From Methanosarcina flavescens (GTDB lineage Archaea > Halobacteriota > Methanosarcinia > Methanosarcinales > Methanosarcinaceae), in the NCBI RefSeq assembly GCF_001304615.2, contig NZ_CP032683.1, positions 1,178,001 through 1,242,000 on the forward strand: DNA of 64,000 bases. The letters are read 5' to 3'. The first letter of the stretch is position 1, and the number at the start of each line of letters is the position of its first letter. The position numbers and the translations under genes are program-made. The notes under the pieces are model-generated. The model saw only the letters and a list, made by a program, of their open reading frames with translations, had not been told where the DNA came from and ran no database searches. Below, in pieces: positions 1-64,000 of this stretch.

Positions 1-135
1 GTATTGCTATTGAAAACACTGATTTTAATACATATACCCTTTATAAATCTCTGAGTTTCTTACAGAAATATAAGTCAATAAATTAATAATAATAGTATAA
101 CTGGCTTTACCGGTTATAGAAATTTTTTATTTGAC

Positions 136-549
136 TCAAGCCCAGGCTTGAGCTTCTTTGCTCATAATGTAGGCAACCATATCAGGGTTAAGTCTGCTTT
201 CCCTTAAGATTCTCTCCTCAATCACCTCATTGGATTTACCTGCAATCTTCATTTCCTTTATTTTCTCAAAGACCGAGGTGGGAATGATATAATACTCGTT
301 TATATCCTTTCTGTGACCCCAAACATCGCCTTCAATAAGCTGGATTCTCTGCATTTCAAGGAACATTCCAATGGATTTTGAGACCGTACGTCTGTAAGAT
401 TTTGGAATTTGTATAGCCTCAATTTTCGGGCAGGTTTCGACAAGTGTAAAAATATCCTTGTTCGACGGCCTGAAAGCCAGGTGAACAACACGTTCATTAG
501 GATTTAATGTAAAGATTTCTTCTTTTGAGCTAACTACTCTAATCTTCAT
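136..549 (-). CDS. DUF1699 family protein
   Basis: A 137-residue soluble protein that I recognise as DUF1699, a small family found mainly in Methanosarcinales; its function is unknown. The N-terminal half (about residues 1-80) is rich in alternating beta and alpha segments and holds the conserved-looking stretch HLAFRPSNKDIFTL; the C-terminal half is helical. An AGGGGAAAG ribosome binding site precedes the ATG. It is transcribed alone, with 640 bases of AT-rich DNA upstream, so the neighbours give no clue to its role. No membrane segment or metal motif is visible. Confidence 0.8.
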   Translation of the reverse strand: MKIRVVSSKEEIFTLNPNERVVHLAFRPSNKDIFTLVETCPKIEAIQIPKSYRRTVSKSIGMFLEMQRIQLIEGDVWGHRKDINEYYIIPTSVFEKIKEMKIAGKSNEVIEERILRESRLNPDMVAYIMSKEAQAWA

Positions 550-1190
550 ATCTTTCCCCTTGCAAAGTTTTTAATCTCATAGGACTTAAATATTTAAGGA
601 TTAAAAATCACGATCACTGATAATTCCTTGTTTTATTCGATTTCTTTACATTTTTTACCCAATAGGCTGGGTTTAATAAAGAGCCATTTATAATCGAAAT
701 TACTTGGAAATCTTCAAATATATACATACTTATTTTTATTATATTTTATAAAAACAGAAAATGAAATTTAAAACTTCATAATACTTTGTACTCAAAATTA
801 AAACATTATAAAACCAAAAATATTTTTACTCTTAATGCATATCTCTTAAATAATAAATTTAACATATATGAAGAAGTAGTGGCTCTTTATATCTCTTTAT
901 AGTTCTTCATATCTAAACACACCACATTTCTAAAGTTTTTTTCTGTATGCCTGGGTTATTAAGGCTTTTTATGGTATTACAGGACCGCATATGTAGTATT
1001 TTAAGGAAAAAAAGCTTATTATTTTCACAACAATGCTGCACTTACAAAGAACAGCCAATCAACTAATCATTCCTGTATATTTGTATATCAGCAGCCCTTC
1101 TCCAATTAAGGTACACTTATTTCTCTGGCATTGAAGGGGTTTGGGTGTGAGTGGGATTTGGTTTGTCTAGAGTTATAGAGAGAAAGGGAA
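550..1190. other. AT-rich intergenic spacer
   Basis: This gap lies between the start of the DUF1699 gene and the end of the PocR-domain kinase. It is very AT-rich between about 700 and 900 and has no open frame with coding character on either strand. It must hold the DUF1699 promoter near 560-640, but I cannot single out a convincing TATA box among the many AT runs. Confidence 0.4.
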
Positions 1191-3173
1191 TTAGGAACGA
1201 GCAATACGCTGTAATGGTTCAGGTTCATTTCTTATACCACTAAACCGGATAGTGAACTCTGTCCCATTGTTTCTTTTCAGTTCAAGTTCACCATCTAACT
1301 GGTCTACAAGGGAAGTTATAAGCTGAAGCCCCAAACTATCGAGTTCTTCAATATCAAGATCAAGATTTTCAGGCATGCCTATGCCGTCATCTGAAACAAT
1401 TAGAACAAAGTCGGCACACTTACAGCCATTGTTTTTGCATTTTCCTATCTCGTCCCTATGGAGTTTGATTTGGATCTCTCCTTTATCCCGGTCAGGAAAT
1501 GCATATTTAAGAGAGTTTGAAACCAGTTCGTTGATAATTATCCCTAGCGGAACAGCAGTATCCATATCTAAAAATAGGTCTTCTTCCAGATCGAGATTCA
1601 AGTTAACATCGGTTTCAAGCCTGTATGTAAGGAGCAGGTTATCAGCTAAGTCCTTGATGTATTTAGAAAAATTAAGCACATCGATATTTTCATCTTTGTA
1701 CAGTTCTTCATGTATAAGAGCAATAGAAAGAACTCTGTCTATGCTTATTGCGAAAGCGTTCAACACTTCTGAATCTCTAATGTTGTTTCTGCCTTTAAAC
1801 ATCTCAGCCTGAAGATCCAGGAGAGAGGAGATTACCTGAAGATTATTCTTGATTCTATGATGGATTTCCTTTTTACGGAAAGTCTCGAAATTCATTAGAG
1901 CTTCTTCAGCTTCTTTTCGCTTTGTAATGTCAGTATGGAGGTTCAGAACCCCGATAAACTTACCATCCTTATCAAAAAGAGATTTAGAATTTGTATGCAT
2001 CCAGATAGGATGACCGTCTTTACGTATAAGTTTAATTTCAAAACTTTCATTGGCGCTTTTACATCCTTTTTCTATCATCTGGCTGATAATAGCCTTACTT
2101 TCATTACTGAGAAAGTCCCACATCGATCTGCCAATAAGTTCTTCTGAACTGTAGCCAAGCATATCTTCAATCTTCTTATTGACAAAAGTAATTCTTTCTT
2201 CAGCATCAATTATGCTTATGCCTTCATTTGCGGTCTCAACGATGTTGCGGTACTTATCCTCACTTGCGCTCAACGCTTCTAAAAGAGCTTCGCGTTCAGC
2301 TAGCGATTGAGCCAGCTTGTTATTGCTATAGCTTAACTGTGAGAGTATATTGGCAATGGTCATGAAGAAAGACAAGGCTGTATCCACGGCTTTCCTGCTT
2401 AACCGCGGAACTTTTTCAAGTGCTGTTATATATTCCTCTTCGTTGAAGCCGTATTTTCTAGCCTGTGATCGGAAAAGCTCATAGTCCAGAGGCTCGTTAT
2501 TAAAAATGAACTGCCCTGCGATGATATTGCCTATATGTTGGTTACTCACCGTGATAGGAGTCAATATATCCCACATATTGTTCTTGCACTTGTACAGCTT
2601 ATACTCTCCAGGGAGTATATCCCTGGATTGTTCTGTAATACTTTCTATGCAATGCTTGCAAGTTTCTGGGTGAACCCTGTGAAATTTAGAGCAGATATCC
2701 TGGAATCCAGCACCTGCCAGAACATTGTCTTTGAGATCTCTTAAGCCAATTGGAATATGAGTAAGTTCATAGAAATCATTGATAAGGGACTGAACCGTTT
2801 GGATATCAATGATTTCGGCAAGCTCCACGTTCGCTATTTCCTTAGATCCATTTTCCTGAACTTTTTCATTAAGATCTTTCTGGTTGTTTATATCAAATCC
2901 ATAAATGTTTACGCATTCTTCTACTGGTAAGGGGTGAAAAGAGACCAGGTATACTTTATTTCCCACTTTAACTTCTATTTCTTCGGCGTTATTCCGTGAA
3001 ATTACCCTTTGCACAAAATCTATGATAAAGGGAGGCAATTTTTCTTCGAATCCCATACCCCATCCATGCAATAAGTGCTCATATACTCCATTTGAGTAAA
3101 GAACCCGCCCATCCTTTCCCACACTGATCACAGGATTCGGGTTCTTTGCGGGAAATAGCTTCATTTTTTCCAT
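1191..3173 (-). CDS. PAS-PocR-PAS sensor histidine kinase
   Basis: A 660-residue cytoplasmic sensor kinase without transmembrane segments. Order of domains: an N-terminal PAS-like region (about residues 10-110, PVISVGKDGRVLYSNG), a PocR sensory domain (about 125-290, with the ligand-site style cysteines in CSKF and CKHC), a PAS domain (about 300-420, YRNIVETANEGISIID), a HisKA_2 dimerisation/phosphoacceptor region with HHRIKNNLQVISSLLDLQAE, and a HATPase_c domain (N box INELVSNSLKYAF, G box DDGIGMP). PocR domains are known to sense small hydrocarbon-derived ligands such as propanediol in bacteria; the ligand here is unknown. No response regulator is adjacent, which is common for methanogen kinases. 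Confidence 0.88.
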   Translation of the reverse strand: MEKMKLFPAKNPNPVISVGKDGRVLYSNGVYEHLLHGWGMGFEEKLPPFIIDFVQRVISRNNAEEIEVKVGNKVYLVSFHPLPVEECVNIYGFDINNQKDLNEKVQENGSKEIANVELAEIIDIQTVQSLINDFYELTHIPIGLRDLKDNVLAGAGFQDICSKFHRVHPETCKHCIESITEQSRDILPGEYKLYKCKNNMWDILTPITVSNQHIGNIIAGQFIFNNEPLDYELFRSQARKYGFNEEEYITALEKVPRLSRKAVDTALSFFMTIANILSQLSYSNNKLAQSLAEREALLEALSASEDKYRNIVETANEGISIIDAEERITFVNKKIEDMLGYSSEELIGRSMWDFLSNESKAIISQMIEKGCKSANESFEIKLIRKDGHPIWMHTNSKSLFDKDGKFIGVLNLHTDITKRKEAEEALMNFETFRKKEIHHRIKNNLQVISSLLDLQAEMFKGRNNIRDSEVLNAFAISIDRVLSIALIHEELYKDENIDVLNFSKYIKDLADNLLLTYRLETDVNLNLDLEEDLFLDMDTAVPLGIIINELVSNSLKYAFPDRDKGEIQIKLHRDEIGKCKNNGCKCADFVLIVSDDGIGMPENLDLDIEELDSLGLQLITSLVDQLDGELELKRNNGTEFTIRFSGIRNEPEPLQRIARS

Positions 3174-3694
3174 TTTTCCCCTCAGGATCTTCTTTGATAG
3201 TAATATGCCTATTTCTCAATGAAACAGGATAGATTATTACTTTAGCTAACATTACTCCTTATTTTCGACTCTGTAGAAATCCTCTAAATTCTATTTTTAC
3301 CAAAAAATATTATAAAAATAAAATTGTAAAAATGCTCTTTAATTTTTTTTATCCCCACAGAAAACAAAGGAGCAATTGCTATTGTCATCAAATAAGTATA
3401 TTAAATTTATCAATTTCAGTCTTAATTCTGCCCTTAACAAAGAATAGTGTGGATAATTCAGCAAATATTTATCCGTTTCTGGATAGTTAAACATAATCCA
3501 CATTTATCCTAACTCAAAAAAGTGATAGAATTACTATATTTTTCTCACCCCGCAAGCCAAACGCAACCATATGGATAGACCAACACATACATTCAGCGTT
3601 ACCTAACCCATTAAAGGTATGCTCATATAATCCGGTGGGTAATTATTAAGTACAGTAAATAGAAGAGATGCGGTACCGGACAAAAATTTTATTA
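3174..3694. other. Spacer upstream of the PocR kinase
   Basis: About 520 AT-rich bases between the kinase start and the tRNA-Thr gene. No credible coding frame or RNA gene is seen. The part next to 3174 should contain the promoter of the kinase. Confidence 0.35.
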
Positions 3695-3766
3695 AGCCGC
3701 CGGAGGGATTCGAACCCTCGGCCTGCTGATTACGAATCAGCCGCTATACCGCTAAGCCACGACGGC
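3695..3766 (-). tRNA. tRNA-Thr (anticodon CGT)
   Basis: On the minus strand the sequence folds as a complete tRNA: a 7-bp acceptor stem GCCGTCG/CGGCGGC with one G-T pair, a D arm, an anticodon arm GCTGA-TTCGTAA-TCAGC with CGT at positions 34-36 (window 3734-3732), and a T arm carrying GGTTCGAATCC. The CCA end is not encoded. It reads the ACG codon. It stands alone, about 190 bases downstream of the trm5 stop codon. Confidence 0.95.
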
Positions 3767-3958
3767 AAATGAATAAGAAAAATAAGCAGACTTAAAATAG
3801 CAATCAAGAATTTAATTATTTCGCTCGGGCGGAGCTATCTGCTTTTACAGATTCTGGATAATCTTGATCCACTTAAATAATTATGGCGTCCCTTAATAAC
3901 CCTGACATTAATTAATAATCCTATAATTAATAATCTGTAATTAATAATCCTATATTGT

Positions 3959-4969
3959 TTAAATAACCCTGGCTTCTATGCAGATATTATACTGGTGAGG
4001 GGCATAAGAGCGAACTACTCTTTTGTCCAGAATCTCGATTTTCCTTCCTGCTTTTTCCGCAGCCGCCCTTATTAGTTCAATAGAGCTTTCGAAGAGGTCG
4101 TCCTCAGGGGTTATTCCGTAATAATGGATTATTCCGCCGGGCTTTGTCAGGAGCACCGCAGAGTCCAGAAATTCAAAAGCTTTATGGGGAAGATTCATAA
4201 TCACATGGTCGGCAGTGCCTGCAAACCTCTTTGCTTCTTCCCTAGCATCACCTTCTATTGCTTCGATGTTTTTCACAGAATTAAGAATTATGTTTTCCCT
4301 GAGATACCGTACAGCTTCCGGGTTTTTATCGATTGCCAGAACTTTTGAAGGTTTTTTGTTTTTCGCAATCAGGATGCTGTAAGGGCCTACGCCTGAAAAC
4401 ATATCAACAACAATATCGCCTTTTTTAACCCAGGAGAGAACTCTTGAGCGTTCGGTCGAGAGGCGGGGAGTAAAATAAGCTCGTGAAAGGTCAACCTGAT
4501 AGCGACAGCCGTATTCCCTGTGAATTGTTTCGGTCCTGGGCTCGCCTGCAATAACCTCAAACTCCCTGACCCGGAATTCCCCAATCACAGGTGTAAGAGG
4601 CTTAAGTACAGTTTTTACATTCGGATGTGCCCGGAGTAGGGCGTCGGCAATTCTTGAGGCTTTCTGGGTATCAAGATCAGGATCTTCCAGAAGGGCAATA
4701 TCTCCTATAACCTCATAGACTGGGCTGAAACCAAGCAGATCTTCAGGAACAGGCTTTTTTTCTTGAATTTCGAAATCACACTCATTAAGCTCAGTTTCTT
4801 CAGGGAAATTCCTCAGTTCGTCAGGAGCAGGCTCTCTGGTCAGAGGAAGATAAAGAAACATCTCATCTGCACTTATTTTTACGGAATTGTCAAGAATCTC
4901 AAGCTCAAGGAGCATTCTTCTTATTGATTCTCCTTTCTTTTTAGGGACTTTTATGCACTGCCTTCTCAT
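3959..4969 (-). CDS. trm5: tRNA (guanine37-N1)-methyltransferase Trm5
   Basis: A 336-residue class I SAM-dependent methyltransferase of the archaeal/eukaryotic Trm5 family, which makes m1G at position 37 next to the anticodon and so prevents +1 frameshifting. The N-terminal part (to about residue 110) is the small recognition domain; the Rossmann domain begins near 185 with the SAM motif VVDMFSGVGPYSI, followed by VLAIDKNPEAV and the catalytic-loop motif MNLPHKAFEF. Length is normal for an archaeal Trm5b. It lies directly downstream of a divergent promoter region and upstream of tRNA-Thr on the same strand. Confidence 0.9.
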   Translation of the reverse strand: MRRQCIKVPKKKGESIRRMLLELEILDNSVKISADEMFLYLPLTREPAPDELRNFPEETELNECDFEIQEKKPVPEDLLGFSPVYEVIGDIALLEDPDLDTQKASRIADALLRAHPNVKTVLKPLTPVIGEFRVREFEVIAGEPRTETIHREYGCRYQVDLSRAYFTPRLSTERSRVLSWVKKGDIVVDMFSGVGPYSILIAKNKKPSKVLAIDKNPEAVRYLRENIILNSVKNIEAIEGDAREEAKRFAGTADHVIMNLPHKAFEFLDSAVLLTKPGGIIHYYGITPEDDLFESSIELIRAAAEKAGRKIEILDKRVVRSYAPHQYNICIEARVI

Positions 4970-5168
4970 GGAAAATCGACCTTTCGAAAGCCTAAGGCTA
5001 TCCTTCTATTAATAAGCTGTCTCAATAACTGTCCGGTTACTTGTCCTGCACTTATCCAGCTATTTTCTCGGACGTTAAAATTCTGAAAAATCTGAGAAGT
5101 CCGACTGAGCTTTTCAGTAACGGAAGATTTCTCAGAATCTTTGCTTCCAAAGAGATCATTAAGCGTGA

Positions 5169-5188
5169 ACCTTATTTTCAAATAAGGT
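5169..5188. promoter_or_regulatory. 20-bp near-perfect palindrome
   Basis: ACCTTATTT and AAATAAGGT form 9-bp arms around a two-base centre. The site lies between the trm5 start and the divergent small membrane protein gene, 26-35 bases ahead of the latter's start. It is placed like an operator, or it could form an RNA hairpin in a leader. Function is inferred from position only. Confidence 0.4.
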
Positions 5189-5222
5189 AAAAACGCAACT
5201 TAACTTTAATGGGGTGCTAAAA

Positions 5223-5681
5223 TTGGTAATGGGAATGGGCATTAATCAGCTCAGGGAAATCTCACTTGGTTTGCAGGTTTCGACTTTATTGACTTATATA
5301 TTTGGATTTACTGCACTGAAGTTAAGCAGCTTAAAGAAAGATGGAATTCTAAGGCATGGAAGAATAAACACTGTTGGGTATACCCTTGGAGCCTTATCTT
5401 TACTGTTTATGTTATACTCCGGAATAAGGCTAATAATTGCCAGGGCAGCTCCTTTAATTCTGTATATTCACGGCTTCTTTGGGATTATAACTCTGGCTCT
5501 CAGTTCCCTGTTCGTGGCTAATAGGTGGAGCTGGAAAACTGTCAGAAACATGAGGATTCTTGTGCTTCTATTCCTGTCTACTTTCAGTGGAGGTGTTTAC
5601 ATGTTCTCAAAGTTTTATAAAAGAGATGCGGCTGCAAAAAAGAGATCTATTAAAAAGAAACTTGCAGCTAAAAGGTACTAA
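5223..5681 (+). CDS. Small four-helix membrane protein
   Basis: A protein of about 152 residues with four predicted membrane helices (about 15-36, 52-74, 80-102 and 112-130) and a very basic C-terminal tail rich in K and R. Single histidines sit near helix ends in RHGRIN and ILYIHGFFG, an arrangement seen in small haem- or quinone-associated four-helix proteins of the DUF420/cytochrome b561 type; this is a weak resemblance and not an assignment. The frame is open from GTG 5214, but the GGGGTG element at 5211-5216 fits a TTG start at 5223 or an ATG at 5229 better. Confidence 0.6.
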   Translation: MVMGMGINQLREISLGLQVSTLLTYIFGFTALKLSSLKKDGILRHGRINTVGYTLGALSLLFMLYSGIRLIIARAAPLILYIHGFFGIITLALSSLFVANRWSWKTVRNMRILVLLFLSTFSGGVYMFSKFYKRDAAAKKRSIKKKLAAKRY

Positions 5682-5829
5682 TAAAACCATAAATTCATAA
5701 CTTCATAGGCCGGAAACCATATACAAGTCTCAGGATGATTGATTAACCTGGCGACAATTTCCCGATACATGACTGAACTTTCAGGACATTGTGGTCTAGT
5801 GTGGTCTGGACTTCATGAAAGCTGAGCTT

Positions 5830-6486
5830 TCAGGCCAGCTTAACTGAATTATTATAGTTAAGCATAAAATAAAACCCGAAAATTGCCAAAAATATCCCGC
5901 AGATATAGAGAATATACCTGTGCATTTTTTGGGAGAGCAGGTTTTTCCCACGGCTGAACGATCCGGATACGATAGTAAACCAGCTCAGATCTGCTATCCA
6001 GTGCCCGAGCATGTAAGCTATTGCAAATATAACTCCCAGCTCATATTCCTTAAGTATAAGGGCACTGCCCGCAGTCAGCCACCAGATCCAGAAATAAGGA
6101 TTGGATACTGAAGTAACCACGCCTATCAGGATGGGATTGGAAGTCAATTTCGAGCCTGGCGAGCCCTGAGAGATCTGTGCAGAAGAAGCCGTGGCTCTGG
6201 CGTCCTTTATGGTGAGAAGCCCGAAGACCAGAAGTGAAAGCCCTCCTATAAGAAAAATTGCAGAGATTACGCCGCTGTCTACGAGTGAAGCAGCCCCAAA
6301 GAGAATCATGAGATATATCACTACTTCCACAATTATATGCCCGAATACGACCTTAGGACCTGTAAACCAGCCTTTTTTCAAAGAAGTCTCTATAGTTGCA
6401 AAAAGCATAGGGCCTGGAACGAGTGCGCCTGTAAGCCCTACAGAGAATCCTAAAAGCAAAGCTTTCAAAATTTCAATATTTAGCAT
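5830..6486 (-). CDS. LysE/RhtB-family amino acid exporter
   Basis: A 218-residue membrane protein with six predicted helices and the family signature near the N-terminus, VGLTGALVPGPMLFATIETSLKKG (the GALVPGPM core is diagnostic). LysE/RhtB proteins export amino acids or related small molecules. The central cytoplasmic loop, about residues 90-115, is polar as expected. It is a single gene between the membrane protein and tfb; nothing in the context tells the substrate. The region ahead of the start is AT-rich with no clear ribosome binding site, so the transcript may be leaderless. Confidence 0.85.
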   Translation of the reverse strand: MLNIEILKALLLGFSVGLTGALVPGPMLFATIETSLKKGWFTGPKVVFGHIIVEVVIYLMILFGAASLVDSGVISAIFLIGGLSLLVFGLLTIKDARATASSAQISQGSPGSKLTSNPILIGVVTSVSNPYFWIWWLTAGSALILKEYELGVIFAIAYMLGHWIADLSWFTIVSGSFSRGKNLLSQKMHRYILYICGIFLAIFGFYFMLNYNNSVKLA

Positions 6487-6638
6487 TATAGATCAAAAAT
6501 TCAAAACTTTAAAATTTTTAAAACTCTGTTTGAAAATAATCTCCGCGCGGCTAATGCAGCTAGACAAAATGCAAAAATAGGATATCTCTCTATGTAATAA
6601 TAGAGAAAATCTGCTAGTGAAAGAACAATAGGAAGAAC

Positions 6639-7652
6639 TTAGAGGATAATTTCAATATCCAGTTCTTCTGCAAGTTCTTTGTACCTGTTTCGGATGGTAA
6701 CTTCCGTTACGCCGGCTACATCTGCGACTTCGCGCTGGGTTCTGCGTTCACCGCAGAGAATGGATGCAATATAGATTGCAGCTGCAGCAACTCCTGTGGG
6801 ACCCCTTCCGCTTGTGAGTTCCTTTTCGGAAGCCTGCCTCAGGATCTCAACGCTCTTGGACTGGACCTCTCCTTTAAGGTTAAGGCCGGAACAGAACCTT
6901 GGGACATAATCAATTGGTGAGGTAGGCATAAGTTTCAGTGCCAGTTCTCTGGAAATAAAACGGTAAGTTCTTCCGATCTCTTTCCGGCTGACCCTGGATA
7001 CCTCTTCGATCTCATCAAGGGTTCTTGGAACGCTGCACTGACGGCAGGCAGCATAAAGGGCAGCTGCAGCGACACCCTCAATACTTCTTCCACGGATAAG
7101 ATTTTTGTCCACAGCTTTTCTGTAGACGACTGCTGCAGTTTCCCTGACCGTTCTCGGGAGACCAAGAGCAGAAGCCATTCTGTCCAGTTCGGATAGTGCA
7201 AATGCGAGGTTTCTTTCAGTTGCGTTACTTACGCGGATTCTACGCTGCCATTTTCTTAAACGATAGAGCTGAGCACGGTTTTTGGAGGAGATTGACTTTC
7301 CGTAGGAATCACGGTTTCTCCAGTCAATCATTGTGGAAAGCCCCTTGTCGTGGATTGTGTATGTCATTGGCGCACCCACACGGGAACGCTTCATACGCTG
7401 ATCATGATCGAAAGCTCGCCATTCTGGGCCCTCATCTACAAAATCGGCATCAATGACAAGTCCGCAGTCCCCACACACAAGTTCGGCTCGCTCGTAGTCG
7501 TGAACGAGGTTTCTGCTACCGCATTCTGGACACACTGCCTTTTCCGTCTCAAAACTTTGCTCCTTTTGTTTCTCTTTGCGAGCTTTGATCATGGCACGTA
7601 TTTTTTCCCTTTCAAGAGTGTCCGAATAGCGAACCCTTTCGACTTCTACCAT
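6639..7652 (-). CDS. tfb: Transcription initiation factor IIB (TFB)
   Basis: A 337-residue archaeal general transcription factor that binds the TATA-TBP complex and the BRE and recruits RNA polymerase. Visible parts: a basic N-terminal extension, a zinc ribbon with two CxxC pairs (CPECGSRN and CGDCGLV, about residues 41-62), the B-finger/linker region (WRAFDHDQ), and two cyclin-like repeats (about 145-230 and 240-325), the second ending in a helix-turn-helix [31 protein letters not shown] precedes the ATG as ribosome binding site. gar1 lies on the opposite side of the start, on the same strand, a pairing common in methanogens. Confidence 0.97.
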
Positions 7653-7842
7653 ATCATATCACCTTACAAGTTAAAATGACCATATGTTTATGCTTCCCGG
7701 TATTTTGGCTGCACCACTTAAATCACAGTATATATAAAAGGAAGGAGAAGAAAAATCACGGCTATAACCAGCAAAAAATATATAAACCAGTTAATGTTAA
7801 ACCATAATAAAGAATTCAAACGCGCATTCAATGTCAGAGATC

Positions 7843-8112
7843 TCACCGAATATAGACTCTTTCATTAACGAGAGCCCGAATTTCTGAATCAGGAGTTCGT
7901 TTAAAGCCCTTCACCAAAAAATATGGGTGGTTTACAGGTCCGAAAACATTGACAATTGTACCAATCCGATTCAAGGATTTATCTACAACGATTGAATTTA
8001 ATTTAGGGAGACTACCTGATACATTCTCGGGTTTTATCTTATCCCCTCTAACTATCAGGTTTTTAACACCTGAACTGTGCAGCACTTTACCGAGTCGTTT
8101 CATATTAGCCAC
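7843..8112 (-). CDS. gar1: H/ACA ribonucleoprotein subunit Gar1
   Basis: An 89-residue (GTG start) or 86-residue (ATG at 8103) protein with the small beta-barrel of the Gar1/Naf1 family: MKRLGKVLH, VVDKSLNRIGTIVNVFGPV, HPYFLVKG. In archaea Gar1 joins Cbf5, Nop10 and L7Ae in the box H/ACA particle that makes pseudouridine in rRNA. It is the upstream partner of tfb with 190 bases between them. No strong ribosome binding site is visible before either start. Confidence 0.85.
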   Translation of the reverse strand: MANMKRLGKVLHSSGVKNLIVRGDKIKPENVSGSLPKLNSIVVDKSLNRIGTIVNVFGPVNHPYFLVKGFKRTPDSEIRALVNERVYIR

Positions 8113-8429
8113 GAGTAATTAATAGCTATTTCTCCAGCTCAGGGCAAAATTGCCTGGCTTTGAGCATGTTATTCTGTCAGTCATAAATAAGATTATATAT
8201 CATAGACTGAAAAGCATATGTAGTCTATGCTCATCCTATATAAAGATATCGCAAGACCTATATTATACGTTAATATTAACTGAATTGAGATAGTAAAATA
8301 TAAAATATAGGAGTGGGAATCCACAACCTTATATATTAAATGGACATTGTTGGCAGCAATCAGACCATAAATTTGGTCATATATAGTCACTAGCTCCGAT
8401 TAATGATCTCGTTCCAGGGAGGAGACTCA
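8113..8429. promoter_or_regulatory. Divergent promoter region gar1/ppdK
   Basis: The region holds a good TATA-like stretch for ppdK, CTTATATATTA at 8328-8338, about 90 bases before the likely start, and a second one, CATATATAGT at 8379-8388. Between them an inverted repeat GACCA-6-TGGTC (8363-8378) sits just upstream of the second TATA box and is placed like an operator. No gene fits in the region; a 65-codon frame here on the minus strand has no coding character. Confidence 0.45.
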
Positions 8430-11081
8430 TTGTCCAAATTCGTATATTTTTTTGGAAAGGATGTAACTGATGGCAAAGGTAGTATGAAAGACTTACTTGG
8501 AGGTAAGGGCGCAGGCCTTGCCGAGATGGCAAATCTCGGAGTGCCGGTACCGCCAGGTTTTACAATAACAACCGAAGTTTGCGTACTTTATTTAAAGGAA
8601 CGGAAATATCCTGACGAAGTACTCAAACAGATCGAAGAAGCAATTGATAAGCTAGAGACCTTAAATAACAAAAAATTGGGGGATCCAGAAGACCCACTGC
8701 TTGTTTCTGTAAGGTCCGGAGCCAGGGTGTCCATGCCGGGGATGATGGATACCGTCCTTAACCTTGGGCTCACGGACAAATCTGTTATCGGGCTCGCAAA
8801 TAAGGTCAACGACGAAAGATTTGCTTATGATTGCTACCGCAGATTTATCTCCATGTTTGGAGATGTGGTTCTGGGAGTTGACTTCGACAAGTTCGAGTCC
8901 CTTATTGAAGACAAGAAGAAAGAACTTAAAGTCGAGTCAGATACCGATCTCGATGCAAAAGCCCTGAAAGAATTGGCTGAGAGATTTAAGGGAGTAATCA
9001 AACTCGAAAAAGGATTCGAATTCCCTCAGGATCCAAGAGTTCAGCTGCAGATGGCAATTAACGCTGTTTTTGAGTCTTGGAATAATCCGAGAGCCATCAC
9101 TTACAGAAAGCTTAATGAGATTGATGACAGCTGGGGTACAGCTGTTAATGTACAGACCATGGTTTACGGGAACAGAGGAAACACCTCAGGTACAGGAGTT
9201 GCTTTTACAAGAAACCCGTCGACAGGAGAAAAGAAGTTCTTCGGAGAGTACCTTATCAACGCACAGGGTGAAGATGTTGTTGCAGGTATCCGGACACCGG
9301 ATTTCATTGACACTCTTGGAAATAAAATCCCTGAAGCCTATAATCAGCTTGTAGATATCTGCCAGAGGCTTGAAGCCCACTTCAAGGATATGCAGGACAT
9401 AGAATTTACCATCCAGGAAGGAAAACTCTATATGCTGCAGACCAGGACAGGGAAGCGCACAGCTGCCGCAGCCGTTAAGATAGCAAAGGATATGGTAGCA
9501 GAAGGGCTAATTGATAAGGAAACTGCAGTCACCAGGGTTAAAGCCGAGCATATTGACCTTCTCCTGCACCCGAGAATCGATCCTAAAGTAAAACTTGAAG
9601 TAGTTGCAAAGGGACTTCCTGCATCTCCCGGAGCTGCCGTAGGAAAAGTTGTGTTTACTGCAGAAGATGCCGAGGAAATGGCTGAGATTGGAGAAAAGAC
9701 AATTCTCGTCCGAAACGAAACCTCTCCTGAAGATATAGGAGGAATGGCAGCTGCTCAGGGTGTACTTACCGTACGCGGAGGTATGACCTCTCACGCGGCA
9801 GTAGTCGGAAGAGGTATGGGCAAGCCCTGCGTTGTGGGGTGCGGGGAAATCTCAATCGATACAAAGAATAATTTCTTCATGGTAAATGGTCACACTGTCA
9901 AAGAGCACGATTATATCACCATTGATGGAAGTACGGGCAGTGTAATTATCGGGAAAGTGGATCTGATTGATGCTGAAATAAATGACGATTTGAAGCAGAT
10001 TCTTCTCTGGGCTGATGAAATCAGGACTCTCGGAGTGAGAACAAACGCAGACAATCCGGCAGATGCAAGTCTTGCCCGCGAATTAGGGGCTGAGGGGATA
10101 GGACTTTGCAGGACTGAGCACATGTTCTTCGGAGAAGACAGGATCCCCGCAGTAAGGGAAATGATCATGGCCGAAGACGAAAAATCCAGGAAGAAAGCTC
10201 TTAAAAAATTACTTCCTATGCAGAAGGAAGACTTCCTTGGCATTTTCCGCTGCATGGAAGGTCTGCCTGTAACCATCAGGCTGCTTGACCCGCCTCTCCA
10301 TGAATTCCTTCCTGACAAAGAAGAGCTGGACACAAAGCTCAGGGAGCTTGAAGCCTCAGAAGACTGCGGAAAGATCGACGAGGTAAAAAAGATCATCCAG
10401 CGTGTGACTTCCCTCAAAGAACTCAATCCTATGCTTGGCCACAGGGGATGCAGGCTCGGAATAACCTATCCGGAAATCTATAATATGCAGGTGCGTGCAA
10501 TTATGGAAGCAGCATGTGAACTTGCAAACGAGGGAGTGCAGGTTATTCCCGAAATTATGATACCGCTCGTAGGCCTGGCAAAAGAGCTTTCCGTCACCCG
10601 GGAAGAAGTCTGCAAGATGGCAGAAACGGTCATGGCTGAAAAAGGCTTAAAGATTGATTACAAAGTTGGAACAATGATTGAGTTGCCCAGAGCTGCAATT
10701 ACCGCAGATCAGATTGCACAGGTAGCTGACTTCTTCTCCTTCGGGACAAACGACCTGACCCAAACAACCTTTGGGTTCAGCCGCGACGATGTTTCCAAGT
10801 TTGTACCAATCTACCAGAAGGCAGGAATTCTCGAGCACGACCCATTTGCAGTTCTTGACCAGGAAGGCGTTGGCGAGATAATGAAAATCGGCATAGAAAA
10901 AGCCCGCTCCGTCAAACCCGATCTCAAAATGGGAATTTGCGGAGAACACGGCGGAGAACCGAAATCCATTTGTTTCGCTCATGAGGTAGGCCTCGACTAT
11001 GTAAGCTGCTCCCCTTACAGAGTTCCTATTGCAAGGCTCGTAGCTGCCCAGAGCACAATTAAAATGAGAAATAATGAATAA
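8430..11081 (+). CDS. ppdK: Pyruvate, phosphate dikinase
   Basis: PpdK interconverts pyruvate, ATP and phosphate with phosphoenolpyruvate, AMP and diphosphate, and serves gluconeogenesis or glycogen turnover. About 883 residues, normal for the family. N-terminal ATP-grasp region with LLGGKGAGLAEM; central swivelling domain with the phosphorylated histidine in GGMTSHAAVVGRGMGKPCVVGC (His near residue 455); C-terminal PEP-binding barrel with LGHRGCRLGI, FSFGTNDLTQTTFG and GICGEHGG (near 836). The frame is open from ATG 8403, but GGGAGGAG at 8417-8424 lies 5 bases before TTG 8430, and the protein then starts with the family-typical SKFVYFFG, so I chose TTG. Confidence 0.95.
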   Translation: MSKFVYFFGKDVTDGKGSMKDLLGGKGAGLAEMANLGVPVPPGFTITTEVCVLYLKERKYPDEVLKQIEEAIDKLETLNNKKLGDPEDPLLVSVRSGARVSMPGMMDTVLNLGLTDKSVIGLANKVNDERFAYDCYRRFISMFGDVVLGVDFDKFESLIEDKKKELKVESDTDLDAKALKELAERFKGVIKLEKGFEFPQDPRVQLQMAINAVFESWNNPRAITYRKLNEIDDSWGTAVNVQTMVYGNRGNTSGTGVAFTRNPSTGEKKFFGEYLINAQGEDVVAGIRTPDFIDTLGNKIPEAYNQLVDICQRLEAHFKDMQDIEFTIQEGKLYMLQTRTGKRTAAAAVKIAKDMVAEGLIDKETAVTRVKAEHIDLLLHPRIDPKVKLEVVAKGLPASPGAAVGKVVFTAEDAEEMAEIGEKTILVRNETSPEDIGGMAAAQGVLTVRGGMTSHAAVVGRGMGKPCVVGCGEISIDTKNNFFMVNGHTVKEHDYITIDGSTGSVIIGKVDLIDAEINDDLKQILLWADEIRTLGVRTNADNPADASLARELGAEGIGLCRTEHMFFGEDRIPAVREMIMAEDEKSRKKALKKLLPMQKEDFLGIFRCMEGLPVTIRLLDPPLHEFLPDKEELDTKLRELEASEDCGKIDEVKKIIQRVTSLKELNPMLGHRGCRLGITYPEIYNMQVRAIMEAACELANEGVQVIPEIMIPLVGLAKELSVTREEVCKMAETVMAEKGLKIDYKVGTMIELPRAAITADQIAQVADFFSFGTNDLTQTTFGFSRDDVSKFVPIYQKAGILEHDPFAVLDQEGVGEIMKIGIEKARSVKPDLKMGICGEHGGEPKSICFAHEVGLDYVSCSPYRVPIARLVAAQSTIKMRNNE

Positions 11082-11114
11082 TTCCTGAAATTTTAAATAT
11101 TAATTTAAAGAAAG

Positions 11115-11146
11115 GCAGGGCTCCCATCCTGCTCTTATTGCTTTTT
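11115..11146 (+). terminator. Probable terminator of ppdK
   Basis: A short inverted repeat GCAGG...CCTGC (11115-11132) is followed by a T-rich run ending near 11146, 34 bases after the ppdK stop codon. The stem is only 5-7 bp; in archaea the T-run would be the more important part. Confidence 0.4.
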
Positions 11147-11484
11147 CTTGGAAAACTTAACTGGATGATGAAGACTTGTAATTTTGTTTTTAAAACCTTG
11201 ATTTTTAAAAAATTAGTTTTCAATGAATATTATACGCTATAATATAATAAGTTAATACAAAGTACAATTCCTGAATTACTATAATATATTAATAGGTAGA
11301 AGAAATAGTAAAATGGTTTTAAACTTAATCTAAATTCAGTCGAAAATAAGCCTGAGTTCTGTTTAGAACCCAGCAAAACAATAAACCAGGTTATATTGCG
11401 ACCTTCATTAGCCACAACTTTCCCTGGAGCCTTCATTAGTTCTGGCGTCTTAGCTATTACTTATTCAATTATTCTTTATTTCAT
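11147..11484. other. Convergent spacer between ppdK and idsA
   Basis: About 340 bases between two converging genes. AT-rich, no coding frame of value and no RNA gene seen. A 68-codon frame on the minus strand has no ribosome binding site and a non-protein-like composition. Confidence 0.35.
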
Positions 11485-12459
11485 TCAATATTTCCTTGAG
11501 ATCATATAATCGGCGATCTGAAGGAGAAGATCTTTTTCCGGGCAGTCCTGCAGAGCGTCCAGCTTTGCTTTGCCTTCGTTGATATATGAAATTGCAAGGT
11601 TTTTCACATAATCAATTGATCCGCACTCTGTTAAGATACTGACGGCTTCGTCGGTTTCTTCCTGAGTTGCTTCCCCTTTCCCGAAAATGTCCAGTTTCAC
11701 ACCTTTTTCGAAAGCATCGATTACGATAAGAGTGTGCTTTCCTTCCATAAGGTCGCTACCTCTCACTTTTCCAAGAACTTCTTCGGGGGAGACCATATCC
11801 AGAACATCATCGTACATCTGGAAGCCAATTCCTATAAGACGTCCATATTCGGATAAAGCCTCAGCGACTTCATCAGAGGCTCCTCCAAGAAGGGCTCCGA
11901 TCTTGGCTGCAGCGGCATAGAGAACCGAGGTTTTCTTTTCCACCATCTCAATGTATCCGGATTTAGAAACCTTCTCTCTTTTCTCAAAATCCATATCAAG
12001 CCATTGCCCTTCGCAGATCTCGGTACAGGTCTTTGAGAGGACATCCATACATTTTAAAATCCTTACAGGTTCATTCTCGACTTTTGACAGGATCTCAAAA
12101 GCTTTGGAATAAAGCGTGTCACCTGCAAGAATTGCCCCGGCTTCACCCCATATTTTATGGACTGCGGGTCTCCCTCTGCGAACATCATCTCTATCCATTA
12201 TATCATCATGGATCAGAGTGAAATTATGTACAAGTTCCACGGCTACTGCTGCAGGCAACACCGATTTTAGATTTGAGCCTACGGCTTCGGCTGCCAGAAT
12301 AAGAACTGCGGGGCGGAGGCGTTTTCCTCCCGCATCGACCAAGTAGCGAGAAGCTTTATACAATTCCTCGGGACGGGCTACTGGCAGCAGTTCATTAATT
12401 GCGTCATCAACATGGACACTTCTTTTTTTGATCTCATCAATCAGCATCATAAACATCAC
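11485..12459 (-). CDS. idsA: Polyprenyl (geranylgeranyl) diphosphate synthase
   Basis: A 324-residue all-helical trans-prenyltransferase that condenses DMAPP and IPP to farnesyl/geranylgeranyl diphosphate for archaeal ether lipids. It shows GGKRLRP near residue 45, the first aspartate-rich motif DDIMD (about 88-92) and the second DDVLD (about 215-219). The start could be GTG 12459 or a nearby ATG (12456, 12447 or 12444). It is the last gene of the isoprenoid operon, 26 bases after RNase J, and would act after IPK and Idi2 encoded upstream. Confidence 0.93.
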   Translation of the reverse strand: MMFMMLIDEIKKRSVHVDDAINELLPVARPEELYKASRYLVDAGGKRLRPAVLILAAEAVGSNLKSVLPAAVAVELVHNFTLIHDDIMDRDDVRRGRPAVHKIWGEAGAILAGDTLYSKAFEILSKVENEPVRILKCMDVLSKTCTEICEGQWLDMDFEKREKVSKSGYIEMVEKKTSVLYAAAAKIGALLGGASDEVAEALSEYGRLIGIGFQMYDDVLDMVSPEEVLGKVRGSDLMEGKHTLIVIDAFEKGVKLDIFGKGEATQEETDEAVSILTECGSIDYVKNLAISYINEGKAKLDALQDCPEKDLLLQIADYMISRKY

Positions 12460-12485
12460 GAGATACGGAATCTATTCCTATTCAA

Positions 12486-13829
12486 TTATTCTTCTATATA
12501 TAACACTTCACCGTTCCTGAGAAGGTGTACTGTATCTCCGAGTACATACCCGGCATCTTCCGCCATCTCGATGTAGTGCCCGTGCATTTCCATATCCCCA
12601 TGAGCAGGGATTACATGTTCAGGATTTATCATGCGCAGAAGCTCCCAGTGGTCTTCTCTGTATGCATGTCCTGAGACGTGAACATTGTCATAGATCCTGG
12701 CGCCCCGCATCTTGAGCTTGGTTTCAAGAGCATAGCGGTTAGCCTGAGTCATGGGACTCGGGATTACATTTGCAGAGAAAATAACCCTGTCTCCCGGTTC
12801 AATTGTATAAGGGGTTTCCCCGTTCGCAACACGTACAAGTATGGAGCCTGGCTCGCCCTGGTGTCCGGTGACGATTGGAAGGTACTTGTTCTTTCCTTCC
12901 TGGATAATACGTTTGAAAGCCCGGTCGACATCTTTACGCTGCCCGTACATCTCGACATTGGAAGGTAATTCCAGATAACCCAGATCTCTCGCAGCCCCCA
13001 CATAGCGTTCCATTGAACGGCCCATAAGTACAGGAATCCTGCCCATTTCTCCGGCTGCCTCAATAATTGCTTTTAGCCTGGGTATGTGGGAGGCAAAGGT
13101 TGTAATGATCATCCCGACTTCGGACTCTTCAGTTCCGAGCAACACATCCCTTACCATATCTTTTGCAATCTGTTCGGAAGGAGTCTTTCCTGAGCGCCCG
13201 GCGTTCGTGCTCTCGACAATCATTGCGATAACCCCTCCCTTTCCGAGGGCTTTGAGGCGCTCGAAATCCGGAGCTTCACCCATTGTCGGAGTCCTATCCA
13301 GCTTAAAGTCGCAAGCGTACAGGATTGCTCCAGCTGGAGTATGAACCACTGCAAGTACACAGTCAATGATGCTGTGCTGAACGTTAATGAATTCGACGGC
13401 AATATCTTCCGTAACCTGGTAAGTCCCTCCTGCATTCAAAGGAATAACCCTGTTGCAAACCTCAAACTTGCGCTCAGCCTCGATCTGTTGTTTGATAAGG
13501 GCTGCTGTATATGGCGTGGAGATAATTGGGGCGTTATACCTGTGGGCAAGTTTCGGGATTGCCCCTATGTGATCAAGGTGCCCGTGAGTACAGACAATTG
13601 CCCGGACAGTTCCACTAATTTCTTTCATAATGGTATCATCAGGAATTGCCCCCATCTCGATAAGTTCGAGAGAATGCATTTTGTCAATTTCGACATCTTC
13701 ATGGATCTGAACCCTATCGAGCCTGAGCCCCATGTCCAGAATGACAATGTCTTCACCTATAATAACTGCAGTCATGTTACGGCCCATTTCATTGTAACCG
13801 CCGACTGCAACAATTCCTATTTCAGTCAT
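12486..13829 (-). CDS. rnj: Archaeal ribonuclease J
   Basis: A 447-residue metallo-beta-lactamase/beta-CASP nuclease. Motif 2 HGHLDHIG (about residue 81), an aspartate in ACDFKLD, beta-CASP motifs around VESTNAG and PIVTGHQGEPGS, HVSGHA (near 385) and IPAHGD (near 410) are all present, so the two-zinc site looks intact. Archaeal RNase J degrades RNA 5' to 3'. The length (about 450) is archaeal and lacks the extra C-terminal domain of bacterial RNase J. AAGAGGT precedes the ATG. It sits between Idi2 and IdsA genes, as in other methanogens; the reason for this link with lipid genes is not known. Confidence 0.93.
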   Translation of the reverse strand: MTEIGIVAVGGYNEMGRNMTAVIIGEDIVILDMGLRLDRVQIHEDVEIDKMHSLELIEMGAIPDDTIMKEISGTVRAIVCTHGHLDHIGAIPKLAHRYNAPIISTPYTAALIKQQIEAERKFEVCNRVIPLNAGGTYQVTEDIAVEFINVQHSIIDCVLAVVHTPAGAILYACDFKLDRTPTMGEAPDFERLKALGKGGVIAMIVESTNAGRSGKTPSEQIAKDMVRDVLLGTEESEVGMIITTFASHIPRLKAIIEAAGEMGRIPVLMGRSMERYVGAARDLGYLELPSNVEMYGQRKDVDRAFKRIIQEGKNKYLPIVTGHQGEPGSILVRVANGETPYTIEPGDRVIFSANVIPSPMTQANRYALETKLKMRGARIYDNVHVSGHAYREDHWELLRMINPEHVIPAHGDMEMHGHYIEMAEDAGYVLGDTVHLLRNGEVLYIEE

Positions 13830-14897
13830 ATTTTTACCTCTTGATTTGTTTTTTATCCTTGTGAACCCAATCCTCAGAAAACGGATCAGGTGATGACCTT
13901 AAAGTTATAACCATGACTTGAGCAGAGCGCATAATATCAATTTAACAAAGAATCAGCTTAGAGCAGTCACTACTCAGACCTGCTCGCAGGAAGAACTCAA
14001 CCCCCGATGAGACAATTCAGGTTACATCCCTTACAGAAGAATCTTACTTCAGATATATACTTCATATATTTGTTTTGTATACAAATACTCAAATGCCTGT
14101 TAAATGCTCCAGAATTCTTTAGGCACATCCATTCAATGGATTTTTATCTGCCAGATAGAACGAATTCTGACTATTAACCTAATTAACAGAAGCCTTTACG
14201 CACTCTTCCCTTACTGGCCAGTACTTCTCAGGAACCTCATCTCCAACCAATCATGCAGGTTCCAACCTTAAAGTATTTTGAAAACGTACAGTCCTCTATT
14301 TCAGCCTATTCTTCGAGAGCTTATTCAATAACCTGTTTTGTTACAATTGGGTCTTTACTTATTGGTTTTTTGTTCCTACTTTTATTTGTAGCTTCATTCC
14401 TGCTGATTCTAACTAACCCATTCTTACATTGATCAGTGAATTCTTGATATTACGATAACTCTCTACAGTCGATTCCTGGGGTGACAGTTATCATGGATTA
14501 TTCCAATTCCGATAAGAAATCACTTGATAACGAGTATTTCAGCCTGGATAACTGTAAAACTGATCTTCATTTAATTAGTTTTACAGTAATTTATGAGAAT
14601 AATTCCTTAGTTATACCGATCTCAGGTAAAGTAAATTCTATATAACTGTGAATAACTTCCAGAAGTTCAGTCGGATTTAATTATCCTTGATAGTTCTGTG
14701 TGAATTTCCACTGTTCGAGAGTACGAACCATTATTCATATGTTAACGATTTATTCCGAACATTACTTTGGTATCATGTATAAAGATTGTTATGGAACAGA
14801 CTTTCTAATGAGCGCATCAGCTATTTGACTTTACCGGTGTAATGCAATTTTTGATATCAGATTACAGGTAAAAGTAGCCGGACATCTGTGCTGCACT
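13830..14897. other. 1.07-kb spacer inside the isoprenoid cluster
   Basis: An unusually long gap between the end of fni and the start of rnj on the minus strand. Apart from a 50-codon ORF (14493-14645, listed separately) I see no gene. A perfect 12-bp palindrome TTTGTATACAAA lies at 14074-14085. The gap implies that rnj-idsA has its own promoter, or that the fni transcript carries a long 3' part. Confidence 0.4.
14493..14645 (+). CDS. Possible 50-residue small protein
   Basis: An ATG preceded at 8 bases by a strong ribosome binding site (GGGGTGAC at 14478-14485) opens a 50-codon frame ending in TAA. The peptide has a polar N-terminal half (SDKKSLDNEYFSLDN) and a C-terminal half with beta character (LISFTVIYENNSLVIPI). 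It resembles nothing I know. It is antisense to the direction of the surrounding operon and lies in the long spacer. Support is limited to the ribosome binding site and a plausible composition. Confidence 0.35.
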   Translation: MDYSNSDKKSLDNEYFSLDNCKTDLHLISFTVIYENNSLVIPISGKVNSI

Positions 14898-15998
14898 TTA
14901 AAATGCATCTTCTCCTGCCACATCATAGTCTTTTACATTAAAGCCGCGTTGACTCAGATACTCAAGGGTCCAGCCGGTAACAACCACAGGTGCCCTACAC
15001 AGGTCCTTTATGTTTGCACAACCGCAGAGAAACATTGCAACCCTGAATTCATCCAGCATGCGGGAAAGAACCCTGACAACTGACTTTTTTCCTTCAAGGG
15101 CAGGTCCCACAAAAGGTAGGGCAGCACTTGCCGCACTGGCTCCGAGAGCAATAGACTTAGCGATATCTACTCCCGTTCTGACCCCACCTGTTGCAATAAT
15201 TGGCAGAGAAACCCTGGATTCTATAATGCTGGCAACTGTAGGAATTCCGAAGTCCCAGAAAAGTTCCCCAAGATGTTCCGAAGCTGAATCTCCACTTTCC
15301 CTTGCCCTGTAGACCTCAACGCCTGCCCAGCTTGTACCTCCTGCGCCTCCTACATCAATTGCGGATGCGCCTGCCTTCTGGAGGAGAAGGGCATCCTCCC
15401 TTGAGATTCCTGCTCCTGTTTCCTTAATGATTACTGGCTTGCCCAGTACAGAGCAGATCTCTTTTATCATATCGAGACAGCCAGTTGCGTCCCTGTCCCC
15501 TTCTGGCTGGATGGCTTCCTGTAAGAAGTTCAGGTGGATGGCAAGGGCATCGGCGTCAACCATCTCTACGAGTTTTTCAACTCCTTCAACTCCATACTCG
15601 CGAATCTGGGCAGCGCCCACATTCCCATACACGAAGGTATTGGGAGCTTTTTCCCTGACAATCCTGAAGGATTCTTCCTGCGCAGGGTCATCAATTGCAG
15701 CTCTCTGGCTGCCAACTCCTATTCCTACTCCCAGCTCTTCGGCTGCAGCGGCAAGGGCGGCGTTTACAGGAATAGTATCTGGGTGTCCTCCAGTGATCGA
15801 AGCGATTAGAAAGGGAGCTTGCAGACGCTTCCCCAGAAGGTTTATAGACAGGTCAAGTTTATCCATATTGAGTTCCGGAAGCGCCCTGTGGATCAGGGTC
15901 ACATCCTCAAAGCCCGCGCTGACTTTTCGGGATTCAACCGGGCTTTCAGCACACAATTTCAGGTGTTCGATCTTTCGCTTTGAGGTCGTGTTGATCAT
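14898..15998 (-). CDS. fni: Type 2 isopentenyl-diphosphate isomerase
   Basis: A 366-residue FMN-dependent TIM-barrel enzyme that interconverts IPP and DMAPP. Seen: the N-terminal RKIEHLKLC, FMN/substrate motifs in APFLIASITGG and VGSQRAAI, the glutamine-containing HLNFLQEAIQPEGD, IIKETGAGIS, DVGGAGGTSW, and the phosphate-binding ATGGVRTG and LGASAASAALPFVGPAL. The start codon overlaps the IPK stop by four bases (ATGA), showing translational coupling. It is followed by the 1-kb gap before rnj. Confidence 0.95.
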   Translation of the reverse strand: MINTTSKRKIEHLKLCAESPVESRKVSAGFEDVTLIHRALPELNMDKLDLSINLLGKRLQAPFLIASITGGHPDTIPVNAALAAAAEELGVGIGVGSQRAAIDDPAQEESFRIVREKAPNTFVYGNVGAAQIREYGVEGVEKLVEMVDADALAIHLNFLQEAIQPEGDRDATGCLDMIKEICSVLGKPVIIKETGAGISREDALLLQKAGASAIDVGGAGGTSWAGVEVYRARESGDSASEHLGELFWDFGIPTVASIIESRVSLPIIATGGVRTGVDIAKSIALGASAASAALPFVGPALEGKKSVVRVLSRMLDEFRVAMFLCGCANIKDLCRAPVVVTGWTLEYLSQRGFNVKDYDVAGEDAF

Positions 15999-16783
15999 AC
16001 TTCTACCCTTTTATCCGGACTGATTCTGGTTCCTATGGATTCCCCATTCAAGAACCTATATGTGTTATTTCCTTTTCCGGCGTTGAATATATACGATGTA
16101 ATACAAGACGTTTTGCTAAGTTCCAGAAGTTCCTGTACCTTCCCAAGCATTCCGCCTGTAACATCAGTACTTCCCGAACCTCTTATGTAATGCTTGAAAG
16201 TCTCGAAGGTCTTGGGGGTGATCTCAAGTATGAGTTTTCCATTATTATCAAGCACCCCATCCTCGGCAGAGCCAAGCCCGAGCCGGGTAATCCTGAGTTT
16301 TTTTGCAAGATAGGGGACTATCTGGTCTCCTGAGAGCACGCACGCCCCGAGTTCGAGATCCATGACCATATCCCCATGCAGCACCGGGACAAAACCTTTC
16401 TCAAGCATGAGCTTTATGTTGTCAAGGTACATGCTCTCGATCCTCCCATTCCTGCAAACCGTACAGCCCATGGGGTGTACAGCTATAGCCCGGACTCCAT
16501 ACTCATTCAGAGCATCTACCACCCTGGATGCAAGTTTCTTGACAGACTCATGTGTTATAATTACTCCATCAGGATCAAACCCCATATCAAGTCCATATTT
16601 CTTGGCGTAGGTATGCCCAAAGGAACCTGCACCATGCACAACAATCATTTTTCCCCGGTATTCGGAAACTTCCTTTGCAATCCTAAGGAGGTCAGCTTCT
16701 CTTACAATCCCTTGATCTGCAGCTTTGTCTGTGATGACGCTGCCTCCAAGTTTCAGGATAACAGGTTCTGTTGAAACCTTCAT
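15995..16783 (-). CDS. ipk: Isopentenyl phosphate kinase
   Basis: A 262-residue amino acid kinase-fold enzyme that phosphorylates isopentenyl phosphate to IPP, the last step of the archaeal mevalonate route. The nucleotide-binding ILKLGGSVIT, the glycine loop VHGAGSFGH (near residue 50) with the family-specific histidine, VPVLHGDMVMD, LSGDQIV and VTGGMLGKV are present. It is coupled to fni by an ATGA overlap and follows mevalonate kinase by about 95 bases. Together with them it marks the phosphomevalonate decarboxylation route; the dehydratase and decarboxylase of that route are not in this window. Confidence 0.95.
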   Translation of the reverse strand: MKVSTEPVILKLGGSVITDKAADQGIVREADLLRIAKEVSEYRGKMIVVHGAGSFGHTYAKKYGLDMGFDPDGVIITHESVKKLASRVVDALNEYGVRAIAVHPMGCTVCRNGRIESMYLDNIKLMLEKGFVPVLHGDMVMDLELGACVLSGDQIVPYLAKKLRITRLGLGSAEDGVLDNNGKLILEITPKTFETFKHYIRGSGSTDVTGGMLGKVQELLELSKTSCITSYIFNAGKGNNTYRFLNGESIGTRISPDKRVEV

Positions 16784-16877
16784 ACCATATCACTTAATAC
16801 CTTTTAAAACTTCCAGCTTCGTTATAAATAATATGAAATTATGAGATAAACTCTGACAAGCTTAAGGTTTGAGTTGC

Positions 16878-17783
16878 TCATTCTAACTTTAAGCCCTGCT
16901 CCGTGGGTTTTGTTATGATTGCTTTACCCCCTGCGCCTTCAATGGCTTCAGCAACTTGTATACATTTGTCAGGTGCTGTAAGGGCAACCATACATCCCCC
17001 ACCTCCACCTCCTGTAAGTTTTGCTCCGAAAGCTCCAGCTTTCCGGGCGGAGTAAATTAGATTAGAGAGTTCAAAGGTATTTACTCCAAGAGCATCCAGA
17101 AGACCCTGGTTCACATTCATAAGCTTGCCAATTGAAGGGTAATCTCCTGTCTGAAAAAAGGGTTCTGCGATCCTGGAAGTTCTTCCAATAACAGCCATGA
17201 GAGGTTCTACAAGATTTGGATAACTTTCACGGAGCTTTCTAACATTCGCTACAAGCTCCTTTGTGGAAGCGAAAACACCTGTATTCCCTACGACAATCCC
17301 GCAATCAGGAGTTTTCAACTTCCTCCTGTCGTTAATAGTCACAACTCCTCCGAATGTAGAGACATAGGTATCTGTAGGACTTGCAGCTCCTTGTACCTGA
17401 ATTTCAATTTCATGCCCCATTTTAGCAATTTCTTCGAGAGAGAGACCGCAGCCAAACAGTTCATTGAGAGCACCTAGACTTGCAATTGTAACAGCAGCAG
17501 ATGAACTGAGTCCTGAACCCACAGGAATATCAGAATCGACTTCCAAAAAGACACCAGCTATTGGAAGGATTTCCTTAATTTTTTCAATAGCTGCGGAGAT
17601 ATAAGGATGCTTCTCAAAATCAATCCCTGTTCGGCCAATCTCCGATTGAATTATTATAGAATTGTTTAGTTCCGCTCGCACACGAATTCTTAATTCAACT
17701 GCACATCCTATTGCGGTTTCACCATAAACAACCGCATGTTCTCCGAATAGGTAGATTTTCCCGGGGGCAGAACATGAAACCAT
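16878..17783 (-). CDS. mvk: Mevalonate kinase
   Basis: A GHMP kinase of 301 residues that makes mevalonate 5-phosphate. The N-terminal motif SAPGKIYLFGEHAVVYG, the ATP loop PVGSGLSSSAAV and the C-terminal GAFGAKLTGGGGGGCM are intact. The frame is open to 17855, but an ATG at 17783 has GGAG about 8 bases upstream and gives the family-typical N-terminus, so the shorter form is chosen. It heads the lipid part of the cluster; the 342 bases up to the MEMO gene presumably hold its promoter. Confidence 0.94.
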   Translation of the reverse strand: MVSCSAPGKIYLFGEHAVVYGETAIGCAVELRIRVRAELNNSIIIQSEIGRTGIDFEKHPYISAAIEKIKEILPIAGVFLEVDSDIPVGSGLSSSAAVTIASLGALNELFGCGLSLEEIAKMGHEIEIQVQGAASPTDTYVSTFGGVVTINDRRKLKTPDCGIVVGNTGVFASTKELVANVRKLRESYPNLVEPLMAVIGRTSRIAEPFFQTGDYPSIGKLMNVNQGLLDALGVNTFELSNLIYSARKAGAFGAKLTGGGGGGCMVALTAPDKCIQVAEAIEGAGGKAIITKPTEQGLKLE

Positions 17784-18125
17784 ATTACTCCTCTGAAAAT
17801 TACAAATTTGATTGAAGCAGGCAAGCAATAAATTTATACTTGAATTTGAAGGCAATTTTTTTGAGTTTAATGATTCATTTTTGAATGCAAGAGTGAATTT
17901 ATCTTGGAACGTGACAGCGAATTTACTTATGAATTTACCGTTAATTTGTTTCCAAATGCTAAAATACTTCTTTTTGATGTTTGTCCTGTTTTACAAACCT
18001 ATAATAAGTAGATAACGGTAAAAATTTATAAAAAATTTATTTGAATATGTGACTATCCTGCCGCTGTTTAATTAAAAATGAGTATGCTCCATTTCCCTGC
18101 AGAATTTTCTTACTCCACTATTTCC
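17784..18125. other. Spacer upstream of mvk
   Basis: AT-rich gap of about 340 bases between mvk and the MEMO-family gene, with several TATA-like runs near 18020-18045. No coding frame is supported; a 67-codon plus-strand frame overlaps the mvk start and is not protein-like. Confidence 0.35.
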
Positions 18126-18923
18126 TTACTCGACAATAATCGCGGCATACCCTACTACTGCACTAGTGTCTCCGGAAACATCTCCACTATTTGAATATTT
18201 AAGCAGTTCAGCCCGATTTGCACCAAGCCTTTTTGACGCTGTTAACATTGCTGCAATTGGCCCATATCCGCACACGGAAGCGTTTCTCCTGTAAAGCTTA
18301 TCATATATTCCCGGAATGTCCAGGTTAAGGATAGCGCCTATAACTTCATTGTCTATTTCCCTTGCAACATTTGCGGGCTCGTAGTGAGTAAAATCGCTGG
18401 ATGCAATGAAAGCTAATTTTTTCCCACTTTTGGAAGCAAGCTCCGCAACAAGATTTCCAACCTCAACTGCGGTTTCTTCATCCTGCATACCAAGGCAGAT
18501 AGGAAGGATCATGAAATCCTGATCAAAGCGATATTGAAGGAAAGGAAGTTGAACTTCGATAGAATGCTCGTATCGGTGTCCGAGCTCATCCAAGTCAATA
18601 ATACTTCCTGATAGCCCGTCTGCAAGTTCACGATCAACCTCGAGAGATCCCAGGGGAGTTTTCCAAGTATCCGTGGACACTGATACAGGTGAGCCGTATC
18701 CCGTATGGTTGGGACCGAAAATGACATATGTATCGGCTTTAGGGAGAGCTGCATAGACATGTGCAGCGACCTTACCTGAATAAACATACCCGGCATGCGG
18801 GCAGATAGCCCCGAGGACATTTCGTTCCCGGATCTCCAGACCTTCAAAACATTGCTTGAGTTCTTTCTCTAGATTCTCAGGACGCAGGGGATAGAACTGC
18901 CCTGCAACCGCTGGCTGTCTCAT
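18126..18923 (-). CDS. MEMO1 family protein (AmmeMemoRadiSam system protein B)
   Basis: A 265-residue protein of the MEMO family, related in fold to extradiol dioxygenases. It begins MRQPAVAGQFYP and has the conserved histidine clusters ICPHAGYVYSGKVAAH, GPNHTGYGSP and HSIEVQLPFLQY as well as ASSDFTHYEP. The molecular activity is not settled; in archaea it often accompanies an AMMECR1 protein and a radical SAM protein, neither of which is here. It is located between S2 and mevalonate kinase, a conserved archaeal position. Confidence 0.92.
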   Translation of the reverse strand: MRQPAVAGQFYPLRPENLEKELKQCFEGLEIRERNVLGAICPHAGYVYSGKVAAHVYAALPKADTYVIFGPNHTGYGSPVSVSTDTWKTPLGSLEVDRELADGLSGSIIDLDELGHRYEHSIEVQLPFLQYRFDQDFMILPICLGMQDEETAVEVGNLVAELASKSGKKLAFIASSDFTHYEPANVAREIDNEVIGAILNLDIPGIYDKLYRRNASVCGYGPIAAMLTASKRLGANRAELLKYSNSGDVSGDTSAVVGYAAIIVE

Positions 18924-18992
18924 TTATATCACCCATATAAGATATGAATCATTTTTATATAGCCTTGCAGTATGCAGGACTGCCTTTCAGAA

Positions 18993-19736
18993 TCACAGAG
19001 GTGTTTCGAAGTCGGTCAACGAGTAATTGAAAGGAATACCATTAAGTCGTGCGACTTCCCTCGCAAGCAACCAGTAGACAAGAGAAAGTGCTTTTCTACC
19101 TTTGTTGTTTGTGGGGATTACAAGGTCCACATTTGAAGTCAGGTTGTTGGTATCACAGAGTGCTATAATTGGTATTCCAATGCTAGAAGCTTCTTTCAGA
19201 ACCTGGGCATCGCCTGCAGGGTCGGTAACGATTACAATATCAGGTTCAAAGAAACCGTGAATCTGAGGGTTTGTAAGCAAGCCAGGAATGAACCTTCCAA
19301 GCATTGATTTGGTACCGAGTGCTCTGGAAAACATCCTTGCAGGATGCTGCCCGTACTGCCTTGAAGAAACCACAAGAATTCTTGAGGGATCGTAATGGGA
19401 CAATAATTTCGATGCAGCTTTGATTCTTTCGTCTGTTGACTGGATGTCAAGAACATATAATCCATCAGTTCTGACCCTGTATACGAAACGCATCATATCC
19501 TGGGTCTTTTGCTGAGTACCTATGTGAACACCTGCTGCCAGGTATTCGTCAATGGACACAAGGGATGTGGAACCTTCTTCTCTAGCAGAAGTTGCTTCAT
19601 CCTCGTTTTCAGGCACAGGCCCGGTTTCTGCTGCGGCTTCCTCTTCAGGTGCAGGTTTTGCTTCAGCCGCGACATTTTCTTCAGGCACAGGCTGTGCTTT
19701 GTTTTCCTCCTGCCCTGTTTTCTCAATTTCCTCCAT
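18993..19736 (-). CDS. rps2: Ribosomal protein S2 with acidic N-terminal extension
   Basis: The C-terminal 190 residues are a normal archaeal/eukaryotic-type S2 (uS2): [68 protein letters not shown]. The first 55 or so residues are a low-complexity acidic extension built from degenerate repeats such as PVPEEN, PAPEEE and PVPENE. Such an extension is absent from shorter S2 proteins and is probably disordered on the ribosome surface. The gene follows rpoK by about 70 bases. Confidence 0.96.
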
Positions 19737-19806
19737 AAAGTCACCTCATAATATAGAATCAACAATAAAACACATTCGATATCTGAAAATGTATCCCACT
19801 GCGTTT

Positions 19807-19989
19807 TCAACTGATTTTACGTTTGACCGTGATAGGAATAACTCCGGCCTTCAACTCTTCAATAGCGATACTGAGAGGATCCAGCCGCCCGTCATCTTCT
19901 ACAAGGACAGGAGCCCCCATTGCAATCTGCAATGATCTTGCACCTACAATTCGTGCCCGCTCAAACCGGGTATACTTTTCCTTGACCAA
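19807..19989 (-). CDS. rpoK: RNA polymerase subunit RpoK (omega/Rpb6-like)
   Basis: A 60-residue subunit homologous to eukaryotic Rpb6 and bacterial omega, stabilising the polymerase. Core motif: [22 protein letters not shown] and [17 protein letters not shown]. The frame is open to 20070, but the extra 27 residues are unlike the family; TTG at 19989 is preceded by GGTGATC, a perfect anti-SD match, so I start there. It lies between tRNA-Pro and S2 genes on the same strand. Confidence 0.93.
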
Positions 19990-20102
19990 CTGATCACCCT
20001 TAAACTTAAAAACGCTCCGATGAATTCCGATAATTGAGAATAATGAAAAGTTTGATATTTTACAGTACATGCCTTAAAACCAGCACCCTGAAAATAGGGA
20101 AA

Positions 20103-20177
20103 TGGGACCGCTGAGATTCGAACTCAGGTTCCGGCGTCCCGAACGCCGAAGGATGGACCAAGCTACCCTACGGTCCC
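20103..20177 (-). tRNA. tRNA-Pro (anticodon CGG)
   Basis: On the minus strand the acceptor stem GGGACCG/CGGTCCC pairs fully, the anticodon arm is CGGCG-TTCGGGA-CGCCG with CGG at 34-36, and the T arm contains GAGTTCGAATCTC. No CCA end is encoded and there is no intron. The tRNA is embedded between rpoN and rpoK, its 5' end directly next to the rpoN stop codon at 20178, so it must be cut out of the ribosomal/polymerase transcript. Confidence 0.96.
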
Positions 20178-20366
20178 TTACTGGTACGGCGAAAACACAT
20201 CAATGAGTTCGACATGGCTCAGCAACATTCTGCGGCAGCAGTAGCGGGTGATCCCGAGATCATCCAGCACTGCAGCAGCGTCTTCGCCATCACTGACACG
20301 TCTTTTGTACTCATCCCAATAGTTTGAGATTACTTTTCCACATGAGAAACATCGGACTGGGATCAT
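20178..20366 (-). CDS. rpoN: RNA polymerase subunit RpoN (Rpb10-like)
   Basis: A 62-residue zinc-binding subunit at the base of RNA polymerase. The signature [13 protein letters not shown] at the N-terminus and the paired cysteines in [15 protein letters not shown] form the zinc bundle. The frame continues upstream to 20417 but the family starts at this methionine. The gene is 4 bases downstream of the S9 stop codon and abuts tRNA-Pro. Confidence 0.96.
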
Positions 20367-20370
20367 ATTT

Positions 20371-20781
<411 letters not shown>

Positions 20782-20788
20782 TCACCCT

Positions 20789-21220
20789 TTAAAACTTTGA
20801 ACCCATTTTCTGGCTCACTTCACCAAGTTTGATATATTTGCTAGAGCTCAAACGCCTCATATCAGCATCGGCAATAGTGATTGTTTCAGCGCCCTTGAGT
20901 TCAGAGGGAACGCCTACATAGACTTTGAGCCTGGACATTGCATCCCTGCCTTTTGCCCTCTTGTAAGGCAGCATGCCTCGAACAGTCCTCTTAAGGATGC
21001 GGTCCGGGCGCTTCGGGAAGTAAGGCCCGAATTCCGTAGCTCCTCTCTCCCGGGTTTCTCGGTAATCTTTGAGGGTAGTAGCCCTTGAGCCAGAAATTAC
21101 AGCTTTCTCAGCATTTACAATATAAATCTCGTCGTCTCCTGAAAGCAACTGTTTTGCAACCGTACTTGCAAGACGCCCCATAATAAGTCCATTTGCATCG
21201 ATAACCGTCATCTTCGACAC
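20789..21220 (-). CDS. rpl13: Ribosomal protein L13
   Basis: A 143-residue archaeal L13 (uL13). Begins with [20 protein letters not shown] and holds [10 protein letters not shown] and the [10 protein letters not shown] stretch. One base separates it from the L18e stop codon, so the two are translationally coupled. Confidence 0.97.
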
Positions 21221-21221
21221 C

Positions 21222-22087
<866 letters not shown>

Positions 22088-22475
22088 ATGAGAAAGAAGC
22101 CCTATTTTATATTATTAAATGAATATACTCCCATGGGACTGATCAGTTAAGGGGGAACTGGCAATAACCTGTTGAGCGAATATCTTGCCAAGATTTTATG
22201 TGTGAGTGGGCATTGAGAGTACAGGATTCCTTCATAGATGCAACTAAAGTAAAAGGCATATTAGCCAAGAGCCTCAAGACAAAAAAGACTATATAACTAG
22301 TCCTGCCATGCTTGCTCTGTCTGCACCCGATAACTACCGGGAAGCCCACATCAGTCCCTTTTTCGAGCCTATATCTATACTTCTCAAAATTAATGGACTG
22401 GACTTCTCAAAACTTATGAAAGCTGTACTTGATCTATGTGATGAAATAAGTAACTCAACCAGGTGGTACTATTAA
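22088..22475 (+). pseudogene. Decayed gene of unknown family
   Basis: Coding-like text is spread over different frames: MRKKPYFILLNEYTPMGLIS ending at 22150, then NNLLSEYLAKILC, then (from 22198) WALRVQDSFIDATKVKG to a stop near 22296, then a 55-codon frame 22308-22475 containing YREAHISPFFEPISILLKI and KLMKAVLDLCDEIS. Joined, they would give one continuous protein of roughly 120 residues. I do not recognise the family. The last frame ends on the start codon of the decarboxylase gene that follows. Confidence 0.35.
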
Positions 22476-24103
22476 TGCCGACAGTTATTCAATATCTTCT
22501 GGGTAGATTAAAGCAACTGGGAATAAGGGATATTTTCGGTGTGCCAGGAGACTTTGCGTTTCCTATCAACAATGCGATATGCGATGATAATGAACTTCGC
22601 TGGATAGGTTGCTGCAACGAGCTGAATGCTGCATATGCTGCTGACGGCTATGCTCGTATTAATCGTATATCAGCACTGTCTACTACCTTTGGAGTAGGTG
22701 AGCTCTCGGCATTATGCGGTATAGCAGGCTCTTATGCGGAGAACAATATGGTATTTCATATTGTAGGAATTCCGAAAATGCAGACACAGAAGAGGCATGC
22801 CATAGTGCATCATTCGCTGGGTGACGGAGAGTACGGCACATTTATGGATATGGCTACGCCAGTAGTATGCGCCAGTACAATGCTTACTCCGGAAAACTGC
22901 GTTGATGAAGTCGAGCGCGTTATCGAGGCGGCCCTGGAAAATCGCCAGCCTGTCTACATTGCAATACCTCACGACTATGTGAATGCAGAGATTTCATCCC
23001 TTACGGCACCAAAGAATGTGTTTGTAAAAAGCGATCCTGCGACTCTTGAAGAAGTGGTCTCGATTATTACAGCTAAGTTATCAAACGCAAAACAAGCCTG
23101 TATTATGCCGGGCTTCCTTGTTGACAGATTTGGTCTCAAAGACCTCGCTATGGCTGTTATTAATGCTTCAGGCCTACCTTATGCTACTATGGCGCTGGAC
23201 AAGGCCGTACTTGATGAGACAAATCCCTCCTACATGGGATTATATATGGGACAGCTTATCAATCCTGAAATTCAGGAATTTGTGGAATCCTGCGACTGCA
23301 TACTTGCCATAGGCGTTGTCATGTCTGATATTAATATGGGCATGTTCACGGCGAAGCTGGATAAATCCCGAGTTATCAATATCATGCCTTTCAGTGTCCA
23401 TATAGGAAATACTGATTATATCAATGTAAAAATGCTTGATGTACTGGAGGAGCTTTCCAGAAGGCTTAATAAGCGTACTGATGTCAGGGGACCTGTTGCA
23501 AAACATCCCGCAGTTCCAGAGGTAAATGCTGAAGACCCAATAACAGCTGACTATTTATACGCCAAGTACGCCGAATTTTTTAAGCTCGATGACATAGTTG
23601 TAGTTGACTCAACCTCATCCTTTTATGGGTTACTGCCTTTACCTTTACCAGAAGGAGTTAAGTTCCTGAGCCAGATGCTCTGGGGAGCGATAGGCTGGGC
23701 TACTCCCGCTGCCTTTGGCACTGCACTGGCTGCACCAGACAGACGAGTAATTCTTATAACGGGCGAAGGGTCACACCAGATGACAGTCCAGGAGATCAGC
23801 CAGTTTTACCGCTATGGTCTAAAGCCTATTATTTTCGTGCTGAATAATCACGGCTACCTGATAGAAAGAATGCTATCTAAAAAATTAGATTACTGTTACA
23901 ATGACATTCCAGAGTGGCAATACCATAAGTTGCCAGAGGTGCTTGGTTGTAATAACTGGATAACAAGAAAAACCACCACCTGTGGTGACCTTGATAAGAT
24001 CATGAGAGAGCTGGATACTGCTAAGGTCGGCGCATATATAGAAATAGTTACGCCAGAACTCTCGGCTCCCCCACTTATGAAAGCAATCCACGAAAATTTA
24101 TAA
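22475..24103 (+). CDS. Pyruvate/indolepyruvate decarboxylase-like TPP enzyme
   Basis: A 542-residue thiamine diphosphate enzyme of the 2-keto acid decarboxylase group. N-terminal PYR domain with the catalytic glutamate in CCNELNAAYAADGYAR (near residue 46) and the paired histidines HHSLGDGEYG (near 111) typical of pyruvate and indolepyruvate decarboxylases; C-terminal PP domain with the TPP/Mg motif ITGEGSHQMTVQEIS through VLNNHGYLIER (about 427-463), including the active-site glutamate after GYLI. It should release CO2 from a 2-oxo acid and give an aldehyde. The frame opens at GTG 22463, but AGGTGG at 22461-22466 fits ATG 22475. Such enzymes are rare in methanogens; transfer from bacteria is likely. 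Confidence 0.85.
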   Translation: MPTVIQYLLGRLKQLGIRDIFGVPGDFAFPINNAICDDNELRWIGCCNELNAAYAADGYARINRISALSTTFGVGELSALCGIAGSYAENNMVFHIVGIPKMQTQKRHAIVHHSLGDGEYGTFMDMATPVVCASTMLTPENCVDEVERVIEAALENRQPVYIAIPHDYVNAEISSLTAPKNVFVKSDPATLEEVVSIITAKLSNAKQACIMPGFLVDRFGLKDLAMAVINASGLPYATMALDKAVLDETNPSYMGLYMGQLINPEIQEFVESCDCILAIGVVMSDINMGMFTAKLDKSRVINIMPFSVHIGNTDYINVKMLDVLEELSRRLNKRTDVRGPVAKHPAVPEVNAEDPITADYLYAKYAEFFKLDDIVVVDSTSSFYGLLPLPLPEGVKFLSQMLWGAIGWATPAAFGTALAAPDRRVILITGEGSHQMTVQEISQFYRYGLKPIIFVLNNHGYLIERMLSKKLDYCYNDIPEWQYHKLPEVLGCNNWITRKTTTCGDLDKIMRELDTAKVGAYIEIVTPELSAPPLMKAIHENL

Positions 24104-24193
24104 ACTTTGTAGATTAAACCTTGAGGAGATTATAAGAACGTCGGCTTAGAGGGGGGCTTCCATCAAATCTATTTGATTAATTGCGGAGACTTA

Positions 24194-24697
24194 TTAAAAA
24201 GAGATGCCGAGTACAGACTTGGCAACTCTTTCGAAGATTGCTTCTATATTGCACCCGAACTTTTTTCCGACAATAAGTGCTACTATTCGGATATCCACAA
24301 GGTAGGAAAGTCGGTCCTGCATGGAGTTAATTTCCGAAACAAGTTTCTGCCGGTTTACTCTGGTATCTGCTGAGATAAATTCCAAAATCTGTTCAAAAGA
24401 AATTTCTTCCTTTACCGGCTTTTTTGCACCAGAATTTTTCTGGTTTTCAAGGAAATTCTCCGATGGCTTAAATGCATGTGGAAGCCGGATACTTTCCACA
24501 TCGAAGCATGGCACAAGAATTCCGGCTTTAAGGGAGAGAACGCCTGCTTCAAGAGCTTTTTCCTTTACCTTTGAGGCAATTTTCGGGGAAAACCATTTCA
24601 GGTCAAAAGCCAGGGAATACTCAAAATCTTTTTCTGAAAGGGAAGATGCAAGTGTTTTTTTAAACGGAACGGAAACTACTCGTTTAAGTTCTTCCAT
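24194..24697 (-). CDS. DUF2240 family protein
   Basis: A 167-residue soluble protein that I recognise as the archaeal DUF2240 family, of unknown function. The N-terminal half (MEELKRVVSVPFKKT, DLKWFSPKIASKVKEKALEAG) is helical and looks like a winged-helix-type fold; a proline/lysine-rich linker (about residues 75-98) leads to a helical C-terminal part. It is convergent with the decarboxylase gene. No neighbour gives a functional hint. Confidence 0.75.
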   Translation of the reverse strand: MEELKRVVSVPFKKTLASSLSEKDFEYSLAFDLKWFSPKIASKVKEKALEAGVLSLKAGILVPCFDVESIRLPHAFKPSENFLENQKNSGAKKPVKEEISFEQILEFISADTRVNRQKLVSEINSMQDRLSYLVDIRIVALIVGKKFGCNIEAIFERVAKSVLGISF

Positions 24698-25123
24698 TAA
24701 CTAACCCCTTAAAATTGATATTGGTAAGAAGTTGTTTTATCCTGAAATAATTTCGCTTCGAAACTCTTTTCCTCTTGTCCATATTTTCACAACACAAAAA
24801 GCCTTATCCCAATTCTGAATTTCGCTTCTATTAGCAATCTGTTCCAGATATGCTCATATAAAATAATTCCGGCTAAATCATCTAACTGTCAGAGATAAAG
24901 TAATAATTTCAAACTCAAAATTAGTTAAAATCGAATTGTTTAAAAGATTACAAAAAACTTTTAAAGAATTAATTAAAATAGTTTATAGGGTTTGGAAGTA
25001 ATTTTCCCAATACACCCTAAACTCTATAAATCTACCCAAGATGCATGGATTATGTTAGCTTTGCTTTTATTTAAGCTTGCCTGATTCTGCCTCCTGGGGT
25101 TAAAATCATTAGGAGTGAAACAG
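24698..25123. other. Spacer between DUF2240 and the phospholipase-like gene
   Basis: AT-rich gap of about 425 bases carrying the divergent promoters of both genes. An imperfect inverted repeat with arms near 24984-24995 and 25018-25030 (TTTATAGGG-type arm against CTATAAA) could form a hairpin about 100 bases ahead of the phospholipase-like gene. No other gene is seen. Confidence 0.35.
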
Positions 25124-26227
25124 ATGATTAAGATCAAAATTACAATAAGCATACTTTTTTTGGCAATGCTAGTTAGTATGGCGTTGATACCATCAGCAAT
25201 GGCCTCCACAGAAGAACAGCAAACCAGCCTAACTAAAGATGCTGCTCAGTTAAAAATTGAGGCTTTAGAGGCCAAACTGGGAGAAGAAGGAATGGAGGAA
25301 GTTGCAGATTACTTAGAACTGCAAACCTCTTTGCCGGATGTCGTTAAGGCGATGCCTTATAGAGCGCTTGCTTTTGCTGGCACTCAGGAGGAAAGTAGGT
25401 CTATCACCTTCAAGTACATTGATGGTTTTAATGTCTCTGAGGAGGAGAAAGACAGATATAAAGCTGGTATCAAAGATATCTGGGATAGGTATCCAGATAA
25501 GATCACCAAAGACGACTATGAATTTATGAGTGAGATTGGTCCTATGCTAGTCAATGAGTCTTTGAAAAGTTATAAGCTTGTCTCCGTGATGTGGCTTTCT
25601 ACCCCACATCAGGACTATGCTTACTATGCTTGCGATGGATCTTCCTATAGGAATTATGCTAAAAATGCAGCCGACGACCCAGATAATGGTGTGATGGACC
25701 CGGAACCATTCTATAGATATTATAATCACTATGAAGATGGGTTGCTACATATTGGAGGAGCACCTGGTAGGTGCGATGAGTTTGCGGATTCTGCCATTTC
25801 TGCAGTGAATAATGGAGATTGGGCTACTGCACATCAGAGATTTGGTTACTCAAGTCATTATCTAACTGATCCAGGTATCCCGTTCCATAGCGCTGGAGTA
25901 ATCCGACAGGGTGATCAGTACATTTGGGATTCTTATGAAAACACATACCATAGCATCTATGAGAATTATGTGAAAAGCAATTGGACTTCAGGATATAAGT
26001 TTAAAGATTATGTGCAATATAATACTCAGTCAATAACTGTGAATGATCCTGAAGAAGCGGTTGAAGACAACGCTGAGCATAGTAGCCAGTATTTTGACTA
26101 TATCTGGACCGAGATGTACGAAGACCCTCAAAATTTTGGCTCAGATATCTACGTAGCTTACTATACTGCCCAGTGTGTCCAAATGTGCGCAAGATATACC
26201 CATGGATTATATGATTATATAATGTGA
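25124..26227 (+). CDS. Secreted zinc-dependent phospholipase C-like protein
   Basis: A protein of 367 residues with a signal peptide (basic start MIKIKITI, hydrophobic core, cleavage near SAMAS). The middle shows the histidine/aspartate pattern of zinc-dependent phospholipase C and S1/P1-type folds: WLSTPHQDYAYYACDG, HIGGAPGRCDEFADSAI, RFGYSSHYLTDPGIPFHSAG, NTYHSIYENYV. AGGAG sits 8 bases before ATG 25124; a GTG at 25115 is an alternative. The substrate is unknown; extracellular lipid or phosphoester is an inference. A membrane protein gene follows 16 bases later and is probably cotranscribed. Confidence 0.7.
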   Translation: MIKIKITISILFLAMLVSMALIPSAMASTEEQQTSLTKDAAQLKIEALEAKLGEEGMEEVADYLELQTSLPDVVKAMPYRALAFAGTQEESRSITFKYIDGFNVSEEEKDRYKAGIKDIWDRYPDKITKDDYEFMSEIGPMLVNESLKSYKLVSVMWLSTPHQDYAYYACDGSSYRNYAKNAADDPDNGVMDPEPFYRYYNHYEDGLLHIGGAPGRCDEFADSAISAVNNGDWATAHQRFGYSSHYLTDPGIPFHSAGVIRQGDQYIWDSYENTYHSIYENYVKSNWTSGYKFKDYVQYNTQSITVNDPEEAVEDNAEHSSQYFDYIWTEMYEDPQNFGSDIYVAYYTAQCVQMCARYTHGLYDYIM

Positions 26228-26243
26228 GGAAAAGGTAATTTAA

Positions 26244-26819
26244 ATGAAGTTTAGATTTAAGGAGGTGCCATGGGAGGCATCTCTTTTCTTTATTGGTTGG
26301 ATTTGGCTTGGTTTGTCAATGTTTGGAATGACTTTAGTTAACATGTTTGTACCAGAGCTGAATTTATATCATCTTGTTGTAGGTATGATATATCTGTTTC
26401 CAATGACAGTTATTGGATTTAAGACTATAAAGAACAGGAATATCACTGGTCTGCCTTTGTTTATTTGTTCTGGAATAGTCGGAGTTTGGGCAATTCTCTT
26501 GCACATGAAAATGAATTTAGGACGTGATTACGAGTTTTTTCATGGTCAGATTCAAGAAACAGTTATGTTGATATTATTATTGGTAGCTGTACCATTAAGT
26601 TACTATATATTTGCTCGCTCAGTAGGATGCAAAGACACACGAAACATGAAAGTTCTTAAAATATTCCCTGTAGTAGCTTTTTTCATAATAATTATTATTG
26701 AGTTATTAGGGATTAGCTACTACGGCATGGTCAATTCTGTTTTGTTGTTTTCTTTCTTATTATTAATAGGGCCTTTATTGGGGGGATTGTACATATCGGA
26801 GATTGTGCCGAGCATCTAA
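26244..26819 (+). CDS. Six-helix membrane protein, unknown
   Basis: A 191-residue protein with six predicted membrane helices (about 12-33, 38-58, 66-86, 104-124, 136-154, 160-183). I do not recognise the family. An AAGG-type element precedes the ATG, and it follows the phospholipase-like gene closely in the same direction, so the two may work together, for example in export or surface anchoring; that is inference only. Confidence 0.6.
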   Translation: MKFRFKEVPWEASLFFIGWIWLGLSMFGMTLVNMFVPELNLYHLVVGMIYLFPMTVIGFKTIKNRNITGLPLFICSGIVGVWAILLHMKMNLGRDYEFFHGQIQETVMLILLLVAVPLSYYIFARSVGCKDTRNMKVLKIFPVVAFFIIIIIELLGISYYGMVNSVLLFSFLLLIGPLLGGLYISEIVPSI

Positions 26820-27130
26820 TTTGTTATATCCTGAAGTGATTCCTCAGTTTAAAAATTATTGCATTGTTTGATGTATAATACACTATCGGATGACTCAAAA
26901 GTTTAATCATTGAGGGAAATTCATTTCTATCTAGAGATGTGAAACGACCACATAGCATGAAATAAATTTGAAGTAGAAGTAAAAATAGTGAGTTCCCTGT
27001 ATTCGATTTACACCATATATAAAAAATTAAAAAAAGTGAAATAATTTTGGGATAAAACAAAATCTAAGATAATAGAATTTAAGATAAATGAAAATAAAGA
27101 AATTTAAAGTAAAGACTACAAAATTAGAAT
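26820..27130. other. Convergent AT-rich spacer
   Basis: About 310 bases between the membrane protein gene and serA, which converge. Rich in A runs, no coding frame of substance; a 78-codon minus-strand frame has no ribosome binding site. Confidence 0.35.
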
Positions 27131-27168
27131 CTCCGGCGCGGAATACTCACCTTAAACTTTCGCCGGAG
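27131..27168 (-). terminator. Hairpin downstream of serA
   Basis: CTCCGGCG (27131-27138) and CGCCGGAG (27161-27168) form a perfect 8-bp GC-rich stem with a 22-base loop, 23 bases after the serA stop codon. On the minus strand it is followed by a T-containing stretch (ATTCTAATTTT). Placed as a transcription terminator or 3'-end stabiliser. Confidence 0.55.
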
Positions 27169-27191
27169 TAAGGTCTTCCTGAAGTTGGAAT

Positions 27192-28763
27192 TTAGAGGGT
27201 TACAAGTTTGGCATCGAGTATTCCGTCAACTTTCCTGACTTCATTAAGGATCGGGTCAGAAACTTCAGAGTCTACGTTAAGAACCATCATGGTAACGCCT
27301 CCGATTTCTGCCCTGCCAACCTGCATACCTGAGATGTTGATATTGTTTTTCCCGAGCACGAGGCAGCACGGTCCGATAACATTAGGCCTGTTAATGTGCT
27401 TGGCAAAGATCATACGACCTGCAGGGAAGATATCAACTCTGTCGTCATCGACAGCAACAATCTTTGGTTCATCTCCGACAACAGTGCCTGCAACCAGTTT
27501 CGCCTGTCCATTGCTGCTAAGCTTGATACTGATGGTTGAAGAATATTCTTCAGAAGATTCGGATTTGCTCTCTACAACTGCAATTTTTCTAGACTTTGCA
27601 AGGGTAGGGGCATTAACGTAGTTTACTCCGGAGCCGAGTGCCATCTCAAGCAGCCCTTTAAGTGCAGAAACCGTAAGAGGTCTGGTATCCTTTCCGGAAA
27701 TCTCACCATTGTATCCGATTTCTACCTTTTCGTAATTTCCATCTACTAGCTGCCCTGCAATCTTGCCCATAATCTCAGCGAGCCTGATGTAAGGGGCGAG
27801 GACTGCCATAGCTTCCGGTTTTACCGAGGGGATATTGATTGCGTTCTTTGCAAGCCCGCCTGAAAGGACAGATACTACTTCTTTTGCGATATCGATTGCC
27901 ACATTTACCTGAGCTTCCTGTGTAGAGGCTCCAAGATGGGGAGTGACTACCACATTGTCAAAGTTCAGGAGAGGACTGTTAAAAGGAGGTTCCTCGACGA
28001 ATACGTCTATTGCTGCACCGCCCACTTTTCCGCTTTCAATAGCTTTTGCCAGAGCTTCCTCGTTAATAATGCCACCGCGAGCGCAGTTGATAATTCTGAC
28101 GCCGGGTTTCATCAGGGCAAACTGTTCTTCATCAAGAATATTCCTGGTTTCTTTGATGAGAGGGGTGTGCACTGTGATATAATCGGCTGCTTTTGCGATT
28201 TCGTTAACTGTAGCCAGCTTGACTCCAAGTTCTATTGCCCGTTTCTCGGAAATAAAAGGATCGTACCCCATAAGGTTCATTTCAAGCCCTGAAGCTCTCT
28301 TTGCAACTTCAGAACCGATTCTTCCGAGACCTATAATTCCCAGGGTCTTGCCTTTTACCTCAACGCCCATGAATTTATTGCGTTTCCATTCCCTGGATTT
28401 CAGGGAAGCATTTGCCTGGGGGATATTCCTGGACATTGCCATCATCATAGCAATGGTGTGCTCTGCTGCCGAAATCATGTTGCCTTCGGGAGCGTTTGTC
28501 ACAATAATGCCCTTCTTAGTAGCTGCATCCACATCAACATTGTCAACTCCGACCCCAGCTCTCCCGATAACTTTCAGGTTGTCGGCAGCCTCGATAATCT
28601 TCTGAGTAACCTGGGTACCGCTGCGTATAACAAGAGCATCGTAATCTTTGATTTTTTTCACCAGCTCTTCTTCTGAAAGCCCGGTGGAAACATCAACCGT
28701 AAAGCGTTCTTTTAGAATCTCCAACCCTTCATTGGAGAGTGAGTCGCTGACCAATACTTTCAT
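27192..28763 (-). CDS. serA: D-3-phosphoglycerate dehydrogenase
   Basis: A 523-residue enzyme that oxidises 3-phosphoglycerate in serine synthesis. N-terminal MKVLVSDSLSNEGL; Rossmann motif LGIIGLGRIGSEVA; catalytic arginine in NCARGGIIN, glutamate in EEPP and histidine in TPHLGAST; then the allosteric substrate-binding (ASB) domain and a C-terminal ACT domain (about 450-523) that normally binds serine as feedback inhibitor. The frame continues 10 codons upstream, but TCTGGAG lies just before ATG 28763 and this gives the usual N-terminus. It stands alone downstream of the RPA pair. Confidence 0.95.
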   Translation of the reverse strand: MKVLVSDSLSNEGLEILKERFTVDVSTGLSEEELVKKIKDYDALVIRSGTQVTQKIIEAADNLKVIGRAGVGVDNVDVDAATKKGIIVTNAPEGNMISAAEHTIAMMMAMSRNIPQANASLKSREWKRNKFMGVEVKGKTLGIIGLGRIGSEVAKRASGLEMNLMGYDPFISEKRAIELGVKLATVNEIAKAADYITVHTPLIKETRNILDEEQFALMKPGVRIINCARGGIINEEALAKAIESGKVGGAAIDVFVEEPPFNSPLLNFDNVVVTPHLGASTQEAQVNVAIDIAKEVVSVLSGGLAKNAINIPSVKPEAMAVLAPYIRLAEIMGKIAGQLVDGNYEKVEIGYNGEISGKDTRPLTVSALKGLLEMALGSGVNYVNAPTLAKSRKIAVVESKSESSEEYSSTISIKLSSNGQAKLVAGTVVGDEPKIVAVDDDRVDIFPAGRMIFAKHINRPNVIGPCCLVLGKNNINISGMQVGRAEIGGVTMMVLNVDSEVSDPILNEVRKVDGILDAKLVTL

Positions 28764-28910
28764 TTCAATTTCTCCAGATAATACGATAAGCATGAGATAT
28801 TAAATTTTAACAGAGAATACCAATCAACCTGATTACACTTAAGCGTTATCACACATACTTAGGGAAACTCTGTTCTTTCTGTTTCTATTATGGATTTTCT
28901 TCCTGCACGA

Positions 28911-29819
28911 TTATCCTACCAGTCTTATTATTCCGATCTTCGGCTCGTAACATTGCCCGCCTGAAAGCAATATACGGATGACCTCTTCTACAACTTGCTC
29001 AGGAATGCCTCTGGCGACCGCTTCTTTCATGAAAGCTGCATAATCCACTCCTTTGCTACCACCCATCTCCTTGAGCAGTTCGAGCACAAATTCTTTCTGG
29101 TCAGCCTTGGCGCCTGCACCTCCATCGAAATCAAGAGCTTTGAGCCCTTCCCTGATGGAAGTCCGAAGCAGTTTTATAAATTCCTGAGAAACATCCTTTT
29201 CAAGCACAATGGATATTCCCTGAGCAAGCTCGGAGGAAATGCCTCTCTCTATAAGGTATTCCCGAAGTTCTTCTCCATGATATCCGCTGGCAAGAGCATC
29301 CGAAAAGGCTACAAGCCTATCAACGGTCTGTTCTGCGGTATCCACAACCCATCTGTTGCGGATTTCCTCATCTACAACATTTGCCTCTTCAGCCCGAATA
29401 GAGACAAAAACCGAACCTGGCTCAGGTTCGTAAATCCTGGCTTTTCCTGTAAGGGCGATGAAAGCAGGAACCTTTAACGTCGAAAAGAAGATAGATGCTT
29501 CAGGCTGGTACTGCCCTGCGTACACTGTAAAAGCTCCGGTAGGATCAACAATCCTGGCCTTCCACATCTCCCCCTGTGTCCCGATATTGTCAAGTTCCGT
29601 GACCACACCAACCACAAAGACACGGTTAAGAATTAGCCCAAGCGGGCTAATTAGAAAGTTTGGAACTTTCGAATCCAGGGCTTCAGAGTCAGATCGTGCG
29701 TCCTTCTCAAGTTCTCTACAGGCTTCGAATTCCCTTGCAAAAACCCGTTTTGCAACTTCTCGCTTAAGCAAGATAAATTCCTCCAGTGGAAGAATATTCA
29801 TCCTGTTTATTCTCTTCAT
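28911..29819 (-). CDS. RPA-associated protein
   Basis: A 302-residue protein of the archaeal RPA-associated family (COG3390 type), encoded next to a single-stranded-DNA-binding RPA in euryarchaea. An OB-fold region spans about residues 50-150 (NRVFVVGVVTELDNIGTQGEMWKARIVDPTG, ALTGKARIYEP), followed by a helical C-terminal part with a winged-helix look (about 225-302). Its start lies 56 bases inside the RPA gene; an internal ATG at 29801 is an alternative. The overlap suggests coupled synthesis with RPA. Confidence 0.83.
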   Translation of the reverse strand: MKRINRMNILPLEEFILLKREVAKRVFAREFEACRELEKDARSDSEALDSKVPNFLISPLGLILNRVFVVGVVTELDNIGTQGEMWKARIVDPTGAFTVYAGQYQPEASIFFSTLKVPAFIALTGKARIYEPEPGSVFVSIRAEEANVVDEEIRNRWVVDTAEQTVDRLVAFSDALASGYHGEELREYLIERGISSELAQGISIVLEKDVSQEFIKLLRTSIREGLKALDFDGGAGAKADQKEFVLELLKEMGGSKGVDYAAFMKEAVARGIPEQVVEEVIRILLSGGQCYEPKIGIIRLVG

Positions 29820-31128
29820 CCGGTCCGAGCCTGCGAAGCAGTTCCACTACCCTGACTGCAAGGTCCTCTTCAGGTACCCAGGCTTTTTCAGCTACAAAAG
29901 AAACCCCGTATTCACCTTTTGAAGCGTTGCCTCGTACTGCAAGATGTCGACCTGTAAGAGAGCGCCTTAAATCTTCATAGACCGCATCCTTAGAGACGTC
30001 AGAAAACATTAGCTGCTCGGCTTCTTCAAGGGTTTTTCCATAAATGATTTCTGCAAGTTCTCTTGGAAACATAACTGACATTGAGCCTGTTCCATCATCC
30101 AGTATGGCTTTGATCCGCATATCCCGTACGCCTTCGACCTTGCCGTGCACCCTGCAATTTCCTTTCTGGATTACACGACCGCACTCGGGGCAGCGGGAAA
30201 TAATGCCTGAACCTGGACGGACTGAGACCACATTGCCTGCTGCGGCTACATCAAACATACTTTCTCTTGAATTGATCTTTTCTATTTTGATTGGAGCAGG
30301 ATCTTTTACTGCGGACTCGAAGGTAAAAGCAAGGTTTTTTGCTTCTTCTGGCTCAACCTGGGAGACTTTTGTGCTGTTGAGGATATTGACCGACGGCATA
30401 CCCTTGAACATCCGAATCTGGGCTCCTTCAATTCGGATAATGCTCCCAATATCAATGCCTGGCAGTTGAACCCAGGCTGTAAAGGGCAGCCTTCCGGTCT
30501 CATCAGCAAGTACGCCTGAAATCACTCTGGACTGGCGTCCTTTTACAAGCACTTCCCTGTGAGAGAGTTGAAGCACGCAGGCTACGGTATTTACGGAAAA
30601 ATCCATGGCTCCTATGTCAATTAACTTCTTTTTCTGGCTTCCTGAGAGTTCGGATAGAGAAGGAAGCGTAGAATCAGGATTCTTCGACACAACAGATTGA
30701 TCCCCTATCGAAAGCCTGATCCTATTTTGCCAGACGCGTGTATACGCGTTCTTAATGGTAATTACATCCCCAACCGAGCCAGGAAGCTCTTTCCAGGAAG
30801 AAAACAGAACTGAGCCGGTTTCGTCCGCAAGAACCCCAGTGTAAAGCCTGGAGGAACCTTTATGAGTCCCTTCCTGCGGGCGGATTGGCTTTTCCCCAAG
30901 GTCAAGAATTCTGCCTGTGAGTTCGAAATTTTTAAGGTTGGCAGACAGGTCCTTTATTTTCAGGGCTTTCCTTTTTCCTCCGAACTTGCGGAGTATAGTC
31001 TCTTTTGCAACATAAGGCGGCACGCGAAAAGCAATGAGTTTCTCAAATTCTGCTCGGATGCCAGTCTTTTCAAGGTCTCCAAACGCCCTGGTTAATTCTT
31101 CAAGGTGGGGCGCAGTTTTCTCATCCAT
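29764..31128 (-). CDS. Replication protein A with zinc finger
   Basis: A 454-residue ssDNA-binding protein. An N-terminal helical part (to about 60) is followed by OB folds at about 60-150 and 165-255 (each with a VLADETG motif) and a third OB-like region with a zinc finger CPECGRVIQKGNCRVHG (near 312). It resembles the Methanosarcina RPA2/RPA3 type with OB folds plus a zinc finger and not the four-OB RPA1. It protects ssDNA during replication and repair. The downstream gene overlaps its 3' end. Confidence 0.88.
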   Translation of the reverse strand: MDEKTAPHLEELTRAFGDLEKTGIRAEFEKLIAFRVPPYVAKETILRKFGGKRKALKIKDLSANLKNFELTGRILDLGEKPIRPQEGTHKGSSRLYTGVLADETGSVLFSSWKELPGSVGDVITIKNAYTRVWQNRIRLSIGDQSVVSKNPDSTLPSLSELSGSQKKKLIDIGAMDFSVNTVACVLQLSHREVLVKGRQSRVISGVLADETGRLPFTAWVQLPGIDIGSIIRIEGAQIRMFKGMPSVNILNSTKVSQVEPEEAKNLAFTFESAVKDPAPIKIEKINSRESMFDVAAAGNVVSVRPGSGIISRCPECGRVIQKGNCRVHGKVEGVRDMRIKAILDDGTGSMSVMFPRELAEIIYGKTLEEAEQLMFSDVSKDAVYEDLRRSLTGRHLAVRGNASKGEYGVSFVAEKAWVPEEDLAVRVVELLRRLGPDEENKQDEYSSTGGIYLA

Positions 31129-31444
31129 TTTTAGGCCTCCATTCGAGACATTATTAACACGATAAAATTCTATAACAATATCGGATTCTACAGTATTTAA
31201 ACCTTAATTGAAATTAATTTCCTTTATCGTAGAGGATAATGAACTATTATTTAAGGATAGTTGTTTAGAATTTTTGGTTTCCAAAAGTATATTAATTTCA
31301 GAGAAAATTTCTTTTCTGGAGAAGTCTTGAGAGAATTTTCACTAAAAAGTGATAAAAAGCCTGAAAGGGAAACTTTCTTTCTATTGAGAGTTAAAGTCTG
31401 GATAAAGGATATGGAAGCTTGAAAAGGGGAAGTGAGAACTGAAT
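31129..31444. other. Divergent promoter region rpa/NosD-like gene
   Basis: About 316 bases between divergently transcribed genes. AT-rich runs near 31190-31210 and 31240-31260 may hold the TATA boxes. A 68-codon minus-strand frame here looks spurious. Confidence 0.35.
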
Positions 31445-32551
31445 ATGAGAGGAACAAAAGGAAAGAATTTTAGAGCTATTAAGCTGACAGTGTTTGCGGT
31501 TATTCTGATAGTTCTCTGCACCTGCTCAGCCGTTTCAGCCTCCAATTTGAGAGTAAGTTCGGCTATTGAAGGAGATTATATTTCCATACAGGCTGCAGTA
31601 GATGCCGCAGAAGCAGGAGATACAATTTTTGTAAGCCCTGGAACCTATGTTGAAAATCTTAAAATAAATAAAGAAGTACGAATCTGGTCGGACTCTAGAA
31701 ACCCAGAAAATACGATCATAAGGGCAGCCGACCCTGAGGAAAGTACTGTTGAAATCAGTGTTGACCGGGTATTTTTTAGCGGATTTGGCATCGAAGGCTC
31801 GGAAAAAGCAGGAATCCTGCTCACAGGGGTCAAAAGCTGCTATATCAATAACAACAGAGTCCTGGGAACTGAATACGGCATTCTTCTCAACGGCTCAGAA
31901 AGGAATACCATAAGAAATAATCTCGTTACCCTCAATGAAATAGGAATAAGGCTTGAAAGCTCAAACTCAAATGATATCCTGAATAATGTAATTGCCTACA
32001 ATTACGGTCCCGGAATCTCCCTAGAGGCAAGCAGCAGGAACCTTATCTATAACAATTACTTCAAGAACGCCGAAAACGTCGAAGAAAAAAGTATAAATGC
32101 GGAAAATATCTGGCAGAGCCCTCTCGTAACAAGACAGAACATAGTCAAAGGCCCTTACATTGCCGGAAACTTCTGGTCTGACCCTGAAGGCAAAGGTTTC
32201 AGCGAAACCTGCGTGGATGAAAACAATAACGGAATTTGCGACACCTCGTATAACATTACAGGTGGAGGAACTGATAAATCCCCACTTTACCCTAAAGTCC
32301 CAAACGCTGTCAAAACCCTTGAAAGTAAACTGAATGTCAGTGCTTATGAGCAGGGACTCGCCGACAGGGAGAACGCAACCAGTCTGGAAACACCAGTAAA
32401 TGAAACTGAAGGATCAGCAGAACCGGAAACCGAAAACACTACCAATGAAGGAGTTCAGGAGGAAGCTGAATCACCTGGTCCGGGGGCTGGAATTGTGGCG
32501 GTAGCTATAGGTGCTGCTTATTTCCTTAGACGAGCAGGTAAACACAAGTGA
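31445..32551 (+). CDS. NosD-like parallel beta-helix surface protein
   Basis: A 368-residue secreted protein. Signal peptide to about residue 32 (hydrophobic core FAVILIVLCTCSAVSAS); IQAAVDAAEAGDTIFVSPGTYVENL begins a right-handed beta-helix of NosD/periplasmic copper-binding type with repeated GI.L..S..N.I..N turns (about 40-230); then a Thr/Glu-rich low-complexity linker with N-glycosylation sites and a C-terminal PGPGAG motif, a hydrophobic segment and RRAGKHK, resembling archaeosortase-type PGF-CTERM signals. Likely exposed on the cell surface. Ligand unknown. Confidence 0.75.
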   Translation: MRGTKGKNFRAIKLTVFAVILIVLCTCSAVSASNLRVSSAIEGDYISIQAAVDAAEAGDTIFVSPGTYVENLKINKEVRIWSDSRNPENTIIRAADPEESTVEISVDRVFFSGFGIEGSEKAGILLTGVKSCYINNNRVLGTEYGILLNGSERNTIRNNLVTLNEIGIRLESSNSNDILNNVIAYNYGPGISLEASSRNLIYNNYFKNAENVEEKSINAENIWQSPLVTRQNIVKGPYIAGNFWSDPEGKGFSETCVDENNNGICDTSYNITGGGTDKSPLYPKVPNAVKTLESKLNVSAYEQGLADRENATSLETPVNETEGSAEPETENTTNEGVQEEAESPGPGAGIVAVAIGAAYFLRRAGKHK

Positions 32552-32834
32552 AAAATTTAATAATTTTCTCACCGGGGAAGTTTTCCTGATGCTGAGGGAA
32601 ATCTCTGTACTGGAGAAACTGAAGTTTCCTGAGATTCCCTCAGTTTTTGGGAAGGTCTGGAGAAACAAATTTACTGGAAAAATAGGTTTGCAATAGGCCA
32701 CAAAGAAAACCAAAAAAGAGTATCAAAAAAGAAAATGTCATGAATGTAAAAACACAGTATTGCTGATCCGAAACTACTGATCAGAGTATTACTGTTTCTT
32801 TGTTACATACCACGACTAAATTCAACCTTGTCCC

Positions 32835-34256
32835 TTAATGCGTCTCAATCAGGTCTATAATTTTCCTTGCCTCTTTGACCATGTAATCCGCTTCTTCAGC
32901 CGAGATCTGCTTGCATACCCTCATTTTTTCAGCGAGGTGAATAAATGACTTAAGCATTGAAACGGCTTTTTTATTGTCACAGTTCTCATAGTGGCACATC
33001 GAGGTATCAAGGAGTGTAGCCAGCCCTGTTTTTGTCTTCACATTGCATTTATATGTGCATTCCACGTATTCTTTGAGAGCCTGTGTCCTGTCTAGCGGTG
33101 TTAACTCGGATGAGCAATTATCTGGAACCTGGGTTTCATTATCGATTCCATTACTGTCATCTGTGTTATTGTCATCCAGAGGTGGCTCTTCATCCCAGGT
33201 AAGAGTGGCCATGTAGATACCACCATCTCCATTATGCCCTTCAATCCAGACTATCTTATCCCCATAGACATCAAGATACCACGCATTTCCTCTAGCAATT
33301 AGAGTTTCAGTGGAAGTGGAGAGATTATACATACGAATATTTGAGTATTCATCCGAATAGCAACTGTCACTCCATACTATTCTGTCACCATATATCTTAG
33401 GAGATCCCGTTGAACATCCTACTTCTTCACTGGCTTTAATCAGGGTTTCTTTCTTAGTGGAGATATCATACATGTAGATATCGTCTTTTCCGTCACGATT
33501 ATCTACCCATACTATCTTATCATCATATATTGAAGGCTTTCCTACTGCTGATTTACTAGTGGTAATCTGAGTCTCCTTATTAGTGGAAAGATTGTACATA
33601 TATATATTAGGATTCAGGATCCCATCGTTAAATTCGGTTCCATATGCATCGCGCGTATCCCAGTATACTATCTTGTCATTGAAGATATCCAGCCGTAGAT
33701 TTGTTCCTGGGTACTGCTGTTCGGTGACAATCTCAATCGTTTCGTTAGTGGAGAGATTATGCACGTAAATGTTATCCTCGGATCCTTGCCAAACTATTTT
33801 ATCACCACTAATTGAAGGAGATTCATAATCATATGCTGATCCATCGGCGGAGATCTGAGTTTCCTTCCCAGTAGAAAGATCGTACATGTAAACATCATAG
33901 TAATAACCGGAGTTAGATCCTTTATTGCGCTCATCTATCCAAACTATTCTGTCACCGTAGATATCCGGAAAATGTGCCGATCCGCTAGTGGTAATTTGAG
34001 TTTCTTTCCCAGTAGATATATCGTACATGTAAATATCTGAGTTTTCGTACCCATTGCGATAATCCTCCCACACTATCTTATCATTATAGATAGCAGGTTG
34101 ATTCCAATATGATAATACACCAGTAGCGATTCGAGTCACAGTAACCGTGGGCGAAACATTTTCCGCAGTAACTGTCGATGCTGTACAGGCAATTAAAAAC
34201 AAAACTAAAGCTATAGAAATTAAACCCGTCTTATAAAATTTCTTCATCTTCTCCAT
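32835..34256 (-). CDS. Secreted TolB-like beta-propeller protein
   Basis: A 473-residue secreted protein. A signal peptide (core LISIALVLFLIACTAST) is followed by about six to seven repeats of about 45-50 residues with the pattern IYGDRIVW-D-R..-DIYMYDLSTGKETQI, the TolB/WD40-like propeller seen in many Methanosarcina surface proteins (about 45-355). After a linker rich in D and N, residues about 385-473 form a helical module (LKEYVECTYKCN, LLDTSMCHYEN, AVSMLKSFIHLAEK, ISAEEADYMV) resembling FIMAH domains. Role in surface adhesion is an inference. Confidence 0.72.
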   Translation of the reverse strand: MEKMKKFYKTGLISIALVLFLIACTASTVTAENVSPTVTVTRIATGVLSYWNQPAIYNDKIVWEDYRNGYENSDIYMYDISTGKETQITTSGSAHFPDIYGDRIVWIDERNKGSNSGYYYDVYMYDLSTGKETQISADGSAYDYESPSISGDKIVWQGSEDNIYVHNLSTNETIEIVTEQQYPGTNLRLDIFNDKIVYWDTRDAYGTEFNDGILNPNIYMYNLSTNKETQITTSKSAVGKPSIYDDKIVWVDNRDGKDDIYMYDISTKKETLIKASEEVGCSTGSPKIYGDRIVWSDSCYSDEYSNIRMYNLSTSTETLIARGNAWYLDVYGDKIVWIEGHNGDGGIYMATLTWDEEPPLDDNNTDDSNGIDNETQVPDNCSSELTPLDRTQALKEYVECTYKCNVKTKTGLATLLDTSMCHYENCDNKKAVSMLKSFIHLAEKMRVCKQISAEEADYMVKEARKIIDLIETH

Positions 34257-34630
34257 TTATACTCATCCCCATTTCTTAAATAAAAAAATTTAATTTAATT
34301 AATAATAATTTAAGCAGTATATTTAATTTTTTTCTTTTAACTTCTATATTTATAAAAATCAAATTTATTTGATGATTTATAAGAAACATTGAATTATAAT
34401 AGAATCAGAACTTAGTATAATTTCCAAAAATATGAGTAAAACCGAACTTAATATGTACAAACAAAATGTTGAAATATAAAAATAATAAAATAGTTACTTT
34501 GAAATTTTCAATTAAGATTAATAAGAATTAAGTAGCTACCTTTTCGGATTAGATATTCTTGGTAAACGAACTTTGACAGGCTGAATAGCCACAAGTGTTC
34601 AATAAAAAAGAAATGAGGATCTTCCTCATT
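34257..34630. other. Spacer upstream of the propeller gene
   Basis: Very AT-rich, about 370 bases. It should hold the promoter of the propeller gene near 34260-34340. No gene seen. Confidence 0.35.
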
Positions 34631-34778
34631 TTAATTTACCCAGGATCTCAATTCGACTTCATAGTAAATATCGGCTTCGGTTACCTGTTCAGTAGCACTC
34701 TCTGTTGCGAGAGTTTCATTAGTTGGGATCTTGTCATCTTTTCAGATGTAGCGCTTCACAGTTTTGTATCTGTGAACT
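34631..34778 (-). pseudogene. Out-of-frame C-terminal remnant after the beta-helix gene
   Basis: In the frame shifted by one against the end of the beta-helix gene, the sequence reads ATPKVHRYKTVKRYI, one TGA (34744-34742), then DDKIPTNETLATESATEQ and VTEADIYYEVELRSWVN before TAA at 34631. Composition is protein-like. Either the beta-helix protein once had about 50 more residues, or this is the tail of another gene. A hairpin TTCACAG/CTGTGAA (34755-34776) falls within it. Confidence 0.4.
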
Positions 34779-35750
34779 TTAGGAGTTGCCGAGAGAGCCG
34801 TATCCGTACCCTTTCGCCACCCAATTATTAACATTGTGATCAGATGGTCCCAGTATATTTGAGCCTGAACCTACCTGAACGTAAGGAGACACGTTCCACA
34901 TAACGTTATCATGAACGCTAATTGACCCTTTTGCGTTCCAATTTCCAACACCTGCACTGCTGCTTGATCCTTTAAAATCATGCATAATGTTGTGATGGAC
35001 TTTCACATTTGTCAGCGTATTTTGGAGCTGAACGCAACACCATCCAGATCCGGCACTACCTGTGAAAGTATTATGGTCAACTTCAATATTTGCACAGTTG
35101 TCTACTCTGACACCTGTGTTGGTCTGAACCTCAACATAATTGTTGTACATTCTGGAATTTTTGGTTCCGGACAGGAATGATACGCCATCATGCCCTGAGG
35201 ACTGTATTCTGCAATTATATACGTTTATTCCAGAGCTTTTACTTATTCTGACACCATCACCATACAGATAGCGATCGAATAAAATGTCATGTACTTTAGC
35301 ATTACTCACAGATATGAATCTTATGCAGTTTCTATATGATCCATGACCTCCATCTTTAGGTCCGGTTGCCGTACTTTGGAATTGAAGATGAGATACTTCA
35401 ACGTTAGAAACACCTGATCCGAATATATATCCAGGCGCTCCTTCGGAGTTACAGACTGAACCGGTGGCAAAGATTATTGTACCGTCGCCTGAACCTTTCA
35501 GTACTACATTAGATTTCAAAACTATAGGTGCACTTATCTTATAAGTGCCAGCACTGAGGATAACAACTCCGGGGTTACTTGGAGTTGCTTTTGATGCTAC
35601 GGAATTTATTGCATTATTAATTGCAGTCTGAGCACCTGACCCAGAAGTAGGATTTACAGTTATTGTATTCTGTGCACTTAACGCAGCGGGTACGGTTGTT
35701 AAAATAAGGCATGTTGCTAGGAATAGGGTTCCTATCTGTCTTTTTAGCAT
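34779..35750 (-). CDS. Secreted right-handed beta-helix protein
   Basis: A 323-residue secreted protein. Signal peptide MLKRQIGTLFLATCLILT to about ALSA; AQTAINNAINSVASKATPSNPGVVILSAGTYKI and VLKSNVVLKGSGDGTIIF begin a pectate-lyase-like right-handed beta-helix with turns such as NCRIQSSGHDGVSFL, NNYVEVQTNTGVRVDN and HHNIMHDFKG. Similar proteins in Methanosarcina are thought to be surface polysaccharide-binding or lyase proteins. GGTGATAC precedes ATG 35750. The C-terminus ends abruptly and out-of-frame coding text follows, so the protein may be shortened. Two broken copies of its 5' end lie upstream. Confidence 0.72.
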   Translation of the reverse strand: MLKRQIGTLFLATCLILTTVPAALSAQNTITVNPTSGSGAQTAINNAINSVASKATPSNPGVVILSAGTYKISAPIVLKSNVVLKGSGDGTIIFATGSVCNSEGAPGYIFGSGVSNVEVSHLQFQSTATGPKDGGHGSYRNCIRFISVSNAKVHDILFDRYLYGDGVRISKSSGINVYNCRIQSSGHDGVSFLSGTKNSRMYNNYVEVQTNTGVRVDNCANIEVDHNTFTGSAGSGWCCVQLQNTLTNVKVHHNIMHDFKGSSSSAGVGNWNAKGSISVHDNVMWNVSPYVQVGSGSNILGPSDHNVNNWVAKGYGYGSLGNS

Positions 35751-35788
35751 CGTATCACCTTTGGGTTGGGTTTGGAATTTGAGTGGAC

Positions 35789-35890
35789 TCAAAAAATTTC
35801 TGGGGTCCTAGTATAATTTCCCAAAGCACATACGGCATTTAAGCTAAGGCACATTGTCAGGAACAGCGTTTCCTGCTCCATTTTTTGCAT
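35789..35890 (-). pseudogene. Decayed copy of the beta-helix leader, copy 2
   Basis: A second start with ribosome binding site AAGGTGATACG and ATG at 35890 gives a 33-residue frame, MQKMEQETLFLTMCLSLN then AVCALGNYTR, ending in TGA. The first 25 residues match the signal peptide of the functional gene (TLFL, CL and AL conserved). Upstream of the ATG the promoter/leader sequence is also copied (GGGTTGGAT, then GAGAAAACTCAAAAAAC). So it is a tandem duplication of the 5' region that has lost the body of the gene. Confidence 0.6.
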
Positions 35891-35935
35891 CGTATCACCT
35901 TGGGTTGGATTTAGAATCTGAGAAAACTCAAAAAA

Positions 35936-36025
35936 CTACAGGGTAGTTGTGTATCCAACAGCTGATACGTTTTTTAAGCAAAACATGCTGTCAGGAATAG
36001 GGTTCCTGAATTCTTTTTTTAGCAT
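35936..36025 (-). pseudogene. Decayed copy of the beta-helix leader, copy 3
   Basis: A third copy with GAGGCGATAC and ATG at 36025. The annotated frame gives MLKKEFRNPIPDSMFCLKN and ends at TAG 35936; shifting the frame by one after the fifth codon restores GTLFLTACFA, which matches the functional signal peptide. The start codons of the three copies are 135 and 140 bases apart. The leader upstream is also conserved (GATTGGATTTAGAATTTGAG). Confidence 0.55.
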
Positions 36026-36947
36026 TGTATCGCCTCTGGATTGGATTTAGAATTTGAGTAAACTCAAACACTCTAGGATTATTGTATATTTTTTCCCAGA
36101 TATTCCTCAAAATTCCATATTACGTTACTCGTAATGTTTTTCCGAACTATCTAATTAGACCGAGTCTGTATCTAACATCTAATTATTCCGGGTCTATACA
36201 GTAATTCAAAGATTCTAATTACGTCTGCGTAATATTTTTGAATCTATCCAATCCGGTTCTCTGCGACCAATGTGGGGCGGACACGCTGCACACAGAGTCC
36301 CACACTCCAATCACATTATAGGGATCAGTCATTGGAAGTGAGGTCGGATTAGAATTTCTGGCTTCTACCACTCAAAATCTGTTACTGATTACAGGACAAT
36401 CCTCTTCCGGTCAATTCTTCCTGTTTTCAATAATGGCAGTCTTTAGCCAGGGAAACTCTTCTTAAAAGTTTCCATTTATTTATTATTAATTACAGGTTGA
36501 CATCAAGGTTTATACAGATTATATTATAAAATATTTTTGCTTTTTTGAAGAGAAATTTGGAAAGAACTGTACACATAAGGAAGAGAAGTTATCAAAAAAA
36601 TAAACGAATATAATTGAATATTTCTACTGCTAATGACAAAAATTTAAAATATAATAATAAAAACTTTTAGAAATTGAAGGAGCAAATATTTTTTTATTTT
36701 CTTAATCCATTAACTAAGAGTTATTATAAAAATAAATACATTAATTTTTAGCCAATAATTATCTCAATAACCATCTTAGAGCTTAAATTATTTTCTTTAA
36801 TTGGATAGTAATAATATTAACTGCTTCAAACGATTAGATACTAAAGAAACTGATTAATCTACATTTTCTTGTTGTGGAAAAATTAAAAAGTTAATGGAAA
36901 ACAGATAAAAGAAAAGGCACAGTTCTCTGTCCCTTTTCTCCGGGCAA
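36026..36947. other. Long spacer between leader copies and gltX
   Basis: About 920 bases. The first part, to 36260, continues the duplicated region and holds two related palindromes (listed separately). 36280-36440 is less AT-rich but has no open frame. From about 36470 the sequence is strongly AT-rich up to the gltX stop codon. No gene supported. Confidence 0.4.
36119..36266. repeat. Duplicated segment with ATTACG/CGTAAT palindromes
   Basis: ATTACG-5-CGTAAT at 36119-36135 and ATTACG-4-CGTAAT at 36218-36233 are each followed by a T run and a similar segment (GAACTATCTAATTAGACCG against GAATCTATCCAATCCGG). The two units are 99 bases apart and diverged. They look like another tandem duplication in the promoter region of the leader copies, possibly protein-binding sites. 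Confidence 0.4.
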
Positions 36948-38663
36948 TCATTTATGGGCAAAATACGCCACAATTTGTTCTTCATCCACTGAATCAATTC
37001 TGCAGAAACCGAAACGCTCGAATTGTACAATCTTATCAAGTTCGGTTGCAATCCCACGTTCACCTATTCCGCTAATATCGCCTTCCGGGCCGCGCACTTT
37101 CACATTTATTCCGTCAAGCGGAACCCAGTGGATAATTTTTGCTTTTGCTTTTTTAAGAGCTTCAAGAGAAATATCAGAAGTTTTTGCCTGTAGCGGGGAA
37201 AGAGAAGTGATTTCAATATTGCAGAAATCCTTCAAGCGGATGATAGAGCCCACCTCTAGCTTATCGACATCATCAAGGCAGACAAGCACCTTATTTCCTG
37301 CCGCGATTTCCCGGAATCCTCTTGTGTGGTCAGTGGGGTGAAGCGGAACTTTAACAACGACAGGTTCGACATCAGTGATTTCCAGTTCTACCGGATTCCA
37401 GACAAAGAAGTAGCGGTTTGCGATGGGGTCTATGATCTTACGGTTCTCGGCATAGAGAGACTCCATACTTATGCTTACATCGGTCATTCCGACTCCCATT
37501 TCGATCATGAACCTCTTGAGGGCTTCAGCCTGGATTCCACGGCGCCGGATAGCCCGAACTGTGGGAAGCCTCGGATCATCCCAACCGCTGTATTCTCCTG
37601 CTTCGATGGCTTTTCTAAGGGTGCTTGTACTGAACTTTCCGAATTCATGGATCTTGACCCTGCCCCAGTGAGTTGTTCTGGGGTACTTCCAGCCGAAATA
37701 TTTGTAAATGTAGCCCTGCCGCTTTTCGCTATCTATAAGATCTTTTCCTCTAATGATATGGGTCATACCCAGTTCGTGATCTTCAATAGCCCCTGCAAAA
37801 TCCAGAAGGGGCCAGACTACGTACTTATTCCCTACTTCAGGGCGGGGATGCGACATCTTTCTTATTCTGAAAGCACCCCAATCCCTCAAAGCAGGGTCTT
37901 TATGCTCTATATCCGTTTTTATCCTCAGCACTGCCTGCTGGTCTTCATATTCCCCGGCAAGCATCTTCTCCCAGTGCATAAGGTTTTCTTCAGGGCTGGT
38001 ACCCCTATGCGGGCATGATTTTTTAGCATCCTTGAATTGCTTGAAGTCTCCTCCTTTACAGAAGCAAACGTAAGCTTTGTCCATCTCAATGAGTTTTCTT
38101 GCGTAATCGTAATAGAGAGGGAAATGATCAGAGGCATAAACCACCTGGTCAGGCACAACCCCGAGCCATTTGAAGTCATCGAGATACCAGTCATAAGCCT
38201 CAAGCATGGGTCGTTTTATATCAGGATCGGTATCATCAAAGCGTAAGACGAACTTTCCCTGATACATCTTTACGTATTCGGAATTAACTACCATGCCTCT
38301 TGCACTGCCCAGGGTTGCAGGCCCGTTGGGATTTGGGGCAAAACGCATCACAACCTTACCCATTTCCGCCCCCTCAAGAGGTTTTAAGCCTTTTTCAGGT
38401 TCTTTTTTCACGTTCAGAGCTTCAATAAGTTCGGGGGCAATTTCCGAAAGTTTTGCCTCCCAGGTTTCAGGATTCTCTTTGCTAATTTCGGCGACAATGG
38501 CTTCAAGAGCCTCTGATACCGCCTTCGGGTCGGATCGAAGTTGAGGACACTCCCCCATTACCTTACCCATTACAGCCTTGGGCTGGGGAGCTTTTCCATA
38601 TTTTACAGCGTTTTGATAAGCATATTTTTTAATTGTTTTAAGGTCTTCAGAACTTAAAGTCAT
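36948..38663 (-). CDS. gltX: Glutamyl-tRNA synthetase
   Basis: A 571-residue archaeal-type class I GluRS that charges tRNA-Glu, needed both for translation and for the haem pathway encoded further on (HemA uses Glu-tRNA). An N-terminal helical extension (to about 100) precedes the Rossmann domain with FAPNPNGPATLGSARG, where the HIGH motif is changed to TLGS as I recall for Methanosarcina homologues; the KMSKS-like loop is KFSTSTLRKA (near 340). The C-terminal half is the beta-barrel anticodon domain of the GlnRS type. GGAG precedes the ATG. Confidence 0.95.
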   Translation of the reverse strand: MTLSSEDLKTIKKYAYQNAVKYGKAPQPKAVMGKVMGECPQLRSDPKAVSEALEAIVAEISKENPETWEAKLSEIAPELIEALNVKKEPEKGLKPLEGAEMGKVVMRFAPNPNGPATLGSARGMVVNSEYVKMYQGKFVLRFDDTDPDIKRPMLEAYDWYLDDFKWLGVVPDQVVYASDHFPLYYDYARKLIEMDKAYVCFCKGGDFKQFKDAKKSCPHRGTSPEENLMHWEKMLAGEYEDQQAVLRIKTDIEHKDPALRDWGAFRIRKMSHPRPEVGNKYVVWPLLDFAGAIEDHELGMTHIIRGKDLIDSEKRQGYIYKYFGWKYPRTTHWGRVKIHEFGKFSTSTLRKAIEAGEYSGWDDPRLPTVRAIRRRGIQAEALKRFMIEMGVGMTDVSISMESLYAENRKIIDPIANRYFFVWNPVELEITDVEPVVVKVPLHPTDHTRGFREIAAGNKVLVCLDDVDKLEVGSIIRLKDFCNIEITSLSPLQAKTSDISLEALKKAKAKIIHWVPLDGINVKVRGPEGDISGIGERGIATELDKIVQFERFGFCRIDSVDEEQIVAYFAHK

Positions 38664-38732
38664 AGGAGTTTCTCCAAAAATAAAACTGGATTAAATGATT
38701 GATTAAGAATGCAAGTCTACAAACACTTTCAC

Positions 38733-38884
38733 AAGTTTTTTCGAAAACGCTTGAACGAAAACCTGCATGGCGGCGTGGTAAAGCGGCGTAACGCAAGCCT
38801 TTTCAAAAAAGGTTTTATCGCAAACTTTTTCGGAAAAAGTTTGATCAAAAACCGGTATGGAGGCGTGATAAACCGGCGCAACGA
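38733..38884. repeat. Two tandem 90-bp hairpin repeats
   Basis: Unit 1 begins at about 38733 and unit 2 at about 38822. Both start with a T-rich hairpin arm (AAGTTTTTTCGAAAACG and AAACTTTTTCGGAAAAAG) followed by AACC-G-ATGG-GGCGTG-TAAA-CGGCG-AACG. Unit 2's hairpin AAACTTTTT-CGG-AAAAAGTTT is perfect; a further hairpin GCCTTTT/AAAAAGG lies at 38797-38813. It fills the gap between gltX and the wHTH gene and looks like a dispersed intergenic repeat of the genus. Short frames in it on both strands are not genes. Confidence 0.65.
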
Positions 38885-38895
38885 TTGCGGGGATT

Positions 38896-39201
38896 TTATC
38901 TCGGGATAGAAGCTTCAATCTCCCGTATACGAGACAATTTTTCGTTGATTTTCTCAAACTCGCGTTCGAATTCTTCAAGGAATTTAGGAACTGCTTCCCC
39001 TGGCACTGCACCCTGGGCAGAAGGCTTTATAAGGTTAGCTTGCTCAAGAACCCTGAGTGAGTAGCGTACTTTATGGCTCTGCATTCCGGTAACTTCTGCA
39101 AGTTTCAGGATTCCGATAGGAGCTTCTTCAATCACTTTTTTGAGCACCAGAAAATGGCGCTCAGTAAGGTCAAGTTCAGTTCCGATATGCTCAAGAAGCA
39201 T
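38896..39201 (-). CDS. Winged-helix transcriptional regulator
   Basis: A 101-residue protein with a winged helix at about residues 10-75 (HFLVLKKVIEEAPIGILKLAEVTG, HKVRYSLRVLEQANLIKPS) and a helical, charged C-terminus suitable for dimerisation. Family: predicted archaeal wHTH regulators; target unknown. The ATG shares one base with the TGA of the upstream FAH-family gene, so both are cotranslated. It could regulate the FAH/pyr genes, but that is an inference. Confidence 0.75.
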   Translation of the reverse strand: MLLEHIGTELDLTERHFLVLKKVIEEAPIGILKLAEVTGMQSHKVRYSLRVLEQANLIKPSAQGAVPGEAVPKFLEEFEREFEKINEKLSRIREIEASIPR

Positions 39202-39935
39202 CAGACAACCTCGTTTCTTAGTATTCCGATTCCCTGGATTTCAACTTCCACAATGTCCTCACGCTGAAGTTCTCCAACGCCAGGTGGCGTTCCTGTGGTA
39301 ATAACATCTCCAACTTCCAGGGTCATGATCTCGGTGATAAATTCAATAAGGTAAGGAATGTCAAAAATAAGGTTTGAAGTGCTGGAAGCCTGTCTGGTTT
39401 CCCCATTCACCCTGCAGGTAATTTTTGCATCCTTAACATCAAGTTCATCTGGAAATGCAAGATAGGGTCCAAAAGCTGCAAAAGTATCAAAACTCTTTGC
39501 TCTTGTCCACTGTCCGTCTTTTTGCTGAAGATCCCGTGCGGTTATATCGTTAAAACAGGTGTAGCCAGCAATTACATCCTCGGCTTTTAAGGCTGAGATA
39601 TTTTTACAGCGTTTGCCTATCACGACTGCAAGTTCGGCTTCATATTCCACTCTGGAGCTGGATGCTGGATAAATTATCTTATCTTCATGCCCTATAACGG
39701 CTGAAGGAGGTTTTAAGAAGAGAACAGGAGTATCCGGGATTTCCATGTGCATCTCTTCAGCATGATCTCTGTAGTTCAGGCCGACACATACAATTTTGGA
39801 GGGAGACGCAGGCGGAAGGACGCGAAGTTCCGAAAGCTCAAAGATTCCTGCGGAAGCCCCTCCCTTTGGATACACACGCTCATCTTCGATTTCTCCATAG
39901 AAAATCTCATCTCCTGATCTGAACCTTCCAATCAT
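39201..39935 (-). CDS. Fumarylacetoacetate hydrolase family protein
   Basis: A 244-residue FAH-fold enzyme. Signature VCVGLNYRDHAEEM, then PVLFLKPPSAVIG, the metal-binding glutamates in VEYEAELAVVIGKR, and the conserved aspartate in FNDITARDLQ, ending with TTGTPPGVGEL. These bind Mg or Mn and act on oxo acids as hydrolases, decarboxylases or isomerases. The substrate cannot be read from the sequence. It is linked to the wHTH gene downstream and lies 73 bases after pyrK on the same strand. Confidence 0.88.
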   Translation of the reverse strand: MIGRFRSGDEIFYGEIEDERVYPKGGASAGIFELSELRVLPPASPSKIVCVGLNYRDHAEEMHMEIPDTPVLFLKPPSAVIGHEDKIIYPASSSRVEYEAELAVVIGKRCKNISALKAEDVIAGYTCFNDITARDLQQKDGQWTRAKSFDTFAAFGPYLAFPDELDVKDAKITCRVNGETRQASSTSNLIFDIPYLIEFITEIMTLEVGDVITTGTPPGVGELQREDIVEVEIQGIGILRNEVV

Positions 39936-40007
39936 ATCTCTGTCTTCTCCTGCTTTCCGGATGAATTCACCTGCTTTCTTTTATTTTTTAAAAGGATATA
40001 TTCAAAC

Positions 40008-40787
40008 TTAAATTTTAACTCTTCGCCCACTGGCGTCCCGCGTATATTTTCCCAGCTCGGAATCGAGGAGCTGCACTCCTGAAAATACAGGCCCGTCCCT
40101 GCAAACCCTGAGCCCTGATCGGTCTATGCAGCACGCCCCACAGATTCCGATGCCGCATTTGAAATAACGGTGAAGGCTAAACTCGGATTTTTCAAGAAGC
40201 TTTCTGTCCTCAAGCAGCCTGAAAACAGAAACCATCATTATTTCAGGCCCGCAGACTGCAATTCTGTCATAAGCTGAAAGATCGAGATCATTAAGTACAT
40301 CGGTAACAAAGCCCTTTGTCCCTTTTGAGCCATCATCCGTAGAAACGTAGACATTCCCTGCTTCTGCAAACCGCTTCTCAAAAATCAGGTCATCTGCACT
40401 CCGTGCTCCAAGGACTGTGTGTACTTCAGAGCCTGCAATACGGGCAGCTTCAGCATAAGGAGCAAGAGGTGCAGCTCCTACACCACCTGCGATAACTAGA
40501 GTTTTCTCTCCCTTAGAAGGCAGGGAAAAGCCGACTCCGAAAGGTCCTCTGAGCCCGAAAGAATCACCTTCTTTCAATTCAAAGAGCTTTGAGGTTGCCT
40601 CCCCAACTTTCTGGACAGTTATTGAATTCTTACTTGAGAGACCCATGGGTATCTCATCCACGCCTCTGACCCAGACCATTACAAACTGGCCTGCTTTCAT
40701 AGTCTCAAACTGATAGTCGAAAAAGAAAGTCCTGACAGAAGGAGATTCTTCATTTATCTTTACTACTGTAGCATTAAGGGGAAGCAT
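40008..40787 (-). CDS. pyrK: Dihydroorotate dehydrogenase electron transfer subunit
   Basis: A 259-residue ferredoxin-reductase-like subunit carrying FAD and a [2Fe-2S] cluster. N-terminal barrel with [16 protein letters not shown] domain with [18 protein letters not shown]; four cysteines in [10 protein letters not shown] and VCRDGPVF bind the cluster. It transfers electrons from PyrD to the cellular acceptor. Its start overlaps the end of pyrD, so the two subunits are coupled. Confidence 0.94.
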
Positions 40788-41692
40788 CAGACCATCTCAT
40801 GGGCAAGTCCTATTAATTCTTTTATATCCGAATAACCTCTCCTCTTAAGGAAAGCTTCTATCCCTATACTGATTTCGGAGAATATATCAAGCCTGTCATA
40901 AACCGCAGACCCTACCTGAACAGCCGTTGCCCCTGCCATCATCATCTCCACGGCATCCTGCCAAGAGGATACTCCACCTACCCCTATTACAGGGATTTCC
41001 AGGGCAGTGTAGAGGTCATAAACACATTTGACAGCTACGGGTTTTATAGCCTTTCCTGAAAGCCCGCCTGAGCGGTTTCCCAGGACAGGATATCCGGACT
41101 CAATATCTATTGCCATACCTTTTACGGTATTAATTGCGACAACTGCATCTGCGCCCCCTGACTCAGCCGCATTTCCTATGCACGTAATGTCAGAAACATT
41201 CGGAGTAAGCTTAACCCAGACAGGTACATTTACCACATCTTTTACTGCTGCAGTAACTGCTTCTACCAGGCAGGGGTTAGAACCGATAGCAGCCCCGTAC
41301 CCTTCTGCATGCGGGCAGCTTACATTAAGCTCGAAAGCATCAGGCTTTCCGGGTAGCAGACCCTCGGCAACTTCCTTAAACTCATCAGGGCTCCCACCGA
41401 AGATACTTGCAATTACCGGAACGTCGGAGTCCTTTTTTGCAGTTTCGAGTTCCTGGAGGAATCCGGGATAGGAAGGGTTTGGAAGCCCCATAGCATTTAA
41501 AAATCCACAGTCAAGCTTGACCATGCTGGGGTTGGGATGCCCGGTTTTAGGTGTGGAACCTATGGATTTGGTTACAACCGCTCCTGCTCCTCCTTCACAT
41601 GCAACCCTGCACAGCGATGCTCCGGTTGTACCAAGCACCCCGGCTGCAAGAATGGTAGGATTTTTCAGTTTAAGTCCGGTAAGTGTATACAT
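40787..41692 (-). CDS. pyrD: Dihydroorotate dehydrogenase B catalytic subunit
   Basis: A 301-residue FMN TIM-barrel enzyme of pyrimidine synthesis, oxidising dihydroorotate. Seen: [30 protein letters not shown], the catalytic cysteine in [20 protein letters not shown], and FMN phosphate site [13 protein letters not shown] and [13 protein letters not shown]. The cysteine base is typical of class 1B, which works with PyrK encoded next. AAAGGA precedes the ATG. It follows hemC by 27 bases. Confidence 0.95.
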
Positions 41693-41719
41693 AGCTGGTT
41701 CCTTTCTGGGCGGTAATCA

Positions 41720-42670
41720 TCAGTCGTATAGATTGTCCGGGCCACATGAGTTTCCAGAGAGCTGCAGTAGCGCATCTTCAGCGAGTTTCCTGCCACCCAT
41801 CTCTACAAGCCTGTGTCCCAGTTCCGTGGCTTCTTCAAGACCCCCCAGCATGGGGATAAATTCGTCTATTCTTACAGATTCTTCCCCATCAAGGGAAAGG
41901 ACTTCAGCTCGAACATGGATTTCTTTTCTGTCAGGCGTAATTTCGGCGTATGATCCTACCGGAGTGGTACAGCCTCCTCCGAGCTCGGAAATCAGGATGC
42001 GCTCGATTTCTGTGGCAATCCGGCTATCGGTATGGTCAAGCCTGGAGACCACAGCTTCAGCTTCAGTGCCTGCCCTTGTGACAACTGCAACCGTACCCTG
42101 GTTCGGGGAAGGGCAGAAGAAATCGGGAGAGAGAATCTCTCCCTCAAGCTCCCAACCCAGGCGCTCAAGTCCTGCTTTCGCAAGAAGGATACCATCGTAT
42201 TTTCCCTCTTTGAGCTTTCTGAGCCTTGTATCAATATTACCTCTTAAATCCTGCGTAATAAGGTCAGGTCTGTAACGCTTGATCTGGGCAGCCCTTCTCA
42301 GGGAACTGGTCCCTATAATGGACTGTTCGGGAAGCTCATCCAGCGGAGTCCCGTCATAAGTGAGCAGAATATCGAATGGGGTATCCCGCTTCAGCACGGC
42401 AGCGGTTGGAAGGGTTGCAGGGCGGATAGTTGGCATATCCTTCATGGAATGGACAGCAATATCTATTTCTCCTGCAAGCATAACATCGTCCAGTTCTCTG
42501 ACGAAAGCTCCGACTCCGCCTGATACCGCATGCAGAGGCCGGTCCGTAAACCTGTCTCCGCTGGTTTTTATAATTTTCAAACTGGTTTCAACGCCCTGTG
42601 CTTTCAAAAGGCGTGCGACATTCTCAGCCTGGGCAAGCGCAAGTTGGCTGCCCCGCGTACCTATTATCAT
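41720..42670 (-). CDS. hemC: Hydroxymethylbilane synthase
   Basis: A 316-residue porphobilinogen deaminase that assembles four porphobilinogens into hydroxymethylbilane. MIIGTRGSQLALAQAE at the start, the active-site VHSMKDMP, IGTSSLRRAAQI, RGNIDTRLRKL and the dipyrromethane cofactor cysteine in GGGCTTPVGSY (near 233). GAGGATT precedes the ATG. It follows hemL by 32 bases and belongs to the minus-strand haem cluster. Confidence 0.96.
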   Translation of the reverse strand: MIIGTRGSQLALAQAENVARLLKAQGVETSLKIIKTSGDRFTDRPLHAVSGGVGAFVRELDDVMLAGEIDIAVHSMKDMPTIRPATLPTAAVLKRDTPFDILLTYDGTPLDELPEQSIIGTSSLRRAAQIKRYRPDLITQDLRGNIDTRLRKLKEGKYDGILLAKAGLERLGWELEGEILSPDFFCPSPNQGTVAVVTRAGTEAEAVVSRLDHTDSRIATEIERILISELGGGCTTPVGSYAEITPDRKEIHVRAEVLSLDGEESVRIDEFIPMLGGLEEATELGHRLVEMGGRKLAEDALLQLSGNSCGPDNLYD

Positions 42671-42702
42671 ATGGAATCCTCGTTTTAAAGCTGCAAGTCC
42701 AT

Positions 42703-43977
42703 TCAGAGATTTTCGGTATATGCTTTAAGGGTTTCTTCTATATCCTCTTCGCTGTGGGATGCAGAGATGAAATTGGTCTCAAACTGTGAGGGAGGAAGGA
42801 AAATTCCACTTGCGAGCATTTTGTGGAAGAAGGCAAGGTAACCCTCCTTATCGCACTTCAGGGCTTCCTGGTAGTTATGTGGCTCAGCCCCGAAGAAGAT
42901 CTTGAACATTGAAGCAATTCCACATACGCTGTAATCAAGTCCTTCATCCTCAACGATTTCAGTGAGTACAGCCCGCATATAATCGCCTTTCGAATTGAGT
43001 TTTTCATGAATCTTCTCTTTTTCCAGATAGTCAAGCACTGCAATTCCCGCAGCCACGGAACAAGGGCTTCCGCTGAAAGTTCCTGCCTGGTAGACAGGCC
43101 CGGATGGGGAGATCATTTCCATAATTTCTCGCCTGCCGCCAAAAACCCCTATAGGCAGCCCTCCACCCACAATCTTTCCGAGGGTAGTCATATCAGGCAC
43201 TACTCCGAAGTATTCCTGTGCTCCTCCCATTGCAAGCCTGAATCCGGTGATAACCTCATCGAATATAAGAAGCACATCATTTTCCTGAGTGAGCTTCCTG
43301 AGTTCCTCCAGGTAGCCGGGAAGGGGAGTTACAGGGCCTATGTTTCCGAGTACAGGCTCTATTATCACTGCAGCGAGCTCATCTCTATTCTTTTCCACAA
43401 GCCCGGTCATTGCTTCAATATCATTGTATGGAGCCTGAAGAGTGTACTTCGTGAAATCCACAGGAATGCCCAGGGAATCAGGTTCTCCAAGAGTTGTAGC
43501 TCCTGATCCTGCTTTTACCAGCACTGCATCATGTGCGCCGTGGAACCCGCCTTCAATTTTGATGAATTTGTTCCTGCCTGTAAAGCCGCGGGCAAGGCGG
43601 AGGGCACTCATCGTGGCTTCAGTACCTGTTGATACGAAGCGGAGCATATCGATACTTGGATAATAGCCTGCAACCTTCTCTGCAAGGTTTACTTCAAGGT
43701 CGGTAGGGGTTCCGTAGAGCCAGCCTTTATCAAGCTGTGCTTTAATAGCCTCTTTTATCACGGGATGGTTATGTCCAAGAATTGCAGGGCCATAAGCCAT
43801 GCAGTAATCGATGTATTCGTTCCCATCAAGATCCCTTATTTTTGAGCCGTCAGCTGATGCTGTATAGAAAGGATAGGGCTTGATTGCGCGTACGGGGCTG
43901 CTTACCCCACCCGGAATAAGGGTCTTTGCTTTCTCATACATCTGTCTGGACTTCTCAAGTGTTGCCTCAGATACCAT
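42703..43977 (-). CDS. hemL: Glutamate-1-semialdehyde 2,1-aminomutase
   Basis: A 424-residue PLP enzyme that turns glutamate-1-semialdehyde into 5-aminolevulinate, using the product of Hem[12 protein letters not shown] near the N-terminus, [28 protein letters not shown] and the PLP-binding lysine in [14 protein letters not shown] (near 270). GGTGAAATTTCC precedes the ATG. 361 bases separate it from hemB upstream, so it may have its own promoter. Confidence 0.96.
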
Positions 43978-44320
43978 GGAAATTTCACCGGATCGAACTG
44001 AAAAATTTTAACAATTATTCATAAATTAAAGTGTGTTTCTGCACTGAGTTTAAATTGTATACTGGATCCAATTTATATTATGTGTTAAATTGAATCTTCT
44101 TATTAAACCGTTTTTTATATTAAATTAATTTTATATTAAACTGCATTTTGAAGTAAAGGCATTTTGTACCTTGCTATGTTCCTTTTATCTTATAACAGAG
44201 TCTTCCCCTATTAAGCAGTTATTGATGAAATTATGGGGCAGGTTCATGAAACGAGCAACAGGTTTGAAAGGCTGGGAGAGGGGATTGAAGAAAACGAAAT
44301 AAATTTTCTAAAAGAAGGAA
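43978..44320. other. Spacer between hemB and hemL
   Basis: About 340 bases, AT-rich at 44040-44160 where the promoter of hemL-hemC may lie. No gene seen on either strand. Confidence 0.4.
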
Positions 44321-44337
44321 CGCCTGGAAAATAGGCG
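44321..44337 (-). terminator. Small hairpin after hemB
   Basis: CGCCT/AGGCG with a 7-base loop directly follows the hemB stop codon; on the minus strand it is followed within 20 bases by T-rich sequence. A weak terminator candidate that would separate hemA-hemB from hemL-hemC. Confidence 0.35.
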
Positions 44338-44338
44338 C

Positions 44339-45313
44339 TTACTTCAACATGCGGGCAGCATCCTTTGCAAAATAGGTAATGATGATGTCAGCTCCTGCCC
44401 TTTTGATGGAGATAAGAGATTCGTACATGGCTTTCTTTTCATCAAGCCAGCCGTTAGCTGCGGCGGCTTTGAGCATTGCATACTCCCCGCTTACATTATA
44501 TGCGGCTGTCGGCATTGCGTATTCTGTCTTTACCCTGTAGATAATATCAAGATAAGGAAGGGCAGGTTTTACCATTATTATATCGGCACCTTCTGCCACA
44601 TCGAGGGTTACTTCCCTGAGAGCTTCATCGCTGTTTGCGGGATCCATCTGATATGTTGAACGGTCTCCAAAAGAATAACCCGATTCGGCGGCTTCCCTGA
44701 AGGGCCCGTAGAAAGCCGAGTGGAACTTTGCGGCATAGGACATAATCGGAATATTCTCAAAACCTTCCATGTCAAGCGCCTGCCTGATGGCTTCTACCAT
44801 TCCGTCCATCATTCCTGAAGGGGCTACCATGTCTGCGCCTGCTTTTGCGTGGCTGACCGCGATTTTTCCGAGAACGTCAAGGGTAGGATCATTAAGGATT
44901 TCTTTTGTTCCGAAATCAACAATCCCACAGTGCCCATGGCTTGTGTATTCACACATGCAGATGTCTGTGATCACTACAAGTTCATCCCCGAGTTCGGCTT
45001 TGATTCTCCGGACAGCCTCCTGGATGACGTCAGTTTCCCCATAGGAGGAACTGCCTTCCACGTCCTTGAAAGCAGGCACTCCGAAAAGGATTACTGCAGG
45101 AATTCCGAGTTCTGCGATCTCTTTCGCCTCTTTTACAACTTCCGAAAGAGGAAAACTATATATTCCGGGCATGGAGGAAATCTCAATAGCGGACTCGATA
45201 GTTTCATTCACAAAGATAGGCTGAACCAGGTCGTCTAAGGATAACGTAGTTTCACGCACAAGGTTCCTGATTTTCCCTTTTCTCAATCGTCTTAACCTGA
45301 CATCTGGAAACAT
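44339..45313 (-). CDS. hemB: Porphobilinogen synthase (ALA dehydratase)
   Basis: A 324-residue enzyme that joins two aminolevulinates into porphobilinogen. The zinc-binding cysteines are in [12 protein letters not shown] (near 122), the Schiff-base lysine in [16 protein letters not shown] (near 199) and the second in [13 protein letters not shown]. The zinc-type cysteine set is present. GTGATC lies directly before the ATG. It follows hemA by 39 bases. Confidence 0.96.
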
Positions 45314-45352
45314 TTGATCACTTCTGTAACTGCGAATTCATATAGTTTCTAA

Positions 45353-46681
45353 TTATTCTTTATGAGTTGCTTTTTCAGAAACCTGATTTAACTGGCTTCC
45401 GCAGCCTGGCTTTATTTTTTCTACCTTTGCTCTTTCTTTTTCGAGGCAGAAGATCCTTGAGACCACATCAAGGAACTCCTCATTTCCAAGCTCTGCGGCT
45501 TGGCGGAGAACTTTGGTAGGCTCGGCAAGAATTTTATTTACAATGGAATGAGTAAGGTCATCAAGCACTTCAGTCTCGATTTCTCCTATGGTATGGTAGG
45601 CACAGAGCCTGTTGACAGCTTTTTCCCTTTCCCTTATTCTTACATCGTACATCTGTCTGTAAAGGTTGGAAATAATTCTGTCGGCTTTCTGGCGCTTATA
45701 CTGAAGATTTAAAAGCCTGATCTCCTCCTGAATTATAGCTTCGGCTTTTTTAGCTTCCTCTTTTCTCATTTTAAGCGTTTTTTCGCTGATTATCCTAAGA
45801 TTGTCAATATTGCACAGTTCCACATTTTCTAGTTCAGCAACCGACTCCTCTATATCCCTGGGATTTGCGATATCGATCAAGAGAAGTTTACGGGCTTTAT
45901 CCCGATCACATATAGTATTTTCAACCATTTCCCTGGTTAAAATGTAATGAGGAGCGCTTGTACCACTGATTACAACATCAGCATCTTTAAGGTAACCCTG
46001 TATATCATCGAGCCTTACTGCATGCCCTCCCAATTCGTAGGCAAGTTCTTCAGCTTTCTGGAATGTGCGGTTAGCAATGTATATTGCTTCAATATCTTTT
46101 TCAGCCAGAGCCTTCGCAACAAGGACTCCGATTTCGCCGGCTCCGATTACGAGCACAGATTTTCCTGTGAGCCCTTTCAGAATGTCCTCTGCAAGATCTA
46201 CAGCCGCAGAACCTATAGAAACTGAGCCCTTATTAATTTTGGTCTCATTGCGGATACGTTTTCCTACCTGAATAGCCTTCTCAAAAGCAGTGTCAAGGAT
46301 TTTTCCGGTCGTCCCTGCTTTCTTGGAATAAGCATAGAGTTCTTTTATCTGTCCAAGGATCTGATCTTCACCTACAATCATGGATTCAAGACCGCCAGCA
46401 AGCCTTAGCAGGTGTTCAAGGGACTCATCATGCCCATAAAAGTCGATAATATGGGTGGAAGCTCCCATTTCTTTTGCAAAAGAGAATAGTACACTGCTGC
46501 TCTTGGGGGAAACAACGTAAATTTCAACACGGTTGCAGGTTTTTAAGACAACGCACTCATGAACGTACTCGTGATTGTACAGATGGTGGAGCAGACCGTC
46601 CAGATCTCCGTGCCAGGCGGACTCCATTTCCTCAATTTTTGCTTTTTTATGGGATATAACCATACTTGAAATTTCTGTCAC
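45353..46681 (-). CDS. hemA: Glutamyl-tRNA reductase
   Basis: A 442-residue NADPH-dependent enzyme that reduces Glu-tRNA to glutamate-1-semialdehyde, the first committed step. The catalytic cysteine is in VLKTCNRVEIY (near 49); GLESMIVGEDQILGQIKEAY-type catalytic motif and the NADP motif VLVIGAGEIGVLVAKAL follow; the C-terminal helical dimerisation domain starts near 310. GGAGG about 6 bases upstream supports the GTG start at 46681. In other organisms haem binds this enzyme as feedback control; I cannot see this here. Confidence 0.95.
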   Translation of the reverse strand: MTEISSMVISHKKAKIEEMESAWHGDLDGLLHHLYNHEYVHECVVLKTCNRVEIYVVSPKSSSVLFSFAKEMGASTHIIDFYGHDESLEHLLRLAGGLESMIVGEDQILGQIKELYAYSKKAGTTGKILDTAFEKAIQVGKRIRNETKINKGSVSIGSAAVDLAEDILKGLTGKSVLVIGAGEIGVLVAKALAEKDIEAIYIANRTFQKAEELAYELGGHAVRLDDIQGYLKDADVVISGTSAPHYILTREMVENTICDRDKARKLLLIDIANPRDIEESVAELENVELCNIDNLRIISEKTLKMRKEEAKKAEAIIQEEIRLLNLQYKRQKADRIISNLYRQMYDVRIREREKAVNRLCAYHTIGEIETEVLDDLTHSIVNKILAEPTKVLRQAAELGNEEFLDVVSRIFCLEKERAKVEKIKPGCGSQLNQVSEKATHKE

Positions 46682-46917
46682 AGAGAGCCTCCGGATAGAA
46701 TGAATAAAGGAAATAGAATAATAATATAAGGAGTTGTAAATTAATCTTTGTCCATACTCCTACCTTTTTTCAGTAAATGATTTTTATTTACGAAATATTT
46801 TGATTTAAAGTTTCCATTTAGAGAATATTTTGATTCGAGAATGTTTGACTTATCAAGCTTCTTTGAAACCACTTATGCTTTTAACTTTATAAGAGGTTCC
46901 TTTGCTTCCTGCAGCCG

Positions 46918-47592
46918 TCATCTGCTAGAATTTTCCAGGTAATCTGAAACCATCGCATATGCCCTTTCAGCCGCTTTTTCATATGACTCGGAAAGATCAT
47001 TCCATATAGCTTCGCTTTCAAGAATTATCCAGAGAATCTTCTGTCTCTCTCTCTGATCTCCCACATGCTCCTTCAGATAGTTCCTTAGCTCATCCTGAAG
47101 TCGAATCATGTCAGAATATTCGGGGGTAATTACGCCTTCAATCTGCCTGCGGGTATATTTTGAGACTGCGGGGCTGTGTCCCAGAGTGGAAATCCCGATT
47201 ATAAGGTCTCCTATCTTTATTACTGATGGGATTACGACACTACCTAAAGCGTCTACCTGATTAATCAAAATATCGTTTTCCCGTGCAATGGCTGTAATTT
47301 TTCTGTTTAGTTCGGAATTGCTTGTTGCAGGTATGACGATAAAAGCTCCTGAGATAAGTTCCCTGAGTTTAGAATCCGATGCCGTTAACAGGTCAAGCCG
47401 AACAAGCCGCACCTTGCCTGAAGCTTCAAGCTCATACAGCCGTTTGGAGAACTCGAGGCTGGCAACAAGGGTATCTGCGCAGCCTGAGAATAGTTCGGCT
47501 TTGCGTTCTCCAACCGAACCGCCTCCGAATATAACGATTTTTCTGCCAGACAGGTCAAGCATAAGCGGGAGAAAGTTATTTGTTTCAGCCAT
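46918..47592 (-). CDS. sirC: Precorrin-2 dehydrogenase/sirohydrochlorin ferrochelatase-like protein
   Basis: A 224-residue protein of the Met8/CysG N-terminal family: Rossmann motif LSGRKIVIFGGGSVGERKA, the dimerisation segment STLGHSPAVSKYTRRQIE and a helical C-terminal part. It oxidises precorrin-2 to sirohydrochlorin; some members also insert iron. It lacks the methyltransferase part found in CysG. It follows ahbB by 36 bases and supplies the sirohaem branch that AhbA/AhbB use. GAGGTT precedes the ATG. Confidence 0.9.
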   Translation of the reverse strand: MAETNNFLPLMLDLSGRKIVIFGGGSVGERKAELFSGCADTLVASLEFSKRLYELEASGKVRLVRLDLLTASDSKLRELISGAFIVIPATSNSELNRKITAIARENDILINQVDALGSVVIPSVIKIGDLIIGISTLGHSPAVSKYTRRQIEGVITPEYSDMIRLQDELRNYLKEHVGDQRERQKILWIILESEAIWNDLSESYEKAAERAYAMVSDYLENSSR

Positions 47593-47628
47593 AGCCAGGA
47601 ACCTCGCAGAAGACCTTCAGGTTGACCC

Positions 47629-48087
47629 TTAAAGCCTGACTCCGGTTTTTTTGAACTCCCGTTCACTGAAAAAGAGGGTATAATCCTTAATTCCGGTAGC
47701 TTCCGAAATTCTAACAGCTACCTCCTCACATTCCTCAGGCGTATAGGAATGGACCATAGTGAACAGATTATACGGCCAGTCAGGATAGCGCGGGCGCTCA
47801 TAGCAGTGAGTCACTTCAGGGAATTCTGCCATGATATTCCCTACTATTTCTATCTTCTCATCAGGAACATTCCAGACACACATTGCATTTGCTTTTATGC
47901 CTATAGCCCTGTGCCCGATTGAAGCTGCAAAGCGACGGATCTTCCCAGCTTTCTGGAGGTTTTTAAGCCTGTCAACAACCTCCTGTTCACTGATCCCAAG
48001 TTCAGAAGCAAACCCTTTGAAAGGAGAGTGAGTGATTGGAATTCCGTCCTGCATCAGTTTTAGCAATTTTACATCCGTTTTATCCAT
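47629..48087 (-). CDS. ahbB: Sirohaem decarboxylase subunit AhbB
   Basis: A 152-residue member of the Lrp/AsnC-like AhbA/AhbB family. An N-terminal HTH-like part (DKTDVKLLKLMQDGIPI, ELGISEQEVVDRLKNLQKAGKIRRFAA) is followed by the ligand domain with CVWNVPDEKIE, VTHCYERPRYPDWPYNLFTMVHSY, where histidine and tyrosines act in decarboxylation. With AhbA it converts sirohaem to 12,18-didecarboxysirohaem. AGGTGA sits 5-6 bases before ATG 48087; the frame continues upstream to 48105. Confidence 0.93.
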   Translation of the reverse strand: MDKTDVKLLKLMQDGIPITHSPFKGFASELGISEQEVVDRLKNLQKAGKIRRFAASIGHRAIGIKANAMCVWNVPDEKIEIVGNIMAEFPEVTHCYERPRYPDWPYNLFTMVHSYTPEECEEVAVRISEATGIKDYTLFFSEREFKKTGVRL

Positions 48088-48091
48088 AATT

Positions 48092-48640
48092 TCACCTGAT
48101 ATCAAACCTTACCTGAATCTTAAATAGGTGCTTTGTAGGAAGATCAAGAAGCGGACAGCCTGTTTTCTCCCGAATTTCGCTGAGAATCTCCTCAAGCCTG
48201 TTTTTATTTGGAGCCGAAAGTGTAAACCAGAGATTATATTGTGCAGCACTTCTGAGATAATTATGGGAAACTTCGGGATACTCGTTAATAAAAATGGCAA
48301 CTTCTTCTATGCGGGACTCGGGCACTTTCAAAGCTACAAGAGTACTTACGCCCCCCATATTTCTCATGCTGAGGACAGGGCCTATCCTTCTTATTGCCCC
48401 TTTCCTGTTGAGTTCACGCAGCCTATTAATTACCTCAGTTTCCGGAAGCCCGAGAATCTCGCCTAACCTTGCAAAAGGTTCGACATCGAGGGGGACTTCC
48501 TGCTGGATAAGGTTGAGGATCCTTTTGTCAGTCTCATCAAGTTTTATTACCGGAACTTCCCCTTCATAAGGATCCATGTCACAGGAAAAATCGGCAGCCT
48601 CTTTCTTAAGCCTATTTCTATAATTTTCAATATCAATCAT
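48092..48640 (-). CDS. ahbA: Sirohaem decarboxylase subunit AhbA
   Basis: A 182-residue paralogue of AhbB that forms the decarboxylase with it. HTH-like region [20 protein letters not shown] and [19 protein letters not shown]; ligand domain [27 protein letters not shown] and [10 protein letters not shown]. An ATG at 48640 has GTGATC three bases upstream; a GTG at 48655 that overlaps the ahbD stop codon is the alternative. The tight spacing ahbD-ahbA-ahbB shows one operon. Confidence 0.92.
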
Positions 48641-48651
48641 CTTGATCACGA

Positions 48652-49701
48652 TCACTTCTTTCCGGGCCTGTATATGCAGTAAGGTTCTTCTTTGAGGTAG
48701 TCGCCTGTTGCAGCATAGGCTCTTGCCCTGCAGCCTGCACAGACATTTTTATATTCACATATCCCACACTTTCCTTTAAGCTCTTCAGGATTCCTCAATT
48801 TCCTGAAGACTTCGGAGTTCTCCCAGACATCTTTGAAAGGCTGTTCCCTTATATTCCCGGCAAGAACCGGGAGGTAGCCACAAGGGTAAACCTCACCCAC
48901 GCTCGACACAAAACAGAAACCGGTGCCTCCGAGACAGCCTTTTGTCATTGCCTCGTAGCCGTGGGTTTTAACCGAGATTTCAATGCCTTCTTTTTTCGCC
49001 TGCTGGCGCATTATCCTGAAATAATGGGGGGCACAGGTTGCTTTTAGCTGGATTTCCGATTCTTTCTGCATATCATAGAACCAGTGCAGAATGCGCTCGT
49101 AGTCTGCTGGGGAAACCTCATCGGATTCTTCCCCCCTGCCTGTGGGTACAAGGAAAAAGACATGATATGCAACTGCTCCTAGCTCTTTTGCAAGCTCAAA
49201 GGTCTTTGGAATTTCTTCAAGGTTGCGTTTTGAGACCGTGGCGTTGATCTGGAAGGGAAAATCTGCTTTCCTGAGGATCTCGATGCCTGCAAGCGTTCTT
49301 TCAAAAGCGCCGGGCATGCCCCTGAAATTATCGTGCGTCTCTGCAGTCGCTCCGTCAATACTGATACTTAGCCGCTGGACGCCTGCCTCTTTTAATTTCT
49401 CCACAATCTCAGGCGTAAGAAGTGTGCCGTTTGTTGCAAGCACGACTCGAAGCCCGGCATCCGTTCCATAGCGTGCGATTTCAAAAACATCAGATCTGGT
49501 TAGAGGCTCGCCTCCGCTCAGGATAAGAATGGGTTTTCCAAGCTCTGCAACTTCGTCAATGAAGTGTTTAGCTTCTTCTGTTGTGAGTTCGCCTTCGGGA
49601 ACCGAGGAGGTGGAAGCTCCCCTGCAGTGCACGCAGTTCAGGTTGCATCCCGCAGTTAGTTCCCATGCAATAAGCCGCGGTGGATTTGTCATGGCAATCA
49701 T
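48652..49701 (-). CDS. ahbD: Radical SAM haem synthase AhbD
   Basis: A 349-residue radical SAM/SPASM protein. The [4Fe-4S] motif is in [10 protein letters not shown] (CxxxCxxC, near residue 19), followed by [22 protein letters not shown] and [15 protein letters not shown]-terminal cysteines in [17 protein letters not shown] bind an auxiliary cluster. AhbD converts Fe-coproporphyrin III to haem b by oxidative decarboxylation; the related AhbC removes acetate groups. The start [13 protein letters not shown] and length fit AhbD better than AhbC. It is the first gene of ahbD-ahbA-ahbB-sirC. Confidence 0.82.
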
Positions 49702-49954
49702 AAATTTTGGGTTTCTATTTAATTGAATTAGGAGTTATGAAATATAAATTCAACATCAAGGGTTTGCATTGCGAATTAGAGAATAAAGATAGATCAAACA
49801 ATTATTATTTAAAGCTGGTATAATTGAAATGTGACAGGTCATATTAATAAAGTAATATTAAAATTCTGCCATTTCAAATAAAAAACTGTAAAAAGAAAAA
49901 GATCAAATGTTAAGGATTCTCGTTTCATCTAGGTTTATTGACAAGTTATTATTG
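49702..49954. other. Promoter region of the ahb operon
   Basis: About 250 AT-rich bases upstream of ahbD before the inverted-repeat element. TATA-like runs occur near 49735-49750 and 49795-49815. No gene. Confidence 0.35.
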
Positions 49955-50082
49955 AGCCTATCCCAAAACTCAAAATCGTTTACTCAGATCTCGAATTTGC
50001 AATCGATACTTGAGCTTCGGATAATGAAAGCAATTCTGAAAATTTTATGATTCTGAGAATAAAGTTGGTTTTGGGATGGCCT
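49955..50082. mobile_element. MITE-like element (128 bp)
   Basis: AGCCTATCCCAAAAC at 49955-49969 is matched in inverse at the other end by GTTTTGGGAT followed by GGCCT (50068-50082); ten inner bases match perfectly. The interior has no open frame. The ends are close to those of the transposase-bearing element 160 bases further (AAGCCTATCCCGAAAC at 50242), so this looks like a non-autonomous relative or a deleted copy moved by the same transposase type. Confidence 0.6.
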
Positions 50083-50241
50083 GCTCTCTTGTTTATCTTG
50101 TTTCCATTAATGCAGGTTTTTTGAATTAGCGTTTTTTACATTAACTGTGTAAGTCTCACAGCAATTTTTTGCTGTAATGACCTAACATAGAATACACACG
50201 TAAAAATAGGTTTTATGCATATCGTTTAGCATGTGCATAAA

Positions 50242-51097
50242 AAGCCTATCCCGAAACTAATATCATGTTGAAATTATAAATTTAGAATTATGTCTTTCCA
50301 TGAAATCGATGATGTTCTATGGGAATCCATAGAACAACATCTTCCTCCACAGAAACCACATACAGGAAGACCTAGTTCTGACTTAAGAAAGTTAATGAAT
50401 GGGATTTTGTATGTTGTTACAACAGGTTGTACCTGGCAAGATGTTCCCCGTAAATATGGTTCTAAATCAACAGTTCATAGATTTCATCTCTATCTGTGTG
50501 AACATGGAATTTATCAGGAAATCTTTAATGAACTTTTAAACAAAGGTTATGACTTGAATAAAATAGATCTTTCTCATTGTTTTATCGATACAAAGGATAT
50601 TCCTACCAAAAAAGGGGAAATATCGGATATGATGGTTACAAGAAAGTAAAAGGAGTAAAATTAAGTGTTTTAGTAGATTCACAGGAGCTGCCTCTATCCA
50701 TTATTATTGTCCCTGCAAATCAAAATGACTCTACGCTTTATATCCTTACAATTAAAAACTTCAAGATAAGAAGACCTAGAGGAAGACCTATAAACAGACC
50801 TTCCAGAGTGACAGCTGATGCGATGTATGATACAGCTGATATCAGAAAATATAATAGAAGAAGAGGAATAAAGTCCAATATACCAGTAAACAAAAGAAAT
50901 AGAAAGAAAAAGAAGAAAGGAAGACCAATAAAGGTAGATTGGGAAGAGTTCAAAAAGAAAAGTGCAATAGAAAGGTTCTTTAGCTGGATAGAGTCATACA
51001 AGAAAGTTTTTCCAAGATATGAAGTCAAAGAAATATCATACTTGGAGTTGTAATGTTAGCAGCAATAATGAGAATAAATCAAGTTGTGGGATGAGCT
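50242..51097 (+). mobile_element. IS5-like insertion sequence, degenerate
   Basis: About 856 bp. The left end AAGCCTATCCCGAAAC (50242-50257) pairs with the right end GTTGTGGGATGAGCT (51083-51097) at most positions; the right repeat contains the transposase stop codon. One DDE transposase split into two frames fills it. I cannot define a target duplication with certainty. Size and layout match small IS5-family elements with two overlapping ORFs. Confidence 0.75.
50290..51094 (+). pseudogene. IS5-family DDE transposase, frameshifted
   Basis: ORF A (50290-50649) has an N-terminal DUF4096-type domain (WESIEQHLPPQKPHTGRP, GCTWQDVPRKYGSKSTVHR) and reaches the first catalytic aspartate in FIDTKDI. 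The frame then moves by -1 at ACCAAAAAAGGGGAA (about 50608-50622) into ORF B with GYDGYKKVKGVKLS, the second aspartate in VTADAMYDT and the glutamate in SAIERFFSWIE. The first shift may be programmed slippage on the A6G4 run. A second -1 shift just before 51053 (SYLEL stop; the next frame reads GVVMLAAIMRINQVVG) lacks such a site and looks like a one-base deletion. Confidence 0.75.
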
Positions 51098-51488
51098 CTA
51101 TATTAGAAGAATTCAATAAGAAAATGAGGAAAAATTTGTGGTACAGAGATAGAAAATGAACAAGTTTAAAATTTTAACGAAAACAACTATAATTTTCAGG
51201 CAACGTACAGATCAAATCTTCTAACTGAGATACTTCTATCATTAAACGAGAGCAGCAGAAAGCTTCCCAACGGTGTGGAATTATAGGAAATGTCTCACAG
51301 GCCACGAGAAAAAATAAACTTTTCTCTTACATTCAACTATTTTTTAGAATTTTTATCTGTCCAGGGTATCTCCTGTCACATAGTAGCCCTGACCTTTAAA
51401 AAGCCCATATCGCTCTTTAAAAAGCCTGTACTGCAAACAGCTGCTTTTGTTTCATCCAGGTGCTGGCTCTCTGTAATTCTATTCGGGC
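51098..51488. other. Spacer between IS and sensor kinase
   Basis: About 390 bases downstream of both the IS and the kinase. Contains AT-rich sequence and short open frames without ribosome binding sites. Two similar segments CTTTAAAAAGCC (51390-51401 and 51415-51426) form a small direct repeat. No gene supported. Confidence 0.35.
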
Positions 51489-54203
51489 TTATTCCCTTTC
51501 CGTTACATTGAAAATGATTCTGAATTCCGTTCCATGTGCTCTTTCAAGCTCGATTTTTCCATCAAGCTGGTCAACAAGAATATTTACTAACTTCAGCCCC
51601 AGAGATTCAAAATTTTCCAGCTTTATGTTATCGGGAATTCCTTTTCCATTGTCTGAAATTGTCAGGCTGAAGAGTGACTCCTGTGTCTCATAATTCTTTT
51701 CTTCCCTGCAAAGCTTGATTCGAATTTCCCCTTCTTCTTTAGAAAAAGCATGTTTGAGGGAATTGGAAACAAGTTCATTAACAATTATTCCTAACGGGAC
51801 GGCAACATCCATATCAAAGAATGCATTTTCCTCCAGATCCATATAGAGGCGAATGCCCTTACTCCTGAGGCTGTAAGTCTGGAAAAGATTCTCAGCTAAC
51901 TTTTGAAGATAGGCAGAAAAATTCAGAATATCTGTCCCTTTTCCTTTGTAGAGCTCTTCGTGGATGAGTGCCATTGAAATGACACGGTTCTGACTTTCTC
52001 TGAAAGACTCCAGTACCTTCTCATCCTGGAATCTTTCAGCCTGGAGATCCAGCAGGGAAGAAATTACCTGCAAGTTATTCTTAATTCTATGATGAATTTC
52101 TTTTATCCTGGCTTTTTCCATTTTTGCCAGGGTTTCTCTTGCTTTTTTGCTCTCTGTGATATCATGGGCGTAAAGATTAACATAACCAGCGGATGGAAAT
52201 GGAGTAATACTTATCACGTATGTGCGATCGGCGTAGGTGCACTCAAGTTTACGCCGGATGCCATCACCAAGGGCAGCAATGGCATGCTCTGTAATTTCTG
52301 TGGGAGCTTCCTTACTGATCGCACTACCCCAATCTGTCAACAACGCCTCGGCAGAGGGGGAGGCATAATTGATTATATGGCCCTGGCTCAGGCGCATAAC
52401 TGGGTCCGGATTTTCCTGAGGCAGGCGCGCTACTGACTCCAGTTCTGCCTCAATTTCTTTACGTTCAGTAATATCCTGAACTATTCCCTTCACCCGGACA
52501 GGGTGATTATGCTTATCAAAGATAACTTCAGCTTGTGAATGAACTGTACGTTCTTCTCCATTAGCTAAAACAATACGATAATCAATGCCAGTTTTAGGTC
52601 CTTCTTTTAACCCATTCTTAATGCTTCTAGCTACATAGTCCCGATCGTCGGGATGTATGTAATTTAACAACTCATTATAAGATGGGGCTGGTTTCTGAGG
52701 ACTGCGCCCAAAAATACGGTATAGCTCATCAGACCAGTGTACCTCATCAGTTGCAAGATCCCAATCCCAATTTCCAATATGAGCCATTTTCTGAGCTTCA
52801 GCAAGTCCGGTTTCTTTTTCTTTCAATGACTCATAAGCCTTCTCAAGCTCTTGTGTTCGTTTCTTAACTAGGTATTCCAGATTATCATATGCTTTTTTCA
52901 GGGCTTCTTCCGATTTTTTGTGCTCGGTGATGTCACGCGCTGCAGCAAATACTCCAATGACTTTGCCGTTCTCGTCTTTGTAAATTGAAGCGTTATATAG
53001 CACCGGTATTACATATCCATTTTTATGCTGAATTTCCAGAGGATAATCCCAGACTTTACCATCTGTGAAGACCTGCTGATACCCTTTTCTGGCTTTCTCA
53101 GGCTCGGTAAAGTAATCGGAAAAATCAGTCCCAATTAACTCATCTCTGGAGTAGCCGGTAACCTGCTCTGTAGCAGTATTCACATCTGTAATCTTACCAT
53201 CATGTCCAATAGTCACCAGAGGGTCCAGACTGGCTTCAATAAGACTGCGGTTGTAAATATTTGATAACCTGAGAGCTTCTTCTGCCTTTTTGCGCTCGGT
53301 AATATCGCGGATGATTCCTGCTCTGAAGCATGCCATGCCGGTTTTATCTTTAATGATCGAAAAGTGATCAGCTAACCAGCGATATTTTCCATCCTTGCAT
53401 TTAAAGCGATATTCATGTGCCCCAAAACCTTCCTCCAGTGACCGAGTAGTTTCCACAATTACCTGTGGGTGGTCATCAGGGTGGATGCGGTCAAGAAAAC
53501 CATTGCTGCCTGTCATATTTATATCCTTAACAGAGAAGCCTGTAATCCGCTCTATCACCGGGCTCATATAATCGAAGCCTCTGTTCTGAAGGTTTACACG
53601 GTATGCAGAATCGAGCGAGTTCTCAAGAACTGAGCGAAACCGTTCATCGCTTTCCAGCAGCGCTCTCTCAGCCTGTTCACGTTCCTGTTCTTCCTTTTTC
53701 CTCTGGAGAGCCTGTGTAATTGCTGGCGCTATAGCTTCAAGATCTTCCTGCTGCTCGAGGCTGTAGCCTCCTTCGCGGTTTGCGACCGCAATCAAGCCCA
53801 TCGTTTTCCCGTCCTGAATAAGGGGCACGCCAAGAAACGATGTGATAGGCGGATGTCCGTTCGGAAGACCCATGCAGTCGGGGTGTGACAGGGGATCGTT
53901 GGTAAAGAAGCTTTTCCCGCTCTTAATCACACTGCTATACAGACCACGGACAATAAAATCGCTCGGGGGACGACCATGCCCTGTTTTATCATACATAAGG
54001 CACTGTTCCCACCCAAGCTTGCTTTTTGCAATATCGTGCAGCAGCCCATCGTCACCCATCTTATTTATGAACCCAAACTGGCTGCCAGTAATCCCCAGGG
54101 CTACAGATAGGCATGCGTTTCCCAGTTCTTCTTCTGTCTTTGCCTGCATTACATTGCTGAAAATCCAGTTGATTCCTTCAAGAATACTGTGTTGTATCTG
54201 CAT
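51489..54203 (-). CDS. GAF/multi-PAS sensor histidine kinase part
   Basis: A 904-residue frame that forms the main part of a broken sensor kinase. Order: GAF (about 10-170, HPPITSFLGVPLIQDGKTMGLIAVANREGG), PAS with PAC (about 185-305), PAS/PAC (about 310-430), coiled coil (about 430-465), PAS_3/PAC (about 470-590), another PAS-like region (about 595-690), HisKA_2 with HHRIKNNLQVISSLLDLQAE (near 700) and HATPase_c (INELVSNSLKHAF, SDNGKGIP). All kinase motifs look intact. No transmembrane segment. Its start lies inside the preceding PAS frame and has no good ribosome binding site, so translation alone is doubtful. Confidence 0.8.
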   Translation of the reverse strand: MQIQHSILEGINWIFSNVMQAKTEEELGNACLSVALGITGSQFGFINKMGDDGLLHDIAKSKLGWEQCLMYDKTGHGRPPSDFIVRGLYSSVIKSGKSFFTNDPLSHPDCMGLPNGHPPITSFLGVPLIQDGKTMGLIAVANREGGYSLEQQEDLEAIAPAITQALQRKKEEQEREQAERALLESDERFRSVLENSLDSAYRVNLQNRGFDYMSPVIERITGFSVKDINMTGSNGFLDRIHPDDHPQVIVETTRSLEEGFGAHEYRFKCKDGKYRWLADHFSIIKDKTGMACFRAGIIRDITERKKAEEALRLSNIYNRSLIEASLDPLVTIGHDGKITDVNTATEQVTGYSRDELIGTDFSDYFTEPEKARKGYQQVFTDGKVWDYPLEIQHKNGYVIPVLYNASIYKDENGKVIGVFAAARDITEHKKSEEALKKAYDNLEYLVKKRTQELEKAYESLKEKETGLAEAQKMAHIGNWDWDLATDEVHWSDELYRIFGRSPQKPAPSYNELLNYIHPDDRDYVARSIKNGLKEGPKTGIDYRIVLANGEERTVHSQAEVIFDKHNHPVRVKGIVQDITERKEIEAELESVARLPQENPDPVMRLSQGHIINYASPSAEALLTDWGSAISKEAPTEITEHAIAALGDGIRRKLECTYADRTYVISITPFPSAGYVNLYAHDITESKKARETLAKMEKARIKEIHHRIKNNLQVISSLLDLQAERFQDEKVLESFRESQNRVISMALIHEELYKGKGTDILNFSAYLQKLAENLFQTYSLRSKGIRLYMDLEENAFFDMDVAVPLGIIVNELVSNSLKHAFSKEEGEIRIKLCREEKNYETQESLFSLTISDNGKGIPDNIKLENFESLGLKLVNILVDQLDGKIELERAHGTEFRIIFNVTERE

Positions 54204-54748
54204 ATCCTGTGCTCTCTTTGTTTGAGTTCGTTGATATCACGGGCGACATAAACACTTCCAATGAGTTTTCCTTCCGAATCATGTAGTGGCGCTATACTTA
54301 CCGCGAAATGCCCGCCAAGGCAATCTTCGCAAACCTTTGTGGTGTGTTTAGCCCCGTCTTTAAGCAACTGCCGGTGCGGGCAAAAAGACGGGGGATGGTC
54401 TGTTCCATGGATGACACAATGGCAAGTTAACCCTACACACTCTTCCGGTGTCACTCCCAGCCTTGCCGCCATGGCTCTGTTTGCACGAACAATCCGGCAC
54501 TCATTATCTATTATGGCTATAAGGTCTGGAACAGTATCAAAGGTAGATTTCCAGCTTTTTGCAGCCTGAATAGCTTCTTTTTCTGCTCTCTTCCTTCCAG
54601 TATTTTCTATCTGCTCCCATTTTCCTTTCCTTTTGATCAAAGCAAATTGATGGTTGGAGATTACATCAACAATCTCGGTTGTGCTGCACGTATCGAGATA
54701 ATATGGGCATAAGGCTATCACGCGGTGTTTGTCAATAAAAGCATCCAC
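54149..54748 (-). pseudogene. PAS-domain part of the broken sensor kinase
   Basis: A 199-residue frame that continues the MEDS domain at its N-terminus (DAFIDKHRVIALCPYYLDTC) and then holds a PAS domain (about 65-180; FDTVPDLIAIIDNECRIVRANRAMA, HGTDHPPSFCP, IGSVYVARDINELKQREHR). It runs out of frame at GGATATGC (about 54205-54198): the next frame continues directly with MQIQHSILEGINWIF. A two-base difference there (ATAT against AT) would join the two. Confidence 0.75.
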
Positions 54749-55182
54749 TTTTTTCTCATAGTCAACAAAATCATCCCAGCCTTCTTTTTCCAGCCAACGA
54801 TTATCCCTGAAGCCCTTAATCCATCATAGCCTCTTGCCATAACCTGATCGATTTTTTCAACCAAATTATTCATCACTTTATCCGGATCGAAAACCTCTCC
54901 ATTTATATACCCCTGAATGTAAGGGATAATTTCTATTTGCTCTTTCTCCAGATAGACATCGATATCAGGAACAGCCTTTTTCATGGCTTCCTTTGCCTCT
55001 TCTACCTCCATAGGGTATGATGTTATCCACACACAAAGCTCATTACTTTCCAACCCTGCTTTGAAGTAAGGGACCAGTATGTCCATCAAATCTTCTTTTG
55101 TCTGGTAAAACTGGCAGAAATGCGTTCCCCAGGGCACATCTCCAATTATATTGATGCCAGATTTTCTCAGGCTTTCTCTCAT
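54718..55182 (-). pseudogene. MEDS-domain part of the broken sensor kinase
   Basis: A 154-residue frame whose first 130 residues are a MEDS (methanogen/methylotroph, DcmR) sensory domain: VPWGTHFCQFYQTKEDLMDILVPYFKAGLESNELCVWI, PYIQGYINGEVFDPDKVM, ARGYDGLRASG. From GGG at 54807-54805 the frame should be one base longer; reading on with an extra G gives DNRWLEKEGWDDFVDYEKKV, the normal MEDS continuation, joined to the next frame. A one-base deletion in a G run explains this. Confidence 0.75.
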
Positions 55183-55490
55183 CCCAAAACTTTCTCCTAA
55201 TTGACGATATATAAGGCAAAAATTTCGTTGTCTTTATAGTGTCTGGTCTTGCCTTTCCGTGCTCATAATTATACTTTCATTTAAAAACCGTGTACCGAGC
55301 GCTATTAGAAAAAAATCAAAACCCCCATTAAGTGAGAGATAATAGCTCACAAGGCTATGTCAACCATATGACAGATAAATATTAATTCTTTATCATTTAA
55401 ATTCTTTATCATTTATTTTGTTATCTGTACTGTTTTATTGAACCTACAATGACTGTCCGATTTGAATATCTTAGTTGAGAACTCATCCTT
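55183..55490. other. Spacer between kinase and aroC
   Basis: About 308 bases upstream of the MEDS kinase and downstream of aroC, both on the minus strand. It contains a repeated ATTCTTTATCATTTA (55383-55412). The kinase promoter should be here. No gene. Confidence 0.35.
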
Positions 55491-56588
55491 CTATTCCAGC
55501 AAAGTTCTTGGATTAATAAAGCCGCTCCTTAACATATGATCAGCAAGCACAAGGGCAACCATAGCTTCCGCAACCGGTACCATGCGAGGGGGAATTGTGG
55601 GATCATGCCGACCTTTGATTGTGATTTCCGTATTTTCAAGGGTTTTTAGGTCAATGGTTTGCTGAAGTTTTCCTATCGACGGGGTTGGTTTTACGGCTGC
55701 CCTGCATACAATATCCAGGCCTGTTGAGATTCCTCCGAGGATTCCGCCGGCATTATTGCTTGGAGAAGTTACTTTTCCTCCCTCCATCCTGAAAGGATCA
55801 TTCATTTGACTCCCATGCAGGCGGGCAGCCTCAAATCCGGCTCCGATTTCAAAGCCTTTGACGGCAGGAATACTCATAAGGGCTTTTGCAAGGTCAGCGT
55901 CCAGCCGGTCGAAAACAGGCTCTCCAAGACCGACGGGCACACCTTTTATAATAAGCTCGACGATGCCTCCAATGCTATCTCCTTCCTGTCGCATTGCCGC
56001 AACTTTCTCAAGCATTTTTCCTGCAGCTTCTAGATCGGCACAGCGCACAGGGGTCTTTTCTACGTTTTCTAAGATTTCTTCAAAGGGAAGAGGGTTTGCC
56101 CGAATTGTCCCGAGTTCAATCACGTGCCCGACAATTCGGATTCCAAATCTGGAAAGCAGGAGTTTTGCAAGTGCTCCGCCGGCAACCCTGCCTATTGTTT
56201 CCCGGGCTGAAGACCTGCCTCCTCCACGGTGATCCCTCATTCCGTAGCGAGCCATATAGGTAAAATCGGCGTGTCCGGGTCTGGGAGTATCTTTAATTGC
56301 ATCGTAAGCCGAAGATCTGGCATCCGAGTTCCAGACAAGCATGGAAACAGGAGTGCCTGTGCTCATTCCTTCGAAAATCCCAGAGAGGATTTCCACTCTG
56401 TCAGCCTCATGGCGGGGGGTGGAAACTTCACTTTGCCCTGGACGTCTCCTGTCCAGTTCTTTCTGTATGTCAGCCTCGGAGAAAGGAAGTCCTGCAGGCA
56501 ATCCGTCTACCACAACACCTACAGCCCTGCCGTGGGACTCGCCCCAGGTTGTAATCCGAAACATCTGCCCGAAAACGTTTCCAGCCAT
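55491..56588 (-). CDS. aroC: Chorismate synthase
   Basis: A 365-residue enzyme that makes chorismate from EPSP with reduced FMN, the last step of the shikimate route. Signatures [42 protein letters not shown] and the C-terminal [20 protein letters not shown]. Full length. It starts 6 bases after the stop codon of the cation-efflux gene, with no clear ribosome binding site, so translation is probably coupled. Confidence 0.96.
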
Positions 56589-56593
56589 GCATC

Positions 56594-57490
56594 TTAACTG
56601 GTTTTTTTGGTATTTGATTCTTGGGGTTGCCCAATGGATGGTTCGAGATGCACGACGACATCAGAAACATCTTTGTATTCTCCCTTCAGCTTTTTACTGA
56701 CCTTGTGAGCGATAAGATGTGCATCCTCAAGCTTCATATCCGACTGAACAAGCAGATGCATATCGACCCTGATATCCCCCATGCTCCCGCGAGTCCGGAT
56801 CTTATGGCAGCCCTTTACCCCTTCAATGCTCAGAACAAGGTCACAAATTTCTTTTTCTTCAATTCTGGACATATCCATAAGAGCCATTGAGCCCTCCTTA
56901 ATAATCCTGTATCCTGCCCTGAAAATCAGAAAAGCTATTACTACAGCAATTAAGGGATCCATAAAAGGAAAACCAAGTTTTACAGCAGCAAGGCTTACTA
57001 AAACCGACAGGGAAACATAAATATCACTTTTTGTGTGCATTGAGTCGGCTATAAGTACCTGGCTTCTGAGCAGCTCGCCCTGCTTATGCTCATATCGTGT
57101 TACCAGATAATTAATACCCATTGTCCCGAGAATTACAAGAAAGCTTATAGCTGTGACCTGTGGGTTACTCTGGATTAGGAAACGGTTGAGAGCGTCCCTG
57201 AAAATCTCAATGCCTACGAAGATCAGTAGTAAAGCGATGAAAATAGAAGCTACAGTCTCATATTTCCTGTGCCCGTAGGGATGCCCCATGTCAGGCGGGC
57301 GGGCTCCGATGAAACTTCCTGCCAGTCCTATAATATTGGAAACTCCATCAAAAAGGGAGTGGTAGCCATCTGCAATCATGCTTAAGGTGCCGGTCAGGTT
57401 TCCATAAATAATTTTGGCAAACGCAACTGTAAGGTTCAGAAATAGTACATAGATAAGAACTCTCTGTACTTTCTTAAACTTTTGTAACAT
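56594..57490 (-). CDS. Cation diffusion facilitator transporter
   Basis: A 298-residue membrane transporter of the CDF family. Helices at about 10-30, 40-62, 78-98, 112-135, 152-172 and 176-192; the metal-site motif [12 protein letters not shown] in helix 2 and [13 protein letters not shown] in helix 5 give the D-H-D-D type site of zinc/manganese/iron exporters. A cytosolic ferredoxin-like domain (about 205-290) follows with [12 protein letters not shown]. The frame opens at 57559, but GGGAG lies before ATG 57490 and the family starts here. It is in one unit with aroC. Confidence 0.9.
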
Positions 57491-57687
57491 ATTCCTGACT
57501 CCCTTACATCGAACTGTAAAAAACCGAAAATGATCGGCGCATAAATGAAAAATAAACACCGTTAAGAACTGTCAAGAGGCTATCAATGATATACTGGTTT
57601 ACCTTTATATAAAATTCTGCGGCTTAAAAAATAAAAAACAGGAAAAAGGGGAAAAATAATATAAAAAAGCGGAAGAAAAGAGATTTC

Positions 57688-58428
57688 TTATTCCGAACCT
57701 GTCCACGTCATATAAGCTTCCACTATTTCCTGCCCTTCTAGAAACACAAGTCCATGTTCTTTACCGTATTCTTTCGAGTCTTCTTTGGAGAGTGCCTTTC
57801 CGCTATAATCGTCCAGCATCTCACAGACTACCATTGCAGGGGTAATTCCTGCCATACGGGCGAGTGCAACTGAGAGTTCGGTCTGTCCTCTTCGTTCGTC
57901 CAAAAGTCCTTCTGCAGCCCTGAGCAACGCAACATGTCCTGGAGTTCTGAATTCGTCACCAAAATGGATTGTATCTCCAGACAGCTTTCTTTCTGTAATT
58001 TCTCCTATTTTCCGGATTGTCAGGGCTCTTTCATTGTCAGGGATGCCGGTTCTGGTATTCCTGTGATTCACCCAGAGGGAAAAGGAAGAATGAGAATCAT
58101 ATTTAAGGTCGCCTTCCTTTTCCACTATCTCCCCAAGCATGTCACTTGTTTTACTTGCTTCCCGGACGAGTTCAGCCATAAAAGGCAGCCTGAGCTGTTT
58201 TGAAGCTACAGGGTCAACAGCCACACAGATGAGACCGCCTGCGTCTTTTCGCATCCATTTTACATCTTTGAAAGTGACCGCTTTTGCAGGAATTACAAGG
58301 TCTGTCTCCCCTTCCCTTGAATCCGAATCGTAAATCTGGATCATTTTTCCTGCTCTCAGGGCTTCCAGCGCCCTGTTGATGTTCTCATTTCTATACGTAA
58401 GACAATTGTAAACTGTACTTCCGCTCAT
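57688..58428 (-). CDS. ribB: 3,4-dihydroxy-2-butanone 4-phosphate synthase
   Basis: A 246-residue enzyme that forms dihydroxybutanone phosphate from ribulose 5-phosphate for riboflavin. The acidic active-site motif is in YDSDSREGETDLVIPA (near 33-48), followed by GGLICVAVD, the H in FRTPGHVALLRAAEGLL and RRGQTELSVALARMAG. Its start overlaps the rbkR stop by four bases (ATGA), so the two genes form one operon. Confidence 0.94.
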   Translation of the reverse strand: MSGSTVYNCLTYRNENINRALEALRAGKMIQIYDSDSREGETDLVIPAKAVTFKDVKWMRKDAGGLICVAVDPVASKQLRLPFMAELVREASKTSDMLGEIVEKEGDLKYDSHSSFSLWVNHRNTRTGIPDNERALTIRKIGEITERKLSGDTIHFGDEFRTPGHVALLRAAEGLLDERRGQTELSVALARMAGITPAMVVCEMLDDYSGKALSKEDSKEYGKEHGLVFLEGQEIVEAYMTWTGSE

Positions 58429-59102
58429 TTTTGGTTCTCCGTCACCTGGCTTTTAACCTGTATTACAACTCTATCTCCGTCGTTTAATTCCAGGGCATCC
58501 CTTAGCTTAACAGGCGCAATAATCTCGATCAAATCCGGTGGGTAATGTGTTCTTTCAGGAGCGACTACAGCAGCTTCGATACCTCCAACAACGACCGGAT
58601 AACACTTCCCGCCTCCGAAGGTGCGTTCCCCGTCATTGAAGCCTTCTACCTTGACAGCTGGCATTTCATGCAGAAGATTCTGAAAAATCGAACTATTTTC
58701 AGTAAGTTGTACGTTTAGAGTCCCGGGAAAAGGTGAAAAATGCAGTTTTTCTTCAAACTGCTTTCTGTATCCGGGTATATTTACATAATATTTGCCCTCA
58801 CCTAGACCTTTGAGTACCTTTCCTTCCAGCTCCAGAATCTCCGGTTCCGGAGAAAAGATCTTGCTGTACTGGATGTACTCGCTCTTAAGAATTCCAATCC
58901 CTTTTTCTGTCATTTTTATCAACTGGCCACCTGGGACTATCTTCCTTTCTATCAGCCCCTCTTCTTCCAGCTGCTTTAGCTTTCTTGCTACGGTTTTGGA
59001 GCTTGCCCCGGTATGTTTTTGAAACTCGCTCGATGAGACCTTGATAATTTTGTTTACTGCTCCTATAAGTGCAAGTCTTTTCAGGTATTCAATGTCAGGC
59101 AC
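58425..59102 (-). CDS. rbkR: RbkR: HTH regulator fused to CTP-dependent riboflavin kinase
   Basis: About 225 residues. The N-terminal winged helix (about 5-75; IIKVSSSEFQKHTGASSKTVARKLKQLEEEGLIERK) is fused to an archaeal CTP-dependent riboflavin kinase domain (about 88-225; GKVLKGLGEGKYYVNIPGY, FSPFPGTLNVQL, GGGKCYPVVVGGIEAAVVAPERTHYP, LNDGDRVVI). RbkR proteins are known to make FMN and to repress riboflavin genes. The frame opens at TTG 59138, but GGTGG lies before GTG 59102, which gives MPDIEYLKRLALIGA. The start chosen also frees the palindrome upstream for use as an operator. ribB follows in the same operon. Confidence 0.93.
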   Translation of the reverse strand: MPDIEYLKRLALIGAVNKIIKVSSSEFQKHTGASSKTVARKLKQLEEEGLIERKIVPGGQLIKMTEKGIGILKSEYIQYSKIFSPEPEILELEGKVLKGLGEGKYYVNIPGYRKQFEEKLHFSPFPGTLNVQLTENSSIFQNLLHEMPAVKVEGFNDGERTFGGGKCYPVVVGGIEAAVVAPERTHYPPDLIEIIAPVKLRDALELNDGDRVVIQVKSQVTENQK

Positions 59103-59122
59103 TGTCGCCACCCATCTTAATT

Positions 59123-59150
59123 TTGAGATGCATCTCAATAATGAGATGTT
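59123..59150. promoter_or_regulatory. Likely RbkR operator
   Basis: TTGAGATGCATCTCAA at 59123-59138 is a perfect 16-bp palindrome, and a further half site GAGATG follows at 59143-59148. It is 20 bases upstream of the GTG start of rbkR. An HTH protein with autoregulation would bind such a site. The function is inferred from symmetry and position. Confidence 0.6.
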
Positions 59151-59272
59151 AGACTATGCATTCCGTTATAATAAAACTTTTGATAGCATCGTTTTATCCC
59201 ATGCCTCTTCAATAAAAACATCACCGGAGAAGTTAAGTATTTAGTATCCTGAATCCATCTATTGATTACACC

Positions 59273-59882
59273 ATGACAAAAGAAATTGAAGTTGAGTGCC
59301 CCTCATGTTCTCCGGAAGAAGAGGTAAGGCACGAGGTTCTGAAAGAGGGACAGAGTCCGCTTGTCCGCTGTCTGGAGTGCGGACAGGTGCATGCAGCTAA
59401 AATCAAAATCCCTAAATCCGTTACTTTGAAAGTGATAGTTAGCAAGATGGATGTCTCAAACACTTATAAAACTGAACTGGATTCCAAGACGATTCTTCAG
59501 GTAGACGACGAGCTGGTTGTGGATGACGAGGAGACAGGAGTGGTAGTACCTATCCTGATTACCGCTCTTGATGCAGGAGGAAAGAGGGTACGGGTTGCCA
59601 GAGCGGAAGATACTGAAACAATCTGGGGCAGAGCCATTGATGAGGTAACCGTAAAGTTTTCTGCTCAGTCAGGGACTGAAATAACTGAAGTAATTGAAAA
59701 ACGCGTGCCTGGAGATTATGAATTTGTAGTAGGAGCCGAAGAAAAAGCGGGAAATAAACGCCTTCTCATAACGAAGATTAAAATAAGGGATGGGGGCTTC
59801 CGGTCAAGGAAAGGCGATGTTGTGCTTGCAAAATATGTAAAAAGAATTTTTGCGAGAAAGAAAGGGGAAGGTTCGGGTCAGC

Positions 59883-59908
<26 letters not shown>
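59273..59908 (+). CDS. HVO_0476-family zinc-ribbon protein
   Basis: A 211-residue protein of the archaeal HVO_0476 family. An N-terminal zinc ribbon has two cysteine pairs (CPSCSPEEE near 9-12 and CLECGQVH near 34-37); the rest is all-beta with SH3-like segments ([41 protein letters not shown]) and a very basic C-terminus. Its function is not established; nucleic-acid binding is likely from the zinc ribbon and charge. No ribosome binding site is seen, so the mRNA may be leaderless. Its 3' end overlaps or abuts pcm. Confidence 0.85.
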
Positions 59909-60593
<685 letters not shown>

Positions 60594-60690
60594 AGGTTCT
60601 GGTAAGGAAAAAAACCAAACCAGAGTTCAAGCATCCTTTCAATAAATTTTAAAAAATTAAATAAGGTATTAATAAGTGTAAAATCATCTA

Positions 60691-61161
60691 ATGAGCATGG
60701 GCATCGACATCTATGAGGACTTTGAGGAAATTAGAGTCAAGGATGTCTATATAGTCGACGTTTTTACGGACCCAACTCCTGTGGTGCTTCTTGAAGATAC
60801 ACAGGGGAAAATGCTCCCTATATATATAGGGCATCTAGAGGCTCTCTCAATTGGAAATGTGATTAAAAATATTTCTCCGCCCAGACCTATGGCGCATGAC
60901 CTTATGATTAACATTTTCGAGCGGCTTGAGGTAAAAATCGAGGGTGTATTGATTGATGAAAAGATAGATAAAATCTATTACGCCCGGCTTTTGCTAAAGA
61001 AGGATAATAATGTTATGCAATTTGACGCAAGACCAAGCGATTGTATCGCCCTTGCTCTGCGTGTTGGAGCACCGATAAGGGTTAGGAAAAAGGTTCTTGA
61101 GAGTTCCGAAGTCGAGATGTCAAGATTTGAAGGCGCCCGCGTGATAAATATTTTCGGTTAG
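60691..61161 (+). CDS. DUF151/bifunctional nuclease family protein
   Basis: A 156-residue protein of the DUF151 (BFN) family with the signature TPVVLLEDTQGKMLPIYIGHLEA, and DARPSDCIALALRVGAPI. Plant and bacterial members have been described as nucleases with RNase and DNase activity; the archaeal role is unproven. The start may be ATG 60691 or 60697. It stands alone, about 100 bases after pcm. Confidence 0.88.
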   Translation: MSMGIDIYEDFEEIRVKDVYIVDVFTDPTPVVLLEDTQGKMLPIYIGHLEALSIGNVIKNISPPRPMAHDLMINIFERLEVKIEGVLIDEKIDKIYYARLLLKKDNNVMQFDARPSDCIALALRVGAPIRVRKKVLESSEVEMSRFEGARVINIFG

Positions 61162-61394
61162 GTTAATTGAGGTGCTCAGAGTTCTTTTTGAGCCTGAGAA
61201 CTTAAGTTTACCTCAGCCTGGTTTTATGTTCTCGATTCTTGAGAAGCTATTTTCGTTGTTAGTAACCTGCAAGGTGTTTCTTTATATAATTTTTATAATA
61301 TTGATCTAAATGCCTTTTAGAGAATGCTATCTGTGGCTCTTATTGGCTTAATTTCAACAAGCTTTTAATAACAGTTAAATTTATTATCCCATAG

Positions 61395-62216
61395 ATGCTC
61401 ACCAAAAGAATAATACCATGCCTTGATGTGACCCTTGACAGAGCAGGCGGCTGCGTTGTTAAGGGCGTTGAGTTCGTAGACCTGAAAGAGGCTGGAGACC
61501 CTGTGGAACTCGCCAAGCGCTACAATGAAGAGGGCGCAGATGAGCTTGTTTTTCTGGATATCACAGCTTCTGCTCACGGCAGGGAAACCATGATCGATGT
61601 GATTGAGAGGACTGCAGACGAGGTTTTCATTCCTCTTACAATTGGAGGGGGAATAAGCTCCATAGACGCAATTCGTCAAATTCTCAGAGCTGGGGCAGAT
61701 AAAGTCTCAGTTAACACCTCTGCGGTCAAGAACCCTGATTTCATCAAAGAGGCTTCGGATATATTTGGAGCCCAGTGCATTGTTACTGCGATTGATTGCA
61801 AGAGAAATCTCGATATAAAAAATAATCCGGACAAAACTATCCTGGAACTTGAGGACGGAACTCCTGCCTGGTATGAAGTGGTAATCTACGGAGGTAGGGA
61901 AGCTACAGGAATCGATGCTGTGGAGTGGGCAAGAAAGGCAGAAGAACTGGGTTCCGGGGAAATCTTGCTTACAAGTATGGACAGGGACGGAACATGTGCC
62001 GGTTATGACCTGCCAATTACAAGAAAACTCTCAGAAGAGCTCGATATCCCTATTATAGCTTCAGGAGGAGTCGGAAACCCTCAGCACATTTATGAAGGAT
62101 TCTCAATCGGAAAAGCCGATGCCGCCCTTGCAGCAAGCATTTTCCACTTCAGGGAATACTCAATTAAGGAAGTTAAAGAATATCTTAAGGAACGGGGAAT
62201 CCCTGTCAGACTCTAA
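61395..62216 (+). CDS. hisF: Imidazole glycerol phosphate synthase subunit HisF
   Basis: A 273-residue TIM-barrel cyclase that, with HisH, forms imidazole glycerol phosphate and AICAR in histidine synthesis. [19 protein letters not shown] carries the first catalytic aspartate; the second is in VTAIDCKRN; phosphate sites are LTIGGGIS and [22 protein letters not shown] is also present. No HisH gene lies nearby. No ribosome binding site is seen before the ATG. Confidence 0.96.
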
Positions 62217-62315
62217 AATTCAGGAAAAGGTTGTAAAGGCAAAAAGTAAGTCAGGCAACTAACATCACGCCGACTAAAAATTTTCCGGAATAAAATAAGG
62301 GAATGGGGAAGAACA

Positions 62316-62603
62316 ATGGAAGTCTCAGAATTCCAGAGGATAATGTACGAGCTCTATGCACATAACGACAGGAGAAGGGGAGGTAAGGCTACAATGCTCT
62401 GGCTTGTTGAGGAAGTAGGAGAACTTGCCGAAGCCATCCGCAGAGAAGAGCCAGAAAATATAGAGGAAGAACTTGCAGACTGCTTCGCCTGGATAGGGGC
62501 GCTTGCCAATCTCTACGGCGTGAACCTCGAAGAAGCTTTCCTTAAAAAGTACCCTGGCATATGCCCTACCTGCAAACAAAAACCTTGCATCTGTACGGAT
62601 TGA
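62316..62603 (+). CDS. MazG-type nucleotide pyrophosphohydrolase
   Basis: A 95-residue single-domain MazG-like enzyme that hydrolyses nucleoside triphosphates to monophosphates. The metal-binding glutamates are in LVEEVGELAEAIRREEPENIEEELADCFAW (two ExxE/ExxD pairs about residues 32-63). The C-terminal tail CPTCKQKPCIC has four cysteines, which may bind a metal. GGGGAAG precedes the ATG. It is about 100 bases downstream of hisF. Confidence 0.88.
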   Translation: MEVSEFQRIMYELYAHNDRRRGGKATMLWLVEEVGELAEAIRREEPENIEEELADCFAWIGALANLYGVNLEEAFLKKYPGICPTCKQKPCICTD

Positions 62604-62795
62604 AAGTGGTAAGTATTTTATTCGAGAAATCTGAATACCAGGCTTTTTTTTGGAACTTATATCATGCCGGAATCATCATCTGTGAGATCTTTTACATATT
62701 TACTTTCATATATTTTGAGATACTTTTTTATTTATTAAAGTCAATATCTTATATGGAATTCTTATCTGGATTCTTCATTTATCGGGGGAACACAA

Positions 62796-63197
62796 ATGTC
62801 AGAAGTCGAAACCATGGAACTTCTTGAGGGTGTGCAGATTAAGGTACTTAACAACACTGGCGAGGATCTTGTGCTGCAGGCTCAGAAAATTGAGAAAGGA
62901 ATGTTCAAGAAAGGTCAGCGGGCTCCTGCTAGAATCGGGTCTTATGAGGAAGAAAGCTTTGAACTTGTTGCATGTGAAGGAAGCTGTGAAGGTGGAGCAG
63001 ATATCGAAGGATGGGTAAAGTACGGGCTGGGATGTACGGAAGGGTATTGCAAGATACACTTCAGATACGTGGGGAAAACAAACAAACTAGGTTACTCCTG
63101 TGAATGCCACATACGTGATGGGAAGATGCTCTGCGAAGCCTCAACGGACGAGAAAACTGGAAGAATAGTGAGCTGGATAATAGGACCAAAGGAGTAA
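62796..63197 (+). CDS. Small cysteine-rich protein, possibly aegerolysin-like
   Basis: A 133-residue protein without signal peptide, with seven cysteines in CEGSCEGG, GCTEGYC and CECH plus one near residue 110. The opening VQIKVLNNTGEDLVLQAQKIEKGMFKKGQRAPARI, then an acidic/glycine segment and WVKYGLGCTEGYCKIHFRYVGKTN is arranged like the beta-sandwich aegerolysins (HIINN-type start, GTEG motif, late aromatic strand). This resemblance is weak and I would not name it on this alone. GGGGGAA precedes the ATG, so translation is well supported. Confidence 0.65.
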   Translation: MSEVETMELLEGVQIKVLNNTGEDLVLQAQKIEKGMFKKGQRAPARIGSYEEESFELVACEGSCEGGADIEGWVKYGLGCTEGYCKIHFRYVGKTNKLGYSCECHIRDGKMLCEASTDEKTGRIVSWIIGPKE

Positions 63198-63623
63198 ACC
63201 CAAAAGAAATGCTCACTGGACTTTGTCCGATAATGTTTTTAATCCATAGCTTCTTTGTTATTTTGGCTATGCTACGACCCTGGTTGTAATTTAATATCTT
63301 ATAGCAGAGCGGACAAAAAGCTCTGCTAATTTAATCAATAATGCCCGTAATCTATAATTATACCAGGTAATCTGTGACTGATCGTCAATAAAAACGGATT
63401 TTATAATATTTTTCAAATAGTTTTTGAAGTCTGTAGAAAAACGGATCGGATTAGCCGTTTCGTTTTTGATTTTTCCTTCAATAACTGCTTTTGTCATAAG
63501 TACAAGATTCTTTGCGCCGCCTTTAGAATGCCGTAGTTTTCTCTTATAAATTCAGTTCCAGGTTTCCCGGAAAGGAAGGGAATGCCAAAGCTTAATTAAG
63601 GGCAGGTTCTGTAATCCCATCTG
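63198..63623. other. Spacer upstream of the U32 peptidase gene
   Basis: About 426 bases. It includes the hairpin at 63303-63327 and AT-rich sequence at 63340-63420. A 68-codon minus-strand frame (63291-63497) lacks a ribosome binding site and I do not call it. The promoter of the U32 gene should lie at about 63520-63600. Confidence 0.35.
63303..63327. terminator. Hairpin terminator candidate
   Basis: AGCAGAGC (63303-63310) and GCTCTGCT (63320-63327) form a perfect 8-bp stem with a 9-base loop, followed by AATTTAAT. It lies 106 bases after the cysteine-rich protein gene. Confidence 0.5.
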
Positions 63624-64000
63624 ATGAAGCCTAAAAAACCGGAACTGCTTGCCCCGGCAGGCGGCATGGAAGCTTTTGTTGCAGCCGTAGAAAACGGAGC
63701 GGATGCCGTATACGTTGGAGCCAGGGCTTTCAGTGCTCGGGGGTATGCCTCGAATTTCTCAGAGAAAGAACTTGAGGAGGCCATTGACTATGCTCATCTC
63801 AGAGGCGTGAAGGTATATGTAACCGTAAACACGCTGCTTAAGGAAGAAGAAGTGGAAGATGCCCTTAAACTGCTTTCCTGCCTGAGAGAAATAGGAACAG
63901 ACGCGGTCATAGTCCAGGATCTCGGACTAATCTCGCTTGCAGGAAAATATCTCCCAGATCTTCCACTGCATGCGAGCACACAAATGACCCTTCACAACAG
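63624..64000 (+). CDS. U32 family peptidase, partial
   Basis: The frame from ATG 63624 stays open to the window end (125 codons). MKPKKPELLAPAGGMEAFVAAVENGADAVYVGARAFSARGYA and VKVYVTVNTLLKEEE are the conserved N-terminal TIM-barrel part of peptidase U32/YegQ/RlhA-related proteins; LPLHASTQMTLHN continues the pattern. Members include collagenase-like peptidases and tRNA or rRNA hydroxylation factors, so the activity cannot be told from this part. The rest lies beyond 64000. Confidence 0.9.
   Translation, partial: MKPKKPELLAPAGGMEAFVAAVENGADAVYVGARAFSARGYASNFSEKELEEAIDYAHLRGVKVYVTVNTLLKEEEVEDALKLLSCLREIGTDAVIVQDLGLISLAGKYLPDLPLHASTQMTLHN

Follow-up and report, generated by a model that had tools for sequence, protein, structure and literature searches.

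A tandem array of gene-start modules in the leader of a beta-helix surface protein gene of Methanosarcina flavescens, a candidate translational attenuator

The window is a 64,000-nucleotide stretch of Methanosarcina flavescens DNA that carries, on the minus strand, a gene for a 323-aa secreted protein with a signal peptide. The product belongs to the right-handed beta-helix (pectate-lyase-like) type, with matches to the Pfam families PF13229 (E=3.7e-10) and PF12708 (E=1.7e-9), and a search for relatives among solved structures returned one spurious match only. About 150 bases past the end of the gene there is a palindrome, AAATGAGGATCTTCCTCATTT (34604-34630), possibly a transcription end or an RNA hairpin. 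A TolB/Kelch-like repeat protein gene (32835-34256) and a second gene for a beta-helix/NosD-type surface protein (31445-32551), which has a different leader, are located nearby, and an inverted repeat with two 21-nt arms, 81% complementary (38811-38853), lies between gltX and a small gene (38896-39201). The features of the gene and its start are as follows:

34779-35750, minus strand: beta-helix gene with its signal peptide; module p0
35719-35733, minus strand: hairpin AGGAACCCTATTCCT within the gene's first codons, from averaged base-pair probabilities
35751-35765, minus strand: R0, ribosome-binding region of the gene, CCCAAAGGTGATACG
35778-35793, minus strand: palindrome TTTGAGTCCACTCAAA, after the T-tract and upstream of R0

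An earlier note on this DNA had described three copies of one module in a row, with ATGs at 35750, 35890 and 36025. The repeat search recovered this row: three tandem modules of about 138 bases each lie on the minus strand, their ATGs fall at exactly these positions, and the spacings are 139 and 136. When the gene module was used as the query against the whole 3.28-Mb genome, the two upstream copies came up with E values of 1e-13 and 7e-16, far too low for a chance repeat. The modules are clearly duplicates of the gene's own start. Each of them is built, in order, of a T-tract, a palindrome, a ribosome site, an ATG and signal-peptide codons. The segment that had been called promoter-like corresponds to the T-tract and the palindrome TTTGAG-N4-CTCAAA, but inspection of the modules by eye revealed no TATA-like box in them; a conserved TATA-like box is located about 500 nt farther upstream. 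The two upstream modules contain these features:

35789-35890, minus strand: middle leader ORF, module p1, 33 codons; frame open in related arrays
35820-35834, minus strand: anti-RBS segment A1, CGTATGTGCTTTGGG, complementary to R0 and also to R1
35859-35874, minus strand: hairpin AGGAAACGCTGTTCCT in leader ORF p1, from averaged base-pair probabilities
35891-35908, minus strand: R1, ribosome-binding region of leader ORF p1, CCAACCCAAGGTGATACG
35917-35932, minus strand: palindrome of module p1, imperfect in most species
35936-36025, minus strand: distal leader ORF, module p2, 29 codons, with a +1/-1 compensated frameshift
35955-35969, minus strand: anti-RBS segment A2, CGTATCAGCTGTTGG, complementary to R1 (-20.8 kcal/mol, p 0.005 against shuffles)
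35993-36007, minus strand: hairpin AGGAACCCTATTCCT in leader ORF p2, kept though out of frame here
36026-36037, minus strand: R2, ribosome site of the first leader ORF, divergent type AGAGGCGATACA
36053-36068, minus strand: palindrome TTTGAGTTTACTCAAA of module p2

Of the 60 genomes searched, 29 contained modules; all 29 are Methanosarcina (29 of the 31 genomes of that genus), and the other 17 genera among the 60 genomes had none. The arrays consist of one to three modules, mostly 136-144 bases apart with a period of about 138-142, and precede genes for beta-helix proteins of two families. Genes of the window's own, or main, family encode ~322 or ~600 aa and mostly have two or three modules; those of a ~298-aa family have one or two. 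The neighbour gltX is common to some array loci and absent beside others, so it is with the gene that the array travels. Modules at the same position in different species are more similar (0.83-0.91) than modules at different positions within one genome (0.77-0.79), so the module positions predate the species. The nearest neighbour was found at the same position for 17 of 19 p2 modules and 15 of 19 p1 modules, while the other four p1 modules matched the p1 of two-module arrays. Pairwise identity is about 0.80-0.90 in the modules and up to 0.94-0.97 just upstream of the array, compared with 0.75 at the fourfold sites of the gene; by this measure, the array is at least as conserved as the gene's fourfold-degenerate sites.

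Upstream modules of the main family retain the ribosome site, the start and some 25-48 codons of open frame, so that a short leader ORF with its own start and ribosome site stands upstream of the gene, as in erm-type leaders. Three frames scored as broken by the script have an intact second ATG (L090), read as a GTG start (L085) or restart at an in-frame ATG (L093). The earlier note was right about the open frame of 33 codons in the middle copy and about a frameshift in the distal one; there, however, the +1 shift is offset by a -1 shift and the frame stays open for 29 codons. This compensated frameshift occurs in three species including this one, with the frame open and AGGAACCCTATTCCT essentially intact. 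At the ribosome sites of the first leader ORFs in related main-family arrays, GGTGAT is replaced by GGCGAT.

Changes were then counted on the gene tree, and premature stops, scored with indel-bearing sequences left out, numbered 0 against 4.8 expected in p1 (134 changes) and 0 against 3.1 expected in p2 (77 changes). Nonsynonymous changes were close to expectation (99 vs 94 in p1 and 56 vs 52 in p2), substitutions counted on the tree gave no codon periodicity in the leader ORFs, and dN/dS-style support for functional leader peptides was not found. An early hint of codon periodicity in p1 was dropped after the tree-based counts. On these results, the leader frames look to be kept for translation and not for the peptide. 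An array of small signal-like peptides that might be expressed had also been envisaged, and the frames are indeed kept open as if translated, but selection on the peptide sequence was not seen. Several arrays of the ~298-aa family have a weak ribosome site at the first module, and three of the leader ORFs there (L097, L100 and L101) stop ahead of the anti segment.

Averaged base-pair probabilities of the 19 three-module arrays showed that the end of a leader ORF pairs with the next ribosome-binding region, which in the window corresponds to A2 with R1 and A1 with R0. The same probabilities gave recurrent pairs for the gene-start hairpin AGGAACCCTATTCCT, with one A-U to G-C change. A stretch of about 15 nt near the leader-ORF end was complementary to the ribosome-binding site of the next module in 51 of the 54 pairs tested, counted as pairs that beat dinucleotide shuffles at p <= 0.05, with the arrays related by descent and the p-values not independent tests. 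The mean duplex energy of the 54 pairs was about -18 kcal/mol, compared with about -10 kcal/mol for the homologous codons of the gene. The anti-RBS stretch comes in three versions (CGTATCAACTGTTGG, CGTATGTGCTTTGGG and CGTATCAGCTTTGGG), each of which pairs with this one target, and a similar number of random substitutions in this stretch loses much of the pairing energy. The core of R0 is identical in 24 of 27 related multi-module genes; since ribosome sites are nearly invariant, the anti-RBS helix is not provable by true covariation.

The best partner of the gene's ribosome site was A1 (11) or A2 (8) in all 19 three-module leaders, and complementarity of this site to the leader-ORF region is again as in erm-type systems. 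Upstream pairing was stronger for multi-module genes (-17.9 kcal/mol) than for 227 neighbouring genes (-14.0) and for single-module genes (-11.7). Some upstream stretch reaches -17 kcal/mol in 18% of the 227 other genes, which weighs against the explanation preferred below. The single-module genes have no anti-RBS arrangement, so not every member of the family depends on it. Each anti segment also pairs with its own module's site almost as well as with the next one (p2, -15.5 vs -18.3 kcal/mol; p1, -17.7 vs -18.0 kcal/mol), and when p1 and the gene start were folded alone, the anti segment paired with p1's own site. Exclusive pairings, and hence a switch, are therefore possible, and for the same reason control may run in either direction. 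Blocking the anti segment raised the predicted openness of the SD from 0.34 to 0.44, a modest change, and a control block gave no rise. In most ~298-aa-family arrays the anti segment is still strong. An anti-RBS segment for the first module was sought within the block upstream of the array, described next, and no consistent site was found there.

Upstream of the array there is a conserved block, here called U, with these features:

36071-36506, minus strand: structured leader block U, ~430 nt, adjoining the first module (52 loci, folding, covariation)
36119-36135, minus strand: hairpin H7, ATTACG-AGTAA-CGTAAT
36151-36186, minus strand: hairpin H6, with compensatory changes
36218-36233, minus strand: hairpin H5, ATTACG-CAGA-CGTAAT
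36259-36297, minus strand: helix H4, CTCTGTG...TCGCAGAG
36522-36531, minus strand: TATA-like box TTTTATAATA, conserved across the 52 aligned loci and predicted to be the promoter for the entire leader

At the 52 loci, block U starts just after the TATA-like box and adjoins the first module of one-, two- and three-module genes alike. It was found in 28 of the 31 Methanosarcina genomes, and among 81 other genomes of the family there was one marginal match only (E 0.0056). U folds better than shuffled sequences, with a mean z of -3.9 (antisense, -3.1), and G-U pairs at the helix positions favour the sense strand. The MAFFT-based RNAalifold consensus over the whole block was weak, so the overall fold is provisional, and averaged base-pair probabilities with a hand-set structure were used in its place. 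In the hand-set helices H4 to H7, 92.5% of cells pair, and covariation was above that of all 500 shuffles. The H6 changes among the 52 sequences (U-A to C-G in 17, A-U to G-C in 10) provide the conserved structure with compensatory changes that marks riboswitches and structured leaders. A search of Rfam 15 matched no family at its gathering score, and U is a candidate structured RNA outside Rfam. The near-invariant hairpins H5 and H7 share the stem ATTACG/CGTAAT and may pair with each other over about 100 nt; they could act as an RNA switch, or else as a pair of sites for protein binding.

We propose, with about even confidence, that the array forms part of an mRNA leader and acts there as a translational attenuator or relay, with leader-ORF translation setting which ribosome site is masked; the leader is probably a switch for a secreted surface protein and not genetic debris. 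A single promoter upstream of U would give one RNA that carries, in order, U, the short leader ORFs (one or two) and the gene. The leader ORFs would be ancient copies of the gene's own start, and in each dead module the last sense codons would have turned into an anti-ribosome-site able to pair with the next module's site or its own. In the untranslated state, A2 would mask R1 and A1 would mask R0; a ribosome traversing or pausing in a leader ORF would open the stems, or R1 would capture A1, and R0 would be freed. Two exclusive states are thus envisaged, A2:R1 with A1:R0 (gene site masked) and R1:A1 (gene site free). The divergent GGCGAT site of the first main-family leader ORFs would weaken self-masking at the first step, and once a ribosome occupied the first ORF, A2 would be displaced and the remaining pairings could shift. 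The modules would in this way attenuate translation of the secreted protein, or act on it as a relay, and U may sense the signal. A study of M. mazei (PMC11456600) places about 10% of newly found small ORFs in 5' leaders, which makes translated leader ORFs plausible in this genus. Somewhat below an even chance, and more tentative, is the proposal of a serial archaeal relay in which leader ORFs from tandem gene starts have a sense strand antisense to neighbouring ribosome sites, forming a multi-step attenuator preceded by a structured, genus-specific sensor domain.

Other explanations of the array have to be weighed against the attenuator or relay. A structured leader in which U and the module hairpins serve as RNA or protein-binding elements and the anti-RBS pairing forms a static mask or thermosensor, with the ORFs as passengers whose translation has no role, would account for constraint at the nucleotide level, for the absence of codon periodicity and for the retention of AGGAACCCTATTCCT even out of frame. 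The ~298-aa family, in which the anti segment is strong while first ribosome sites are weak or degraded and frames end early, fits masking that depends less on translation, and this keeps the structured leader alive. Premature stops are nevertheless avoided, and the leader-ORF ATGs and ribosome sites are conserved in the main family, so we regard it as rather unlikely. Transcription attenuation, with leader-ORF translation governing termination at the T6-7 tracts that start each module, appears less probable still. Short hairpins of the AACTATCTTATAGTT type precede the T-tract at module junctions, and U-tracts are known archaeal termination signals (PMC8716108); however, these tracts are short and variable in length, and the strongest recurring pairing covers the ribosome sites instead.

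The earlier note read the upstream copies as decayed gene duplicates or recombination by-products. Duplication from the gene's own start is clear and the copy number ranges from 1 to 3, as such decay would have it, but the relaxed constraint, randomly broken frames and lineage-specific occurrence expected of it are not seen. Instead, the array is genus-wide, with constant spacing, orthologous positions with their own sequence, open frames that avoid stops, maintained complementarity and conservation at least equal to fourfold sites. This reading fails, and we give it very little probability. Even less probable is a secretion monitor, in which signal-peptide-like leader peptides would arrest or target the ribosome in the manner of SecM and report secretion status. 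The leader peptides do resemble the gene's signal peptide; yet no amino-acid selection was detected, which also speaks against programmed stalling on a conserved peptide as in erm-type leaders, and in three species the compensated frameshift destroys the hydrophobic core of the distal peptide.

Bacteria are well known to use leader-ORF attenuation, and no archaeal case of this build is described in the literature that we searched. As in erm/cat translational attenuation, there is a short leader ORF, the main ribosome site would be masked by the leader-ORF region, and ribosome position would decide its exposure; the present leader differs in being archaeal, in having up to two serial leader ORFs from the gene's own start and in showing no sign of peptide selection. 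The ordered segments A2-R1-A1-R0 permit exclusive pairings like the alternative 1:2/2:3/3:4 pairings of trp-type attenuators, whereas the predicted output here is ribosome access and not a terminator. Translational coupling by RNA unfolding is known from MS2 coat-lysis and E. coli rpmI-rplT (reviewed in PMC12548453), and here too upstream-ORF translation would be predicted to open the structure at the downstream ribosome site; in contrast, the upstream ORFs here are short, repeated, leader-only modules, and the anti-site segment fits either of two sites. Structured 5' leaders and riboswitch candidates in Rfam likewise have a long conserved leader with covarying helices, but the present one lies outside those families, is restricted to one genus and is a candidate by structure. 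Like Methanosarcina disaggregatase and related surface beta-helix proteins, the product is a secreted beta-helix protein of the genus.

At this locus the putative evolutionary origin is visible, since duplicated gene starts would have turned into regulatory ORFs. The natural copy number of 1, 2 or 3 across species and paralogues makes each added step testable in genetically tractable Methanosarcina. One genome has a 337-aa reading frame that arises from in-frame fusion of the first leader ORF to the gene (L092:6272-6500, minus strand).
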